Source of the DNA: an uncultured Trichormus sp.
GTDB lineage: Bacteria; Cyanobacteriota; Cyanobacteriia; Cyanobacteriales; Nostocaceae
Reading direction: 5' to 3'
Length of the DNA: 64,000 bases
Assembly (NCBI GenBank): GCA_936914905.1
Contig: CAKZGI010000287.1
Span: 1-64,000 of the forward strand
Of this stretch, positions 1 through 64,000 are shown one piece after another. Under the pieces are notes generated by a model, which was not told the origin of the DNA, searched no databases, and saw nothing but the letters and a program-made list of their open reading frames with translations. Each line of letters starts with the position of its first letter. Position 1 is the first letter of the stretch. The translations under genes were made by a program, and so were the position numbers.

Positions 1-2
1 AA

Positions 3-98
3 GTGGCTCTTGACTTCAAATCAAATCTGAAGATTGTTGTTGATGAATTCTTGCCTCAATGGAATTACACCCCTAAACCAAAGTTACAGGTTATTTAA
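3..98 (+). pseudogene. C-terminal tail of an unidentified ORF, possibly a transposase
   Basis: A reading frame enters from the left edge and runs 31 codons to a TAA at 96-98, ending with the residues PQWNYTPKPKLQVI. A Trp-Asn-Tyr near the C-terminus reminds me of the tails of some cyanobacterial DDE transposases, but the fragment is too short to place in a family. It is followed by a small inverted repeat. The rest of the gene lies outside the window, so I cannot say whether it is intact. Confidence 0.3.
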
Positions 99-111
99 TC
101 CATTATCCCAA

Positions 112-168
112 GGTGCGTCAGATGTAGGAAATCTCTTAATATTAACCACTTTATAAGTGTGACGCACC
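112..168. repeat. Small inverted repeat (GGTGCGTCA / TGACGCACC)
   Basis: GGTGCGTCA at 112-120 is the exact reverse complement of TGACGCACC at 160-168, with an AT-rich loop. A related GGTGCG...CGCACC hairpin lies behind glmU at 31614-31632. This looks like one of the small dispersed intergenic repeats of cyanobacterial genomes. Confidence 0.55.
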
Positions 169-196
169 CTACAAGAGACTTGAGAGTGACAGTTCA

Positions 197-221
197 CTAT
201 TCCCCTATGATAGGGGAATAG
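197..221. repeat. Near-perfect palindrome with a 12-bp stem and 1-nt loop
   Basis: The arm CTATTCCCCTAT (197-208) and its exact complement ATAGGGGAATAG (210-221) are separated by one G. It sits just beyond the stop of the minus-strand gene at 241-561. No T-run follows on either strand, so a simple rho-independent terminator is not supported. It may be a protein-binding palindrome or an IS-end remnant. Confidence 0.6.
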
Positions 222-240
222 AACAGCTAGCTGAGTTCAT

Positions 241-561
241 TCAATTATTAATGACTGTTTTAGAGGTCGTTAGCACTTCTGTTCGCTGTGTCTGGGTACA
301 CAGAACCCCATTTTTTATAGCTTCACCAGATTCTTTAGTAATTCTTTTAGTTATTTCACCAGGAGCATTTTCTGTTTGACGAGCTTCTTTGTTCCATTCT
401 TCCGTAGTTTTGGGTCTATGTGCATCATCTTTATGTATAAATTTGTCCAGTCTTCTGGTTACAGAGTCACTGTTAAGTCCAGATTCAATACTAGAATGTA
501 AGTTTGTTACCAGCACTAAAAAACCAACTAAGGCAATAGGAAAAAAACGCTTAAATTCCAA
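241..561 (-). CDS. Small exported or membrane-anchored hypothetical protein
   Basis: The 106-residue product begins MEFKRFFPIALVGFLVLV, a short basic N-terminus and a hydrophobic stretch of about 15 residues that could be a signal peptide or a single membrane anchor. The remainder is hydrophilic with many Lys, Glu and Thr residues and includes a TTEEWNKEARQTENAPGE segment. I recall similar short proteins in other filamentous cyanobacteria but know no function. There is no Cys lipobox. The gene stands alone between a palindrome downstream and a 470-bp gap upstream. The signal-like N-terminus supports a real gene; the function is unknown. Confidence 0.6.
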   Translation of the reverse strand: MEFKRFFPIALVGFLVLVTNLHSSIESGLNSDSVTRRLDKFIHKDDAHRPKTTEEWNKEARQTENAPGEITKRITKESGEAIKNGVLCTQTQRTEVLTTSKTVINN

Positions 562-1028
562 ATTGATACATAAACTGAATAGTATTTAGTGCTTTAGTAA
601 AAAACCCTGGCATCATTGTACTCAATTAATTCAGCTATTAATTAAATGTAAAGACAGGAGGAGAAAGACTGAAAAATCTTTTGGTATATGACTTTTTCCG
701 TAAGCATTCAGATATTAGCAGTCAGAAAGGAGTTGGCTCTTTAATGGTTACGCCCAAACTCACTATTTGATAATTTATAAATTAATCAAACATCCTGACT
801 CCTAAGATTGCAGATCAATGACGTACAGAATCTAAATTGAAACCTAGAGAGTAAGAGAGTTTTACCACTAACTCCTGACTCCTGCTGTAAGTTGGTTAGT
901 ATGAAAAGATATTCAACATCTGACGTACCCTGCAAGAGACATAAAAGCTCACTGAACATAATCAGTAATCCCCTTTTGGGGACGAAAATCTAGTAAAATA
1001 CTCAACATCATTTATGTAACATCCCACA
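562..1028. other. Intergenic region upstream of cas6
   Basis: No coding region is supported here. It contains degenerate CTCCTGACTCCTGCTG-like repeats near 790-890, a TGACGTACCCTGCAAGAGAC stretch near 920-945 resembling sequence at 160-185, and a G/C-clamped hairpin at 969-982 described separately. Promoters for the divergent flanking genes should lie here, but I cannot place -10/-35 boxes with confidence. Confidence 0.5.
969..982 (+). promoter_or_regulatory. CRISPR-repeat-like hairpin in the cas6 leader
   Basis: TCCCCTTTTGGGGA is a perfect palindrome (5-bp stem, TTTT loop) about 45 nt before the cas6 start and is followed by CGAAAATC. Many cyanobacterial CRISPR repeats consist of a CCCC/GGGG hairpin followed by a short tail containing GAAA. 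There is only one copy, so this is not an array. Its place directly before cas6 suggests, but does not prove, a Cas6-recognised RNA element. Confidence 0.35.
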
Positions 1029-2174
1029 ATGCCAAGAACCACCACATCCACCAGGCGTAAAACCCAAACCCAAGCAAATACCCCTCTATCTTGGGCAGAT
1101 GATACGGAATTAGTTGGTTTAGTCTTTGACCTAAAAGCGACTAGTACCACTTCCCTTTACTCCCAATACACCATTGGACTTCACGCTTGGTTTCTTGACC
1201 AAGTACGCCAATTCAATCCCAACCTTTCGGCCTATCTCCATGATAGTGAATCAGAAAAACCCTTCAACATTTCCGCCCTCGAAGGTCAATTACTTCCTAG
1301 TGGTAAACAACTGCAAATACAAGCAAACCAAAGATACTGCTGGCACGTCAACGCCATTTCCCAACCAGTAGTTAAGTTCTTGACTCAATGGTTAACCCAA
1401 TTACCACCGACTATAGAATTAAGAGACACACCATTGCAAATCAAACAGGTGCATATTGCTCATCCACCTACTACCTACAGTCAACTGCTAAACTCAGTTA
1501 CAAATAAATATTTTGATATCAGTTTCAGCTTTGTTTCCCCTACCAGCTTTCGTCGCAAAGGTCATCATTTTCCCCTTCCAGTTCCCATCAATCTTTTCCA
1601 CAGCTACCTCCGACGCTGGAATGACTTTTCAGGAAAGCCTGTAGAACAAGACGCTTTTCTAGAATGGATAGATGAAAATGTCATCATCCACCAGCACCGC
1701 TTAGAGTCGGTGAAAGTAGCAGCAGGTAAAAGGGGTTCAGTAACTGGATTTACCGGGGTAATGTCCTGTGGTTTGAGTAAACCAACTTTAGCTAACACTG
1801 AATTTACCAAATTATTTTATGCTTTAGTCCAACTGGCTCCGTACTGCGGAACAGGTCACAAAACGACCTTTGGACTAGGACAAACTCGCTTAGACTGGGT
1901 AGAACCAGAAAAAATAACATCTTCTGGGGTATTAACAAACCTCCTCGGAGAACGCATTGATGAATTAACAGCAATATTCACAGCACAACGCAAACGTACA
2001 GGGGGAGAACGTGCTGACAAAATTGCTTCCACCTGGGCTACGATTTTAGCACGGCGAGAAGTGGGGGAATCATTACAGGTTATAGCCCAAGATTTAGAGA
2101 TGCCTTATGTCACCGTTAAAACTTATGTCAAATTAGCTCGTCGGGCGCTTAAATATCCCATGTCAAAGTCATAA
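1029..2174 (+). CDS. cas6: Orphan CRISPR-associated endoribonuclease Cas6 with C-terminal HTH-like extension
   Basis: This is a 381-residue Cas6-family protein, the class that cuts pre-crRNA within the repeat. Family marks are the LSAYLHDSESEKPFNISAL segment (residues 66-84, the usual 'LHD...KPF..S' motif), SFRR at 173-176 and the C-terminal glycine-rich loop CGTGHKTTFGLGQT at 273-286. The core ends near residue 290. A further 90 residues carry a basic region and what looks like a helix-turn-helix (about 345-375, VIAQDLEMPYVTVKTYVKLA). No other cas gene and no CRISPR array occurs in the window, so the protein either serves arrays elsewhere or is an orphan. The ATG at 1029 is the first in frame and lacks a strong Shine-Dalgarno. 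Assignment to Cas6 is firm; the role of the extension is inference. Confidence 0.85.
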   Translation: MPRTTTSTRRKTQTQANTPLSWADDTELVGLVFDLKATSTTSLYSQYTIGLHAWFLDQVRQFNPNLSAYLHDSESEKPFNISALEGQLLPSGKQLQIQANQRYCWHVNAISQPVVKFLTQWLTQLPPTIELRDTPLQIKQVHIAHPPTTYSQLLNSVTNKYFDISFSFVSPTSFRRKGHHFPLPVPINLFHSYLRRWNDFSGKPVEQDAFLEWIDENVIIHQHRLESVKVAAGKRGSVTGFTGVMSCGLSKPTLANTEFTKLFYALVQLAPYCGTGHKTTFGLGQTRLDWVEPEKITSSGVLTNLLGERIDELTAIFTAQRKRTGGERADKIASTWATILARREVGESLQVIAQDLEMPYVTVKTYVKLARRALKYPMSKS

Positions 2175-2290
2175 GGGAATACCAAAAAATAAATTATCAC
2201 AAATTTTAGTGTGGGTTAGCTCAGCATAAGCCACCATTATTGTTTGTACTTTGCAAACAAGTGGATACTTTATACAGTTTTTGTGAAACT

Positions 2291-2322
2291 ATGGTATTTA
2301 CACATAATGGTATTTACACATA
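2291..2322. repeat. Perfect 16-bp tandem duplication
   Basis: ATGGTATTTACACATA occurs twice head to tail (2291-2306 and 2307-2322). It covers the 3' end and stop codon of the minus-strand methyltransferase gene, so the duplication probably altered that protein's last residues. Confidence 0.9.
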
Positions 2323-3251
2323 GGAATTATAGTTTCTAAACTCACCTTGTTAATCTCCCCTTCAGCTATATTTTTAAACAAAACAGTAAACGCACCAGCA
2401 CCTAAACCATCTTGTGGAAACATCCGATAACAAGGAATGGTAGTTAAATGCGATTGATAACTTAATAAATGGCTAACTTCCACAGCTTGAAATTGGGGAA
2501 ATTTTTCTAATAGCCATTCACATACCTGCTCATTTTCTTCTGGAGAATAAGTACAAGTCATATAAGCTAAATAACCTTGTGGTGCAACTAATCGCGTTGA
2601 ATTAGCAATAATGCGTTTTTGACGGTTCGCACTTTTATTAATTGAAGTATGATGAAAACATCCCGGTACTTTTTCACCCTTAGCTAATAAAGATTGACCA
2701 GTACAAGGTGCATCAACTATGACTAAGTTGATAGATTGTGATAACATTTCTGCAAAAATACTAGAGTCACGATGTACTACACAGCTAGGTTTAATTTGGC
2801 AACGTTTCAAATTGGAAATTAGCATTCCTAACCGCTTGCTGATGACTTCATTACTGATCAGTAAATCAGGTCTTAATGCTTTCCAAGCAAAAATACTTTT
2901 ACCCCCTGGTGCGGCACACATGTCAAACAATAAAGGTACTGATTGATCGATAGTTAATAAAATAGAAGCAGCAAATACAGACGAGAAATCCAAACAATAA
3001 AAATATCCTTGTTGATGTAAGGGGTGTTTACCTGGTTTTTCTCCAATATGGAGACGGTCTACAAATTTGGGTTGCCAAGGTGTTGGTATTTCTGCTAGAA
3101 AAGGCGTAATTTCTGGTTTCTCTAGAGACCATAACACACAAGGCGAAAAAGGTTTAGGATTAACTAAAGCTTCAATAAATCTTCCTTGTTTATCGGCGTG
3201 TTCAAATAAACGACGGGAAACTTTAAGTAATAAATTTGAAGGCTTTTCCAT
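2298..3251 (-). CDS. RsmB/NOP2-family SAM-dependent RNA m5C methyltransferase
   Basis: This 317-residue protein belongs to the NOL1/NOP2/Sun family, which methylates cytosine-5 in rRNA or tRNA using two cysteines. The SAM-binding motif I MCAAPGGKS is at 111-119, motif IV DAPCTGQS at 180-187 (Cys183) and motif VI MTCTYSPEEN at 231-240 (Cys233). The family normally releases product with the first Cys and attacks with the second; both are present. The N-terminal RNA-binding part is short, as in RsmF/YebU-like cyanobacterial members. The C-terminus ends inside a 16-bp tandem duplication. It is convergent with cas6. Substrate position cannot be told from sequence. Confidence 0.9.
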   Translation of the reverse strand: MEKPSNLLLKVSRRLFEHADKQGRFIEALVNPKPFSPCVLWSLEKPEITPFLAEIPTPWQPKFVDRLHIGEKPGKHPLHQQGYFYCLDFSSVFAASILLTIDQSVPLLFDMCAAPGGKSIFAWKALRPDLLISNEVISKRLGMLISNLKRCQIKPSCVVHRDSSIFAEMLSQSINLVIVDAPCTGQSLLAKGEKVPGCFHHTSINKSANRQKRIIANSTRLVAPQGYLAYMTCTYSPEENEQVCEWLLEKFPQFQAVEVSHLLSYQSHLTTIPCYRMFPQDGLGAGAFTVLFKNIAEGEINKVSLETIIPMCKYHYV

Positions 3252-3466
3252 ATTTCAAAGTTTGGTAATTTTAGCTAATTATAACACTCTTGGAACTGTT
3301 ACACTAGAACAATAAAATCAAGGTATTTGGCTGCATACTGAAAAAAATATAATGACCACCATTGAGGTTGCGTTTTTAAAGCTTGTCCGGCGCGGCTTCT
3401 GGCTTATAGCTAAGAGCTAACCGTGTTTTGGCACTTGTTAAATTAACCCATTGCACCGGAGAGGTC

Positions 3467-4903
3467 ATGAACTTAAATAATTTTCCGCAGAAATTACGTC
3501 AAGAAGCACAACTTTGGCGGGATGAAGGACTTATTAGTTCTTCCCAATACCAGCAGATTGCAGACCGTTATCAATTTAACAAAATAGAAGCAGCTGCAAA
3601 AGAAAGTTCTGGGCTAATAGCCATTGCTGTAGGTGGCTTACTTTTAGTTTTAGGTGTAATTATCTTTGTAGCAGCAAATTGGCAAACATGGTCAAGAGAA
3701 GTCAAGTTTATCTTGTTAATGAGTTTATTTTTGTCTACTGCTATAACTGGTTTTTTGACTTGGAGAGAACCTATACCTGCTAAAGGTGAAGATAAAAAAC
3801 AACAATGTAGTAAACGCTTACTAGGAGAGGCATTAATAATTCTCAGCGCCTTTATTTTAGGGGGAACTTTAATGCTGATGGCGCAAATATTCAATATTAG
3901 CGGTTCAGCTTATGAGTTGTTTTTAGCGTGGGGTTTTGGTGTTTTAGCGATGGCTTATAGCCTATCCCTCAATTCGTTGGGGGTTTTGGCTATTGTTCTT
4001 GTACAAATCGGCTATTGGATAGGATTAAGAGAGTTTTGGTCTTCTCCGAGTGATTTGAATTGGGCACGTTTGGCAGTGCGGCATATGCCCTTAATTTCAT
4101 GGTTGCTATTTGTACCTTTGGCATATATTTGTCGTTCACAGGTGATTTTTGTATTAGCTGCCGTTGCTTTTACTCTTTCCTTGCAATACAATCTCAACCC
4201 CTTACCATTGATAACTTTTTCTGATGTAGTACCTTGGGTGGCGTCTTTTGCATTAGCACTTCCACCGGCATTATTCTGGAGTTATGATGATTTGCTGTTC
4301 CCCACCATTAATTATAGGTTGTTTCAACCCATAGCCCATAATTTAGCGTTGGGATGTTTTGGTGTGGTCTTTTATCTGTTATCTTTTCATTGGCAGTGGC
4401 AATCTTTCAGTTATGGTTATGGTAATTCAGCAAACAATTTACCGAATATATTTCAATCTCTGCCTATAATTGATTTGGGAATTCTCAGCGGTTTAGCAGT
4501 CTTGCAATGGTTATTTCTATTTCGTCATCGAGGTAATGGAACGCGCAGAGAAGTATTTTTTACTATCACCGTCATTACCATTTTTCTGAGTTTTATTGTT
4601 ATCATACCTTTTTGGCATCAAGCTGTCGGTCGTATTACTGAACTGGGTATTTTTGTTTTCAATGTCCTATTGACAACTTTAGCTTGGGGATTGATGCAAG
4701 AAGGATTTAAGTTAAGTAACAGACTCTCTTTCTGGTGTGGTATGCTATTACTTATACTGCAAATTATCAGCCGGGTGTTAGAGTACGATACAGATTTATC
4801 GTTTAGATCACTAGTATTTGTATTGTGCGGTTCTGGTCTGATTTCTGCGGGTCTTTGGTTTGAACGTCGCTTCCATGAACGTACTTCGGTGAAGAAATAC
4901 TAG
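3467..4903 (+). CDS. DUF2157 multi-pass membrane protein
   Basis: I place the start at the ATG at 3467, which has GGAGAGG just upstream, rather than at an in-frame TTG 39 nt earlier; the product is 478 residues. A soluble N-terminus (LRQEAQLWRDEGLISSSQY) is the usual DUF2157 opening and is followed by at least ten hydrophobic segments beginning IAIAVGGLLLVLGVIIFVAANW. DUF2157 proteins are integral membrane proteins of unknown function that often sit beside GDYXXLXY proteins, as here (next gene, 330 bp downstream). The two are probably a functional pair separated by a MITE. Function unknown; family call firm. Confidence 0.85.
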   Translation: MNLNNFPQKLRQEAQLWRDEGLISSSQYQQIADRYQFNKIEAAAKESSGLIAIAVGGLLLVLGVIIFVAANWQTWSREVKFILLMSLFLSTAITGFLTWREPIPAKGEDKKQQCSKRLLGEALIILSAFILGGTLMLMAQIFNISGSAYELFLAWGFGVLAMAYSLSLNSLGVLAIVLVQIGYWIGLREFWSSPSDLNWARLAVRHMPLISWLLFVPLAYICRSQVIFVLAAVAFTLSLQYNLNPLPLITFSDVVPWVASFALALPPALFWSYDDLLFPTINYRLFQPIAHNLALGCFGVVFYLLSFHWQWQSFSYGYGNSANNLPNIFQSLPIIDLGILSGLAVLQWLFLFRHRGNGTRREVFFTITVITIFLSFIVIIPFWHQAVGRITELGIFVFNVLLTTLAWGLMQEGFKLSNRLSFWCGMLLLILQIISRVLEYDTDLSFRSLVFVLCGSGLISAGLWFERRFHERTSVKKY

Positions 4904-4976
4904 GGAAGTTATATAATTAGAATGAATAGATATATTAAATCTCTGCGTTGAAAATCCTATTAGTTATTAGTCATTA

Positions 4977-5148
4977 GAGGATGTTTTAAAAGTCTAAAAT
5001 TTCATACTGTAGCTTGCTTCCCGCAGGGGTATGTAACAATAGTGAAATAATGTATCTCATAACTTGATGAGAAGTCAAGATTCTGACCGGAACGCAATGG
5101 AGGGAAGAATTAAAAATCATACGTATCCTCTAGTTTTAAAACATCCTC
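4977..5148. mobile_element. MITE, 172 bp, with 15-bp perfect terminal inverted repeats
   Basis: GAGGATGTTTTAAAA (4977-4991) is exactly inverted as TTTTAAAACATCCTC (5134-5148). Both ends are flanked by TTA, a likely 3-bp target duplication. Ends beginning GAG plus a TNA target match the IS1031 subgroup of IS5. The interior has no ORF and contains TAGCTTGCTTCCCGCAGGGG near 5013-5032, related to a dispersed repeat seen inverted near 13290-13313. It is a non-autonomous element between two genes that normally go together. Confidence 0.8.
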
Positions 5149-5151
5149 TTA

Positions 5152-5205
5152 GTCACTAGTCATTGATAACTAACAACTGAAAACTGACAACTGATAGCTG
5201 CTGTT
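5152..5205. repeat. Degenerate heptanucleotide repeat tract
   Basis: The stretch is built from variants of ACTAACA / ACTGACA / ACTGATA in tandem. Short tandemly repeated heptanucleotides are a known feature of heterocystous cyanobacteria. It forms most of the 5' leader of the following gene, which has no clear Shine-Dalgarno. Confidence 0.6.
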
Positions 5206-5231
5206 AACTTAAGATTCACCAATTACTTATT

Positions 5232-5942
5232 ATGACAAATAACTTGCCTGAACCTAAGAAAACCTTAACTCCAGAGAAGGAGTTTTCTGAAAAACTGACT
5301 TTTCGGGATTACTTAATAGCTACTGAACAGAAAGCTAATCAGCCGTTACCGATTTGGCGGTTAATTGCTCCTTTGATGGTACAAATCGGATTGATTTTGG
5401 CAGTTCCAACCCAAGCAATGTATACGGAAATGACTGGTAAATCGGTTATTTTGCAAACTATACCTGTATATTCTAATAATTTGTTGCAGGGTTCTTCTTT
5501 GTCGCTTGATTATAATATTTCCCGCAATGAGACTTTGAGAAGATTACCTGGTTGGAGAGATTGGGTAAGACAAAATTCTCTGAGAAATGGACAAATAAAT
5601 CAAGGAAGTATCTTGTATTTGATTTTGCAAGAACAACGGTATTTTAATGGTAGTGTTCCTACAGCTTGGAGACCAATGGGTATAAGTAGTAATCGACCTA
5701 TGTATTTAACAAATAACCAGGTGGCTTTAAAAGGGAGTTATCAAGATGGGTTGATTAACTACGGTTTGGAAAAGTATTTCATTTCTGAAGAACAAAGACA
5801 GCAGATTAATAATGATATGTTGGAAACACAGCAAAACAGAGATGGACGGAGATCACCAATAGTGGTAAAATTTAAAGTAGACCCTCAAGGTAATGCTGTG
5901 CCGACGAGTATGTGGATAGGCGATCACAATTATCGCTTTTGA
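5232..5942 (+). CDS. GDYXXLXY domain protein
   Basis: This 236-residue protein has a hydrophilic N-terminus, one hydrophobic segment (about 45-65, LIAPLMVQIGLILAVPTQAM) and an extracytoplasmic domain. The pair of motifs SLSLDYNIS and GLINYGLEKYFISEEQR is typical of the GDYXXLXY family. Members co-occur with DUF2157/DUF4401 membrane proteins, and the DUF2157 gene lies directly upstream with the MITE between them. I infer that the pair acts together in the cytoplasmic membrane; the biochemical role is unknown. The start has no strong ribosome-binding site and is preceded by heptamer repeats. Confidence 0.8.
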   Translation: MTNNLPEPKKTLTPEKEFSEKLTFRDYLIATEQKANQPLPIWRLIAPLMVQIGLILAVPTQAMYTEMTGKSVILQTIPVYSNNLLQGSSLSLDYNISRNETLRRLPGWRDWVRQNSLRNGQINQGSILYLILQEQRYFNGSVPTAWRPMGISSNRPMYLTNNQVALKGSYQDGLINYGLEKYFISEEQRQQINNDMLETQQNRDGRRSPIVVKFKVDPQGNAVPTSMWIGDHNYRF

Positions 5943-6008
5943 TAGTTATCACTTATTTAGTTATCAGTCATCTTTTATCAGGTTGTTTACTGTTTGCTGT
6001 TCCGTATT

Positions 6009-6248
6009 TTATTCGTTATGTTTTAAGTTCCAGGCTGCACTAAAAGCTGCTCCAGCACCGGCTAATAACCCTTTACTCATGCCTTGAATAGTTCTCTCTA
6101 CTTGGTTTTGGGTCAGACATTCGCTGGTGACTCTATCAGCATTTAAGCACATTTTGCTTTCTACCCATCCAGAAGTTCCACCTAAAATGACACCAGGTAC
6201 ACTACAGGAAACAACAAGAAGCAACAAGCGTTTCATTTTTCTATCCAT
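6009..6248 (-). CDS. Small hydrophobic hypothetical protein
   Basis: This is a 79-residue product; MKRLLLLVVSCSVPGVILGG at residues 5-24 looks like a signal peptide or membrane helix, and a second glycine/alanine-rich hydrophobic helix (GLLAGAGAAFSAAW) lies near the C-terminus. Two cysteines (MCLNADRVTSECL) between them could form a periplasmic disulfide. The true start may be the second Met. I do not recognise a family. It lies between the GDYXXLXY gene and the sensor kinase with no obvious operon partner. Confidence 0.5.
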   Translation of the reverse strand: MDRKMKRLLLLVVSCSVPGVILGGTSGWVESKMCLNADRVTSECLTQNQVERTIQGMSKGLLAGAGAAFSAAWNLKHNE

Positions 6249-6323
6249 AGGTGGACGTGTGAAATAGAGGAGTGAATTAAGTTTCCAGCTACTTTACACT
6301 ATTTTGCCAACTTTTGGACACTT

Positions 6324-9300
6324 TTAAATCCGACCGGCCAATGCTGCAACCACTGAAATTAAGCGATTGGGTTCGATGGGTTTAGCAACATGAGTTTGGA
6401 ATCCTGCGGACAAAGCCTCTGTTTGGTCTGTATCTCCAGCATAGGCTGTCATTGCAGCAGCAGGAATCTGCCCTCCTTCTTCGGCACTGAGTGATCGCAC
6501 CTGACGAATTAGTGCATAACCATCTTCCTCCGGTAGCCCAATATCAGATAGAAGCACATCATAGCCATGAGGATTAGCCTTGAGTATTGATAAAGCTTCT
6601 TTTAGCGATCCTGCCTCTGTTACTTGTATTCCATACTCTTCCAGCACGATTTGAAATAATTGACGAATATCTGGTTCATCATCGACCATCAGCACCCGCA
6701 CACCAGCTAATGATGGGGAGGAGACAGGGGAATGAGAAGCAGGAGAAGCAGGAGAAATAACTGGATTTTGAGGATTTGCTATAGCACTCGTTTCTAACGT
6801 CTTTTCTAGATTAGTTTGCAGAGGTAGTCTAACAGTAAAAGTAGCACCTTGACCCTCACCTGGACTTGTCACTTCCACTGTACCACCGTGGAGTTCTACC
6901 AAATGTCGTACAATTGAAAGCCCCAATCCTAATCCAGTATTAGACCTGGTTAGGCTACAATCAGCCTGACGGAAGCGGTCAAAAATATAGGGGAGAAAGT
7001 CTGCGCTGATGCCTACCCCAGTGTCCCTAACTTGAATTTCAGCTTGAAAACTACTGTAATCTAAGGTGATATCAATTCTTCCACCCACAGAAGTAAATTT
7101 AATCGAGTTCGAAAGTAAATTCCAAATCACCTGTTGTAAGCGAATTTGATCTCCAACCAAGGTTATTTCAGCAGAATCTAGTCTCGATTGAATTTGAATA
7201 TTTTTAGCATCTGCGGCAAATTGCACCACATCTATGGCTGCTTCAATCACAGGAATAAGCTTAACAGGCTGTGCTTCCAGACGCATCTGCCCGACGCCAA
7301 TACGGGATATATCTAATAAATCCCCAATCAGCTGATGTTGTGCCTTAGCACTGCGCTCAATAGCTTCCAATGCCTGATTAGTCTTAGCTTCGTCCAGCTG
7401 CTGTTTTCGTAGCAGTTGCGTCCACCCTAGCAGACAACTTAGCGGATTACGTAACTCATGAGAAAGAACAGACAAAAACTCATCCTTGGCACAGTTTGCT
7501 GTTTCTGCCGCAGTCCGGGCTGATTGTTCTTGAGCTAGGAGTTGAGTTCGTTCTGCTTCTAATTGCTTGCGTTGGGTGATATCCTCAATTACCAAGATAA
7601 TCAGTGGCGTATCACCTATTTGCGTAATTTTTCGGCCATTGAGGCACATAATTTTGTGACCGATTTGCTCAAAGTCATGCTCAATTTCTACATCTTGAAA
7701 GTGGCCTTGTTGGGGGATACTCTCTTCCAAGAGTGATCGCAACTCGGAAATATTCCACTGTCCATCACCGATTTCATAAATGAGGCGATTTTCTGTTTCT
7801 TCTGCTCCGAGGTGGAATGCTTCATAGAAAAACTGATTAGCAGTAACCACTTTTAAATCCACATCCATCACCACCAAAGATTCCCGTACGGTAGACACAA
7901 TTGCCGCTGCATAATCACGGAATGATTTGAGGATATTAGCATTGCGTTTGATATCATCAATATCAACCAAAATTACTACCGCACCATCGATTTTGTTGTC
8001 AATAGTCCGATATGGTCTGATGCGTAGATCATACCAATAACCGTCTAAATCTTGTACCTCGTGAGTTTTCAAGTTCGAGCTGCTAATTACTTCTACAATT
8101 TTTTCTTCTAAATCGGGGATCTTTAATTTGTGTTTAATATTACTTAATGCTCGTCCCTCATCCGTAGGAATTAAATTAAATATGATCTCTGCTGCTAGAT
8201 TAAAGCGGCGAATTTTTAAATCACTCCCTAAGATCAAGATAGAAATATTAATACTACTAAAGAGATTTTGTAAATCGTTACTAACCAGAGTCACTTCTAC
8301 ATTTCGCTGTTGCAGTTCGTGGTTAATAGTATTGAGTTCTTCATTGGTAGCCTGAATTTCTTCCCTAGCAGTTTCCAATTCTTCATTGGTAATTTGCAAC
8401 TCCTCATTACTGGAGAGTATTTCTTCATTAGCTGCTCTCAAATGCTGATTACTGGCTTGCTTTTCCTCAATTATTGATTGCAGGTAATCTTTAGTGGATG
8501 TTAGTTCGTGCTGAAGAATCGTAATTTCCTGCTCATAACTGTTTTTTGTTTCCTGTTCAGGAATATTGCTATCTGCTTCCATTGGCAAGGTTTTTGAAGG
8601 GGGGATATCCTCAAACAAAACTAAAAAAAAATCTTCTGCTGCACCAATAACTGGTAAGGGAATCACATGAATGTTTAGCATCCTAGATTTGTTTTCCTCT
8701 TTAATTCGTATCCCTTCTTTTTTAATAGCAATGGATTGCCTTTTAGCTTGATAAACTGAGATACGTAGCTCTAGCCGCAATTCTTCTTTGGCCATTTTCA
8801 GCAAATTGAAACTGGGTCTACCTGGTGCAGGTTGTAAATAGGGACTTGTATGACCTCGGAATTGTAAAATCTCCAGATTATTGTTAATAATAACACCCAC
8901 AGGTGCGAATTTATTTAACACAATTCTGTCAGCCTCTTTGTGTATTTCTACATCATTCCATGAATCATTACTTATTAGCAGTGGGGATTTTGTGGTTTCC
9001 ACAGGATAGTCACTGATTATTGTCTCAATAGCCAGCCGGGTAGATGCTATTTTGCGCCCATAAATTTTGTACTTTTTATCCACTAAATTAAACAAGTCAG
9101 CAAATTCCCCCACTGTCTCCGATGTGCCTAACATCAAAAAACCTGTAGGTTTAAGACCCCAATGAAAGATTGGGAGGAGCTTTTGCTGAGCAGTAGAACC
9201 CAAATAAATTAAGACATTCCGGCAGGTGATCAAATCTAGCCGGGAAAATGGGGGATCACTAATCAGGTTCTGTCTGGCAAAAACACACAGTTCTCTAACT

Positions 9301-9857
9301 GATTTACTAATCTGGTAGCCACCGTCTACATGAACAAAGAAACGTTTTAATCGTTCTGGAGAAATATCTGCTAGTTGATGGAGTTTGAAGACACCTGTTC
9401 TGGCTTTTCCTATTGCTACTTCATTGATATCTGTAGCAAAAATCTGGATGGGTATATTAATTCCCTGATTAGTTAAAAATTCCACCAAACATATAGCAAT
9501 CGAGTAGGCTTCCTCACCGGTTGAACATCCCACAACCCATATACGAACGGGATCATTGGCTTTACGCTGCCTAGTAATAACATTTGGAAATACTTTGGTT
9601 GTTAAAGCTTCAAAAGCTTCTGAATCTCGGAAAAAACTGGTGACATTAATTAAGACGTCTTGATACAATGCGATGATTTCTGGTGGATTGTTCTGGAGAT
9701 AATTAACGTAATCTTCCATCTTATCCAGTTTATACAATATCATTCGCTGTTGAATTCGCCGCTTTAGGGTATTCTGTTTGTAATAACTAAAGTCAACACC
9801 TGTACCTGCCTGTAGCAAATTGAAAATCTTGAACAAAGCATCTGTTTTTTTCGGCAT
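6324..9857 (-). CDS. CheR-type methyltransferase / PAS / histidine kinase / receiver hybrid
   Basis: Domains in order over 1177 residues: CheR all-alpha N-terminus (about 10-60); CheR SAM-dependent methyltransferase (about 75-270, VVGCSTGEEAYSIAI as SAM motif); a long coiled coil (about 440-540, many NEEL/ANEE repeats); two PAS-like domains (about 540-780); HisKA with the phospho-accepting His in FLSVLSHELRNP; HATPase with N-box NLLSNSIKFT and DTGVGIS and GLGLGLSIV loops; and a C-terminal receiver with LSDIGLPEEDG. The family links glutamate methylation with phosphorelay, but its targets are unknown. The CheB-like gene just upstream ends 24 nt before this ATG in the same frame, so the two were probably one protein. 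This ATG has no clear ribosome-binding site, which makes independent translation doubtful. Confidence 0.85.
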   Translation of the reverse strand: MPKKTDALFKIFNLLQAGTGVDFSYYKQNTLKRRIQQRMILYKLDKMEDYVNYLQNNPPEIIALYQDVLINVTSFFRDSEAFEALTTKVFPNVITRQRKANDPVRIWVVGCSTGEEAYSIAICLVEFLTNQGINIPIQIFATDINEVAIGKARTGVFKLHQLADISPERLKRFFVHVDGGYQISKSVRELCVFARQNLISDPPFSRLDLITCRNVLIYLGSTAQQKLLPIFHWGLKPTGFLMLGTSETVGEFADLFNLVDKKYKIYGRKIASTRLAIETIISDYPVETTKSPLLISNDSWNDVEIHKEADRIVLNKFAPVGVIINNNLEILQFRGHTSPYLQPAPGRPSFNLLKMAKEELRLELRISVYQAKRQSIAIKKEGIRIKEENKSRMLNIHVIPLPVIGAAEDFFLVLFEDIPPSKTLPMEADSNIPEQETKNSYEQEITILQHELTSTKDYLQSIIEEKQASNQHLRAANEEILSSNEELQITNEELETAREEIQATNEELNTINHELQQRNVEVTLVSNDLQNLFSSINISILILGSDLKIRRFNLAAEIIFNLIPTDEGRALSNIKHKLKIPDLEEKIVEVISSSNLKTHEVQDLDGYWYDLRIRPYRTIDNKIDGAVVILVDIDDIKRNANILKSFRDYAAAIVSTVRESLVVMDVDLKVVTANQFFYEAFHLGAEETENRLIYEIGDGQWNISELRSLLEESIPQQGHFQDVEIEHDFEQIGHKIMCLNGRKITQIGDTPLIILVIEDITQRKQLEAERTQLLAQEQSARTAAETANCAKDEFLSVLSHELRNPLSCLLGWTQLLRKQQLDEAKTNQALEAIERSAKAQHQLIGDLLDISRIGVGQMRLEAQPVKLIPVIEAAIDVVQFAADAKNIQIQSRLDSAEITLVGDQIRLQQVIWNLLSNSIKFTSVGGRIDITLDYSSFQAEIQVRDTGVGISADFLPYIFDRFRQADCSLTRSNTGLGLGLSIVRHLVELHGGTVEVTSPGEGQGATFTVRLPLQTNLEKTLETSAIANPQNPVISPASPASHSPVSSPSLAGVRVLMVDDEPDIRQLFQIVLEEYGIQVTEAGSLKEALSILKANPHGYDVLLSDIGLPEEDGYALIRQVRSLSAEEGGQIPAAAMTAYAGDTDQTEALSAGFQTHVAKPIEPNRLISVVAALAGRI

Positions 9858-9881
9858 AACTTGAGTCGGTTTGACAGGTGT

Positions 9882-10562
9882 TTAGTGGTTAATATAGGTA
9901 TGAAAGCTTATGTTTGCTAGTTTTTCGGTAACTTTTCCGAGGGTGAGGATAAAGTCTACATAACCAGAAGCCACCGCGTTATTCGGCATACTACTAACTT
10001 TTGCTGATTCCTCACATTTAGGAAAAGTAATCCCACCTAATTTCTTGATGCTTTCTAAAGCCCTTGTTCCATCTCCATCACCCCCTGACAGCATAACTCC
10101 AATGGCTTTGTTACCCAAATCCTCTGCTAAGGAGAACAAGAAACCGTCAACTGTCATTGAGAGGCCATAAATCTTCTCACGGGTCCTCAGTTTCAGCACT
10201 CCTTCACTAATGGTCATTGTTGCATTGGGCCGAATCACATCAACGTGATTTGGTTGCACAGACATCCCTTCTTCAGCCTCTGTCACCGCTATTTGGGTTG
10301 TCTGAGAAAGAATCTCAATTAACATACTTTTTTGTTGGGGGTCCATGTGCTGAATCAGAACAAATCCTATACCTGTATCCGCTGGTAAATGGTTTAAAAG
10401 TTGTGTAAATGCTTCTAATTCCCCCGCAGAGGCTCCAATCCTGACAATTGGAAATAAATATTTTTGTTTCCCCAGTTGCTGTGGGGATGCTTTAGCGGTG
10501 GAATCATCAGCTTCAGATTTGTTAGAAGACCGCCTAGAGTTCATATTATGCAACCGATTCAA
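9882..10562 (-). CDS. CheB-type methylesterase domain protein
   Basis: This 226-residue protein is a stand-alone CheB catalytic domain without a receiver. The Ser-His-Asp triad is visible: Ser45 in GASAGE, His72 in IQHMDPQQ and Asp164 in SGGDGDGT. In related cyanobacterial proteins the CheB domain is the N-terminus of a CheB-CheR-PAS-kinase fusion. Here a single TAA (9882-9884) ends it, and the eight codons between this stop and the next ATG stay in frame with the CheR part. This is either a recent nonsense mutation or a natural two-gene form. All catalytic residues are kept. Confidence 0.85.
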   Translation of the reverse strand: MNRLHNMNSRRSSNKSEADDSTAKASPQQLGKQKYLFPIVRIGASAGELEAFTQLLNHLPADTGIGFVLIQHMDPQQKSMLIEILSQTTQIAVTEAEEGMSVQPNHVDVIRPNATMTISEGVLKLRTREKIYGLSMTVDGFLFSLAEDLGNKAIGVMLSGGDGDGTRALESIKKLGGITFPKCEESAKVSSMPNNAVASGYVDFILTLGKVTEKLANISFHTYINH

Positions 10563-10819
10563 GTCCAGGATCTGAATTTTCGAGTTATGAAAATCTGACT
10601 TTGCTAAGTCTACTCTAGCGGAATATAGATTATATGGCGTAGGTATTAATGGCAGCGAGAAAACAACATTAAGTAAGATTTAGAGGTATTTGTATAAATA
10701 GGTGTCATCCGATTTGGGACTTGGAATTTTCATAAGCAAAATAGGTGATCTCAGACAGGCGAAAGCCTGTAATTGCTGTTTGACAATAGAATCTCCGCCC
10801 TTCTAGGGAGGGAAGTATG
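10563..10819. other. Intergenic region with a GAAA-loop hairpin
   Basis: No gene is seen. ACAGGC-GAAA-GCCTGT (10755-10770) is a perfect 6-bp stem with a GNRA tetraloop, followed by a CCGCCCTTCTAGGGAGGG segment near 10795-10815. This could be an IS200/IS605-type end remnant, but the evidence is thin. Confidence 0.35.
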
Positions 10820-13087
10820 TCACTGTATTGGGGTTTCCTTTAGTGTAGGTTCTTCTATTGGTTCTTTTGTTAATCTTTCTGTCAGTTCTCGTTCTGGAGG
10901 ATTTTCTGCTGTAACTGTGAGTTGATAATCTACAAGTTTTGATGCTGTAGAAACAACAGCAAACTCATAAAACCATTTTTCTAGTAATGTTTTGGAAACT
11001 TTACGCTGTTGAGAATCTTCTAATAATGTCACTTTTCCAGAAGGGGAATAAATTGACAGTAAAATTTACGAACTTGCATCTATTTTAACTTCTAGATTTT
11101 GGTCTTTAGCAAGTCCAGCTATGAATACTTGACCTCCTCCTGGTGGAAGTGAACCGCTAAAGTATTTTACCTATATCACCTTCAGGAAATACTATTTTTT
11201 CAAAGGCGCTATTCGATAGGATAGCATTAAGTTCACCACTGATAAATCGGTACTAAACTTGTCCAATGGGTTGAGTGAGAAAATCTTTTCCTTTATATTC
11301 AGGAAATTCCTTCAAGAAAGCAGCATTTCCTAAGTCATATAAAGAAAGACTACCAACGTTAACTTTATTAACTTCTACTTTCGAGCGATAGCGTTCTGCT
11401 GAAGTATAAGTTCCTAGTAGACAACGAGAGTTATAACTCAATCCTGATAATTTTCTAGCACTTGGGATGGGACCTGATCCCATTCTTCCCGCAAGCTTTA
11501 ATCGTCTGCACTATTGCTGAGGGTACGTCCTTTTAAAGAGGGGTTATTCTCCCAAAAGATTTGATTGACTAAACTCACATAATAATTAAAATCTATATCT
11601 AATTGGTGGCGGTGATCGCTCAATTTTTGTTTCCGTTCTCTATCTTCTGGTGAATAATTATCGATAATCTCAGGGTATTTACTGATACTAGGGGTAGGAC
11701 TGAATGTAATCAAGGAGTTGGTTCCTCCTATATCCCTTGTCTGTCCATTGAATCCCCATCAAAGTAGCCCTGCACTAGCAGATAAGGTCAGAGTAATAAT
11801 AAAAACATTAGTTTTTATCCAAATACTTACGGACTAGTAAGTGGGAGTAATTACAGGTTGAGGTGCTGGGTTTTTGCGGCGAGAAACAGTAACAGTTTCC
11901 GATATAGGAATAGGCCAGGCCTTGGTGTAGGAGTTGGTAATGGAGTTAGAGAATAGTTACCAGGGATTTGGGTGTAGTATAAATTACCATGTTTAGATTG
12001 AGTGCTCCTACAACTTGACGGGGTCTTTAATAGCGATCACCAGCCCTTTCAGATAGCATTTTATCTAAAATTTGACCAATTTCGGGACTAACGTTCACTT
12101 CCCGCCACCATTACCAACTAAGATGATGAGTATCAATTAGTTCTTAGGTGTATTTACCTGTCAGCAAAACTAACACTGTCACAGCCAAAGCATATAAATC
12201 ACTATGAGGAAAAACTGTACCTGTTTGCACTTGTTCAGGACGTGCAAATCCGACTTTTCGTAAGAGAGTTCCACTGGAAGGAGATGACGTCATACTAGTT
12301 TGATAATATTGAGAAGCGACCGTTGCCACAACTTGTTTAACACCACCAAAATCAATTAAAACTGGTAATTGATCAACAGCGCGGAGCATTAAATTATCAG
12401 GAGAAATATCACGGTGCATATCCTTTCTTAGCCAAGAAAGTACCATTACCACCGAACTGGGTATATCAAGAACCGTAATAAGTTGGTAACTGTTTCACCC
12501 CACCAAAATCAATTAACACAGGCAAATTATCTCCTTGACGTAAAATTAAATTATCGGGACAAATATCCCTATGAATAATATTTAATGTGTGAATTTAATT
12601 CAAAACTGGGAGAATGATGATGTAATAGATTAATCACCTCCTCCTCACTAAAAGATTTTCCCTGACTGTGACGCTGTTCTAATAATCGGTAATAATTATT
12701 ACCCTAAATATAATCTTGCACCAAAAATAAAAAATTCTCAGTACCGATTTTTGCTTCAATAAAAGCGTGAAAACGCGGTATTTGAGGATGTTAAATTTTT
12801 TTAGTACACTTGCTTACCTCTCAAATAATTCCTTAGATTTTTGTAAATCCTCTGTTTTCATAACCTGGGTCGTAAATTCCTTCAAAACGCATTTTTGATG
12901 TACTTCTTGTCTATCAAACACCAAATAACTACGCCCAAACCCACCTTACCCTAATACATGATATATGCCAAGTTTCATAACGATTATAAATAACTTGTTC
13001 TAATGTCAACAACAAAGCCTCACTAGGACGAGTACACAAACGGTGACTACTATTATTAGCGTGTTCTTGACTACAAGATACTTGCAT
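10820..13087 (-). pseudogene. Broken and chimeric serine/threonine protein kinase
   Basis: Read on the minus strand from 13087, the N-terminus MQVSCSQEHANNSSHRLC and the pseudo-zinc-finger region lead into a kinase N-lobe (glycine loop near 12945, FDRQEVHQKCVLKEF with the ATP-Lys), then HRDICPDNL and VLIDFGGVKQ. Around 12440-12480 the sequence returns to a second catalytic loop (HRDISPDNL, VLIDFGGVKQ) and continues through SDLYALAVTVLVLLTGK. It ends with the kinase-tail domain seen in cyanobacteria (LYDLGNAAFLKEFPEYKGKDF). Numerous frameshifts and stops interrupt it. The duplicated HRD loop implies either fusion of two tandem kinases or a partial internal duplication. It cannot make a functional kinase. 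Confidence 0.85.
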
Positions 13088-13129
13088 GATCTTGAAAAAT
13101 AAATTAGGGCTAATCAAGTTAGCTAACAC

Positions 13130-13560
13130 AGAAAAGACTATTTACTGATCAGTTAGGGAGCATCCCAATTTTGCAGAAATATCGTAAATTGTTCTTCTTT
13201 TAGAGAAGCATGGCTTAAGCCATGCGGAATGGAGTGAAGTGAAGAATTTCCGAGATGCTAGAGCCTCAGGCATGCTTTGCGAATATTGTGCTGCGCTTCA
13301 TACCCTGCGGGAAGCTAGCTACAGCATGACAATAGACTTACACATTTGGGGGGATGTTCAGATCAGTTAGGAGATCACGCTTACCAATCACCGGTTAAGT
13401 AGTCATGCAAAATAAATTGCATATTTCCTTAAGGGAACGCGGAACAGAACAATATTTGAGTACTGCCGTGAATTCAAAATCCTTCTTTCAGAATAGCTAC
13501 GCTAACAAAATACTGTTTCCAGTAGGCTACGCCAAAACAATTCAAAATTTATAGAGCGTC
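13130..13560. repeat. Intergenic cluster of dispersed repeats
   Basis: No gene is seen. It contains a perfect 18-bp palindrome GCATGGCTTAAGCCATGC (13208-13225) and ATACCCTGCGGGAAGCTAGC near 13299-13318, an inverted relative of the TAGCTTGCTTCCCGCAGGGG motif in the MITE at 4977-5148. Several GTAGGCTACGCC/AGCTACGCTA fragments follow. Such mosaic repeats often fill intergenic space in Nostocales. Confidence 0.5.
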
Positions 13561-14385
13561 ATTTGTGACAAGTTAAGGCTGAAAGTATTTTTTCACGAGG
13601 CTTTGAGATAATTTTTGAAAAAACTGGTCAGTCTAACGTTGAATATCGGCAAAAGGAGCGACAACTAACTTAACACTTAGTTTTCGCTTCTGTTTGATAA
13701 TACCTAAATCTCGATTTAGAGGGTTAGCAAAATATCGAACAGGATCTGTTGCCTTACCTTTTTGATGAGCCATAGTAAAATTATAAAGACCACGATAAAT
13801 CATTTCTAATGAAATCTCATCAAAAGGCAGAGAAAGTTCATCTGCTACCGCATCACCTAAATCTAGTAAAACACTATAAAATCAACAATTTGCCCAAATT
13901 TGTAATTTAATTCCATTGATTGAACCTGTTCATAAATAACTTAAACCCAAGAGTCTTTTGACTGTATTAAAAGTATCTTCAATTCACCTTGACTAACTTT
14001 TGTGGAATTACACCACAGAAAACCATCTCTGGCTAACATTCTTCTCAGTTCTCTGACTCCTGCTATATCTCGCCATAGTAAGCTCAAAACGGCACCCATC
14101 ATCAACTGTAAATTCAGTATCCGTTCTCTGAGTCCTAGTTTTCGGTAGTAATTTTCTTGATTTGTAATGGCTGGTGTCAGTTATCTTTCCAATTACTCGC
14201 CTATTACTTCATCTTCCACCATCGGTCTCTGTTTCTTTTTTCCGTGGTCTCGATTAGTTTTTCGGCTGCTTGTCATGGCTTGTCTGAATTGCTCAATTAT
14301 TTGTCTACACTGAGTTGATCACGATCTTTGACCTATCCAAATACCAAGCTTGACAATTTCTTCTCTTCCTTAACTTGTCACAAAT
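13561..14385 (-). mobile_element. Internally deleted IS4-type insertion sequence
   Basis: Terminal inverted repeats ATTTGTGACAAGTTAAGG (13561-13578) and its complement (14368-14385) are perfect over 18 bp. The minus strand between them holds a decayed transposase: an N-terminal part with LGLRERILNLQLMMGAVLSLLWRD and FLWCNSTKVSQGE, then after a deletion ISLEMIYRGLYNFTMAHQKG and KQKRKLSVKLVVAPFADIQR. The order resembles cyanobacterial IS4-family transposases, but the DDE core is missing and several stops are present. The element is dead in cis but could be mobilised if an intact copy exists elsewhere. Confidence 0.75.
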
Positions 14386-14720
14386 TATATAGCCTGAGTC
14401 TTTCAGAGACTTGGAATGGTTGGTTTATTTACGCCGTACTGTACTAGGAATTTCTATTTTAGCGCAAATATTCACCCAGAAAATATCTCAGTTGGATTAG
14501 AAAAACCAATAATTAGAGAATGGGTGACAGGTAAATTTGTTTTATAAGTAAGAGAAGATGCAGACAAAAACCGTTTTTCATCTATATTTGTATTTGTAGA
14601 ATTAGCACCAAATCACACAGAATAGCGAGTTTGCTAACTATGTTCCCTTAGAATGTCAAAGCCCACAAATAGAATTAAAATCTACTGGTGATGTAGAATA
14701 TTTCCCTATCGGGGTGAAAC
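14386..14720 (+). pseudogene. Unidentified decayed coding remnant
   Basis: Short plus-strand frames such as ISILAQIFTQKISQLD and YVPLECQSPQIELKS appear but are broken by many stops within 300 bp. I do not recognise the source family. It abuts the IS4-type remnant, whose insertion or deletion may have destroyed the gene. Confidence 0.3.
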
Positions 14721-14799
14721 ACAGATATACATGAAAATAGAACTATGATTAATTAAGGTGGGTATTACCCACCTTAAGCATTGAAAGATGGTAATAGAA

Positions 14800-15018
14800 T
14801 TAATGGTGTCGTCTATTGCTTCTGTAGTAACGACATCTGTAATACTTGCCATGATAGAATCTATAACGATTTCTACCAGTACAAGTCCGATAACTTCTGA
14901 CATAAGTAGTCCTATGACGAGGAATATAATTATGACCTGCATCAGCTTTTTTAAAAGTGACCAATACAGAAATAGTCGCTATCACTGTAGCGAGAATAAC
15001 AGAAGTAATTCGTTTCAT
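14800..15018 (-). CDS. Small secreted basic Tyr/Arg/His-rich protein
   Basis: The 72-residue product starts MKRITSVILATVIATISVLV, then reaches a likely signal-peptidase site after KKADAG. The mature part of about 45 residues is dominated by Tyr, Arg and His (for example YRFYHGKYYRCRYYRSNRRHH) with two Cys. The clean signal peptide followed by a stop-free strongly biased tail suggests a real gene although it lies among pseudogenes. I know no function; binding of anionic surface polymers would be speculation. A longer plus-strand ORF opposite it looks like an antisense shadow. Confidence 0.5.
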   Translation of the reverse strand: MKRITSVILATVIATISVLVTFKKADAGHNYIPRHRTTYVRSYRTCTGRNRYRFYHGKYYRCRYYRSNRRHH

Positions 15019-15830
15019 GAGGATAATTTGAAGAGTTTAGTAATAATTTCCAGAAGCGCAGATAGGAACTTTAGGAGGCGGAGATTGCATCAGGCTTTAG
15101 AATCTATTTTATCACCAAATTTTCTAAAAATGCTCAATATTAAGAATCCTATTTAACTCCTTAGCTTATTGATAAAATTAGAGAAAACAGCTCAGAGTAA
15201 TGATTGTTCTCACATATGATCTATAAATTGCATATTCATTAAGTCAGCATAATTAAACATAAACTATAAAGAAATAAATTTCCGACTCTCAAAATGAGGA
15301 ATATTTTACTGCCTAGCTAGTGTGAAGGTTATTTTCAATCAAAATATAGCTAAATTATAGTTGAATCATAATCACCTCTTAACCTCAAAGTGAACTCCTA
15401 TTTTTTGTAGAGTCTAATGTTCAGGACATCCCAGTCTCCCAAAAGCTGTGAAATAAATAAGATCTGATAACACCTGATACTGAATTTTTTTAGCTTCTAT
15501 CACCACCGATTGGAAACTGATGGTATCGGCTTACAAGTAATTTTCCCAAATCAATTCATGCTGTAACATATTAAGGGTTTTTACTGAAAATTTAAGCATT
15601 TATTTTTGCCTTTACTCTCGAACAGCCATCTATCTAATAGGTTCATTTTCATACTTTAAATTTAACTATTACTGATAGTTGAATCTACATGGCTATCGTC
15701 GATTTTTGATGTTTTTCTTCTCAATCGAATCTCTAAAAAGTATCCAGTATTTTATTACCTGCAAGTTAGGTTAATAATTAATGTCCTCTTAAATAAGGGT
15801 TTGAAAATGCGTTGTTTGTCTATGGTTAAC
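15019..15830. other. AT-rich intergenic region without recognisable gene
   Basis: I see no supported coding sequence, RNA gene or clear repeat. Stops are dense in all frames. It probably represents eroded sequence between the small secreted protein gene and the transporter relic. Confidence 0.5.
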
Positions 15831-16440
15831 AGTTGACAAGGTTAATTTGAGCGGACATCTGAATATAGTAGCCATAGTAATGCTAATTGAATAACTAAGC
15901 CGGTGACAGCAACGGGTGCTAATGCTTGTAAAAAATCTAGATAGCTGATGCCTGAAAATGAGCCAATGAGGACATTTTGAGGACATTTTGGGGATTAATG
16001 CTTTAAGTTGCTACTTAACCTATATTAGTTGGCCTGGCGATCGTCATTTATTAGCGATCGCTAATAAATAAGGTATGGGATTTAATCCCAACGCTTCTGT
16101 CAGGCTAAGACTTAATGGTGTAGAAACTAGTGCTAAAGTATCATCAAGTGAGAAAGCGGAAAGAACCCCAGTACACAATGTTAAAGTGATTAACAATCCC
16201 AAAGAACTGTGGGTGATACTCAATAAGACCGATAAGGCTTGAGTGAAAAATCCTGCATAGGCTAGATTAGCGTTGATTAGTGTTAACGACCACCATCATG
16301 CTGAACAAAACTATGATGGTTGTAGCATCAATAGCCAGCCATGCTTCCTGTAAAGTTAAGACTCCCAAAGTTATCAACCACCCATAACTGACTAAGGCTA
16401 TGGTGGCGTAGTTCATTCTTAAACTGGGAATGTAACCCGG
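15830..16440 (-). pseudogene. SLC13/ArsB-NhaD-type anion transporter remnant
   Basis: On the minus strand, pieces of a multi-pass transporter are readable across frameshifts: LGVLTLQEAWLAIDATTIIVLFSMMVV, SLGLLITLTLCTGVLSAF, DTLALVS and a final hydrophobic segment followed by LVNC. The order matches the N-terminal half of cyanobacterial ArsB/NhaD/SLC13 'anion transporter' proteins. A perfect 11-bp tandem duplication of GAGGACATTTT (15968-15989) lies inside it. The C-terminal half of the usual gene is missing or unrecognisable. Substrate cannot be inferred. Confidence 0.65.
15968..15989. repeat. Perfect 11-bp tandem duplication in a pseudogene
   Basis: GAGGACATTTT occurs twice head to tail inside the transporter remnant. 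An 11-bp insertion would shift the reading frame, so it may be one of the inactivating mutations. Confidence 0.85.
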
Positions 16441-16828
16441 TGTAACCTAAAGTAGGTTAGCCCTAATATACGATAAATAGCAACTTGCAGCATTATCTCT
16501 GAAGATAAACAGCATTTATACTTATGAGGTATACAGATAATCCAAAAGGATGTTAAGTTTTGTAACGGTTACAGTCAAATCGGTCCAAAGGTAGAGGTCT
16601 TCATTAGAATTTAAAGTGTGTCAAGTTATCAAAGATATAAGCTGACTAGAGTACCTATTTTTAGGAAATTGGGTTTAACTTGACGTAGTAATACACAGGT
16701 TCTGACTGTAAGTGGCTGCTCACACTTTTTACAGAATTTCCTTCAGAATAATTTCTCCAGTTTAAGTAATTGTCATATTGTATATTCATCAGTAAGGTGA
16801 ATACCCTCATAAGAAGAGAGGAGTAACC
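16441..16828. other. Intergenic region upstream of the Mo-nitrogenase-associated gene
   Basis: No coding sequence is supported. The last bases before the next ATG contain AGAGGAG, a good ribosome-binding site. I looked for an NtcA site (GTA-N8-TAC) and found only a GTA-N7-TAC at 16792-16804, which does not fit. Confidence 0.45.
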
Positions 16829-17206
16829 ATGAAGGTATTTGAAAGTACCACCAAAAATATTTTTTTCGCAAGCTGGGTATCGCTCCATCAGGCAGAGACT
16901 AAAAAGGCTGATGTCTCCCAGTTACGAGTGTCTCATTCTCAGTCTGGTTGGAATTTGCTTCATCCTTTGCGAGATTGGTTAGATAACCTAAAAGTAGGTG
17001 ATCGCCAATTTGCTCACAGGTTGTGTCAATTAATTCCGGCTCAATGTCCTTTTGAGAGAGATGTCAAATTGTTTGGTAAAACCCTATTTCACATTCCCCC
17101 TATGTGTAAACTAAACCCTCTTTATGAAGAAGTAGTAGGTTTAAGATTTAGAGCACTGTGCTATTTAGCTGATGAATGCGGCGAGGATATTTCACAGTAT
17201 TGCTAA
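16829..17206 (+). CDS. Mo-dependent nitrogenase C-terminal domain family protein
   Basis: The 125-residue protein matches a cyanobacterial family named for similarity to a Mo-nitrogenase C-terminal region. Its conserved core runs from HPLRDWLDNL (about 45) through LCQLIPAQCPFERDVKLFGK and FHIPPMCKLNPLYE to LRFRALCYLADECGED. Four cysteines in conserved contexts (PAQCPF, PPMCKL, ALCYLA, DECGED) suggest metal or disulfide chemistry, but that is inference. The first 40 residues are variable. A good ribosome-binding site (AGAGGAG) supports the ATG, and a hairpin terminator follows. Presence fits a diazotroph, although members are also found outside nif clusters. Confidence 0.85.
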   Translation: MKVFESTTKNIFFASWVSLHQAETKKADVSQLRVSHSQSGWNLLHPLRDWLDNLKVGDRQFAHRLCQLIPAQCPFERDVKLFGKTLFHIPPMCKLNPLYEEVVGLRFRALCYLADECGEDISQYC

Positions 17207-17234
17207 CTTATAAGTAATAAGTAAAATATAAAGA

Positions 17235-17275
17235 GTTCAGAGTTAAACACTCTTTCCGTTAACTCTGGACTTTTG
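17235..17275 (+). terminator. Rho-independent terminator after the Mo-nitrogenase C-terminal gene
   Basis: GTTCAGAGTTAA (17235-17246) pairs with TTAACTCTGGAC (17259-17270) with one G-U wobble, giving a 12-bp stem and 12-nt loop followed by TTTTG. It lies about 30 nt past the stop. Confidence 0.65.
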
Positions 17276-17316
17276 AATGGGTGTAGGAGTGTAAGAGAAA
17301 GTCCAATGCCCAATGA

Positions 17317-19206
17317 CTAATTCTTAATTTTTGTTATTTGCCATTTTTGAATGGCATCTTGAGCATCTTCGTAACTGGGGGTGATTTGTGGAACTAAAGC
17401 TGCTGTTTCAATAGCTGCAGTGATTTCTCCTTGAGCAGCACGATTTTTAGCCAGGTCTAAAATTTGTTCACTCCATTGATAGATAGATTTTTGCGCGATT
17501 TCAAAACCCGGTTGTCCTGGTGGTACTTTTTTAGCTACTTCGATCGCACGATTATAAGTAGAGGCTTGCCCAGGTCGAATTAAACCATTTGCAGCATCTA
17601 AGAGAGTTTTATTGCTCAGAAAATGCTTGGCTTCTAATTGCCATTTTTGAATTGCTGCGAGGGCTTGAGGATAAAGCAACTCCTCTTTAGTAATTAACCT
17701 AGCGGTGGCGATCGCATCGCGGTATTCTCTCTGTTGAGCGTGGTCTGTGGCTAAATCTAAAATCATTTGATTCCAAATCTGAATATTCTCCTGTGCCTGT
17801 TGATATAGCTGCTCATTGGGGTTAATTTTTTTAGCAGATGCTATCGCTAACCTCAAATCACCAGGTTCTGTTTCCCTCAAAGACATTTTCTTTAACTCCG
17901 AAAGTCCTTGGCTAAGCTTTTGGGAGTCAGAAATAGAACTCATGGGAGTCGCCATTGATTTTATTGTTTCTACAGTCGAGGGAATAGGAGGCAAGCTTTT
18001 GGAGAATTCAGAGTTAGAAGTCGTGTTATTAAGCGCTGGTGATAACTTTTTAAAGCGAAACTTGGCTTGATTACGGAGAATGAAAGTAGTAATTAAAGCA
18101 ACTACAATCATGCTGCCTCCTCCCCATAATATAAATTGTTTCCAAATGGGGGTGTTTTCCTGAGTTGAAGGCCGGGCGTAATCTTTACTAGAAGAGGGAA
18201 TAAACCTGCCTCCTGAGTTTAATTCTGGGGAAGTGGCTAGGATTTGATTAGTATCTACAGATGGCTTAGTAACTGATTCACCTGAAGTTTTGGAGTTGTC
18301 AATATTTGAGTAAGTCTTATTGAGGGTAGTTTCTGGTGTTTTATTTTCCGCCCACCAAGCTTTATCTGTAGTGGAGTTTGTAGAGTCTTTATATGCTAAC
18401 GAGGGAAGAGTTAGAGGTACAGCAAAGTTTTCTTCACGAAAAATCAGTTCCGGTGTTTCAGCTTCGTTATCCAACGTCAAGATGGGCAAAATAGCTGGCG
18501 GACTTTTCGGAATAACAGTTACAGGATTTTGGATAGGTCGCCAGTGTTGGTTACAAAGTTCTGGAGTAAGGGAACTGACATAGCTTTCTAAATCTGTTAA
18601 GCTGTTACCTTGGCCAGAACGTAAGGCTTCTAATAAGGCTGCTGTAAAGAATCCGTGACCTAGTTCCGTGCTTTCATGAGAAAATTCTTCTGGTTGGCAA
18701 GAAAGCATGAGAGCCATTTGTAACTCTTTGGCAATGTCAATAATTTCTTGACCAACCGGAGCATCTGCTTGTGTGCCAAAAGCGCGGTTGATATCGAAAA
18801 TCAGCAATGCATTGAGTTCGGCAACTTGGAGACTTTGCATAACTTGGCGCACTTCTATCCCAGTTTCTGCTACCAAGTTGGGATTACCATCTGCTGGCAT
18901 TAAGTAGTCTTTGTCATTATGGTTGACTCCATAGCCACTAAAGAAAAACCATAAATAATCTTCTGGTTGCCAAGATATTGCTGCTAATTCCTCCAATATA
19001 GACAGAATATTGTCTTTTGTTGGATAAGAGGTTTTTTCCCCTATTGGTGGCGAAGTATTTGTCATGAGTAGGCAGTTTTGGGGAAAAAAACCTACTTCTG
19101 TCACCAAAAATTCCTTTAGTTCCTCAGCATCGGTTTGAGTGCAACTTAAAGGTTGAAATAATTCATATTGATTGATGCCAATAACGATTGCCCAGTAATT
19201 TACCAT
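17317..19206 (-). CDS. Orthocaspase (peptidase C14) homologue with both catalytic residues replaced
   Basis: This 629-residue protein begins with a caspase-like fold: YWAIVIGINQYE, the strand leading to YLWFFFSGYG, then LNALLIFDINRAFG. Active caspase-like enzymes have His in FSGHG and Cys in the second motif; here the positions are Tyr92 and Asn140, so proteolysis is not expected. Substituted (including Tyr-type) orthocaspases are known in cyanobacteria. A membrane helix lies at about 357-378 (FILWGGGSMIVVALITTFIL), and the C-terminal 200 residues form repeats of about 50 residues ending in IQ-W. The caspase fold is therefore probably on one side of the membrane and the repeats on the other. 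It could serve as a scaffold or regulator of an active paralogue. Confidence 0.85.
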   Translation of the reverse strand: MVNYWAIVIGINQYELFQPLSCTQTDAEELKEFLVTEVGFFPQNCLLMTNTSPPIGEKTSYPTKDNILSILEELAAISWQPEDYLWFFFSGYGVNHNDKDYLMPADGNPNLVAETGIEVRQVMQSLQVAELNALLIFDINRAFGTQADAPVGQEIIDIAKELQMALMLSCQPEEFSHESTELGHGFFTAALLEALRSGQGNSLTDLESYVSSLTPELCNQHWRPIQNPVTVIPKSPPAILPILTLDNEAETPELIFREENFAVPLTLPSLAYKDSTNSTTDKAWWAENKTPETTLNKTYSNIDNSKTSGESVTKPSVDTNQILATSPELNSGGRFIPSSSKDYARPSTQENTPIWKQFILWGGGSMIVVALITTFILRNQAKFRFKKLSPALNNTTSNSEFSKSLPPIPSTVETIKSMATPMSSISDSQKLSQGLSELKKMSLRETEPGDLRLAIASAKKINPNEQLYQQAQENIQIWNQMILDLATDHAQQREYRDAIATARLITKEELLYPQALAAIQKWQLEAKHFLSNKTLLDAANGLIRPGQASTYNRAIEVAKKVPPGQPGFEIAQKSIYQWSEQILDLAKNRAAQGEITAAIETAALVPQITPSYEDAQDAIQKWQITKIKN

Positions 19207-19333
19207 CCCGCTCTTTGTCGGTTTCTGTTTGCTTGTCTAAAGTAGTGCTTATAGTGCTTATAACGTTAAGATAGCTGAAAATACTTGCATTCGATTAAAA
19301 TGATAAGTCCTCATTTAGGAGGGCCACAAGTTT

Positions 19334-19912
19334 ATGAACAGGATTTACACCGCTTCACCATCATCAATCATCCCGTTTTCATTTATTGGCCAATTTGACA
19401 GGAAAATCCGGATCATTCAGGCTGGAGTTTGGCTTTTGTTGGCATTTCCTCTATGGTTGGCCACGGAAGCTATCGCACCACAAATTGTGCAAGGTTATAC
19501 TGCTAGAGTGGATTTAGCCATTGACTCGCTACCACAAGAAAACTATGATACGGTTCTGAGAAGAGCTGAAGCAGTCGCGAGAACTGTGGTTCAACGTAGC
19601 TTTGACCAGGATATTTTAGTCACAGAAGTTTCTATCATTGTCACCGTACAAAATCATGGCAGAATTGCCCCAGTTTTAACTTTAGATGTGAGTCGTGTGC
19701 AATGGAAAAAAATACCTGATCCCCAACGTTGGGCGACTTATTTCAAAACAGCGCGCTCGCTACTATTATTTGAATCACAGACCATACTTCCTGATCCTGA
19801 GCCTAAAGCAAAACCTCCAGCCACAACCATACCTCCAACTACAACCACACCTCTCAGGATTAACCTTCCTAGAGTGCAACCGCCAAATCTACCACCAAGA
19901 GAGAACCGATAA
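19334..19912 (+). CDS. Exported cyanobacterial hypothetical protein
   Basis: This is a 192-residue product. A basic N-terminal tail precedes a hydrophobic segment at about 30-48 (VWLLLAFPLWLATEAIA) that resembles a signal sequence or anchor. The following soluble domain contains LRRAEAVARTVVQRSFDQDILVTEVSIIV and ends in a Pro/Thr-rich tail. Similar proteins are conserved in other cyanobacteria as far as I recall, with no assigned function. It is divergent from the orthocaspase gene, sharing a 127-bp intergenic region. AGGAGGG just before the start is a strong ribosome-binding site. Confidence 0.65.
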   Translation: MNRIYTASPSSIIPFSFIGQFDRKIRIIQAGVWLLLAFPLWLATEAIAPQIVQGYTARVDLAIDSLPQENYDTVLRRAEAVARTVVQRSFDQDILVTEVSIIVTVQNHGRIAPVLTLDVSRVQWKKIPDPQRWATYFKTARSLLLFESQTILPDPEPKAKPPATTIPPTTTTPLRINLPRVQPPNLPPRENR

Positions 19913-20064
19913 TTTGGCATTCATTAGGCATACAAAAATCTCCAACGGTATGCCTATGAGCTGCCTGGGAAAATTTCCAGTTGATTCCTCAATCAAATTT
20001 TATTGCTGATGTCAATTGATGGCTTAGAATAAAAAGGTTGTCAAGAATCACGATATCCGCTGTC

Positions 20065-20232
20065 ATGGCTGTTCCCAAGAAGAAAACATCCAAATCCAAA
20101 CGAGACAAACGCCGCGCTACCTGGAGACATAAGGCTGCTGTTGAAGCTCAAAAAGCTATCTCTCTCGGCAAATCAATTTTGTCTGGACGTTCTAGGTTTG
20201 TCTATCCAACTCCTGAAGAAGAAGAGTCATAA
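20065..20232 (+). CDS. rpmF: 50S ribosomal protein L32
   Basis: The 55-residue product [20 protein letters not shown]... is a canonical L32, with the basic N-terminus and RSRFVYP near the C-terminus. I use the ATG at 20065; an in-frame TTG 27 nt upstream would add residues foreign to the family. The zinc-binding cysteines found in some bacterial L32 are absent, as is common in cyanobacteria. It is a component of the large ribosomal subunit and stands alone here. Confidence 0.95.
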
Positions 20233-20357
20233 TCTCTCCATCAGGAAAAGCACAAACCGCGCAGCGATGGGAGTACTTTTTCGTTGCTTCTCTCATCGCA
20301 TAAACTACCAACCACTAGATAGTGCGCGCTATGGCTGATGTTTCCAGGAGGTAACTG

Positions 20358-20934
20358 ATGAAATTTTGTCAGAAACCAAGTCAAGAAGAAAGTGGACGAG
20401 TTCCTCCTGTCCAACATTTAGCTAAAGGTTTTCCTGTTTTAAATTACTGTGCAGATCCCGAAGTTAGTATTGAAGAATGGGAGTTTCGCATTTGGGGTTT
20501 AGCAAAACCTACTGTATTTAAATGGTCAGATATTTTAGCACTACCTCAAAATGAATGTACAGTAGATTTCAATTGTGTTACCCGTTAGCCAAAACTTGAT
20601 CTGAAATGGACTGGCGTGAAGGTGAAAGATTTTATGAGTTTGCTGGAAGTAGATCCAAAAGCAGCTTATAAAATGGAATATTGTTATGGTGGGTACACAA
20701 TAAATATTGCTTTCACAGACTTCTTAAGAGAAGAACATTTCTTTGAAAATTAACTATTTGGTGAACCATTACCAATAGAAAATAGTGGTCCCATGCAGCT
20801 AGTTAATCCCCACCTCTATACCTGGAAAGTGCTAAATGAATTAACGGTTTAGAGTTTTCAGGAAAGGAAGAATTGGGTTTTTGATAACGGATGGTTATCA
20901 CCATCGCGGTGAACCTTGGGCTGAGGAACGTTAA
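20358..20934 (+). pseudogene. Sulfite-oxidase-like molybdopterin oxidoreductase, broken
   Basis: The start is intact (SQEESGRVPPVQHLAKGFPVLNY...DFNCVTR) and the reading frame continues after a TAG at 20586-20588, where the family has Trp. It then reads KLDLKWTGVKV, a stop after EEHFFEN, LFGEPLPIENSGPMQLVNPHLYTWK and another stop. The last residues (YHHRGEPWAEER) are in a shifted frame. This is the single-domain molybdopterin oxidoreductase family related to sulfite oxidase. Three nonsense mutations plus a late frameshift make it non-functional. Confidence 0.85.
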
Positions 20935-21346
20935 AGTAATTAAAGATTTTAAATCCTAAGAATTCAGGAGTCAGGAGTGAGAATTTCTGAACAGTTGGTT
21001 AGTTATCAAATAGATATTTTTGATATTTTTGGTGTTAGCCTGAAACAGCTGATTCTGAAATAGCTGATTGCTTACTTTATATATAAAGTAAAATGCCCAA
21101 ATCCCCTAATTCATAGAGAAATTTAGAGATATATTTTTTCACTTTAATGATAGAAAATATAGTGTGGGACAAGAAGATAATTTGCGAATAGATGATTGGG
21201 TTATTTACAGCTTCAAAAAGAAGAACATCCAATAAGAGTAAGCTACAAAATAAATGATCCTATCTTTTCACGGAGTGTCCTGAAGGGATACCGAATGATA
21301 TTCGGTATTTCCTTTTGTCGAGTTCTCTAGAACCTAAAAAATCGTC
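20935..21346. other. Intergenic region with two palindromes
   Basis: No gene is seen. TTACTTTATATATAAAGTAA (21072-21091) is a perfect 20-bp palindrome of A/T-rich type. ATACCGAAT-GAT-ATTCGGTAT (21288-21308) is a 9-bp-stem hairpin followed by TTCCTTTT, and could be a weak terminator on the plus strand. Confidence 0.45.
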
Positions 21347-22744
21347 CTACACCCTGTTGCAAACACCAATGATTTTCTTTAAGAAAGTTAGTTTACCCTG
21401 ATACGGGGCATAACGCCAATTAAGATCGAGACGGAAATTGTTTTTCAAGACACTTTTGTAATGGGAAAAGGTGTCAAAACTGGCTTTACCATGATAGCTA
21501 CCAATCCCACTATCACCAACTCCACCAAATGGTAATGAAGAAACTGCTACTTGCATTACTGTGTCATTGATACACACACTACCAGATGAAGTTGCTTGTA
21601 AAATTTGCTGTTGTAGGTTTTTATTTTTGGAAAATAGATATAAAGCTAAAGGTTTGGGTTTGGAATTAATCAGACTAATAGCTTCATCAATCTCTGTATA
21701 TTCGATTATTGGCAGAATAGGACCAAAAATTTCCTCTTCCATGACAGGATCTGCTAAGGAAATATGATCAATTAGTGTGGGAGCAATATAAAGTTCTTCT
21801 GGATTGGTTTCTCCACCAGCAATAATTTGACCACATTGGAGAAATTTTGCTAATCTATCAAAGTGCTTTTTACTAATAATTCTGGCAAAATCAGGACTGG
21901 TTGCTGGGTTATCTCCATAAAATTCTTGCAGACATTTTTTTAAACCATTGACTAAACATTGTTTAATTTCCTTATTAATTAATAGATAGTCAGGTGCAAT
22001 ACAAGTTTGTCCAGCATTAATGAATTTACCCCATATAATGCGTTTAATGGTGTGTTCAAGATTGATTTCTGTATCGACTATACAAGGAGTTTTACCACCT
22101 AGTTCTAATGTTACTGGGGTGAGATGTTTTGCGGCTGCTTCCATGACCATTTTACCGGTGGCTTTACCACCTGTAAAAAAGATGTGATCAAATTTTTGTG
22201 CTAGTAATTGTTGGCTGGTTTCTACTCCTCCTTCTAAAACTGTAATGTATTCTGATGGGAAATATTTACTAATGAGTTTAGATACTAGTCTTGAGGTGTG
22301 GGGTGCAAGTTCTGAAGGTTTGATGATCGAACAATTACCCGCTGTTATCGAACCGACTAACGGAGATATAATTAACTGAAATGGATAGTTCCATGGTCCA
22401 ATAATTAAAACTAATCCTAATGGTTCAGGATAAATTCTGGCTGAGTAAGGAAATAAATCCCAAGAAACTGCTGCCTTTCTCGGTTTAGTCCAATTACTAA
22501 TATTTTTAATTGCATAATCTATTTCTTTAATAGAACCTATTTCTGTTGCATAACTTTCAAATTCTGGCTTGTTTAAATCTGCGGCTAAGGTTTTGATGAT
22601 AGCTTCTTGATTTTCAAGAATTATCTGTTTTAGCTTTTTAAGTTGTGTTAGTCTAAAACCTACATCTTTAGTTTCGCCATCTTTAAAGAAATCACGTTGT
22701 TTATTGATAATCTCCATGTGGTTTGCTAATTGAAGAGTCGTCAT
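21347..22744 (-). CDS. Class 3 (ALDH3-like) NAD(P)-dependent aldehyde dehydrogenase
   Basis: The protein has 465 residues, normal for ALDH3-type enzymes. The Rossmann region includes IIGPWNYPF and FFTGGKATGK; the general base is Glu214 in LELGGK and the nucleophile Cys248 in NAGQTCIAPDY. PFGGVGDSGIG near the C-terminus is typical, and a hydrophobic tail could associate with membrane. Cyanobacterial relatives oxidise long-chain fatty or apocarotenoid aldehydes; the exact substrate here is inference. The gene stands alone between two pseudogenes. Confidence 0.9.
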   Translation of the reverse strand: MTTLQLANHMEIINKQRDFFKDGETKDVGFRLTQLKKLKQIILENQEAIIKTLAADLNKPEFESYATEIGSIKEIDYAIKNISNWTKPRKAAVSWDLFPYSARIYPEPLGLVLIIGPWNYPFQLIISPLVGSITAGNCSIIKPSELAPHTSRLVSKLISKYFPSEYITVLEGGVETSQQLLAQKFDHIFFTGGKATGKMVMEAAAKHLTPVTLELGGKTPCIVDTEINLEHTIKRIIWGKFINAGQTCIAPDYLLINKEIKQCLVNGLKKCLQEFYGDNPATSPDFARIISKKHFDRLAKFLQCGQIIAGGETNPEELYIAPTLIDHISLADPVMEEEIFGPILPIIEYTEIDEAISLINSKPKPLALYLFSKNKNLQQQILQATSSGSVCINDTVMQVAVSSLPFGGVGDSGIGSYHGKASFDTFSHYKSVLKNNFRLDLNWRYAPYQGKLTFLKKIIGVCNRV

Positions 22745-22810
22745 ATTTCTATCCTAAAATGATGAGATTTTTTTATTATGATTATATATAATAGCATGAT
22801 TTATTTCTAA

Positions 22811-23340
22811 TTAGGAATTACAATTTGGTAATAAAGGTAAATGAACTATAAAAATACTGCCTTTACCTAATTTATAGTTAATGCTAATTTTTTAGCCTTG
22901 ATGTGCTTCGACAATACGACGTGATAAATATAGCCCTAAGCCGCTACCAGAATCCTTCTGATCACCTTGATAAAATCGTTCAAATAAAGTGGATTATTCT
23001 TATGGTAGTATACCTATACAGGTATCTTACATTTCAATGATCAGATGATGGTTAATATTAGTTGAGTAGTTGAAACAAATAGTGATTTAACCGGAATTTG
23101 TAAACTTTATACCGTTACCAATGAGGTAAGTAAATAGACGATGTAATTCTAAGCAATCGCCTATGATTGTTTTGGTGTTTAAATCGTCAGCAAAATCCAG
23201 ATTGATAGCTGGTGATTTTTCTTGAGCTAGGGGGTGTAATTCTCCAGATATTTCTTGAAGTAATTGGCTAATGTTCACTAGTTGAAATATGAGAGTTCTC
23301 CGTCCCACTTCAAAATGAAGAACGTCTAATAATAGACCTA
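22811..23340 (-). pseudogene. Sensor histidine kinase C-terminal remnant
   Basis: Read on the minus strand: dimerisation-like segment GRRTLIFQLVNISQLLQEISGELHPLAQEK, N-box region LHRLFTYLIGNGIKFT, and after a disrupted stretch (about 22990-23090) the ATP-lid and G2 region FERFYQGDQKDSGSGLGLYLSRRIVEAHQG. At least one stop and a replaced segment separate the halves. The N-terminal sensor domains and phospho-His are missing. Confidence 0.8.
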
Positions 23341-23399
23341 TTAGGAAAATTAACTTGGTGTCGGAAAAATCCTAGAAGGTAATTCTGACTGTCTACTAA

Positions 23400-23980
23400 A
23401 AGGAAAAATCCACTTAATTATATTCAAGAATATCCACATCGTAGAAAAAGAATACTGGGAATAACTAACCATCAGTTTCAAGACTTATTAGCCCAAGCTG
23501 AAATACAGCATAAAAAACTTCAAGCTGAGATAGGAAGTAAAAATATACGTATAAATCAGAAAGCAGGAGGGCACAAACTGAAACTAGAGATAAAAGAAGA
23601 GGTATATCTATGCTTGTTCTATTTGAGGAAAATGCCAATAGTTGAGGTTTTAGGTTTGCATTTCGGTATATCCAAAACGGAAGCAAAGGACACATTTCAT
23701 TACTGGCTAGAGATATTAGGAAATGTTTTGCCTGCTAGTCTCCTTGAACAGGTAGAAAAACATGATAGCGATTATGGGATCCCGACTCAGAATAAAAGGC
23801 ACGAAACCAAGAGTTTTCCAGCAGGGGTATTTTTTTGAATACGTAATTAGAATTGTAAAAATATTCCGGCTAGCTCAACAAACATTTCCCCTGAACTCCC
23901 GAGTTTACGAAGGAGTAATTCTTACTATTTTTGGTTTAGTCATATTACGAATTAGTTCATTAGTTTTGCCCACTTCATAA
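23400..23980 (+). pseudogene. DDE transposase remnant with N-terminal HTH (IS5-like)
   Basis: Plus-strand segments YIQEYPHRRKRILGITNHQF, EVYLCLFYLRKMPIVEVLG and GISKTEAKDTFHYWLEILGN match the helix-turn-helix half of a cyanobacterial DDE transposase. After a deletion near 23780-23840, IRIVKIFRLAQQTFPLNSR and VYEGVILTIFGLVILRIS match its C-terminus. The catalytic middle is lost. I found no terminal inverted repeats with certainty. Confidence 0.75.
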
Positions 23981-24346
23981 ATGTTATGGATATGAGGTCA
24001 GTTATGAGTTAGTCATCAACATATTCATGAGTAGTTCCTATCAGTTACTATTCCCAACACTGATTCTTCCCTTGGCTTTTTCCTAATCTTAACACTATGG
24101 AAAGCTAAACATAGACTCCTTTGTCAATTTTTGACATTCTCTATTCTATTCTCCTCTTCCTCTTTGCGTCTTTGCACGAAACAAAAAATGCTGGGTGCAG
24201 TATTTCTTCTCGTAGCCTGCCTAAGGCATACCTGCTAACCTCTCTCGAGATATCATCAGATCAACCTACATTCATAGATATCAAAGGCAAGTTGCGAATA
24301 AGGGAAACCCCCTAGAATAATTCAAAATTTAAAATTTAAAATGATG
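23981..24346. other. Intergenic region, no gene recognised
   Basis: The segment contains generic cyanobacterial spacer sequence, including a CTCGTAGCCTGCCTAAGGCA stretch near 24210-24229 that resembles other dispersed repeats of this window. No reading frame shows coding character. Confidence 0.4.
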
Positions 24347-24372
24347 GAGAAGCTCAATTTGTTGAGCTTCTC
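24347..24372 (-). terminator. Hairpin terminator behind the tRNA-like relics
   Basis: GAGAAGCTCAA (24347-24357) and TTGAGCTTCTC (24362-24372) form a perfect 11-bp stem with a 4-nt loop. On the minus strand it is followed by CATCATTTTAAATTTTAAA, a T-rich tail. It lies just downstream of two minus-strand tRNA-like sequences, as expected for a former tRNA transcription unit. Confidence 0.55.
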
Positions 24373-24443
24373 AGGCAAGTTTGTAAGTCAAGGACTATGG
24401 GTTTTAATCCTTTCAAGGCTCTATGAGACTGAGCTATCCCGGC
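24371..24443 (-). pseudogene. Degenerate tRNA-like sequence, tRNA-Phe-like 5' half
   Basis: The 5' half reads GCCGGGATAGCTCAGT, identical to the start of cyanobacterial tRNA-Phe as I remember it, and GCTC/GAGC can still pair as a D stem. The anticodon arm is distorted (AAGGA...TCCTT around a 13-nt loop) and no 3' acceptor complement TCCCGGC is visible. It is probably a decayed tRNA, possibly from a multi-tRNA array. Confidence 0.4.
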
Positions 24444-24572
24444 AGAAAAGTTCAAAGCTTAGAGTTTAGAAAACATAATTTAAAATCCAAAACCCCAAAT
24501 TAGTTTGGGTGTAGCGAAGCAGGAATTTAGTCTGCATCTGCAGGAGTTTTAAGCAAGGGCATTTTAATTTAC

Positions 24573-24645
24573 AAGATTACGATAACCCTTTATAGGTCAG
24601 CTTAAGAATGCAATGTGGGCGCTCTAGGACTTGAGCTATCCACTA
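24573..24645 (-). pseudogene. Degenerate tRNA-like sequence, tRNA-Ala(UGC)-like
   Basis: The minus strand reads TAGTGGATAGCTCAAGTCCT then AGAGCGCCCACATTGCAT. The D stem GCTC/GAGC is intact, and ATTGCAT has the layout of an anticodon loop with T33 and anticodon TGC. The anticodon stem (CCCAC/TCTTA) no longer pairs, and the T arm is only hinted at by GGTTATCGTAATC. It lies about 130 nt upstream of the Phe-like relic on the same strand. Confidence 0.35.
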
Positions 24646-24887
24646 CGTTTAAAAGCTAGCTCGTTTGAGAATGTTTATTGTATTTAATTGTAATATACGT
24701 ATTTTCTAATTGCCAAGTGGGTAGGGAAAAATCCCTGATTTTGTTTTCATATATCACTTTTTCCCTGTTTAAGTAGCTTGTGCCAAATAATTTGCTGCTA
24801 TTTTGCCAACGGATACAAAAAAATGTCCAAATTTTTGCCAAGATAATAATATTAATTTTGAAAAAATTCACTTGGCATAAATTCAGC

Positions 24888-25634
24888 ATGAGTGAAAAAA
24901 CCATAGAAAATTACGGCAAAAGCTTTCTTGTTCTAATTTTGCCCATATCATTTCTGATTGTTTTCCTCGTAAACACCTGGAGGATTTTACTGCTAGTCTT
25001 ATTGCTGGTGATGGGTTTAAACCTTTGGCAGCAAGATAGATGGGAAAAGTGGTGTGAGCAAGTAAACCCGCTTTTTTATGAGTTGATTCAGGAAAACCAA
25101 GGAAAGATTACACCGATTGATTTGGCACTCAAGGGTAATTTCTCTGGGAATGAGGCAAAACGCTACTTGGATCGAAAAGCAAAGGAATTTGGCGCTAGTT
25201 TGCTTGACTCTGAAAATGAGAGTCAATCCTACTACTTTATAAATGCCAGTATTATTGGCAACATACTTGATAGTAGTGAGCCAGTAGAAAAACTTCCTGC
25301 TAGACCTGTAACTGCTGAGGTGCGATCGCTTTTGGCTCCACCTCCACCCATCCCACAGGAAAAGCAAGAGGAGGAAGAAGCACTACCTGAATCCTTATTA
25401 GAAGTTACAGTTCAAGCCACTCATCAGGCAGTCACAAAACAGCTGGAAGAACAGTTAGTTTTTGGTTCTCTGATTCAATCGGAACTAGCTAAGCGGCTGG
25501 GTGTTTATTCCAGCACTGTTTACAAAAGACGTAATGATCCAGATTTTTCAGAATGGAGTCGCAGCCGTGATCCAGATGGGATTGCTTGGTCTTATTCTCG
25601 CAAGTCTAGGGAGTTTTTCCCTTTGGAAGAATAG
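24888..25634 (+). CDS. Membrane-anchored hypothetical protein with C-terminal HTH-like domain
   Basis: I choose the ATG at 24888 (MSEKTIENYGKSF); an earlier in-frame ATG at 24780 would add an unlikely Lys/Ile-rich leader. The 248-residue product has one long hydrophobic hairpin near 14-48 (FLVLILPISFLIVFL and ILLLVLLLVMGLNLW), then a domain with LFYELIQENQGKITPIDLALK that resembles a winged-helix. A Pro/Glu-rich linker follows, then a region LIQSELAKRLGVYSSTVYKRRND that looks like a helix-turn-helix. The layout suggests a membrane-tethered DNA- or protein-binding factor, but no experimental function is known to me. Confidence 0.6.
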   Translation: MSEKTIENYGKSFLVLILPISFLIVFLVNTWRILLLVLLLVMGLNLWQQDRWEKWCEQVNPLFYELIQENQGKITPIDLALKGNFSGNEAKRYLDRKAKEFGASLLDSENESQSYYFINASIIGNILDSSEPVEKLPARPVTAEVRSLLAPPPPIPQEKQEEEEALPESLLEVTVQATHQAVTKQLEEQLVFGSLIQSELAKRLGVYSSTVYKRRNDPDFSEWSRSRDPDGIAWSYSRKSREFFPLEE

Positions 25635-25676
25635 GGTGTAGGGATAAATCAATTCAAAATTAAACATATAGATGTA

Positions 25677-25704
25677 ATTTAATTACGAATTACGAATTAC
25701 GAAT
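25677..25704. repeat. Heptanucleotide tandem repeat (AATTACG)n
   Basis: AATTACG is repeated three times in perfect tandem, ending inside the last codons of pyrD on the minus strand. This is a typical short tandemly repeated heptanucleotide tract of heterocystous cyanobacteria. Confidence 0.8.
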
Positions 25705-26860
25705 TGACTATTCCCACTGCTTGGCTGATGGAGGTTAAGCCGTTTTCTTCTAGTTTGGTCAACAAACCAGTAAGAATGCGGCGTACCATCATCGGTCCTT
25801 CATAAATCCAGCCTGTATAAACTTGAATGAGACTGGCACCGGCTGTAATTTTTTCCCAGGCATCTTCAGCGTTGAAAATGCCACCAACGCCAATTATGGG
25901 GATTTGTCCTTGGGTTTGCCGGTAAATAAACCGGATGACTTCTGTCGACCGATGACATAATGGCGCACCACTAATTCCTCCGGCTTCTTCTTGAGGTGTT
26001 TTACCAGTTTTTTTAATTATTTGGGTTTTGAGTCCTTCTCGGCTGACAGTGGTATTGGTGGCGATTAAACCAGCGAGTTTATAAGTTTGGGCAAGATTAA
26101 TAATGTCAGCGATCACATCCCATTCTAAATCCGGTGCTATCTTGACAAATAATGGTTTTTGTGATTTGTTTTCCGTTTGTAATAAATCCAAGATATGACC
26201 AAGCAGGGCCGCATCTTGGAGTGATCGTAATCCTAGTGTATTGGGAGAAGACACATTAACGACAAAATAATCACCCAAATCTTTCAGCAATCGAAAGCTC
26301 TCCAGATAATCTTGTGCTGCTGCTGCTAAGGCTGTTATCTTGGATTTACCCAGATTTATGCCTATGGGTATTAACCGAGATTCTTCTTGATTACTAGATG
26401 TTAATCTCGTTGCCATTGCATACGCACCAGAATTATTAAAGCCCATGCGATTCAGGGCTGCTTTGTCTAAAGGTAAACGAAACAAGCGGGGAGGAGGATT
26501 ACCCGGTTGGGCATGATAAGTCACAGTACCTAATTCTGCAAAGCCAAAGCCAAAACTAGGCCAAATACTAGTACCAACTCCATCTTTATCAAAACCAGCA
26601 GCTAAACCTACAGGGTTAAGGAATTTGAGTCCAAACAAATTTTGTTCCAGACTTGTATCATATAAACATATAGACTGTTGCAGTCTATATTTTAACCATC
26701 TAGCAGACGGGTTATAGCTTGCTCGTGACAGCCAAATAAAACTACGTAGGGTTTGTTGGTGTAACCACTCTGGATCGGTTTTTACCAGAGTAAATAAAAA
26801 AGGACTGATTACTGCTTTATAAATATCCAAACTAGGATAACATCTACCAATTATTACCAT
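25697..26860 (-). CDS. pyrD: Dihydroorotate dehydrogenase (quinone), class 2
   Basis: This 387-residue enzyme oxidises dihydroorotate to orotate in pyrimidine synthesis, passing electrons through FMN to membrane quinone. The N-terminal extension ([20 protein letters not shown]) is the membrane/quinone-binding helix pair of class 2 enzymes. Family motifs include [27 protein letters not shown], the catalytic serine region NVSSPNTLG, and the FMN-phosphate site [16 protein letters not shown]. The gene stands alone on the minus strand. Length and motifs are complete. Confidence 0.95.
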
Positions 26861-26931
26861 TATTATCTGATATCGAATCCAGGATTAAACCAAGTTCTTT
26901 TCAGGGCATCTTCAATATATTACTACAACTT

Positions 26932-29886
26932 ATGTCAACGGATAATCAGATGGGGCAGCCAAAAAAACCAATAGGCACCGAACAAAAAATCCAGTCCTTG
27001 GGGAAAATTCTTCAGGTACTGAGAGAAGAAAATAATTTTGAAGTTCTTATCACAATGACAATTACTTATCTAAGATAACAGTTTGAGTACCAATTTATCT
27101 GGCTTGCTCTTTATGACCAAGTAAGCAAAAAATTATATGGTAACGTAGGAATTACACCAGATGGAGAGACAAGTTTTTTAACAAGATCTGTTTTACTCAA
27201 TCCCGGTAATTTATTCACCCAAGTGTTTACAGAACTATGTCCTGTAGGTATAACTAATTTACGGGGAGAACTCCGCATCCCTGAATGGCAAGAAGTACCT
27301 GCTAAATATAATATCTAGGGGACAATTATCTTACCGATTCGGTATAGAGATAATTATTTAGGTATGGTATTACTGGGTTCACAACAGTGGGGATATTTAC
27401 TGGCTGGAGACACAGGAGTAAAACTCTTAATAGTGATAGGTGAACTGGGGGTAGTGCTGGAGCAAAATCAAAAGGAAAACAATCTACAAAACAACCGGAA
27501 TGATTCTACCCAGGAGTTATTACTACAATTAGTAGAGAACTTACGATCCTCCGACCAACTCAATAAAAAGCTAGAAGCCTTAGTAGAAGCAACCCATCAA
27601 CTTATCTCTCCCACTTGCACAAATATCTACTTGTTTGAAAGGGAAGGACACTATTTTTGTTGTCGCATGGGCAGTCAATTGGTGAATATTATCTAGGGAT
27701 TGGAGTATTCAGCCTGCTGATGCAGGCATAACAGTGCAAGAGTTAGGCGATGTCTATTATGCCTTAGTGATTAACCAAATAGTCTGGATGAGTGAATCCA
27801 GCAGTTCCCTGAAAGCCATGCCCAAGGTAAACTGTTACAACTGTTAGGAGTGCCTTCTTTCCTAGTAGCTCCTATCATCTGGCAAAAAGACTTACTTGGC
27901 TTTCTGGCTGTAGAAACCACTGAACCACGAGTTTGGAATCAAGCAGATAAAAATTTTATTCAATGTGTTGCTGGGTTACTCTCCTTAGCTGTTCCCACAG
28001 ACAAAATAGAAACCACTATCAAGCAAATTCAACAAAGTTACCAACTAACGCTCAAATTTGCCCAAGCAGTATATCAACAGCAAGATTTACAACAAACCTT
28101 GCATCCTTTTTCTACAGAACTTTTATAACAACTAGTGGCAACGCGATTTTTGCTGTTAGAGTATGATTCTAATCAAGATATTTATCAGGTGATTTACCAA
28201 GGGGTGTTAAATAATCACCGCATTTGGAAATTTACCCCTACCCCTACCCCTCTGTCATAGATAGATTTTAATCTGTTGCAAAATGCCAAACAAGCGATAG
28301 AAATTCAGGCCTTAGAACATGATCTACGTTTGTTGAGTTTGCATAAACAGTTATTAGAAAATGGTGTCCGATTATTACAAAATGGTGTGCTATCACTTTT
28401 AATTTGGATTTAAATTTGCAACTGTATTGAAGGTTATAAACCTGACGTATTATTGATAATTACTCATAATAGTCATCGTTCTTGGACAACTCCGGAAAAA
28501 GAATTATTGTGGGTAATCAGTGAGTATATTGGTGTTATCTTCCGGAATGGACAGCTAAATATTGTCGGTCAAGAACAGCAAAGAATCGGCAGAATTTAAA
28601 AAAAAACCCAAACATACTCATTCAATTTGAAACTGACACAACCCAGTCAAATACTCTCAAACAAATAGCCAGTGTTTTGTAATGTCCCCTAGCTATCATC
28701 CTCACCTGGAATCAAGGTCAGAATCAGGCAGAAAATATTCACGGTGTAACTACCAGTTATTAATTTACTATTAATGCAGATGTACCGATTTTTATCAACA
28801 GAGATGTTCTCATTGAGTTGGCATTAGCACATCAGAGTTATTTGATTTTCCAAGCTTATGATTTGCCACTAGAAACAAGGCAATGGTTAGCTATTCCTGA
28901 CCGGAGTCGAGTATTTGTAATGGCTTTACATAGTAAGGATGATTCTCAGCCCACAGGTATAGTATTGATGGCAGATTATATGGAGAATAAAAATGGTCAG
29001 AACTTCGACTAAGTGCCACAGTAACTCTTATTTCTCAATTAGCTTGGTAGCACAGTCAACAAAAAACCATTCAAAACCTCAAATTCAATACTGAAGAATT
29101 ATGAGAACTCAACTGGTACAAACATCGTCCTCTAGAAGGAATTCATAGAATGTCAGCGTTGGTACTAGCTCAAGTTCGTGATTTAGGTATTCCCACCAAT
29201 GAACTAACTCAAATCCGTTATAAGCTCCTCTTGCGGCAATTAAATTACATTGCCAACTCGATTACAGGAGTCATCGAACAAGAGCAGTGGCAATTACATC
29301 TTAGTTGGGAAACTATGACAATTTCTGGTTTGTTAAAACGAGCCACTGAAAGAGTAGATATTGTAGTTAAGCAACAACAACTTTGGATAGGTGTTCATGG
29401 TTTAGGAAAACCCCTAGGAGAAGTAAAATCACCGAAAAATACTTCATAATCTGGAGAGCTAATCACTTCGCCTAGCCGATCTACATTGGCTACGGCCGGC
29501 GACATCGTGAAGATTTAATTAGTTCCTCTAAACGTTCTCCAACAGGAGACAGAGTTGATATTTGGTGTCCTGCCATAGATGAGCGATTACTGGTAATATT
29601 AATTACAGATAATTGCATTCTTGATCAACAGCTACTAGCAGAGCTAAATGATAACAGATCCAATGATGTACTTGCTTCGTCATATCTCAATCAACCACCA
29701 GGTTTGCACTTACTAATTTGTCGACAATTAATCAAGCAATTAGGAGGAGAATTACAGATATATGAGTTACTAGATAATCAGGTAGTCAGTCGTTTAATAT
29801 TGCCTTTAGCACCTCATAATTCGGAAGGAAATACTTTAGGTAATACCTTGGGAAAGACTTCTGCCTTAATATTGGGCCAGGAGTAA
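26932..29886 (+). pseudogene. Large GAF-domain sensor protein, broken by many stops
   Basis: The frame opens at ATG 26932 (MSTDNQMGQPKKPIGTEQK) and is readable through a GAF-like region (QFIWLALYDQVSKKLYGNVG), a second GAF-like region (VAPIIWQKDLLGFLAVETTEPRVW) and a C-terminal kinase-like region ending LHLLICRQLIKQLGGELQI. Stops occur near 27075, 27315, 27694 and 28126, all in one frame, and later pieces at 28818-29012, 29150-29449 and 29704-29886 are in different frames. The ancestral protein was about 980 residues. No canonical H-box is obvious, so it may have been an atypical sensor. It is now a pseudogene. Confidence 0.85.
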
Positions 29887-29940
29887 GCTATGTTTTAAAT
29901 ACTTCATGCCATAATCTAAAATCTAGAATATAAAATCTTT

Positions 29941-30113
29941 ATGGGACCTACTAGTTATAAATCTCACTTGCCTGAAAAAATTTGTCCAGTATGCTAACGC
30001 CCCTTCACTTGGCGGAAAAAATGGCAAGATTATTGGGATGCAGTTAAATACTGCTCATGACATTACCGTCCTTGTCATTCTGAAGCTAAATTGTTGACTG
30101 AGAAAAAATTGTC
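29941..30113 (+). pseudogene. DUF2256 protein remnant
   Basis: The frame reads MGPTSYKSHLPEKICPVC-stop-RPFTWRKKWQDYWDAVKYCS-stop. The CPVC...RPFTWRKKW...VKYCS pattern is the zinc-ribbon-like DUF2256 family of about 50 residues. A TAA replaces the residue after CPVC and a TGA follows YCS, so two nonsense mutations disable it. Confidence 0.75.
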
Positions 30114-30180
30114 AATTGACAATTAATTGACAATTGATAATTGATAGCTGATAACTGTTAAAGCTACACAAAAAAAATAG

Positions 30181-31134
30181 ATGAAGTTACAGGTACAACC
30201 TAAGTTAATTATTCATGGTGGGGCTGGTAGTTCTCTCCAAGCTAAGGGAGGACTGGAGACTGTAAGGCGATCACTCCATGTTGTAATAGAGGAAGTCTAT
30301 TCACTCTTGGTGACAGGTGTAAGCGCTTCCGAGGCTGTAGTTCGGGGTTGTCAAATGTTGGAAGATAACCCCCATTTTAATGCTGGTACTGGTTCTGTTT
30401 TACAATCTGATGGTCAAATCCGCATGAGTGCTTCTCTGATGGATGGTACATCAAGGCGATTTAGTGGTGTGATTAATGTTTCACGGGTGAAAAATCCGAT
30501 TGAAATGGCGCTATTTCTGCAAAACTCACCAGATAGGGTATTGTCTGATTTTGGTTCAGCGGAGTTAGCACGAGAGTTACAAGTTCCCAGTTACAATGCC
30601 TTAACTGATTTGCGGCTGAAGGAGTGGATACAAGAACGGGAAGATAATTTTCAAAGGACTATGGCCGGGGTAGTTGCAGAACCGGAAATGGCAGAAAGTT
30701 CTAATGGGGGACGGGGTACGATTGGTGTGGTGGCTTTAGATGGTTATGCTAAATTAGCAGCTGGTACTTCCACTGGTGGTAAAGGTTTTGAGCGCATTGG
30801 GCGAGTAAGTGATTCTGCGATGCCAGCAGGAAATTATGCTACTAGTTATGCTGGGGTAAGTTGTACTGGCATTGGTGAAGATATTATTGATGAGTGTTTA
30901 GCAGCCAAGATAGTCATCCGGGTTAGTGATGGAATGTCTTTGCAAGACGCTATGTTGCGTTCATTCACTGAAGCTAGTAAGAATGAACGGGATTTGGGTG
31001 CGATCGCTCTTGATGCCACTGGCGCGATATCCTATGGTAAAACCAGTGAAATATTGCTGGCTGCCTATCACAATGGTGATACCATCGGCGATACCTTGGA
31101 ATGGAATGATCAGGAATTGATTGGCTATTGTTGA
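30181..31134 (+). CDS. Isoaspartyl peptidase / L-asparaginase (Ntn hydrolase)
   Basis: The 317-residue precursor belongs to the plant-type asparaginase family, which self-cleaves before a Thr nucleophile. The cleavage motif GGRGT places Thr180 as the new N-terminus, followed by IGVVALDGYAKLAAGTSTGG. N-terminal hallmarks IIHGGAGS and NPHFNAGTGSVL are present. In diazotrophic cyanobacteria a homologue hydrolyses beta-aspartyl-arginine, the dipeptide released from cyanophycin, so a role in nitrogen remobilisation is likely but inferred. Start lacks a strong ribosome-binding site and is preceded by repeat-like TTGACAATT motifs. A strong terminator follows. Confidence 0.92.
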   Translation: MKLQVQPKLIIHGGAGSSLQAKGGLETVRRSLHVVIEEVYSLLVTGVSASEAVVRGCQMLEDNPHFNAGTGSVLQSDGQIRMSASLMDGTSRRFSGVINVSRVKNPIEMALFLQNSPDRVLSDFGSAELARELQVPSYNALTDLRLKEWIQEREDNFQRTMAGVVAEPEMAESSNGGRGTIGVVALDGYAKLAAGTSTGGKGFERIGRVSDSAMPAGNYATSYAGVSCTGIGEDIIDECLAAKIVIRVSDGMSLQDAMLRSFTEASKNERDLGAIALDATGAISYGKTSEILLAAYHNGDTIGDTLEWNDQELIGYC

Positions 31135-31181
31135 GGAAGATTTTTTTTACGCCTCATCTTGAGACTTGAGACTCTGCAAAA

Positions 31182-31220
31182 GAAAAACCCCTACATTGGT
31201 TAAGTCAGTAGGGGTTTTTC
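31182..31220 (+). terminator. Rho-independent terminator after isoaspartyl peptidase
   Basis: GAAAAACCCCTAC (31182-31194) and GTAGGGGTTTTTC (31208-31220) form a 13-bp perfect stem with a 13-nt loop; the T-rich arm provides the U tract. It lies 48 nt past the stop. Confidence 0.85.
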
Positions 31221-31225
31221 ACTAT

Positions 31226-31608
31226 TTTTAACTGTTTTAATCGCCTTTCTTACCTTTATCCCGTGTTAGCAACATATAACCACTAAAGACACTTCTTAAC
31301 AGCGTTGCTTGTGGGGGTATAGGAGAAAAAACAGGAGTAGAAGTAGCACAGAAACACCTTATTCAAAGACTTCAATTACCTGAACAGGATGCTTTATAAG
31401 TACTGGAAGGAATTTTAAACCAACATGAATTATTTAATGTTGGCGAATTTATATCTAATCGAGATATATTAAAGTTGCTCTTGAGTATTTCGCTATTAGT
31501 TGGGTATTTCACTATTAGACAGTGATTGGGAAGAAATAGCTGTAGCTGCTGCACATTCAGTACGAGAACAGGTGATTTATCAAGTAAGTAGTAATCAAAT
31601 TCCTGCAT
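31226..31608. other. Decayed intergenic segment
   Basis: Fragments of reading frames exist on both strands: minus-strand TLLRSVFSGYMLLTRDKGKK ending near 31239, and plus-strand LEGILNQHELFNVGEFISN plus a final WEEIAVAAAHSVREQVIYQ before a stop near 31608. None is open over a convincing length and I do not recognise them. Treat as eroded coding sequence. Confidence 0.35.
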
Positions 31609-31632
31609 AAAAAGGTGCGTTGCTAGCGCACC
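31609..31632 (-). terminator. Rho-independent terminator of glmU
   Basis: On the minus strand GGTGCG-CTAGCAA-CGCACC is followed by TTTTT, 10 nt past the glmU stop. It is related to the GGTGCGTCA repeats at 112-168. Confidence 0.75.
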
Positions 31633-31642
31633 CTACAAAACG

Positions 31643-32998
31643 TCAAATTTCAGCTTTTCTCTTCCAACCTGGTTTCACTACTTGACGACTCCGCGCAATT
31701 ACTAAAGCATCATTCTCTACATCTTCTGTCACCGTTGAACCTGCGGCTATGTACACATCATTCCCCACAGTAATAGGTGCAACTAAAACACTATTAGAAC
31801 CGGTTCTGGTGCGATCGCCTATCCTAGTTTTATGTTTCTTCACACCATCATAATTAGCAGTAATTGTTCCCGCACCGATATTTACCTGAGTTCCCGCTTT
31901 GGTGTCACCCAGATATGAGAGGTGTGCTACATTAGTGCTATCGCCTAATTCTGTATTTTTCAACTCTACAAAATTACCAATTCTACAATTAGTACCCACT
32001 TCAGCATGGCCACGCAAATGAGCATAGGGTCCAATTTTCGTTCCTGCTTCCACAAAACTATCTGTAACTACAGAATATTGAACAGCCACATTTCCACCCA
32101 ATTGACTATTTTCAATTAAACTCCCAGGGCCAATACGACTACCAGATTGAATCACCGTTTTACCCCGCAAATGGGTTTGAGGTTCAATAATCACATCTGG
32201 TTGTAATTCTACCGTTTCATCAATGGTAATACTTACAGGATTAATTAGCGTCACACCTGCCAAAAGCCATTTCTCCTTAATGCGTCTCTGCAAAATATCG
32301 TTAGCTGTCGCTAATTGCAATCTATCATTAATTCCCAAAATTTCCTGCTCATCTTCCACATCTACAGCCATCACTTTTCCAACTTGAGTAACAGCATCTG
32401 TAAGATAATATTCTTTTTGGGCATTATTAGCTTCTAAATGAGGTAGGAATTTTGCTAAATCTGACCAACGGAAACAGTAAATCCCCGCATTTACACGGTT
32501 ATCTTCCCTTTGATTAGGAGTACAATCTTTATCCTCAACTATTTTTTGTACAATACCTTCACTGTTACAGAAAACCCTTCCATAACCTTTAGGATTTAAT
32601 AGATGTGCAGAGAGAATAGTACAGGAATTCTGATTTTCTTGGTGAATGTGTAAAAGATTTTTCAAAGTTTCAGTCTGCAACAAAGGCACATCGCCATTTA
32701 AAATCAATAAATCCCCAGTGTAACCTTCTAAATGAGGAAGTAATTGTTGGATAGCGTGACCTGTACCTAATTGTACAGTCTGTTCTACAAACTCCACTTC
32801 GGAAATTTTAGTCAAAGCAGTTTTCACTTGTTCAGACTGATATCCAACAATGACTAACCTGCGTGCAGGTGAAAGAGGTTCAACACTTTCAATAACGCGC
32901 TCAACTAAGGATTTACCACCCAACGAATGTAAAACTTTAGGTAGATTAGATTTCATTCTTGTCCCTTTTCCTGCTGCGAGAATTGCTACAACAACCAT
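31643..32998 (-). CDS. glmU: Bifunctional GlmU: GlcNAc-1-P uridyltransferase / GlcN-1-P acetyltransferase
   Basis: This 451-residue enzyme makes UDP-GlcNAc for peptidoglycan and lipopolysaccharide in the cytoplasm. The N-terminal nucleotidyltransferase has [11 protein letters not shown] (residues 6-16), GTGHAIQQ and NGDVPLL. The C-terminal half is a left-handed beta helix of hexapeptide repeats ([27 protein letters not shown]) containing the acetyl-CoA site and the [13 protein letters not shown] motif. Length is typical of cyanobacterial GlmU. A terminator follows directly; mnmD lies 61 bp upstream on the same strand. Confidence 0.95.
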
Positions 32999-33059
32999 AA
33001 TTAACTATCAGTAAATTTCAATGATCAATGTTTTTAGTATTTTCAGATTCAGCCTTAAA

Positions 33060-33950
33060 TCATATCAGTGAATCCCATCTTTTTCTCCATAGTGAAGTAG
33101 GTTCTAGAGAAGATGCTTGTTGTTCTTCTTGTCGTCGGTTAATTATGACGTCAGTATTATCATTTAACTCAGGATCACGGTAAGGAATAGCAGCACGAGT
33201 TTGTAAATGTTCTGTTTCGGTTAGTGAAAGAGGATAAATCTCCGTGATGTTTTTTTCCCCATCTTGCGGATATACGGCTATTGTACCAGGAGTACGTCTT
33301 CCCACTGGAGTGGTAGAACCTATTATCAACCCAGCAGATAAAAGTGCAGTGCGTACAGCAGCAGCACAGGAATAAGTAGCTAATAAAGCGTCTTGATGTA
33401 AACAGAAGACTACTTGTCGTATAAATTCCATAGTCCATAATTGTGGACATTGCGGAGGTGAAAATGGGTCTAGAAAAATAGCATCCGCTTGAAAACCAGA
33501 TTTGCGTACTTCCTGAATAGATTTTCTAGCATCACCTATTAATAACTTAGCTTGTAAGCGATTTGTTTGCAAATAGTGTTTAAACGCTAGTTCGGTCAAA
33601 ATTTTCCTATACTGGTCATCCCAATCATGAAATATATTTTGGTTAATCGCTGCTTTGGGAACTTCTGGATTTAGTTCTAAACCAATGATTTCCACAATAC
33701 AAGCAGAATTTTCCTGCCAAATTACCTCTAAGGCTGCGGCTGTGTTGTATCCTAGACCATAACAAACATCTAAAATTCTGACTATTCCCTTCTTGGCTAC
33801 TGTCTGCACTTGAGTGGGAAGTGCAAATTTTAGATAACTCTCTTGTTTTGCTCCATAATGACTGTGAAAAGCTTGGTTAAAGTCTTGAGAAAAGAAGGTC
33901 AATGAACCATCTTGTGTTTGTTGGGGTGTAAAATTATCTGTATCTAACAT
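33060..33950 (-). CDS. mnmD: MnmD-type tRNA (mnm5s2U34) methyltransferase
   Basis: This 296-residue SAM-dependent methyltransferase corresponds to the MnmC N-terminal (MnmD) domain without the FAD oxidase part. Motifs include SLTFFSQDFNQAFHSHYGA at the N-terminus, the SAM loop ILDVCYGLGYN, LLIGDARK, and DAIFLDPFSPPQCPQLW, followed by a C-terminal GRRTPGTIA. The family adds the last methyl group to the wobble uridine of certain tRNAs. The ATG is only 22 bp from the divergent sulfurtransferase start, so the two promoters must overlap. Confidence 0.88.
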   Translation of the reverse strand: MLDTDNFTPQQTQDGSLTFFSQDFNQAFHSHYGAKQESYLKFALPTQVQTVAKKGIVRILDVCYGLGYNTAAALEVIWQENSACIVEIIGLELNPEVPKAAINQNIFHDWDDQYRKILTELAFKHYLQTNRLQAKLLIGDARKSIQEVRKSGFQADAIFLDPFSPPQCPQLWTMEFIRQVVFCLHQDALLATYSCAAAVRTALLSAGLIIGSTTPVGRRTPGTIAVYPQDGEKNITEIYPLSLTETEHLQTRAAIPYRDPELNDNTDVIINRRQEEQQASSLEPTSLWRKRWDSLI

Positions 33951-33972
33951 TTTTCCTATTAAAAATACACTA

Positions 33973-34791
33973 GTGAGTAATAATCAATTTGTTGTCTCTT
34001 CTGAATGGCTATTTGCAAATCTTAATGATTCCCAAGTTGTGATTGTTGATTGTCGTTTTTCTTTGGCTGATTCACAATTAGGACAAAAGCAATATCAAGC
34101 AAGTCATATTTCTCGATCTTACCATTTAGATTTAAATCAAGATTTATCTAGTCCTGTGGGAGAAAATGGGGGAAGACACCCTTTACCTGATATTAATAAT
34201 TTAGCTAAAAAATTAGCAAATATCGGTATCAATTCACAAAAAACTTTGGTAGTTGCCTATGATGATTCACGCTTTGCTTTTGCATCTCGTTTGTGGTGGT
34301 TATTGCGCTATTTAGGACATGACCATGTAGCTGTTTTAGATGGTGGTTTTTGTGGTTGGCAAAAAGCTGGTTATCCTGTTTCTGAAGTGATTTCAGTACC
34401 GAAGAGGGGAACTTTTACACCTCGTTTAAGAACTGAGAAAGTCGTAGATTATACTTATGTTAGAAATTCTAAAGATAGTCCAAATATAGTTTTAGTAGAT
34501 TCTAGGGAGTCTGATCGCTATCGTGGAGAACGAGAACCTATTGATAAGATTGCTGGACATATTCCCGGTGCTCTAAACTATCCCTGGCAAGAAGTTACTG
34601 ATGCTTCCGGTTTCTTACTTCCCCAGTTAGAACATCGTCAAAGATGGGAACAGCTAGAAGCAAATAAAGAAATTTTAGTTTACTGTGGTTCTGGTGTTAC
34701 AGCTTGTGTAAATTTACTTTCTTTAGAAATGGCTGGCATTTCCACCGGTAAGCTTTATTCTGGTAGTTGGAGTGATTGGATTAGTCATTAG
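33973..34791 (+). CDS. Sulfurtransferase (thiosulfate/3-mercaptopyruvate type, tandem rhodanese)
   Basis: Two rhodanese domains make up the 272 residues. The N-terminal inactive domain has VIVDCRFSLAD and HISRSYHLDLNQDLSS, and the C-terminal active domain has VLVDSRESDRYRGE, GHIPGALNYPW and the catalytic loop YCGSGVTAC with Cys238. The loop CGSGVTA is typical of mercaptopyruvate/thiosulfate sulfurtransferases. Start is a GTG at 33973; no upstream in-frame ATG fits. Divergent from mnmD, whose product acts on a thiolated tRNA base; a link between the two is speculation. Confidence 0.92.
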   Translation: MSNNQFVVSSEWLFANLNDSQVVIVDCRFSLADSQLGQKQYQASHISRSYHLDLNQDLSSPVGENGGRHPLPDINNLAKKLANIGINSQKTLVVAYDDSRFAFASRLWWLLRYLGHDHVAVLDGGFCGWQKAGYPVSEVISVPKRGTFTPRLRTEKVVDYTYVRNSKDSPNIVLVDSRESDRYRGEREPIDKIAGHIPGALNYPWQEVTDASGFLLPQLEHRQRWEQLEANKEILVYCGSGVTACVNLLSLEMAGISTGKLYSGSWSDWISH

Positions 34792-34816
34792 CCATAGAGA
34801 ATTAGGGAGAAATAAG

Positions 34817-35056
34817 TTAAAAATTAAATAAATTCCTGAACTCCTTCTTCTGATACCTTAATTCTGACAAATTAAAACCCAGAATTTCCGCATAAATTAT
34901 ACCAGGAAGATTTCCTGAAACTTCTTCATGAAGACCAGTCGATTCCATCTCACGTAATTCTCCGTAAATGAGTTCATCACAGGAGTTGTCCCCATACTCA
35001 ACTAACAATTGCTCAAATGTGATGACTTTCGTAGGGCTGTATATAATTAAGTTCAT
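34817..35056 (-). pseudogene. Truncated Uma2 (DUF820) family protein
   Basis: The 79-residue frame reads KVITFEQLLVEYGDNSCDELIYGELREMEST and HEEVSGNLPGIIYAEILG, matching the N-terminus of Uma2/DUF820 proteins, a putative restriction-endonuclease-like family abundant in cyanobacteria. After ILG the sequence diverges and stops, so the catalytic second half (normally about 110 more residues) is missing. Confidence 0.7.
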
Positions 35057-35131
35057 ATTGTTACAGGAGGTGGTCTTATTTTAACGAAGCTTTCAAAGAA
35101 TTTCCTGTTTATTGAGCTGATTAAAATCTAC

Positions 35132-35960
35132 CTATTTCAAGTCCGAAATTAACACTGAAAAACCATCCTGAAAAATCAATATTCGGAGTGGTAGAACCAC
35201 CAAAATTTAAACCCCCCTGCAAATATATATTACTTGTGTCAGAAGCACGATAATTTAAATATCCAAATGCAAAGTCTTACAAGTTCAACTTATAGTTAAT
35301 ATCCACCTGGAGAGGATTGTATAAATTAGTGTCAGTCCAGAAAAGTTAAACTATCCTGGATTTTCTCATAATTTGTCGAAAAAATATTATTTGTCTGGAA
35401 ATAAACCATATAACCCCGCAAATAGCCTATCAGTTGAAACTGATATGCTGCTTTTTATTGTGATGGAATTAGTATCTCTTATGGTGGTCTTGGTCGTACT
35501 TGTAACCTCAATTCTTGTTCTTGACTTAATTCTTCAGCAGACTGTTCTACTTCTCCTTGTTGTTGAAGAATCTGGATCTGTGTCTCTTCATTACCATCCA
35601 TTGATTGTGGTGATTGTGGATTCAAAAGAGCTTCTGCTGATTAAGAAGATAACCTAGCAAGACGATCAGTCACAAATTCTAATTGCACTATATAAGATTG
35701 CTGTTTAATATTTGCTGATTCTATATTTGAAGGCGTTTCTAAGTACATTACGGATCAATGACTAGGTTGCTGATTTGATCTGCCAAAGCAGCGTATGTTA
35801 TACTTAATACTAAGTCGAGTTGAGGATTCTTTGTTTCTAATTGGGCAGTCCAGGCTCTGTCGATACTAGTGCAACACCATTGTCCACCACTAAAAGTCAA
35901 CAAAATTGCCAAAAAAAAATTTTCTCCTATTTTAGGTTGTATCTTGTATGGTGTTTATTG
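35132..35960 (-). pseudogene. Cyanobacterial outer-membrane beta-barrel protein, broken
   Basis: Minus-strand fragments in several frames read, in order, a signal-like LAILLTFSGGQW, LNPQSPQSMDGNEETQIQI with a Gln/Glu-rich linker (EELSQEQELRLQVRPRPP), IGYLRGY...FQTNNIFSTNYEKIQDSLTF, and the end FGYLNYRASDTSNIYLQGG plus FGGSTTPNIDFSGWFFSVN, closing with FGLEI and TAG. I recall a cyanobacterial family with this order, a secreted N-terminus followed by a beta-barrel. Large parts of the barrel are deleted. The FecR pseudogene next door is divergently oriented. Confidence 0.65.
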
Positions 35961-36339
35961 CATTTGACAAACTTCAATATTGGTGAATGGGAACTACTTT
36001 TTCCTACATCACCTTGCTCAAAGGTTAGGGATACAGTCAGACTCTGTAGCCGTTATCCTGTAAAATTTTGTATATCTAAGTGTGATAGTGCAATAACTAA
36101 AGTGCTGTAAATAAGCATTCATTAGATAATTGAAATTAATGAATCTTGAATTTGTCATTAACCTCAATTTATACATCAACGGACAGTGTATCCTTTAGCT
36201 ATTAAGTCCTTTATTCATTTACATAGATTTAACAAAAAAATAAATAACTTAATTAAAAGTGTTTGACTAAATAAGCTTGATATAAATTTAATTAGTATAG
36301 ATAAATCTATTACCTCAAAGTAAACCAGTTTATAAACAG
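35961..36339. other. AT-rich intergenic region between two pseudogenes
   Basis: No gene is seen. It should hold the former divergent promoters of the outer-membrane protein and FecR-type genes. Poly-A/T tracts dominate. Confidence 0.45.
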
Positions 36340-37431
36340 TTGAATTTAGAGAGGTTCCTAATTATTTTGACTAAATTTCTACCACTATTAGTGCTAGGAT
36401 TATGTATATTTACAGTCCTATCACGAGCAAATCCAGGAAATGCAATAATTTCTCTCACACAAGCGGAGATTCACCAAATCCGTAATATACTGGAGCTGAT
36501 TCCCAGCAATAAATCTCAGAGCCAACCTGCACAGCAACTAGATACTATTACTCGTGGAGATGGTGTATCTACTAGTCGAGCTCCCCTAGCGGATTTATGC
36601 TTTAATGATGTTTCTGTAGCACGGATTGGTGAATAAGCAGTGTTTAAATTTTTACCCGAAACAATAGATTATACACTCTATAACGGAACAGTTTTGCCAT
36701 TCATTCCACCAGGTATGCCTCAAACACGGATTAATACACCAAGTGTCGCTGCTGCTATTTGCGGTTGGGCATTATTTGTTCGGTATAATCGAGAATCAGA
36801 GACTACTGTTATTAGTGCGCCGACAAATAGTGGTATTCAAGTAGTTAACAAGGAAGCTTCCCAAAGTTCGGTTGTGCAGGCAGGACAATTAATGCTTGTA
36901 GTTAAAGGCGAATTTAAAGGTTTATATGATTTTGATTTGAGAGATTTTTATGAAAAAAGTAATTTGGCGCGTGGCTTTGATTTGATTAAGCAAAATTCTT
37001 CTCCCTTACCAGATCTAGAATTAGCGAGTTTTCGAGCTGAAACAGCCGCAGTGGTAGCTGCACAAAAACCTATCCTGGGTTAGGTTGTAATTAACAACCC
37101 ATCTTTTTGAGAGAGGAATTCTAACGCCCGTGGTTCTAACAAGAACTCTAACAACAACTTTGGCAACCGCTCTAACAATAATTCTAACAACAACTCCAAT
37201 AATAGAGATTTTGTGCGAGAACAAAAACCTATCAATCGTCCTTTAAGAGACAATTTAGGAAGAGGCTCTAATGTGGGTAATCCTCATGGACCATTGGATC
37301 TGTTTATCAGAAACGGATACATCATCCGCCAAAATAGATAAAATAATAATCCTGGTCAAGCTCTTGGTAACCAGACCCGTGGCAAGCAAGGCCGTGCCAA
37401 TCGAGGCGGTGGCAATAGCACCAATAAATGA
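36340..37431 (+). pseudogene. FecR-domain protein with four in-frame stops
   Basis: A single reading frame runs the whole length: signal-like LPLLVLGLCIFTVLSRA, a FecR-type domain (LADLCFNDVSVARIGE-stop-AVFKFLPETIDY, INTPSVAAAICGWALFVRY, VVKGEFKGLYDFDLRDFYE) and an Asn/Ser/Arg-rich tail ending GGGNSTNK. Stops lie at 36634 (TAA), 37081 (TAG), about 37108 (TGA) and about 37339 (TAA). At the first, the family has Gln, consistent with CAA to TAA. FecR domains in cyanobacteria occur in exported proteins of unknown role. The last codon overlaps the next ATG. Confidence 0.8.
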
Positions 37432-38077
37432 AGCTAATTACAGATAGTGTATACATCTATCTTTACGGTTTTGCATTGAGTCCTCAATTTACAAAGGCGA
37501 AGGATTTGTGCGATCACTTTACCCAAATTCAGATCAATCTGAAAATTGCCGATTTAAATCGTGGTGATTTTTCTAATATGATAATTACGCGTCATATCAA
37601 TCAAGTAACCGCTGAATCTCTTGATCATTATGCACCTGTAACTCTGATTGGTTCTAGTTTGGGTGGTTTAATATCTGCTCATTTGGTACAGCAAAACCCA
37701 CAAGTGCAAAGCCTAGTTTTGCACTTGTGGGTTTTTATCTCAATTGGTTGCCCAAGTTGGGATCAGAAAAAACCCAAAGTTCCTAGTAAGAACAATATCT
37801 ATATGGTGTATCAGTATGCGGAAGGATGAGAATTACCTTTAAGTTATAATTTCCTCACACATGCCGCCAATAACAGGAATCCTTGTTATAATATCCTCTT
37901 CTGACCTTGATTCTGCACGGTCAGCAAGATGAAGTGATCCCTGTTCAAGCTAGTCGCGAATTTGTGCGATCAGCTCTTCAGGTAGAATTGATAGAATTTG
38001 ATAGTGATCAGTATTTGGGAAATGTTAGAGCCCAGATTTGGTAATTTGTTCACTCATTTTGCCAACTGGGGAATGGT
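37428..38077 (+). pseudogene. YqiA/YcfP-type alpha/beta hydrolase (esterase), broken
   Basis: The 5' part is open (YIYLYGFALSPQFTKAKDL, IADLNRGDFSNM, and the nucleophile elbow LIGSSLGGL), matching the YqiA-like esterase family. After NPQVQSLVL the sequence turns into an inverted copy of itself (37693-37735) and the family sequence is lost for some codons. It resumes in shifted frames (ELPLSYNFLTHAAN, LIEFDSDQYLGNVRAQIW). A stop at 37827 ends the first ORF at 133 residues; family members have about 200. Confidence 0.8.
37693..37735. repeat. Perfect 18-bp inverted repeat inside the esterase pseudogene
   Basis: AAAACCCACAAGTGCAAA (37693-37710) is exactly complemented by TTTGCACTTGTGGGTTTT (37718-37735) around a 7-nt loop. 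The left arm encodes family-like residues; the right arm does not. This looks like a templated inversion. Confidence 0.9.
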
Positions 38078-38114
38078 GATTAGGTGACAAATGATAATTT
38101 ATAACTGACAAATT

Positions 38115-39263
38115 ATGCTTCCATTTATTCGTTCTGATTTAGCTAAATTTACTGCTTATAAACCTCACCGTAGTAGTAATTCGGCAGAACAAGTTGGTAT
38201 ACAATTTGATCGGCTGGATACGAATGAAAGTCCTTATGATTTGCCACCAGAAATAAAGGAAAAGTTAGCGTGGACTTTTCGAGAGATTATCCAAAGCAAT
38301 CGTTATCCTGATGGTGGATATGAAACACTAAAAGAAGCGATAGCTCAATATGTCAATGAGTCGGCTAATCATTCATCCTGTGCTGTCACTACGGCTAATA
38401 TTTCCGTTGGCAATGGTTCAGATGAACTGATTCGTTCTTTATTAATCGCCACTTGTTTGCGGGGAGAAGGTTCTGTTTTAGTCGCCAATCCCACTTTTTC
38501 CATGTACGCAATTTTGGCGCAAACTTTGGGTATTCCTGTCGTAAGTGTGGGTAGAGATGAAAGCAATTTTGAAATAGATTTAAAAGCCGCAGAATCTGCT
38601 CTGGAAGAAACTCAAAATCCTCCCATTCGTGTGGTTTTCATTGTCCACCCCAACTCCCCAACGGCTAATTGCTTAACTGCTCAAGAATTGACATGGTTGA
38701 AAAGTCTACCAGAAGAGATTTTGGTAGTTATTGATGAAGCTTACTTTGAATTTAGTCAAACTACCTTAGTTGGCGAATTAGCACAACATCCAAACTGGGT
38801 CGTGTTGCGAACTTTTTCTAAAGCTTTTCGGTTAGCAGCCATGCGAGTAGGTTATTGTGTCGGTCATCCTGATGCGATCTCCATCTTAGAAAAAGTCCGT
38901 CTCCCTTACAATTTACCACGTTTCTCAATTACTGCTGCTTTAATTGCTTTACAAAATCACCAACTTTTGCTTAGTTCTATTCCGGAAACTCTGAGTGAAA
39001 GAAGTCAACTTATTGCTGCTTTATCCCCACATCCAGCCTTGGAAATTACAGCCAGTGACACTAATTTTATTTACCTGCGTCTCAAACCAAATGGTTTGCA
39101 ATCTACAGAAGTTGCTTTAAAAAGCCTCAACCAAACACTCAAAAATGAAGGTACTCTGATCAGAGTACTTCCTGGGGGATTGCGAATTACTATAGGTACA
39201 CCGACAGAAAATACTCGTACCCTAAAGCGATTGCAAATTGCCTTAGCAAACTTGGAATATTAA
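38115..39263 (+). CDS. hisC: Histidinol-phosphate aminotransferase
   Basis: This 382-residue PLP enzyme of fold type I catalyses the transamination of imidazole-acetol phosphate in histidine synthesis. Visible motifs are [14 protein letters not shown], the [16 protein letters not shown] segment, [29 protein letters not shown] and the PLP-lysine motif [16 protein letters not shown]. Some cyanobacteria carry two hisC-like genes, so specificity for other aromatic acids is possible. Its leader is ATAACTGACAAATT-like repeat sequence with no Shine-Dalgarno. It is convergent with the next gene with no spacing. Confidence 0.93.
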
Positions 39264-39821
39264 CTATTCATCAAAAGCATCATCTAAATCACTGCCAAAA
39301 TGTCGCACCATTGACACAGTTTGTGGCAGCACACCCACCAACATAGCAAAGGCCACATCTGGTAGTTCCGCAACAACTTCTGCAGGAAAATACTGTTCAA
39401 ATTGATCGAGAATTTTCTGTACTCTCTGATTAGAGACAGGATTTTCTGTGATTTGTTTAATCAAGCGAATCCATTGTCTTCTGATTAGATAAGCCTTTTG
39501 ACGATCATCATGAGCTTCAGGAGTTAATAAGGATAGATTACCTATAGATATTACACATTGACAATCACTATCATAATCTCCACCTACCATCGCTCCTGGC
39601 CCGGCAAACTCTGCATGATAGCGTTTAAACAGTATTAACCCATTCCGCTTGCGACTATTCACGATGAAAACTTCTCTAGTATGCAGCGACGTAAGAATAT
39701 CTGGTCTTTGCGATCGCTTAGTTCCATCTCGCATGGCAAGATTGTCCAAGAAACCAGTTTCAGGGCAATAATAAGTTGATACCATAGCAGCCTGATAGCG
39801 TTGGCGTTGTTCGCTATCCAT
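39264..39821 (-). CDS. Conserved hypothetical protein
   Basis: The 185-residue product has no signal peptide or membrane segment. Segments YYCPETGFLDNLAMRDGTKRS and FAGPGAMVGGDYDSDCQCVISIGNLSLLTPEAHDDRQ look like a folded domain, and the acidic C-terminus ends SDLDDAFDE. I do not recognise a named family, though coding character is clear. The stop codon TAG is immediately adjacent to the hisC stop on the other strand, so the transcripts must overlap or share a bidirectional terminator. Confidence 0.7.
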   Translation of the reverse strand: MDSEQRQRYQAAMVSTYYCPETGFLDNLAMRDGTKRSQRPDILTSLHTREVFIVNSRKRNGLILFKRYHAEFAGPGAMVGGDYDSDCQCVISIGNLSLLTPEAHDDRQKAYLIRRQWIRLIKQITENPVSNQRVQKILDQFEQYFPAEVVAELPDVAFAMLVGVLPQTVSMVRHFGSDLDDAFDE

Positions 39822-40332
39822 GTTTTTTCAAACTTTTGACTAGAGTGGTAAGACTATGCACTTCAATATATTAACAAACTAGCTGTTTAATTCAATCAAA
39901 GCTGTGATGTTGATAGTATATTCAAAAATCGGGGAAAAACCCTAACTAAATTTATGACTAGATAAATAAATTTTGGTCCAATACAATTGGTGATCATATT
40001 CTATGGGATTTGCTCATATTTGTCTCCAACAAATCCGGATCTTTTTTAAAGTTTTCATAAAGATAAAATCTGCAATAAAAAGTTAATATGAGGAACACGA
40101 TCATTGTCAATCCATCGACAGTAATCACATATCAAACCTCAGCAAAGGTGAAAAAATACTAATCGGATAGGAATTTAGACTCGGATAGAACTTGGACAAA
40201 TGACTATGTGTTTAATCCATTACTTAAACTTATTTTTACACCAAAGCAGGAATAAACCAACCATTCTAAATCTCTAAAAAACTGATGCTATAGCTATTAT
40301 TCATTTTTAATGCCGCCTGGTGGTAACATTAG
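39822..40332. other. Intergenic region, nothing recognised
   Basis: No reading frame, RNA gene or clear repeat is supported over these 510 bp. It holds the promoter region of the minus-strand hypothetical gene at its left end. Confidence 0.45.
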
Positions 40333-40935
40333 TTATCTCAAACGTTTATGCAGAAAAATCTGCCGTGAAGGATTAAAGAAAAATGTGTTCCAATCAGATT
40401 CAATTTTATCCACTCGATATCCAAGTTTAAAATATAGTTTTCTGGCGTGATGGTTATTTTCCAAGACATGGAGATATAAGTCATGAAATCCCCAATCTTG
40501 GCAAACTTGTTCACAACTAGTAAGTAAACTGGAAGCCAATCCATATCTACGATATTTTGGATCAACAGCTAAATTGGATAAATAAGGAAAACTCCGGTGA
40601 AAATTTGCCCACGAATTGGTGAAACGTAAACTCAGTTCAACTGTTCCTAATACTTTATTAGTTCCACTAATACTCTTATCAATAGCCACCAGACAAACCT
40701 GATGAGGTATCCTTGAAGCTAGACGATGCCTTAAATCTTCATAGATACCCAGACGGAATAAAGGGAACGCCCACCCCCATAACCCTTTTCGGGAATGAAA
40801 GCTTTCAGCAATTACTTCGGCAATACTATACAAATCAGCACATGTAGCTAAACGGATTTGGATTTGTCCAGCATCAGGAATGCTCGCATCTGTAACAGAG
40901 TGTTGGTAGTTAGGATGAAGAAACCAGAATTTCAA
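40333..40935 (-). CDS. GNAT-family N-acetyltransferase
   Basis: The 200-residue protein has the GNAT layout: IQIRLATCADLYSIAEVIAESF at the start of the fold, VLGTVELSL as beta4, and the acetyl-CoA pyrophosphate loop in YLSNLAVDPKYRRYGLASSLL (the R-x-x-G-x-A type motif), followed by LYLHVLENNHHARKLYFKLGY. The substrate cannot be told. A WGWAFPLFRLGIYEDLRHRL segment is characteristic of a cyanobacterial subgroup. The gene stands alone with long gaps on both sides. Confidence 0.88.
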   Translation of the reverse strand: MKFWFLHPNYQHSVTDASIPDAGQIQIRLATCADLYSIAEVIAESFHSRKGLWGWAFPLFRLGIYEDLRHRLASRIPHQVCLVAIDKSISGTNKVLGTVELSLRFTNSWANFHRSFPYLSNLAVDPKYRRYGLASSLLTSCEQVCQDWGFHDLYLHVLENNHHARKLYFKLGYRVDKIESDWNTFFFNPSRQIFLHKRLR

Positions 40936-42225
40936 AGCTAGTTAGTTATAGGTTGAATTTGATTTAAAAGATAATTTTCTTCAGTATACTTTTTTCATCA
41001 GTGTCGAAGGCATCAGCGATGATTTGGCACTGTTGGGACAAAGGTTACTACTTTTACGTTACATGTTTTTTATTTCCCATGCTTAAGCTGCCGTGTACAC
41101 ACAAGTCCTAGCTGTTTTCGTCTCAGCCTATTTCGCCGCCCTAAATCCGCCAATGATGGGGGAATTTGAAAATTCTTGTCGTCCCACAATTGCGAGTTAC
41201 GGGGCGGTTTAGTGAGAGGTTGGCTAAATTTGCTCACTTGTGTGTACACAGTAGGTGCTTAAGAGGGATAAGTTATACGACTATGAAGATAAACAACCAG
41301 TTGACGGTGAGGTAGCTGGCATGAATACTAACAGTGTAGTAGAAATATCAAATACTTGTCCAATAACGATGATGCTCAAATCAGGTGTTACAATATTCAA
41401 AATTGTGGTATAATAATAGCTTACTTATACTAGTCATATATGATGCGTATTGGTACAAGAATCTCTAGCCCTACTCAATCTTCCATTCTTGATTTTCCTG
41501 ACACTACGACCTGTCTGAGTATTAGTTTTAATGGCTAAGTTTGAAACAGCTACTTGTTTAATAGTATACTTTAACTGGAAATGTGACTCTTATATGTCTT
41601 ATTCATAACTCCACCATAATCAAGTTAAATAAAATTAACATGGAAGTGTTAGTACAACCGCTGGGATGGGAAAACTGAATATATAGGTTCTTGGTGCTGT
41701 TTTATGAAAATGAGTGGGCATTATGTAGTCTCAAAAGGTTATAAAAGGAGGTGGCAAAGAATTTATTCACTCAAATTCAGAAAATACTTGGATTTCAGAT
41801 CGACTACACCTAACATACATCCAAAATTCGTAGTGACTAAGTACTCTTATAGTAGCCCTTTCAACGCGAACAAATAAACTACGGATTTAAGGGCTGAAAT
41901 CAACTGCCTGTCTAAAGTAGCAAATTAGGGCTTGAGGCTATCGATGTCATTAAGGGCGATTGCAACATCAAATAAAGTCAAAAATTATGTCTTGAATTGA
42001 GAATTTTATTGAAGACAACGTCTTAATGACGATAGGACAAGAATGAAGAGAGAACCGGAAAAATAGTACAAATGACCGTATTAAAAGGGCTGGCACTCTT
42101 ATACATAGCAGTCATCTGTTCCAAGAACTATTGGTCGAAATGGTCGAACCTTACCTGATTCAGAAAAATATTTACCTGATCAGATTATTCTTTACCCAAC
42201 TGCCATTGCAGTAGGAAAGCGGTAC
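40936..42225. other. Long intergenic region upstream of the CyaC-type gene
   Basis: About 1.3 kb without a supported gene. It contains the inverted-repeat element at 41088-41256. The remainder has no reading frame with coding character; eroded sequence or a long regulatory region are both possible. Confidence 0.5.
41088..41256. mobile_element. Small inverted-repeat element (MITE-like) with 7-bp direct flanks
   Basis: GTGTACACACAAG (41093-41105) is exactly inverted as CTTGTGTGTACAC (41237-41249). GCTTAAG flanks it on both sides (41081-41087 and 41257-41263), as a target duplication would. The interior is G/C-rich with complementary CCGCCCTAAATCCGCC and GGGGCGG arms and no ORF. The family is unknown to me. 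Confidence 0.6.
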
Positions 42226-45200
42226 ATGATATCACAAGCAAACAGTAAGCCGAAAATTTTGGTCGTCGATGATGAACCAGACAACTTAGACTTGCTTTAC
42301 CGCAGCTTCTATCGCGAGTATCAAGTACTGAGGGCTAACTCTGGTCCTGCGGCGCTCGAATTGTTGGCACAAGAGGGAGACATAGCCGTTATCATCTCAG
42401 ATCAGCGGATGCCAATGATGAGCGGTACAGAATTTTTAAGTCTCACAGCAACTCAGTACCCGGACATTATCCGTATTATTTTAACCGGCTACACTGATGT
42501 AGAAGATTTGGTGGAAGCTATTAACTCTGGCAAAGTATTTAAATATGTTACTAAACCTTGGGAAGCTGAAGAACTTAAAGCTGTAGTAAGACAGGCTTTG
42601 GATACACATAATGTTCTTAAAGCTAGAACCCGTGAACTCACTCGCACACTCCGTCGAGAATCCCTGCTGAATGCTGTTACTAATACTATTCGTAGTGCCT
42701 TAGACTATCGGCAGATATTACAAACCATCGTCGATACAGTTGGGCATATGTTGGAGGTAGATGTTTGCCTGTTGCGTCCCTTCCAAGATGACCAATTGGC
42801 AGATGAAGGATTTATTTACCAAAAACCTACTTCAGATTCTGATCAAAAACAAAATATATCCAGTTATAGTGATCCTCAAACGTCTAAATCTGATGAGAAG
42901 CCTCTATCTGACAATCTCGAATGTATCATTCCTGTACCTCTTTTAGCTCAGACAGTGTGGGAAGCTAGTCAAGTAGAAGTGATTTATGATGTGACTGGTG
43001 ATCATCGTATCCAAGATGATGCTGAACGCGCTGCGGCTTTTAGTGCTGCTAATATTTGTTCTACCTTGGTAGTGCCGCTGATTTGTCAACAAGAACTCAG
43101 TGCAGTGTTAGCCCTACATCAGTGTCACCAAGGGCGTTGGTGGGAAGAAGAAGAGGTTCAGTTAGTATCTTTGGTAGCGGATCAGGCTGCCTTAGCTTTG
43201 TCTCAGGCGTATGCCTATGAACAAGTAGAAGCTTTAGCAAATAGAGAGGCTTTAATTAACACAATCACAAGAGAGATTCGTTCTAGTTTAGACCCACAAG
43301 ATATATTTGCAGCCATCACCCAAAGGTTAGGACAAGCTTTGCAAGTGGATGGCTGTGTTTTGTCTTTATGGACTCAGGAAGATGAATTTGTCGAATGTGT
43401 AGGCTTGTATGACAGTTCTAAAAATTTAGATAATTTTGATGATAGTCGCCTTATTAAGAATAATCGCTCCTTAAATCAACACTTATCTCGGTCTAAATCG
43501 CCAATTCAGAGGAATCCCATTCTACAGGAAATATTAAAAACACAAGAGCCTGTCGTTATTACTGATATTAATCACTCTTCTTCAGATGTTCAGGCATTTG
43601 ATCTACCATTGAAAATGCGCCCGCGATCACTCATGGTTGTTCCCCTGTTGATTGATGGCAAATGTATTGGTAGTATTACTTTGCGAGAAGGTAGTAAAAT
43701 CCGTAGGTGGCTGCCATCAGATATTGAATTAGCCAAATCAGTAGCTGCCCAAGCAGCGATCGCAGTTCAACAATCACGCCTCTATCAAAAAACTCGTGAA
43801 CAAGCTGAACGCTTAATAGAACTAGACAGACAAAAAACCGAATTTTTCCAAAATATCTCCCATGAATTCCGGACTCCTATCACTTTGATTCAAGGTCCCT
43901 TAGAATCAGTAGTCGCAATAGGAGAAGGCTTATCCCATAGCCAAAGTGAGATCGCCCTTCGTAATTCCCGCCGTCTTTTGCGATTAGTAAATCAACTACT
44001 CGATTTACAACGCCTAGATGCAGGCAGAATGCAGCCTAATTTCCGTCCTTGTGATATGCTCGAATTTGTCAGCCAAATAGTTGAATCATTTCGTCTCTAC
44101 TGCGAGAAAAAAGGGCTGGAAGTTGTCACCTATTTACTGGAATGTCCCATAGTCTACCTAGACATGGAAAAGTTTGACAAAGTGCTTTACAACCTCTTGT
44201 CAAACGCCATGAAATTTACTCCCGATGGAGGAAAAATCAGCGTTAAACTTTTCAATGACGGGAATAGCTGTATATTGCAAATCCAAGATACAGGAATTGG
44301 TATTCTTCCTGAACAAATTCCCCACCTATTTGAGCGATTTCGTCAAGCAGAAGGCTCAGAAAACCGTACCTATGAAGGTAGTGGCTTGGGTTTATCCCTA
44401 GTTAAAGAATTAGTAGAGCTACACGGTGGCGAAGTATCGGTACAATCAGTTTATGGAAAAGGTACTCAGTTTACCTTACGGTTGCTTACAGGCGCAGATC
44501 ACTTACCTCAAAAACAGGTACTAGAAACACCCAGTGAACTGAATATAAGTCGTGCAACTGTGGAATTAGCCGGTTTAGAACAGTTGGAATCAACATTAGA
44601 CAACACAGAATTTATTACCAGAAAATTATCCAGTAATTTACAACCCACAGACTCTAATAGTAAAGTTAATCCTACCCCAATCATCGGGCAATCAGTCCTA
44701 GTAGTGGATGATAACCCAGATATGCGTTTTTACGTAGGCGAAATTCTCCGTCACAGCGGCTATCAGATAATTACCGCTCGCAACGGATACGAAGGCTATA
44801 ATATAGCACGAAATATTTGTCCTGATTTAATCATAACTGACTTAATGATGCCCTTAGTGACGGGAATAGAAATGATTCAAATGATCCGTAGCCAAGATCA
44901 AATACGAGGTATACCTATTATTTTACTGACTGCAAAAGTTGATGAAGAGACTCGTATTGAAGGAGCAGAACATGGTGCTGATGCTTATTTAGTTAAACCA
45001 TTTAATGATCGGGAACTTCTTGCAGAGGCGAGGAATCTCTTAGCCCTGAAGGAAAATGAAAAACGAGTCTTGGAATTAAACACCTACCTAACAGAATCGG
45101 TACTCAAACGCTTTTTGCCATCAGCACTGGTAAAGAAAGCTGCATCTGGTAGTTTGTCACTAGATTTACGGCCAGAACCCCGCTTAGTTACAGTTTTGTT

Positions 45201-45762
45201 TAGTGACATTGTTGGGTTTACCCAGCTGTCCAATACTCTCAGATCCCGAAAAGTCGCAGAAGTACTAAATGAATATTTAGAAACCATGACCAAAGTTATT
45301 TTTAACAATGGGGGTACTGTCGATAAATTTATGGGAGATGCTATCTTAGCCTTGTATGGAGCGCCAGAAGAACTAACTCCGAATGAACAAGTACGTCGTG
45401 CTATAAATAGTGCCAGAGGAATGCAACACGCACTAATTCATTTAAATAAGCGTTGGCTAGAACAAGGCATATTTGAGACTGATGGGCGCCAAGGTGTGCA
45501 GTTCCGCTGTGGGATCCATCAAGGTACAGCAGTTGTGGGGATGTTTGGCAGCGATGAACGTGCTGACTATACAGCTATTGGCCCTAGTGTGAATATTGCA
45601 GCTAGGTTGCAAGCTGCCGCCGTACCTGGTAATATCCTGGTTTCTGCGGCAGTGGCAGATTATTTGCAGGAAGAAGAAATTACTAAAGGTAGTCCCTTAG
45701 AACTTAAAGGAATAGATGAAACAGTTCTCACATTTGTAGTCACACCAGAACCAATTACATAG
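42226..45762 (+). CDS. cyaC: CyaC-type hybrid: receiver-GAF-GAF-histidine kinase-receiver-adenylate cyclase
   Basis: The 1178 residues hold, in order, a receiver (about 10-125, phospho-Asp59 in ISDQRMP), two GAF domains (about 165-330 and 355-520), HisKA with FFQNISHEFRTPIT, HATPase (NLLSNAMKFTPDGG, DTGIGI, GSGLGLSLV), a second receiver (about 823-940, DLIITDLMMP) and a class III nucleotide cyclase at the end. The cyclase has both metal-binding Asp contexts (LFSDIVGFTQLSN and FMGDAILALYG) and RADYTAIGPSVNIAARLQ. This order matches CyaC of Anabaena, a phosphorelay-controlled adenylate cyclase that sets cAMP. All catalytic residues seem intact. It is one of the few signalling genes here that is not broken. 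Confidence 0.92.
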   Translation: MISQANSKPKILVVDDEPDNLDLLYRSFYREYQVLRANSGPAALELLAQEGDIAVIISDQRMPMMSGTEFLSLTATQYPDIIRIILTGYTDVEDLVEAINSGKVFKYVTKPWEAEELKAVVRQALDTHNVLKARTRELTRTLRRESLLNAVTNTIRSALDYRQILQTIVDTVGHMLEVDVCLLRPFQDDQLADEGFIYQKPTSDSDQKQNISSYSDPQTSKSDEKPLSDNLECIIPVPLLAQTVWEASQVEVIYDVTGDHRIQDDAERAAAFSAANICSTLVVPLICQQELSAVLALHQCHQGRWWEEEEVQLVSLVADQAALALSQAYAYEQVEALANREALINTITREIRSSLDPQDIFAAITQRLGQALQVDGCVLSLWTQEDEFVECVGLYDSSKNLDNFDDSRLIKNNRSLNQHLSRSKSPIQRNPILQEILKTQEPVVITDINHSSSDVQAFDLPLKMRPRSLMVVPLLIDGKCIGSITLREGSKIRRWLPSDIELAKSVAAQAAIAVQQSRLYQKTREQAERLIELDRQKTEFFQNISHEFRTPITLIQGPLESVVAIGEGLSHSQSEIALRNSRRLLRLVNQLLDLQRLDAGRMQPNFRPCDMLEFVSQIVESFRLYCEKKGLEVVTYLLECPIVYLDMEKFDKVLYNLLSNAMKFTPDGGKISVKLFNDGNSCILQIQDTGIGILPEQIPHLFERFRQAEGSENRTYEGSGLGLSLVKELVELHGGEVSVQSVYGKGTQFTLRLLTGADHLPQKQVLETPSELNISRATVELAGLEQLESTLDNTEFITRKLSSNLQPTDSNSKVNPTPIIGQSVLVVDDNPDMRFYVGEILRHSGYQIITARNGYEGYNIARNICPDLIITDLMMPLVTGIEMIQMIRSQDQIRGIPIILLTAKVDEETRIEGAEHGADAYLVKPFNDRELLAEARNLLALKENEKRVLELNTYLTESVLKRFLPSALVKKAASGSLSLDLRPEPRLVTVLFSDIVGFTQLSNTLRSRKVAEVLNEYLETMTKVIFNNGGTVDKFMGDAILALYGAPEELTPNEQVRRAINSARGMQHALIHLNKRWLEQGIFETDGRQGVQFRCGIHQGTAVVGMFGSDERADYTAIGPSVNIAARLQAAAVPGNILVSAAVADYLQEEEITKGSPLELKGIDETVLTFVVTPEPIT

Positions 45763-45845
45763 CTAATAACTAAAATTCATACTGGAGAATCATAAACAGT
45801 TAGCTTAATGAAATTGCTAAGTGATATCAAGTCTTAAATTTAAGA

Positions 45846-46856
45846 ATGAGACCCTCAGTGACAGATAAATCTCTATTTGCCGTACCAAGCTGGAAGAGAC
45901 ATAGTGATCCACCTTTTTTATGGATTACTGTATTTATAAGTTCAATTTCTCTACATTTATTACTATTTTGGTTTTTACGCTCATCTGATGAATTTAAACC
46001 TTGGATTCCCCATTCTCATCAAGCCGAGATTGCTGTTGATTTGATAGATATTTCACCTCAAGTAAAATCACAAAAACAATCAACAGCTACAACAACTGTT
46101 ACACGAAAACTTTTCTCTTCAACTCAAAAGCCTGTAATAGCATCTTTACCAAACACTGCACCAACAACTACTGAAAAACCAGAATATGACGTTATTAATT
46201 CTGAGGTTAATGATCAACCTGTAAACTCTACACCGACAGCGGTAGAAACTCGTACACCATCAGAAACATCTACACCAACGGAAACTCTTACACCGATGGA
46301 AACACAAATTCCATTAGGTGAACTTTCCTGGAATCGTCGTCAAGAAGTGAGGTTAGGAAAGCGAACTACTATATTACCAGATGGTTGGTCCCCAGATTCT
46401 TCAACTCCAGAAGAATCACTAGCTCCAACTCCAGAAGACTCTCCAACTTCAAAAGCAGGGGGTGTATTAGCTAGTGTTGACCCTATACTGAAGGATGAAG
46501 TAAATCAATTAATACAAGAGAAGAAGTTAAGAGTTGATGGTTTACCTGATGTTCTGGCAGACTACCAAGGTAGTCGCAGCAAAGAATTAGAAATTAGTTT
46601 TCTCTCCAGCAATTCTAGTCTGAAAGAAGCAAATATACTTGCTAGTTTAGTGATTGATAAAAATGGCGACTTTCAACAAGCAATGGTTATTAATATCGAA
46701 CCGAGAATACTAAGCATTGAAATCAGCATATATGAACAAGTACTGAATGAAATTTTTAAGCAAGAGAGTTTTGTAGGTGCTTATAATAAGGATGGTTCAA
46801 GACCAGAATTCAGTAGTTTATATTTGCGGATTAGAATTGAGCCCATAAATTCTTAA
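45846..46856 (+). CDS. TonB-like or periplasm-spanning hypothetical protein
   Basis: The 336-residue product has one N-terminal membrane helix (about 25-45, FLWITVFISSISLHLLLFWFL), then a long Thr/Pro-rich segment (about 75-210, repeated TPTET/TPMET) and a compact C-terminal domain with ASLVIDKNGDFQQAMVIN and LRIRIEP. The architecture, anchor plus extended linker plus small C-terminal domain, resembles TonB, but I cannot confirm the TonB motif. It follows the cyclase gene by 83 bp on the same strand and could be cotranscribed. Confidence 0.65.
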   Translation: MRPSVTDKSLFAVPSWKRHSDPPFLWITVFISSISLHLLLFWFLRSSDEFKPWIPHSHQAEIAVDLIDISPQVKSQKQSTATTTVTRKLFSSTQKPVIASLPNTAPTTTEKPEYDVINSEVNDQPVNSTPTAVETRTPSETSTPTETLTPMETQIPLGELSWNRRQEVRLGKRTTILPDGWSPDSSTPEESLAPTPEDSPTSKAGGVLASVDPILKDEVNQLIQEKKLRVDGLPDVLADYQGSRSKELEISFLSSNSSLKEANILASLVIDKNGDFQQAMVINIEPRILSIEISIYEQVLNEIFKQESFVGAYNKDGSRPEFSSLYLRIRIEPINS

Positions 46857-46909
46857 TAAAGGCTTGTAATTTCGGGAAGGCTATGCTATATTTAATTATG
46901 TATAAGTTT

Positions 46910-46980
46910 GCGGGTGTAGTTTAGTGGTAAAACTTTAGCCTTCCAAGCTAATAATGCGGGTTCGATTCCCGCCACCCGCT
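46910..46980 (+). tRNA. tRNA-Gly (anticodon UCC)
   Basis: A complete cloverleaf: acceptor GCGGGTG/CACCCGC, D arm with AGTGGTAAAAC, anticodon stem TTAGC/GCTAA enclosing CTTCCAA (anticodon TCC), T stem GCGGG/CCCGC with loop TTCGATT, and discriminator T. No CCA is encoded. It lies 53 nt after the TonB-like gene. Confidence 0.96.
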
Positions 46981-47154
46981 TATAGATAAAAGCCAATCTC
47001 GACCCTGATAAAGAAAAACTACCGTTTTCATCTTAAGATAGAGTTTATTTGCACTTATTCTGAGATAGAATATACACAATTTATCTGGTCAAGAAATATA
47101 GAAACTATCCAACTAGAACCGTATCACCCTATCCAAAAAGTACTGTCTCTTCTT
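46981..47154. other. Spacer between tRNA-Gly and a transposase relic
   Basis: No feature is recognised in this short AT-rich stretch. Confidence 0.4.
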
Positions 47155-47915
47155 CTAGTTCTTTGATTTTCACAAAGACGACAAACATAAGATTATTTTC
47201 TTGTAAATTGAGTTTTCTAACCTTGTAACCATTTAGAAGTCATTGCCAAAGCAATCAATAAAATAAGGGATACAATTCTATATGCAGAAGGTTGAGAAAG
47301 TTCTAAGTTAGAATCCCCAATTTTAGAGTATTTAAACATAGCTTCAATTCCAAAACGTTGACGATATATTTTGACTGCTGTTGATATATCTGGCACATTT
47401 TTTTATAAATACCAAGGTTCTGGTTCTTGCTTACGGTGTTATTTGCGTTTCCAATAAACCGCTAAATTGCAACAATTACAACGACCAAAACCTTTATTTT
47501 GTCTGAGATTGACGTTTTGATAAAATCTGCGACATCCTAGATAAATTGGAATTGTACTTAGGGGCTGAAATTTTGTCTTTTTTCGCGAGATGTTGTGTCC
47601 TTTCTTGTCTGAATAAGAAGTTAAAACCCTGACAGTCTAACCAATTGGCTAATTCAATACAGTGGAATTCCCCATCCCCAATGATAACTAATTGATAATG
47701 TTTCAATAACCGAATTAGCGGGCGTAATACTCATTGTCATTCTTGCAGGTTACTGCAACCTTCCTTATCAAGAAGACACCCATATATTAGCAATGCTCCT
47801 TTTTGATCAATCACACTTGCTATCAAAATATTATTGTCTTTCTACCAGGTTCTATCTAGGACAATAATCAATTGTGACTGCGGTTTAAATGAGTGTGCTA
47901 ATACTTATGCAATGC
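47155..47915 (-). pseudogene. IS4-type transposase remnant
   Basis: The minus strand reads SQLIIVLDRTW (first DDE Asp region), NNILIASVIDQKGALLIYGCLLDKEG, then LVIIGDGEFHCIELANWLDCQGFNFLFRQE (second Asp region), after which stops and frameshifts abound. The motifs place it with IS4-type transposases of cyanobacteria, a different subgroup from the element at 13561-14385. I could not find inverted repeats. It lies next to tRNA-Gly. Confidence 0.75.
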
Positions 47916-48327
47916 TTGGAAAGCATAACACCACTAAACTCAACTTATTTGAGTTTAAAAATCTTTGTAGATGACGACGATGGCTTTTGTCTTGTATTGG
48001 TAACGGTAGGTTGGCAGCTGATCTTTCTATTCTTACTTTTTTCTGAGTTTGAAGTTGCCATACCAACATTTTTAGGGTGATTAATTGGTAAAGATTCAGG
48101 TATTTTTTTAGGATTTATTGATAAGATCAAGGTGGCATTTATTTTTGTGGTCTTGTTATTTTGACAAGACCATTCTTCTTGACCATCCAACTGCCCCTCA
48201 TAGACAGCTATCTAAATAACTGCATACTCTTGTCAATAAGAACAGTTTTTTTGAGAGGGTCTGTTGCTTGAAACCCTCTAGGGATAATACTTTGACTGTT
48301 ATTGTCACCCCCATCAAATCTTTATGT
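47916..48327. other. Intergenic region downstream of pstB
   Basis: Two overlapping ORFs of 60-80 codons on opposite strands look like chance frames. AGAGGGT (48254-48260) can pair with ACCCTCT (48273-48279) but no T-run follows in the pst direction, so a pst terminator is not proven. Confidence 0.4.
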
Positions 48328-49134
48328 TTACCCAAATCTACCGCTGATGTAAGCTTTTGTATCTTCTTGTTGTGGATTATTAAAAATCAATTCTGTCGGT
48401 GCATATTCTACTAAATATCCTGTACGTCCACCTTTTTCTGAGGTTTTGACGTTAAAAAATGCTGTTTTATCAGAAACCCGTGCTGCTTGTTGCATATTGT
48501 GGGTAACGATAACAATCGTGTATTGTTCTTTGAGTTCGTGAATTAGTTCTTCAACCCGCAAAGTGGAAATAGGATCAAGCGCAGAACATGGTTCATCCAT
48601 GAGTATAACTTCTGGTTGAACTGCGATCGCCCTGGCAATACATAACCGTTGTTGTTGTCCACCGGATAGGGATAAACCACTTTGGTTTAGTTTATCTTTC
48701 ACTTCATCCCACAAAGCCGCTTGTCGCAAACTCCTTTCTACTAATTCGTCCATGTTGCCTTTATAGCCATTAATTCTGACTCCAAAAGCGATATTTTCCT
48801 TAATTGATTTCGGAAAGGGGTTTGGTCTTTGAAAGACCATACCAATCCGACGACGTACTTCTACTGGATCAATATGTGGTGCATACAAATTATGATCGCC
48901 AAAATAAACCTTCCCTTCAGTACGAAATGTTTCAATCAAGTCATTAAGACGATTATAGCACCGCAGTAATGTACTTTTACCACAACCAGACGGTCCAATA
49001 AAAGCTGTAACCTGATTTTTGGGGATATCTAGCCAAATATTTTGTACAGCTAAAAAGTTACCGTAGTAGATGTTGAGGTTTTCTGTACGTAAAACCACTT
49101 GTCTCCTATTCATTGTACTAGCGTTAATAGCCAT
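48328..49134 (-). CDS. pstB: Phosphate ABC transporter ATP-binding protein PstB
   Basis: This 268-residue ATPase powers high-affinity phosphate import with PstA and PstC. Walker [10 protein letters not shown] is at 47-55, the Q-loop Gln at 102 ([12 protein letters not shown], a PstB-specific context), signature LSGGQQQR at 156-163 and Walker B VILMDEP at 176-182. It is the last gene of the minus-strand pstS-pstC-pstA-pstB order, 57 bp after pstA. All functional residues are intact. Confidence 0.96.
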
Positions 49135-49191
49135 AAATAGTTTAGGGATAAATTCTAAAGATGATTGATGTATTCTGTTGATCGAATATTG

Positions 49192-50073
49192 TTAAGCTTT
49201 TTGCCTGGTTGCCCAACGAGCGATGATACTTGTAATTAGAACCATCAAAACTAAAATTAAAGAAGCAGCCCAAGCTAACGACTGCCAATTTTTAAATGGT
49301 GAAATTGCAAAGTTGTAAACTAAAACAGCGAGAGAAGCCGTAGGTTTGAGTAAACCATTAGGCCAAAAAGAGGAGAAAAGCGCCGTAAATAGTAAAGGTG
49401 CAGTTTCTCCAGATGCTCTGGCGATCGCTAAAGTAGAACCAGTTACAATTCCAGGTAAGGCAGCTGGTAAAACTACCTGTGTAACGGTTTGCAATTTAGT
49501 AGCCCCTAACCCCACCGAAGCTTGTCGTAAATCTTGCGAAACCAACTGTAAAGCTTCGTCTGTGGTTCTTACAATAGTAGGTAACATCAAAATCGCCAAG
49601 GCAAACCCACCACCTAAAGCTGAGTAAGATCCTAACTTCAGCTTTACTAATGTCAAAACCACAATCCCGTAGGCAAATACACCAGCAATAATTGAGGGAA
49701 CTCCACTCAGGATGTTAGTAGCAAAGCGTACCCAACTAGCGATTGTACCAGAGCTAAACTCTGTCAAATATATAGCTGTCAATACTCCAGTAGGGATACT
49801 GATCAAAGCACCAATACCAACCATGAGTAATGTTCCTAAAATAGCATTACCAAAGCCTCCACCCTCTCGGAAAGGTGCTGGAGGTAGTTGGGTAAATACA
49901 TCTAGACTGAGACTGCTAAACCCTTTAAACAATACATAAGAAAGGACAGCTAAAAAAGGAACTAGCGCCAATACTCCACAGAAAAATGCTAAGATGTTCA
50001 TTACCGTGTTAAACAAAGTTCGGGGAGAATAAGGGGAGCGAGTTAAGTTGCTTTGGAGAAAATGAGAAGTCAT
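49192..50073 (-). CDS. pstA: Phosphate ABC transporter permease PstA
   Basis: This 293-residue inner-membrane permease has about six transmembrane helices. The cytoplasmic loop contacting PstB is visible as LRQASVGLGATKLQTVTQVVLPAALPGIVTGSTLAIARASGE, matching the EAA-loop region of PstA. PPAPFREGGGFGNAILGTLLM at the start of the core is typical. It is separated from pstC by an unusually long 260-bp gap that contains heptamer repeats. Confidence 0.95.
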   Translation of the reverse strand: MTSHFLQSNLTRSPYSPRTLFNTVMNILAFFCGVLALVPFLAVLSYVLFKGFSSLSLDVFTQLPPAPFREGGGFGNAILGTLLMVGIGALISIPTGVLTAIYLTEFSSGTIASWVRFATNILSGVPSIIAGVFAYGIVVLTLVKLKLGSYSALGGGFALAILMLPTIVRTTDEALQLVSQDLRQASVGLGATKLQTVTQVVLPAALPGIVTGSTLAIARASGETAPLLFTALFSSFWPNGLLKPTASLAVLVYNFAISPFKNWQSLAWAASLILVLMVLITSIIARWATRQKA

Positions 50074-50333
50074 CCGATTTTGGATTTTGGATTTTAAATT
50101 TTGGATTTACCCCACGGATAAATCTGAGGCTCGAGAATTTTTGACTTCGTTGGTAAGCCCTAATCAAATGATCTCGGCTTGATTCTACGGTTTAATTCGT
50201 GAGTTCGTAACATTAAGGAATTACTAGTCATAATTCAACCTAATGTGGCAGTTAGTAGTCAGCTTTTGTTTACCCTTATATATAGATAGGGATTTGAGAA
50301 TTTGAGCTTTTCTTAATTATCTAACTGCCCTAA
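50074..50333. repeat. 260-bp spacer with ATTTTGG heptamers inside the pst operon
   Basis: From 50076 to 50110 the sequence is made of ATTTTGG/ATTTTAA variants in tandem. The following GGATAAATCT and AAGGAATTA words recur upstream of bioY (about 52923-52965), so the spacer contains a dispersed repeat. No ORF or terminator is clear. Confidence 0.6.
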
Positions 50334-51284
50334 CTACAAACGCCTCACCTGAAGAATGATAAACTCAGCTAGAATATTGACTACTAGTGTCAAGATAAAC
50401 AGCACTAAAGCGGCATACATTAAAGCTGCTACTTGCAAACCAGTAGCCTCAGAAAATTGATTAGCTAATAGTGAAGAAATAGTATTTGAGGGAGCTAATA
50501 AGGAAAGACTAATGCTGTTAGAATTACCAATTAACATGGTGACAGCCATAGTTTCACCCATTGCTCGGCCAAGTGCTAACATGACGGCGCTGACAATACC
50601 AGAAAAAGCAGCAGGAATCAGAACTTGAAAAATTGTTTCCCAACGGGTTGCTCCCAGTGCCACAGATGCTTGTCGTAAACAAGGGGGAAGGGAGATTAAA
50701 GCATCGCGGGATATGGCAGTAATAATTGGCAAAGTCATAATTGCTAATATCACTCCTGCGGGTAAAATTCCGGGACCTGTCGGTGCAGAACTAAAAAGTG
50801 GTATCCAGCCCAGATAACTATGTAGCCATTTTCCCAAATTATTTAAGATCGGGATTAAAACAAAAATTCCCCATACACCATAGATAACACTGGGAATAGC
50901 GGCTAATAGTTCTACCCAAAAGACCAATACCAAACGCACCTGAGAGGGGAGAAAATTCTCACTTAATAAAATAGCTGTACCAAGGCCTATAGGCACAGCT
51001 AATAACAATCCAATAAAGGAACTGATTATAGTTCCATATACTGCTGGCAATACTCCATATTCATCGTTAACTGGATTCCAACTGCTTTTAAATAAAAAGC
51101 TCACACCGAATTCTTGGATAGCAGGCAAAGCGCCAATAGCCACTTGTAAAGCAATCCATAATAGAGTAACAGCGATCACTAGAGCAAAAATCCGTGTTAA
51201 CCAAATGAAGCTCCGATCTAGAGATTTGTCAAGTCCAGAGCGTTTTTTAATTGTTGAAGGCAGATTCTGAAAATTGGTGCTCAT
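50334..51284 (-). CDS. pstC: Phosphate ABC transporter permease PstC
   Basis: This 316-residue permease has a hydrophilic N-terminus and about six transmembrane helices. The PstC hallmarks FLFKSSWNPVNDEYGVLPAVYGT and the EAA loop LRQASVALGATRWETIFQVLIPAAFSGIVSAV are present, as is RAMGETMAVTMLIGN. It forms the membrane channel with PstA. The gene lies 177 bp downstream of pstS on the same strand. Confidence 0.95.
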   Translation of the reverse strand: MSTNFQNLPSTIKKRSGLDKSLDRSFIWLTRIFALVIAVTLLWIALQVAIGALPAIQEFGVSFLFKSSWNPVNDEYGVLPAVYGTIISSFIGLLLAVPIGLGTAILLSENFLPSQVRLVLVFWVELLAAIPSVIYGVWGIFVLIPILNNLGKWLHSYLGWIPLFSSAPTGPGILPAGVILAIMTLPIITAISRDALISLPPCLRQASVALGATRWETIFQVLIPAAFSGIVSAVMLALGRAMGETMAVTMLIGNSNSISLSLLAPSNTISSLLANQFSEATGLQVAALMYAALVLFILTLVVNILAEFIILQVRRL

Positions 51285-51461
51285 GAATACTGACTGTAAA
51301 AATCAAATTACAAAAAATAGAGTAGGGAACCACACTTACTTAAATTCTTACTGCTGCATTTTTTGCTTCTGATACAGTAACTAATCAGGGTTCCCAACTG
51401 ATTAATTCAGAAATTTGGATAACCTAATATTTGAATTTTGCAGCCAAATGACACGGTGAGA

Positions 51462-52637
51462 TTACTCACTCGCACCACTAGCACCACCAACAGTAATTTT
51501 ATAATCAGGACTGATTTGGTCAGCAGATGAAGCCACCTGAGCAATCACATCTGCTGGTAGAGGAACATAGCCTAATTCACCAGCGAGCTTTTGACCATCA
51601 GTTAAAGCATACTCGATCGCTGCTTCCATAACTTTTGCTTTTACTACATCAGGATATTTTTTATGGGCTAGAATCCAAGTATACGTGACAACAGGGTAAG
51701 AATCTGCACCTTCTGGATCGGAAATGAAGGCACGGAGATTTTCTGGTAAGGTTACAGCCTCTAAAGTTTTAGATGCTGATTCTTTATTTGCGGTAATAAA
51801 CTTACCACTCTTATTTTCCAAAGCAGCAATTTTCAAGTTACTTTGTTTAGCGTAGCCATATTCTATGTACCCAATTGCACCTTGAGTTTGTTGGATTTGG
51901 GCAGTAACACCTTCATTACCTTTACCTCCAACTCCCACTGGCCATTTTACACTTTTGCCATCACCAACTTTAGTTTTCCATTCTGGACTAATAGCGCTGA
52001 GATGTTTTGAGAATACATGTGTAGTACCGCTACCATCAGCACGATACACAACAGCTATGGGCAAATTGGGTAACTTGGCTTCAGGGTTAGCTTTTGCAAT
52101 CACTGGATCATTCCAAGATTTAATTTTACCCAGTAGAATATCAGCATAAACAGATCGTGGTAGTTTCAGATCAGGAACACCTGGCAAGTTATATGCTAGA
52201 ACAATGCTACCAGCCGTTACAGGTAGTAAAAGTACACCCTTATTTTGTGAGATTTTGGCAATTTCCTCATCCTTCATTGCGACATCACTAGCACCAAAAT
52301 CCACAGTACCTTTAGTAAATTGCTCAACCCCAGCACCGCTACCTACTGATTGATAGTTAACTTGCAAACTTCGATACTTTTTGTTCAACTCAGCAAACCA
52401 AGTTTGGTAAAGTGGTGCAGGGAAAGATCCACCAGCACCAGTTAAGGTAATATTTCCACCCAGGTCCAATTTAGCAGGGCTAGAAGCGGTAGTATTTTGA
52501 GTCCTTCCTGTCGTTTCCTTTGTAGAAGTATTGTAAGGGTTCGAACCACCACAAGCAGCTAAACCTAGTGTCAGTGCTAATATGGTAATTAAATCTTTTA
52601 TGCGACTATTTTTAACCAGAATATTACGTAATAGCAT
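51462..52637 (-). CDS. pstS: Periplasmic phosphate-binding protein PstS
   Basis: This 391-residue substrate-binding lipoprotein has a lipobox LAAC with the lipidated Cys29. The phosphate-binding loops are recognisable: TGAGGSFPAPLYQTW, SVGSGAGVEQFTKGTVDFGASD and YRADGSGTTHVF, the last two carrying the Ser/Asp/Thr ligands. It delivers phosphate to PstCA. A three-repeat Pho box lies 54-83 nt upstream of the ATG, so induction under phosphate limitation is expected. Confidence 0.96.
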   Translation of the reverse strand: MLLRNILVKNSRIKDLITILALTLGLAACGGSNPYNTSTKETTGRTQNTTASSPAKLDLGGNITLTGAGGSFPAPLYQTWFAELNKKYRSLQVNYQSVGSGAGVEQFTKGTVDFGASDVAMKDEEIAKISQNKGVLLLPVTAGSIVLAYNLPGVPDLKLPRSVYADILLGKIKSWNDPVIAKANPEAKLPNLPIAVVYRADGSGTTHVFSKHLSAISPEWKTKVGDGKSVKWPVGVGGKGNEGVTAQIQQTQGAIGYIEYGYAKQSNLKIAALENKSGKFITANKESASKTLEAVTLPENLRAFISDPEGADSYPVVTYTWILAHKKYPDVVKAKVMEAAIEYALTDGQKLAGELGYVPLPADVIAQVASSADQISPDYKITVGGASGASE

Positions 52638-52690
52638 TGCTGTGCAAATTTTGTAGGTTGCCAGATGAGCGCCTCTAACATACCTCTAAA

Positions 52691-52720
52691 TGTTTAATCT
52701 CAGGTAAATAAAAGGTTAAC
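52691..52720 (-). promoter_or_regulatory. Pho box (three 8-bp direct repeats) upstream of pstS
   Basis: On the minus strand GTTAACCT, ATTTACCT and ATTAAACA are spaced by exactly 3 nt. The cyanobacterial PhoB/SphR consensus is a tandem PyTTAAPyPy(T/A) with 3-nt spacing. The first repeat fits best and the third least. The position just upstream of pstS agrees. Confidence 0.75.
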
Positions 52721-52740
52721 AAGCCAAAAATTATGTATTA

Positions 52741-53091
52741 TTACCCAGGAGCACTAAAAATTGATGCCATGCTAGACTGAAAAATACAGCAGAAAACACG
52801 ATTAAAACTCTCTTGATATAGAGTTATGTGATTTATTGAAAATTGAGGATAGAACGTAAGTACAATTTCCACCTTCAGCAGAGGGTGTTCCGAATTATGG
52901 ATTTTGCATTTCGGATTGATGCCAAGGATAAATCTAGGAGTTTGTAGCATGAAGGAATTATTAGTGATAGATTCTATAGCTAATTTCCCCTATAACCCTA
53001 GCAAACAAGGATCTCTACCTGTGACTTTCATCCTTCGCTTATACTGGTTGCTATTAGTGTTACCTTTGGCCTTTTCGCTGTTGGCTAATAA
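52741..53091. other. Intergenic region between divergent pstS and bioY
   Basis: An overlapping 74-codon ORF at 52904-53128 reads into bioY in another frame and is probably not a gene. GGATAAATCT and AAGGAATTA words are shared with the spacer at 50074-50333. I found no BirA-like operator. Confidence 0.4.
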
Positions 53092-53679
53092 ATGTTTGCT
53101 GCTTCCAATCAATTACTATGGTCTATGATTGGCTTACTCCTAACAATGGGTGGCACGTTCCTAGAAGCCTATGGCACTACCTTACCTTGGAATTGGAGTC
53201 AGCAAGGAATTAAAACCTTTTCATTAGGTGTTAGTTATCAAATCGGTGCGGTGCTTTTGGTGGGGTGTTTAGGAGGCAAAAATGCTGGTGGGCTTTCCCA
53301 AATTGCTTATTTAGTCATGGGATTAACATTATTACCTGTATTTGCCGAAGGAGGTGGTATAGGTTATGTTAAGCTATCTCAGTTTGGCTATTTGCTTGGC
53401 TTTATTCCGGGAGCTTGGATTTGTGGCTATTTTGCCTTTAAAGCTAGACCTCGTATAGAAACACTAGCTTTTAGCTGTTTGTGTGGCTTGTTCACTGTAC
53501 ACATTTGTGGCATAGCTTACTTGATGATCAGTTATCTTTTCCCTTGGAGAGTTGGAGAAAATCTACCTTTAATCCAAGCCATCCTTAAATATTCCTGGTT
53601 GTCATTACCAGGACAACTAGTTGTAGTTTGTGCTGTCAGTATAGTAGCTTATGTACTACGACATATAATGTTCTATTAG
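53092..53679 (+). CDS. bioY: Biotin transporter S component BioY
   Basis: The 195-residue integral membrane protein has about six hydrophobic helices and the BioY core LSLGVSYQIGAVLLVGCLGGKNAGGLSQ, GLTLLPVFAEGGGIGYV and FGYLLGFIPGAWICGYFAF. BioY proteins bind biotin and work alone or with an ECF module; no ECF ATPase or T component is present in the window. It precedes lspA by 46 bp on the same strand, an association I recall from other cyanobacteria. Confidence 0.9.
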   Translation: MFAASNQLLWSMIGLLLTMGGTFLEAYGTTLPWNWSQQGIKTFSLGVSYQIGAVLLVGCLGGKNAGGLSQIAYLVMGLTLLPVFAEGGGIGYVKLSQFGYLLGFIPGAWICGYFAFKARPRIETLAFSCLCGLFTVHICGIAYLMISYLFPWRVGENLPLIQAILKYSWLSLPGQLVVVCAVSIVAYVLRHIMFY

Positions 53680-53725
53680 TCAATCGTAACTTGTCAAACG
53701 ACCAATGACTAATGACTAATTTACC

Positions 53726-54196
53726 ATGCGTTTAAAAAATCGCCTATTTTGGATTGTTGCCTGGGTTGCTTTTGTGATAGACCAATTAACAAAATATTGG
53801 GTAATGAAAACCTTTTTTTTAGGACAAACACTCCCACTGCTACCAGGAATATTTCACTTTACCTATGTTACAAATACTGGAGCAGCTTTTAGCTTGTTAA
53901 GTGGAAAAGTAGAGTGGTTGCGCTGGTTATCCTTGGGTGTGATTTTGGTATTAATAGCGACTGCATCGTTTGGACCTGTCTTAAGCTTGTGGGAGCAGTT
54001 AGGTTATGGTTTGATTTTAAGTGGAGCTATGGGTAATGGTATTGACAGGTTTTTATTAGGCTATGTTGTTGATTTTCTCGATGTTCACCTAATTAACTTT
54101 GCTGTATTTAATATGGCTGATTCTTTTATTAGTATTGGTATTGTTTGTCTGTTAATTGCTTCGTTCCCAAAAACACCAACTTCTTCTAAATTATAG
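53726..54196 (+). CDS. lspA: Lipoprotein signal peptidase (signal peptidase II)
   Basis: The 156-residue membrane protease cleaves prolipoproteins after lipidation, PstS of this window being one likely substrate. Conserved motifs are FVIDQLTKYW, YVTNTGAAFSLL, GAMGNGIDR, VVDFLD (catalytic Asp116) and FAVFNMADS (catalytic Asp132). Four transmembrane helices are visible. The leader is made of AATGACT heptamers without a Shine-Dalgarno. It is likely cotranscribed with bioY. Confidence 0.95.
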   Translation: MRLKNRLFWIVAWVAFVIDQLTKYWVMKTFFLGQTLPLLPGIFHFTYVTNTGAAFSLLSGKVEWLRWLSLGVILVLIATASFGPVLSLWEQLGYGLILSGAMGNGIDRFLLGYVVDFLDVHLINFAVFNMADSFISIGIVCLLIASFPKTPTSSKL

Positions 54197-54804
54197 ATGA
54201 TAAAATTGGTGTAGGGTGTGGGACAAACTTTCTTTTCCTATACCCCATACCCTGTTTTCGGTCAATAAACGACTCCTGACTTCTCCTGTAGCTTATTCAG
54301 GTAATGCCGAAAATTTAAAATCTCTATCCCTGAAACGAAGGTATTCTTGCAATACAAAAATCTATTGATTGAGTGATAGAGATGATTTTAGTCGTATTAT
54401 TTTGATAATCTGTTAATTAAATGTTAACGTAGTATGACTGGTGACTGCTGTTAAGCCTCATACTACTGTAAACAACTAAATATCAAGTCCAGGTAATTTC
54501 TTACCCTAAATTTGGTCTAGTTAGTAATTAGTTTCACCAATTACCAATCAATTACCAATTATAAATTACCAGTCCAAGCTTATATTTTCACAGTAGATTG
54601 CAGGTTTCCGGAGGTGTCAAATCGAAAAGCAAAGCCATATACCAAAAGATTTTCAACCCTATTCCCCATAACCTTATTACCTGTTCCCTGCTGTAAGTAT
54701 TCAACCTGACCAGGTATCACAGTTAAGTAACAGGTAGAGAATTTTTTGGTAATATAGTTGCGGGAACTTGCTCAGAAGAATTTGTACCTTTTTGAGTGGT
54801 AGTT
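54197..54804. other. Intergenic region, nothing recognised
   Basis: About 600 bp without a supported gene. It contains ATTACCAATT-like degenerate repeats near 54530-54570 and generic spacer words (GACTCCTGACTTCTCCTG). Confidence 0.45.
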
Positions 54805-55191
54805 TTATCTAAGATAACCAGGTTCAAAAGAAGAAGGAGCTTCTGGTAGTGGTGTTGATTGGTTGGAATTGTCAGGAACAGGAGATAACGCTGCTGGATC
54901 TATTGTAGTACTGGGAGTAGTAGAACTTTCTACAGGAGTAGTTTTTACAGATGCAGGAGAAGCAGGAACATTAGCATTAGTCGGTGTACCACCTGGACAA
55001 CGGGAATTAAGGGGGAAATGTTTGCAGAGAATTTCGATCCCTTCTGAGGACATTTTAATTTCCGTTGGTGAACCAATAGATAAGTCACTCGATTCGGAGA
55101 GCAGGGATTTACTAGATTCAGCCATAGTAACATTCGTGGTAAGTACCAAAATTATGACTGTACCAATCAGGGTCAGATATTTTCCCTTCAT
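54805..55191 (-). CDS. Small exported hypothetical protein
   Basis: The 128-residue product begins with a clear signal peptide (MKGKYLTLIGTVIILVLTTNVTMA). The mature part has one conserved-looking segment, SEGIEILCKHFPLNSRCPGG, with two Cys that could form a disulfide, and then a Pro/Ser/Thr-rich low-complexity tail. I recall similar ILCKHFPLNSRC-type proteins in other filamentous cyanobacteria but know no role. Two longer frames on other strands are shadows. Confidence 0.65.
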   Translation of the reverse strand: MKGKYLTLIGTVIILVLTTNVTMAESSKSLLSESSDLSIGSPTEIKMSSEGIEILCKHFPLNSRCPGGTPTNANVPASPASVKTTPVESSTTPSTTIDPAALSPVPDNSNQSTPLPEAPSSFEPGYLR

Positions 55192-55234
55192 TCTGAAATT
55201 AACCTCAAGGTCAACGGAACACTTCGCTAATTAA

Positions 55235-55653
55235 ATCAAACTATTTACTAGAGAAAATCTGCCTGAATGTAGATGTAAAATTTTCTGTTTAGTAGTATAA
55301 GAATTTGGTGGCTGTAATACTTAAATCTCTTGTAAATTTCACAGTTATTTTGAACCATACACAAAGTAGATATAGAAGTTAAACTTGTATGATTACTTAT
55401 GTATGATTACTTAACAGTCAAGAGAATCAGGATTTGATGAGATTAAAAACAATTGTCGTACTTATAATATATGAATGTTACATATCAGACAAGAAATATC
55501 GGTATCAGAAATAATGTCGTATAAGCTATCACTATAAAATTTCAGTACGAAGAATTGATTTCTAGCTTGTGAGTAAAATGGTGTCAGACTAGCATTAAAA
55601 TTATGATGGGTGATATTTTATCATATACTAACAGCTGTGATGTGATATAGCCG
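55235..55653. other. Intergenic region upstream of the FHA-PBP gene
   Basis: No gene is seen. A 14-bp tandem duplication GTATGATTACTTAT lies at 55387-55413. Promoters of the flanking divergent genes should be here. Confidence 0.45.
55387..55413. repeat. Tandem duplication of a 14-bp unit
   Basis: GTATGATTACTTAT (55387-55400) is followed directly by a second copy whose last base differs (GTATGATTACTTAA). It is intergenic. Confidence 0.85.
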
Positions 55654-57927
55654 ATGAGTTCCCCGCAACCGCCTCAAAAGCCACAAACGTTACTTGGTCA
55701 ACTGACACAAGCAGTAAACACGATTCAAGCTAGGGTTGATTTTTCCAAACTGGCGCTCAAGCCCAATGCGAAAGTACCTGAACTATGGGTGCAAGATGCG
55801 GGGGCGGACAAAGCAGAAATATATCCCCTATTAGGGGATCTCTATATACTAGGGCGTAGTTCCAAATCCTGCGATATCGTCGTTCGTAACCCTGTTGTTA
55901 GCCAAATTCACCTATCCTTGTCGCGGGATTCCACCCAACTGACTCCCACTTTCTCCATCAAAGATGAAAATTCTACCAACGGCATTTATCTAGGGAAGCG
56001 ACGAGTCACTTCCCTAGAACTGCGTCATGGTGATGTTTTCACCTTGGGACCCCCAGAACTAGCCGCCTCCGTTCGATTGCAATACGTCGATCCTCCTGCT
56101 TGGTATGTCAAAGCGGTAAAATGGGGACTTTATGGTGTTGGCGGTATCAGCGCCTTATTAGCCCTAGCAATTGGGCTGGAATGGACGGAATTTGCTGTCA
56201 GACCCCTCCCGACAGCTACACGCGCCCCTGTAGTGGTTTATGCCCGTGATGGTTATACTCCTCTGCGAGAACCCCGCAATATAGCTCATATAGACCTAAA
56301 ACGATTATCTGATTTTAGTCCCTACCTACCTGCTGCTGTAGTCGCTTCAGAAGACAGTCGTTATTACTGGCACTTTGGGGTTGACCCATTAGGAATTTTG
56401 CGAGCCGTATTAATTAATAGCCGTACAGGTGACGTACAGCAGGGAGCTAGTACAGTTACTCAGCAAGTTGCCCGCAGTTTATTCCGCGAATATGTAGGTA
56501 GACAAGATTCCTTAGGGCGGAAAGTCCGCGAGGCAGTTGTTTCGTTGAAGTTAGAAACCTTTTATAGCAAAGATGATATTTTGCTGACCTACTTAAATAG
56601 AGTATTTTTAGGGGGAGATACTTCTGGCTTTGAGGATGCTGCTAAATATTACTTTGATAAGTCGGCCAAAGAATTAACTCTTGCTGAAGCAGCAACCTTA
56701 GTAGGAATTTTACCGGCTCCGAACGCCTTCGATTTTTGTGGAGATGGACCCAAAAAACTGGTAGCAGCAGATTACCGCAATCGTGTTGTTAAGCGGATGT
56801 TGGAAATGGGCGAAATCAGCACTGAAGATGCCAATCGAGCCAGACGTTCCACTGTTCAAGTGAGCCCCAAAGTTTGTGAAAGACAAGCCAAGACAATTGC
56901 GCCTTACTTTTATAATTATGTCTTTCAAGAATTGGAATCAATTTTAGGGGAGGGAGCAGCAAGAGAAGGTAACTATATTATCGAAACACAATTAGATCCA
57001 GGAATTCAAGCTCAAGCAGAATCATCAGTGGAAAATTCAGTTAGTAAAGCTGGTTCAGGCTTTCGGTTTTCCCAAGGGTCTCTTGTTACCTTAGACTCCA
57101 GAACTGGAAGCATCTTAGCAATGGTAGGGGGAACCGATTATAAAAAAAGCCAATTCAATCGTGCTGTGCAAGCCCAAAGACAACCAGGTTCCACCTTCAA
57201 GATATTTGCTTACACCGCAGCACTTGAACAAGGGATATTATCATCCAGAAGCTATTCTTGCGCTCCTTTAACTTGGCAAGGCTTTACCTACAAACCCTGT
57301 CGGTCTGGAGGCGATGGTAGTTTAGATATAGCCACAGGTTTAGCACTCTCAGAAAACCCCATTGCTTTAAGAGTTGCCAAAGAAGTGGGACTAAATAAAG
57401 TAGTGGATATGGCGCAGCGTTTGGGGGTCAAATCTTCACTTGATCCTGTTCCTGGTTTGGTTCTGGGTCAGAGTGTAGTCAATGTTTTGGAAATGACTGG
57501 TGCTTTTGGCGCTATTGGCAATCGTGGAGTGTGGAATCGACCACATGCTATTAGCAGGATTTTAGACAGTAGTGATTGTGAAGACCGTAAGGATTTAAAA
57601 ACCTGCCGCGTTATCTACTCCTTTGACCAAGATCCAGATGGTAATAAACGAGTTCTGAAAACAGATGTAGCCAATAGAATGATTGCTTTAATGCACGGTG
57701 TAGTCTCCAGGGGTACTGGCCGTAGTGCGTCTATTGGACTAGGAGAAGAAGCGGGTAAAACTGGTACAACTGATAAAAATGTGGACTTGTGGTTTATTGG
57801 TTTTATTCCCAGTCAGCAACTTGTAACTGGTATTTGGTTAGGAAATGACAATAATAACCCCACATCTGGTAGCAGCGCCCAAGCCGCCCAGTTATGGGGA
57901 AATTATATGCGGAAAATCACTAAGTAA
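55654..57927 (+). CDS. Class A penicillin-binding protein with N-terminal FHA domain
   Basis: Over 757 residues: an FHA phosphothreonine-binding domain (about 60-140, LGRSSKSCDIVV with R68/S69 region, STNGIYLG), a membrane helix (about 155-175), a GT51 glycosyltransferase domain with catalytic Glu233 in ASEDSRYYWHFG and QGASTVTQQ at 263-271, and a transpeptidase domain with SxxK at 513-516 (PGSTFK), SEN at 566-568 and KTGT at 702-705. It polymerises and crosslinks peptidoglycan; the cytoplasmic FHA domain would let Ser/Thr phosphorylation steer it. All motifs are intact even though a Ser/Thr kinase gene in the window is dead. Confidence 0.92.
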   Translation: MSSPQPPQKPQTLLGQLTQAVNTIQARVDFSKLALKPNAKVPELWVQDAGADKAEIYPLLGDLYILGRSSKSCDIVVRNPVVSQIHLSLSRDSTQLTPTFSIKDENSTNGIYLGKRRVTSLELRHGDVFTLGPPELAASVRLQYVDPPAWYVKAVKWGLYGVGGISALLALAIGLEWTEFAVRPLPTATRAPVVVYARDGYTPLREPRNIAHIDLKRLSDFSPYLPAAVVASEDSRYYWHFGVDPLGILRAVLINSRTGDVQQGASTVTQQVARSLFREYVGRQDSLGRKVREAVVSLKLETFYSKDDILLTYLNRVFLGGDTSGFEDAAKYYFDKSAKELTLAEAATLVGILPAPNAFDFCGDGPKKLVAADYRNRVVKRMLEMGEISTEDANRARRSTVQVSPKVCERQAKTIAPYFYNYVFQELESILGEGAAREGNYIIETQLDPGIQAQAESSVENSVSKAGSGFRFSQGSLVTLDSRTGSILAMVGGTDYKKSQFNRAVQAQRQPGSTFKIFAYTAALEQGILSSRSYSCAPLTWQGFTYKPCRSGGDGSLDIATGLALSENPIALRVAKEVGLNKVVDMAQRLGVKSSLDPVPGLVLGQSVVNVLEMTGAFGAIGNRGVWNRPHAISRILDSSDCEDRKDLKTCRVIYSFDQDPDGNKRVLKTDVANRMIALMHGVVSRGTGRSASIGLGEEAGKTGTTDKNVDLWFIGFIPSQQLVTGIWLGNDNNNPTSGSSAQAAQLWGNYMRKITK

Positions 57928-57929
57928 AT

Positions 57930-57980
57930 TGGACATGGGGTATGGGGTATGGGGGATTGGGCATTGGACATTAGGTAAAT
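57930..57980. repeat. GGGGTAT-type heptanucleotide repeats
   Basis: Variants GGGGTAT, GGGGGAT, TGGGCAT and TGGACAT run in tandem between the convergent PBP and DUF4335 genes. This is a short tandemly repeated heptanucleotide tract typical of heterocystous cyanobacteria. Confidence 0.75.
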
Positions 57981-58014
57981 TACTTCCCCATCTTCCCCAG
58001 TCCGGAGTCCCGAG

Positions 58015-59463
58015 TTACCTGTATCCCTCCCAAGGTTTGACTTCCAGTGTACCGCTAGGTTTAAAGATTACTTGGAAGTGGGCAAGTGCTTCTTTGTTAT
58101 TAGGAGCAGCTAGATTTGATCCGTACACTGATTGAAACATCTGTGGTAAAGGTGTTTCTCGGAAGAAGTCAAAGGCTACTTGGTTGAGTGGTTCATAGTC
58201 AGCGATGACACCACCTTTATTTACTGCCACACGATATTTCAAGTTTTTGGAAAAAGTCGGTGTAGCACTCCAGTTTTGGCGAATTGTGTTATAAAGTTTT
58301 CGATTTAAATCTTTGATTGTACTGGAGTCTGTGATTTTCTCACCGATTACTTCTGGTGTTTTGACATATCCTCGCCAAGGACTGACTTCCAAGATACCTA
58401 ATTTAGTAAAAACTACTCGGAATTGAGCGATGGGTTCTTTGGTAATACTGTGGGTAGCAGCAGGATTGTACAGTATCTTTGGTAGTGGAGTTTTGTTTAC
58501 TGCTTCATTGGAGCCTTTGCTCACAGCTTTGTAACCGATAATACTACCATCAGCAGCTACACCCAAACGGTAGATTAAATCTTCTGTAAATTCAGAACGA
58601 TTACTCCACACTGGATGAATTTGGTTATAAACTTGGCGATTTAATGCCCGTAGCTGGGAAGGATCAGTAATTTCGGGAACTGAATTTACTAGTACTTCTA
58701 AATCTTTAATAATTGGTGTAACTGAGGCTGAAGCTGATGTCGTTCGTGTCGGTGAGGCTATAGGTGACTCTGTGGATGCAGTTTCAATTGTTTGTGTTGG
58801 TGAGACTGTGGGTATTGTTGTGCTAGTCTGTTCCTCCGATTTAGGTTCTGGTAGACGTACTTGGGGAGGAGGAATTAAGCTAAAAGCAACTGCTGCAACA
58901 GCTAAACTGGAGATACCCACACTGGCAGGTAATACTTGTTTGAAAACGCCTTGACTAGAACCACCATAGCGTCTGGTGACGGGTTGTAGTTCCAGTGATA
59001 ACTCTGGTAATGTTTGGGTATCAGCAAAAAACTGATCTACCGCTTCAACTAAGTCAAATAACTGTACAGTATTCAAATCAACTTGAATAGCTGGCTCTTT
59101 GCCTTCATTTGATGCTTGAGATTCTAAACCGCCAGTGGGAATCTCGGAATGCACAATCAATTGATGATGGTTGGTGTCAATTTTTTGTAATTCTACTAAT
59201 TCCGACTCCCGGTTGTGTGCTTGCAGATTGGGTACATTGCTTAAAAATTCTTGAGCATAGGCGCTTACTGCTCTGACTAAACTTTCAAAAAATTCCCGCC
59301 CTCCGGCTATGGGCTGACTATAACTGGATAAATAACATTCTGCATTAACCAAGATAGATAATTCTGGGCGCAGTTCTTGAAATTGGGTCGATATGCTAAC
59401 ATCACTTAAACCTTCTAAGAGCAGCGTGCAATTAGGTAGACTGTACTTACGTTGAATATTCAT
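58015..59463 (-). CDS. DUF4335 domain protein
   Basis: The 482-residue product opens MNIQRKYSLPNCTLLLEGLSD, the usual DUF4335 start, followed by a soluble domain to about 190. A hydrophobic segment (about 195-215, VFKQVLPASVGISSLAVAAVAFSLI), a Ser/Thr/Pro-rich linker and two similar C-terminal repeats follow (around HPVWSNRSEFTEDLIYRLGVAADGSII and RQNWSATPTFSKNLKYRVAVNKGGVI, each closed by a LEVSPWRGY/LEVKPWEGY motif). Its ATG overlaps the stop of the DUF3038 gene by 4 bp, so the two are translationally coupled. The pair is restricted to cyanobacteria as far as I know and has no assigned function. Confidence 0.82.
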   Translation of the reverse strand: MNIQRKYSLPNCTLLLEGLSDVSISTQFQELRPELSILVNAECYLSSYSQPIAGGREFFESLVRAVSAYAQEFLSNVPNLQAHNRESELVELQKIDTNHHQLIVHSEIPTGGLESQASNEGKEPAIQVDLNTVQLFDLVEAVDQFFADTQTLPELSLELQPVTRRYGGSSQGVFKQVLPASVGISSLAVAAVAFSLIPPPQVRLPEPKSEEQTSTTIPTVSPTQTIETASTESPIASPTRTTSASASVTPIIKDLEVLVNSVPEITDPSQLRALNRQVYNQIHPVWSNRSEFTEDLIYRLGVAADGSIIGYKAVSKGSNEAVNKTPLPKILYNPAATHSITKEPIAQFRVVFTKLGILEVSPWRGYVKTPEVIGEKITDSSTIKDLNRKLYNTIRQNWSATPTFSKNLKYRVAVNKGGVIADYEPLNQVAFDFFRETPLPQMFQSVYGSNLAAPNNKEALAHFQVIFKPSGTLEVKPWEGYR

Positions 59464-60095
59464 TCTACTTCACCGTCAAAAAGAGAAATCCAGAAACGCT
59501 GCATTCCAGCAGTACCAGTGCAGAATAGTAATTTTGCTAATAAATCTATAGCTAGTTCATCTAATTTTTCGTCAGAGTTTTCAGCGTTTAATGTTAGTAA
59601 AACAGAACGTCTGGAATTCATCCGACTTTTAAAATGCGTTCTAAATCTTTCTAGGTAGTTAGCTAGACGCAAATTTTGTTCTAGCGGAATTTGCTTTTCT
59701 GACAGTTGCTGATATATTCCCAGAATCTGGCGGATGACAACTGTTAAACGCCGCGCTATGTAACAGGCAATTACTACTAAGGCTTTGGCTTCAAGAATGC
59801 TTAATGGTCGGCGGCTATGCGCTCGTCGCAAGGGGTTAGAAGCACGCATTCGCCATAAATTTACCCGATTTTTAATAATTTTTTTCAGGTCTAATTCTTG
59901 GGCAAAAGCAAGAATAGCTTCAGAACCACCAAGTTCTAAGGCCTCTATTGCCAGTAACATCAGGTCAATTTGCAATGTGGTTCTACGTGGGCATCCCTGT
60001 CCTGTGATCCCTGGATCTGGTAAAGTTTCCAGAATCATGGGCATAGCTTCATGCGTTTGAGAATCAAACGGGGTTAAACTTGCGGAAACATTCAT
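59460..60095 (-). CDS. DUF3038 domain protein
   Basis: The 211-residue protein is largely helical, with LQIDLMLLAIEALELGGSEAILAFAQEL, an Arg-rich segment (WRMRASNPLRRAHSRRPL) and ALVVIACYIARRL. The order matches the cyanobacterial DUF3038 family. It is the first gene of a two-gene operon with DUF4335, joined by an ATGA overlap at 59460-59463. No membrane segment is certain. Function unknown; co-conservation suggests one complex. Confidence 0.82.
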   Translation of the reverse strand: MNVSASLTPFDSQTHEAMPMILETLPDPGITGQGCPRRTTLQIDLMLLAIEALELGGSEAILAFAQELDLKKIIKNRVNLWRMRASNPLRRAHSRRPLSILEAKALVVIACYIARRLTVVIRQILGIYQQLSEKQIPLEQNLRLANYLERFRTHFKSRMNSRRSVLLTLNAENSDEKLDELAIDLLAKLLFCTGTAGMQRFWISLFDGEVE

Positions 60096-60498
60096 TCTAT
60101 AAAATACCTTGTGCTATTCCAACAAACTGAGTGAAAGGAATTTTTAGATAGATAGCCAAACCAGAAATTAGGCTTCTGGTAGTGGGAGCATCCCAATATA
60201 TACAATATTTACTTTGGTTATTCAAAGATTCCCCTGTACTTTAATGGAACTTTTAAAGCCTTATTTCACCTATTCACCTACCTATGTTAATAGTGGAGAT
60301 GCATCTCTAGCTTGGGTTAAATTCCTGGTGATTGTCAATGATTGACGAAACATAGACCAATAATATTCAGGACATGACATTAATAGTGTACGATTTTTCA
60401 GGGAATTGGGGATTGGGGAAAATTAATCAACTCTTGTCTCTTGGCTTTTGGCTATTCCCAACTAACTACTAACCACTAACCACTAATCACTAATCAAT
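60096..60498. other. Intergenic region between divergent DUF3038 and apt
   Basis: No gene is seen. The last 36 bp before apt (60461-60496) are tandem ACTAACC/ACTAATC heptamers with no Shine-Dalgarno. Confidence 0.5.
60461..60496. repeat. ACTAACC/ACTAATC heptamer tract in the apt leader
   Basis: Five consecutive 7-bp units (ACTAACT, ACTAACC, ACTAACC, ACTAATC, ACTAATC) end 2 nt before the apt ATG. Similar degenerate tracts precede lspA, the peptide permease and other genes in this window. Confidence 0.85.
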
Positions 60499-61017
60499 AT
60501 GGATTTAAAATCTCTGATTCGTGACATACCAGATTTTCCTAGGCCTGGAATTTTATTTCGCGATATTACTACTCTACTGCGTGATCCAGATGGTTTGCGT
60601 TATACTATTGACTTTCTAGCACAAAGATGTGTTCAATTGGAAATACAGGCTGATTGCATTGTGGGTATGGAATCACGGGGGTTTATTTTTGGCGCACCTC
60701 TGGCTTATAAATTGGGTTCTGGTTTTATTCCTGTCCGCAAAAGAGGAAAGCTACCAGCAGCAGTTCATAGTATTGATTACGAACTAGAGTATGCTACAGA
60801 TAGCTTAGAAGTACATCAGGATGCTTTAAGTCCAGGTAGAAAGGTTTTGATTGTAGATGATTTGATTGCAACTGGTGGAACTGCAAGTGCTACGGCTAAG
60901 TTACTGCAGAAGATTGGCTGCGAACTTGTGGGTTTTGGATTTATCATCGAGCTACGGGATTTACAAGGTCGGAAATATCTCCCGGATGTACCAATAATTT
61001 CCCTAGTGGAATATTAA
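60499..61017 (+). CDS. apt: Adenine phosphoribosyltransferase
   Basis: This 172-residue enzyme salvages adenine with PRPP to AMP in the cytoplasm. [19 protein letters not shown] is the family's N-terminal signature, [18 protein letters not shown] the base-binding region, and [16 protein letters not shown] the PRPP-binding motif. Length and motifs are complete. It precedes the ABC permease by 87 bp on the same strand. Confidence 0.95.
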
Positions 61018-61104
61018 GAGGTAATGAGGTAATAGGGAGATGAAGATAATAACCTTTTCGCTTTTGGCTTTTCCCCCTAACAATTGACCACTGATAACTG
61101 ACCA

Positions 61105-62151
61105 ATGAAAAATACAAAAATTTCCGTGGAGACTGGTCGAGGTTGGCTGATTAAGCTAGTCACTGATGAGACTTCTATTTATGTGATAAAACGATTATTG
61201 CAGGCTTTGTTGACGATTTTCCTGGCATCAGCTTTGTCGTTTTTTATTATGAAATTGTCTCCAGGGGATTATGTAGACACGCTGCGACAAAACCCGAAAA
61301 TTTCGCTGGAACGAATTGAGGAAATACGACAACAATTTGGTTTAGATAAGTCCTGGCTGCAACAGTTTTGGTTGTGGTTGAGGCAAATTATTACTAGGGG
61401 TGATTTTGGTACAAGTTTTGTTTATCAACGTTCTGTATCTTCATTGTTGTGGGAACGAGTACCAGCGACGTTGTTGTTAGCGATCACTTCTTTAATTACA
61501 ACATGGGCGATCGCTATTCCTTTAGGTATTCTTGCTGCTGTTAAACAAAATCGTCCTACTGACAGAATTTTGCAGGTCTTGAGCTATGCTGGACAAGGTT
61601 TTCCCAGTTTTATTAGTGCCTTATTCTTGTTATTTTTAGCCCAAATTACTACCCCACTGTTTCCAGTTGGTAATATGACTAGCATTGATCATGCTGAACT
61701 AACTTGGCTGGGTAAGATATTAGATATTGTTTGGCATATGATCTTACCTTTAATCGCTTTGAGTATGACTAGTTTTGCCGGGTTACAACGGATAATGCGT
61801 GGTCAGTTATTAGATGTTTTGCGCCAAGATTATATTCAAACTGCCCGCGCTAAAGGTCTTTCAGAAGATAAGGTGATTTATATTCATGCTTTGCGAAATG
61901 CTATCAATCCTTTAATTACCTTATTGGGTTTTGAGTTAGCAAGTTTATTAAGTGGTGCGTTTATTACAGAAAATTTCTTCAACTGGCCAGGTTTAGGGAA
62001 GTTGACTTTACAAGCAGTATTGGCAAAAGACCAATATTTAGTAATGGCTAGTTTGGTGATGAGTGCAGTCTTATTGATTATTGGTAATTTAATTGCCGAC
62101 TTGATGTTAAAAGCTGCTGATCCAAGAATTAAGTTAGAAGATTTAAATTAG
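61105..62151 (+). CDS. DppB/OppB-type ABC transporter permease
   Basis: The 348-residue permease has an N-terminal helix, a periplasmic region (MKLSPGDYVDTLRQNPKISLERIEEIRQQFGLD) and about five further helices. The EAA loop is YIQTARAKGLSEDKVIYIHALRNAINPLITLLGFELA, characteristic of DppB-type peptide or nickel permeases. The usual partners (second permease, ATPases, binding protein) are not in the window, which is common in cyanobacteria where they are scattered. A heptamer tract follows the gene. Confidence 0.9.
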   Translation: MKNTKISVETGRGWLIKLVTDETSIYVIKRLLQALLTIFLASALSFFIMKLSPGDYVDTLRQNPKISLERIEEIRQQFGLDKSWLQQFWLWLRQIITRGDFGTSFVYQRSVSSLLWERVPATLLLAITSLITTWAIAIPLGILAAVKQNRPTDRILQVLSYAGQGFPSFISALFLLFLAQITTPLFPVGNMTSIDHAELTWLGKILDIVWHMILPLIALSMTSFAGLQRIMRGQLLDVLRQDYIQTARAKGLSEDKVIYIHALRNAINPLITLLGFELASLLSGAFITENFFNWPGLGKLTLQAVLAKDQYLVMASLVMSAVLLIIGNLIADLMLKAADPRIKLEDLN

Positions 62152-62178
62152 TTATTAGTCATTAGTCATTAGTCATTA
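62150..62178. repeat. AGTCATT heptamer repeats
   Basis: TTAGTCA/AGTCATT is repeated three to four times in perfect tandem immediately after the permease stop. Confidence 0.85.
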
Positions 62179-62256
62179 GGGAAATCCCTTCCAAATCACC
62201 CGATCTTCCAAATTTCACTTATCTTCCTCAATTCCCAGTCTCCAATCCCCAATCCT

Positions 62257-62538
62257 ATGCTTTCTGAAGTTTATTATATTATTCGGTCAAGAACAGATGG
62301 TAAGTATCTCACCCCCTGAGTTGATGATGATCAATCAGCATACTTATTTTTATTTAAAGAAGATTTTTATGCTCTGAGTTATTTGAATGCTGATGCTACT
62401 GATTTAGTAAATCGTTTGACTGTAGAATCTATTCCTGGTACACAAGTCCGAAGTGTGTTGAAACTTTGGGGTTTTGCTGGTGTGGGAATGGTAGATGATC
62501 CTTTGTTACCTAAAGTTGAGTTTTTGCAACATAGTTAA
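62257..62538 (+). pseudogene. Conserved cyanobacterial hypothetical protein with one in-frame stop
   Basis: The frame opens at 62257 (MLSEVYYIIRSRTDGKYLTP), meets a TGA at 62317-62319 and stays open to a TAA at 62536 (FKEDFYALSYLNADATDLVNRL, SIPGTQVRSVLKLWGFAGVGMVDDP). The sequence resembles a small protein conserved in filamentous cyanobacteria, in which Arg or another residue stands at the stop. The TGA could have come from CGA. It is the only defect I can see in the 93 codons. Confidence 0.7.
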
Positions 62539-62867
62539 AATGGTAATAAAGCTATTTTTATAGCATGTCTGATAGCTCTCTTTCTGTAACTTTTCTAAGA
62601 TCTTGGGCAGATTCAACCAAGCTTTAGGGGAAGTTGATACTTATTTATTGGGACAGTTATATACTTGGCCACGATTGTACAGGATTATAAATTATAATTT
62701 AATTATATTTTTGCTGTCTAAAGTTCACAAATAAACCTAAAACCCACACTTCGCACTTCATATTGTAGTACACATACGTATGTGAAAAAATAGACAATAC
62801 AATGAAAATTACCAAAAGCTTGGAACTGGTAAGTATTTACAACAAATTCGGGATAAAAGATAAAAAA
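62539..62867. other. AT-rich intergenic region before the right-edge transposase
   Basis: No gene is supported. A CACATACGTATGTG palindrome lies near 62770-62783 and may be an IS end, but I could not find its partner because the element continues past the window. Confidence 0.4.
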
Positions 62868-63392
62868 ATGAATGTAAATGAGCCTAAACTAAATAAAAAC
62901 ACCCAAAAATATGAATTACTAAAAAGAAGAGTTTGAGAGTAAGAACTTGGACTACTTAGGAATAAGTAATAGCAGGAATAATAGATAATATAGGAATTCT
63001 AGAAAAAATCAATGAGATATTCTTAATAGATAGAAGAGAGAAAGTGAAAACAGGAGGAATAGTCAAAGCAATCATTCTGAATGGGACTAGATTCTGTATG
63101 GAGACCATTATATTTATTTCCTCAATTTTTTGAGGAAAAAGCCATAGGATATTTATTAGGAGCGGGAATTGAAGCCGAAGATTTAAATGATGGTACAATA
63201 CTTTTAATCGATAAGCTATACAAATATGGACTAACTAAATTATTCTTAATAATTGCCTTAGAACTAGTAAGAAAATATGAAGTAGCAACCAAGTATTCCC
63301 ATTTGGATTCAACCTCATTACATTTGTATGGAGAGTATAATAATTATCTAAATAATTTAGGATAATAATTAGGAATGAACGGAGAAAATCCG

Positions 63393-63418
63393 ATTAATAT
63401 CACACATTAATATCACAC
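63393..63418. repeat. Perfect 13-bp tandem duplication
   Basis: ATTAATATCACAC occurs twice in direct tandem inside the transposase pseudogene. Thirteen bases shift the frame. Confidence 0.9.
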
Positions 63419-63732
63419 AAGGATATTCTCGTGACCATCGTCCAGATTTAAAATAATGTATATTATATATAATACTAAGTAGTGACAGAGATATAGCCTT
63501 ATTTTTCAGAGGAGCATTAGGAAATAAATCAGATAAACCAGTATTGGCTCAAATTTTGGTGGAGTATGACAAACAAATAGATATGGAAAGTATAATGGTG
63601 GCTGATAGTGCATTATATAGCCAAAGTAATTTGAAATTCATGTCGAACATGAAATATATAAGTCGAGTATATTTATCCATTAAAAAAGCCAAGAATTTGG
63701 TAAAAGCATTTACCACTAAAGAACTGAAACCC

Positions 63733-63764
63733 AGTGAAATCACAGGATAGTGAAATCACAGGAT
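63733..63764. repeat. Perfect 16-bp tandem duplication
   Basis: AGTGAAATCACAGGAT occurs twice in direct tandem inside the transposase pseudogene. It creates an in-frame TAG and shifts the frame. Confidence 0.9.
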
Positions 63765-64000
63765 ATAGCTATCAAGAAGAAAAAATATCTTATGGGGAAT
63801 AGACAAAAGATTGCTATTAGTAGAAGGAGCAGAAAGAACAGAAGCAGACTTAAAGAAATTAATGCAAGGCATTTAAGAGGAGTTCCTAGGAATCAGTAGA
63901 CAAGTAGGTATATCAGTCAAAGAAGAATTTGAACAGAGATCGTTAGCGGAATTAAAAACTAAAGAACTGGCAGCAAAATTAAAATATCATAAAATATCGG

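Follow-up and report, generated by a model that had tools for sequence, protein, structure and literature searches.

Probable domain-by-domain erosion of a CheB-CheR-histidine kinase fusion gene in a Trichormus lineage

Introduction

Heavy pseudogenisation, with signal transduction among the classes hit hardest, is reported for Trichormus ('Nostoc') azollae, which lives in symbiosis with the water fern Azolla (PMC2900214, PMC12376041, PMC12362246). The genome of 'Nostoc azollae' 0708, composed of one chromosome and two plasmids, has 5,486,145 bp and 31.2% pseudogenes (PMC2900214), and signal transduction is listed for T. azollae among the classes in which pseudogenes outnumber intact genes (PMC12376041). 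The passages used from the latter source also speak of an absence of chemotaxis genes, and those used from another report cheR as missing in all eight genomes studied, in a symbiont whose hormogonia are still motile (PMC12362246).

The sequence analysed here, referred to as the window, is a stretch of 64,000 nucleotides from an uncultured Trichormus sp. (assembly GCA_936914905.1, contig CAKZGI010000287.1), whose genome probably represents another T. azollae lineage. Its gene of interest resembles the fusions of CheB, CheR, PAS, histidine kinase and receiver domains that are found in other Nostocaceae (genomes G001, G230, G111, G223 and others), with which it shares the domain order, and it is collinear with the fusion of G001, its same-genus sister. 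In contrast to these intact fusions, the window gene is split by a stop codon and its CheB part is decaying. It also differs from the reported T. azollae pseudogenes in that one domain decays while the rest of the gene stays constrained.

The split gene

The gene lies on the minus strand (Table 1). An earlier note on this DNA had described a CheB frame that ends at a TAA, followed by eight codons open in the same frame and then by the ATG of CheR, and direct reading of the sequence confirms it: the CheB frame runs from a TTG at 10562 to the TAA at 9884-9882 (226 aa), and 27 bases, counted from the first base of the stop, precede ATG 9857. CheB, CheR_N, CheR, PAS, HisKA, HATPase_c and receiver follow each other on one strand, in the order of the fusion family, and the TAA is what deprives the window gene of a single uninterrupted frame. 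The CheR-kinase ORF itself contains neither a stop nor a frameshift in its 1177 codons.

Together, the 226 codons of CheB, the stop, the eight linker codons and the 1177 codons of the second ORF make 1412 positions, which agrees with the length of about 1412 residues that the note had predicted upon removal of the stop, and the open frame of the fused G001 orthologue is also 1412 aa long. The true start of CheB is probably ATG 10544, TTG 10562 being less likely, because in four relatives (G197, G190, G189 and G108) the corresponding ATG is closely preceded by a stop; CheB would then comprise 220 aa and the ancestral product 1406 aa. Neither the window proteins nor the G001 fusion had an NCBIfam match that exceeded the cut-off of its family (for the two long ones, among the best 25 of 133 and the best 25 of 132 matches).

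Table 1. Features of the split fusion gene in the window (dN/dS values relative to G001).
Feature	Coordinates	Strand	Basis
In-frame TAA closing the CheB frame, in the CheB/CheR linker	9882..9884	-	Sense codon in 13/13 aligned orthologues
Eight open codons, linker remnant between stop and ATG	9858..9881	-	Read directly
ATG, probable restart codon of the CheR-kinase ORF; a methionine long present inside the fused protein	9855..9857	-	ATG in 8/14 aligned genes, window gene included
Decaying CheB ORF, 220 aa when counted from the likely ATG	9882..10544	-	Pfam CheB_methylest, 162.8 bits
CheR-PAS-hybrid histidine kinase-receiver ORF, 1177 aa, from ATG 9857 down to 6324	6324..9857	-	Pfam; dN/dS 0.34 (0.26-0.43)
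CheR_N domain	9684..9830	-	Pfam
CheR SAM-binding methyltransferase domain	9069..9647	-	Pfam; CheR_N+CheR dN/dS 0.56
PAS_10 domain	7956..8273	-	Pfam
HisKA + HATPase_c, kinase core	6816..7490	-	Pfam; dN/dS 0.16
Receiver domain	6348..6695	-	Pfam; dN/dS 0.13
CheB position 41, Gly in 13/13 aligned relatives, Arg here (G41R)	10440..10442	-	Not conserved in two aligned solved CheB chains
CheB position 48, the Gly that closes the GASAGG nucleophile loop in 13/13 aligned relatives, Glu here (GASAGE)	10419..10421	-	Gly in two aligned solved CheB chains

The CheR start had been noted to lack a ribosome-binding site, and indeed no Shine-Dalgarno sequence was found before ATG 9857, with a duplex energy of 0.0 kcal/mol. 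Among 600 plus-strand ATGs of the window, 85% bind as well or better, yet the score is poorer for four of the 23 other long ATG frames in the window.

Fusion in related genomes

A first survey of orthologues covered 60 genomes, including that of the window, and gave a match at E <= 0.001 in 55 of them. The best 26 matches comprise 19 frames of 1370-1440 aa and five of 979-1259 aa, while the remaining two belong to the window genome (265) and to G031 (269). The only same-genus genome in this survey is G001, with its fusion of 1412 aa and a CheB identity of 83%.

A larger family search, in which 132 of 217 genomes had a match at E <= 1e-60, gave at least 150 matches; those listed represent 126 of these 132 genomes, were counted by hand, and all 150 cover the linker. 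The stretch from CheB across the linker into CheR is free of stops in 144 of the 150 matches listed, a count that concerns only openness across the linker, as several of these genes break into short frames farther downstream, through frameshifts or missing parts. Another four, the genes of G197, G190, G189 and G108, have their stop before the true ATG, at reference residues 3-4, which rules them out as parallel splits. Among the 150 matches listed, a stop in the linker is present in the window genome only, and the gene of G031 is broken nearby by an insertion. The sister G001 has the serine codon TCA at this position, one base away from the stop codon of the window.

Judged from these alignments, the split is a derived state of an ancestrally fused gene, seen in the window genome only among the matches listed, and the proposal that a single in-frame TAA divides a fused gene is upheld. 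Orthologues consistently encoded as two genes, with the stop conserved, would have spoken against it; the opposite was found, and a conserved two-gene architecture is ruled out by the fused frames and the stop-free linkers of the relatives. The note had also considered readthrough, by which a programmed decoding of the TAA would preserve the fused protein, and the eight codons and the whole of CheR do remain open in frame. Nevertheless, no other match among the 150 listed carries the linker stop, and CheB would remain constrained under readthrough, which it is not, making this explanation hardly credible. A sequencing or assembly error is conceivable in that one base separates the codon of the window from that of the sister and that the assembly consists of 485 contigs with a contamination of 3.5%. 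Against such an error, which is very unlikely, the flanks follow G001 collinearly for 9.2 kb, at 93.7%, and the loss of constraint described below is spread over CheB, independently of the stop.

The break in G031 is due to an IS1634-family element of ~2 kb with 31-base inverted repeats (L033, G031:C1:4238000-4254000, ~6113-8156), which encodes on the opposite strand a 535-aa transposase, assigned to this family by search. The insertion site lies ~17 codons behind the position of the window stop, close to the CheB/CheR linker. The two genes have independent breaks near the same linker, each with a kinase frame that is open downstream; they differ in that the G031 gene is interrupted by an insertion element and has a CheB dN/dS of 0.05 (pair G031-G223), whereas the window gene is interrupted by a stop and has a CheB dN/dS of 0.95. 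G031 belongs to another genus than the window genome, and its same-genus relative G223 has an intact fusion. Five other orthologous fusions (L088, L091, L092, L095 and L097, of G189, G233, G132, G067 and G105, respectively) match in two frames or with gaps, at different places, which may reflect decay or sequencing errors.

Substitution rates along the gene

Values of dN/dS are Nei-Gojobori counts on a MAFFT alignment in which one genome represents the window gene, and branch values come from three-point subtraction over seven outgroups. Relative to G001, CheB has a dN/dS of 0.95 (bootstrap 0.49-2.08), a wide interval that rests on only 11.5 synonymous changes. The ratio is 0.56 (0.31-1.11) in CheR_N+CheR, so that CheR is relaxed, and 0.37 (0.24-0.54) in the PAS region, 0.16 (0.07-0.33) in the kinase core and 0.13 (0.00-0.86) in the receiver; the CheR-kinase ORF as a whole (Table 1) shows no loss of purifying selection. 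In three outgroup pairs, CheB has values of 0.075-0.11, and the pair G031-G223 served as a control.

Most of the change in CheB falls on the branch of the window genome, with a branch dN of 0.071 versus 0.021 in G001. The CheR-kinase part is also faster here, at 0.026 versus 0.016 (difference 0.003-0.018), so some of the relaxation reaches downstream of CheB. The receiver (0.004 versus 0.003) and the kinase core (0.015 versus 0.009) show no significant acceleration. FastTree tip lengths for the window gene and G001 are 0.187 and 0.064 in CheB, 0.079 and 0.061 in CheR, 0.103 and 0.039 in the PAS region, 0.032 and 0.021 in the kinase core, and 0.007 and 0.011 in the receiver.

Of the 83 CheB positions that are invariant in the 12 other orthologues, 14 are changed in the window gene and one in G001. 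For the 474 such positions of the CheR-kinase part, the counts are 31 in the window gene and 25 in G001, 17 of them common to both, and the private departures of the window gene are concentrated in CheB (14/83 versus 14/474, p = 7e-6). In counts of nonsynonymous and synonymous changes, CheB differs from the kinase core (p = 0.0006), as does CheR (p = 0.007), while the difference between CheB and the PAS region is marginal (p = 0.07). CheB and CheR do not differ in these counts (p = 0.50), and a step in constraint between the two is, on this comparison, not proved.

By these rates, CheB is close to unconstrained, and constraint has persisted in the kinase core and receiver since the lineage diverged from the sister. 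CheB is closer to the sister (91.2% identity) than the adjoining broken kinase-like stretch is (88.9%), from which it follows that CheB drifted mainly on the branch of the window and not freely on both; its N-terminal extension has 97.8% identity to the sister. In neutral simulations with random substitution (20-48 changes), the CheB frame stays open in 23-52% of the runs, and its openness is therefore no counter-argument to decay. The CheB part thus combines two marks of a pseudogene, namely disruption in comparison with intact orthologues and loss of purifying selection.

The Ser, His and Asp of CheB, the kinase His, the Asp and Lys of the receiver and three residues of the CheR motifs, which we take to be the functional ones, are all kept in the alignment. 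The earlier statement that both halves retain every catalytic residue holds for these; it does not extend to the nucleophile loop of CheB, in which GASAGG has become GASAGE, nor to the 14 changed positions mentioned above. That a frame is open and has its catalytic residues is no evidence that the domain is intact, and here the substitution rates said the opposite. For the same reasons, it seems highly improbable that CheB and the CheR-kinase part now work as two separate proteins, which had been suggested as well: both frames are open, the CheB triad is kept and the G031 gene is also cut near this linker, but a dN/dS near 1, the changed invariant residues and the lost loop glycine would not be expected of a working CheB.

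CheB was losing its constraint well before now, as its dN/dS and its changed invariant residues indicate, and a recent split with an intact CheB is ruled out on the same grounds. This qualifies the idea of a very recent mutation. It may apply to the stop itself, which may have arisen after CheB began to decay, but not to CheB, whose branch dN of 0.071 compares with ~0.063 for half of the pairwise dS measured in the CheR-kinase part and indicates a loss of constraint over about the whole branch.

Erosion of the sensor kinase

The reading that accounts best for these results, with a probability of roughly 0.78, is a lineage-specific, domain-by-domain erosion of a multidomain sensor kinase, in which a pseudogene-rich symbiont lineage lost a dispensable CheB module and kept the CheR-PAS-kinase-receiver part. 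The ancestral product would have been a single protein of CheB, CheR, PAS, histidine kinase core and receiver. CheB would no longer have been needed in the window lineage and would have drifted, and a point mutation would have produced the TAA in the linker behind it. From the old internal ATG 9857, the entire CheR-PAS-kinase-receiver frame would still be open to translation, probably either through termination-reinitiation or through a start that needs no Shine-Dalgarno sequence, and the kinase end would survive while CheB decays. As the conservation of the ORF suggests, translation from ATG 9857 probably still yields this part. We infer that CheB was lost since adaptation chemistry is dispensable inside the host plant. 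Against erosion of this kind stand the kept CheB triad in an open frame, the start without a Shine-Dalgarno sequence and the faster change of the CheR-kinase part here than in G001.

The last two of these points would also fit a gene that is a pseudogene over its entire length, with nothing made behind the stop and a kinase that looks constrained only since the stop is young, as would the broken-up kinase-like region at 10.8-13 kb and the eroded look of the genome. This is unlikely, given 1177 codons free of stops and frameshifts and the branch dN of the receiver and kinase core, which are not significantly raised. A doubtful variant, which cites the second, independent break in G031, is that the amputation was selected: the symbiont would be stripping an adaptation-coupled sensor kinase down to a simpler one, shedding CheB first and CheR next from the N-terminus, with the linker methionine as a ready-made restart that lets breaks in the linker be tolerated.

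Domain-by-domain erosion is a known kind of event, and the gene is a clear single-gene example of ordinary gene erosion, not a new kind of system. Its value lies in showing, within one gene, the parts of a chemosensory adaptation module that a plant symbiont may dispense with: the receiver and kinase core are highly constrained, CheR and CheB little.

Other chemotaxis genes and neighbouring sequence

The CheR domain of the fusion is open in both same-genus genomes, that of the window and G001, and for this reason the reported absence of cheR presumably concerns the stand-alone gene. Another CheB match of the window genome lies in two frames owing to a frameshift (L119, G000:C150:1-10000, 4705-5269), and another CheR match carries a TAA (L120, G000:C275:3000-15000, 5358-5930); G001 has one full CheB, that of the fusion, and a 30-position remnant. 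Each of the two genomes retains MCP signalling domains and CheA-type dimerisation domains, two of each kind, which rules out that CheB was lost because all chemoreceptors are gone.

A nifH match with internal stops is present in the window genome (G000:C215:719-1406), while three nifH of G001 are open. A nifH with stops is reported for the symbiont of A. nilotica in the part of the source used here, a likeness that is weak evidence on the strain (PMC12362246).

Upstream of CheB, a search for repeats within the window found none. Positions 10671-10760 of the window match G001 (L032, ~8722-8908) as two pieces that overlap, which would fit a short tandem duplication in G001. The adjoining stretch at 10820-12980 is a broken-up kinase-like sequence that is partly collinear with G001, and it includes at 12144-12452 a frame of 102 aa that, judged by look, resembles a serine/threonine kinase.
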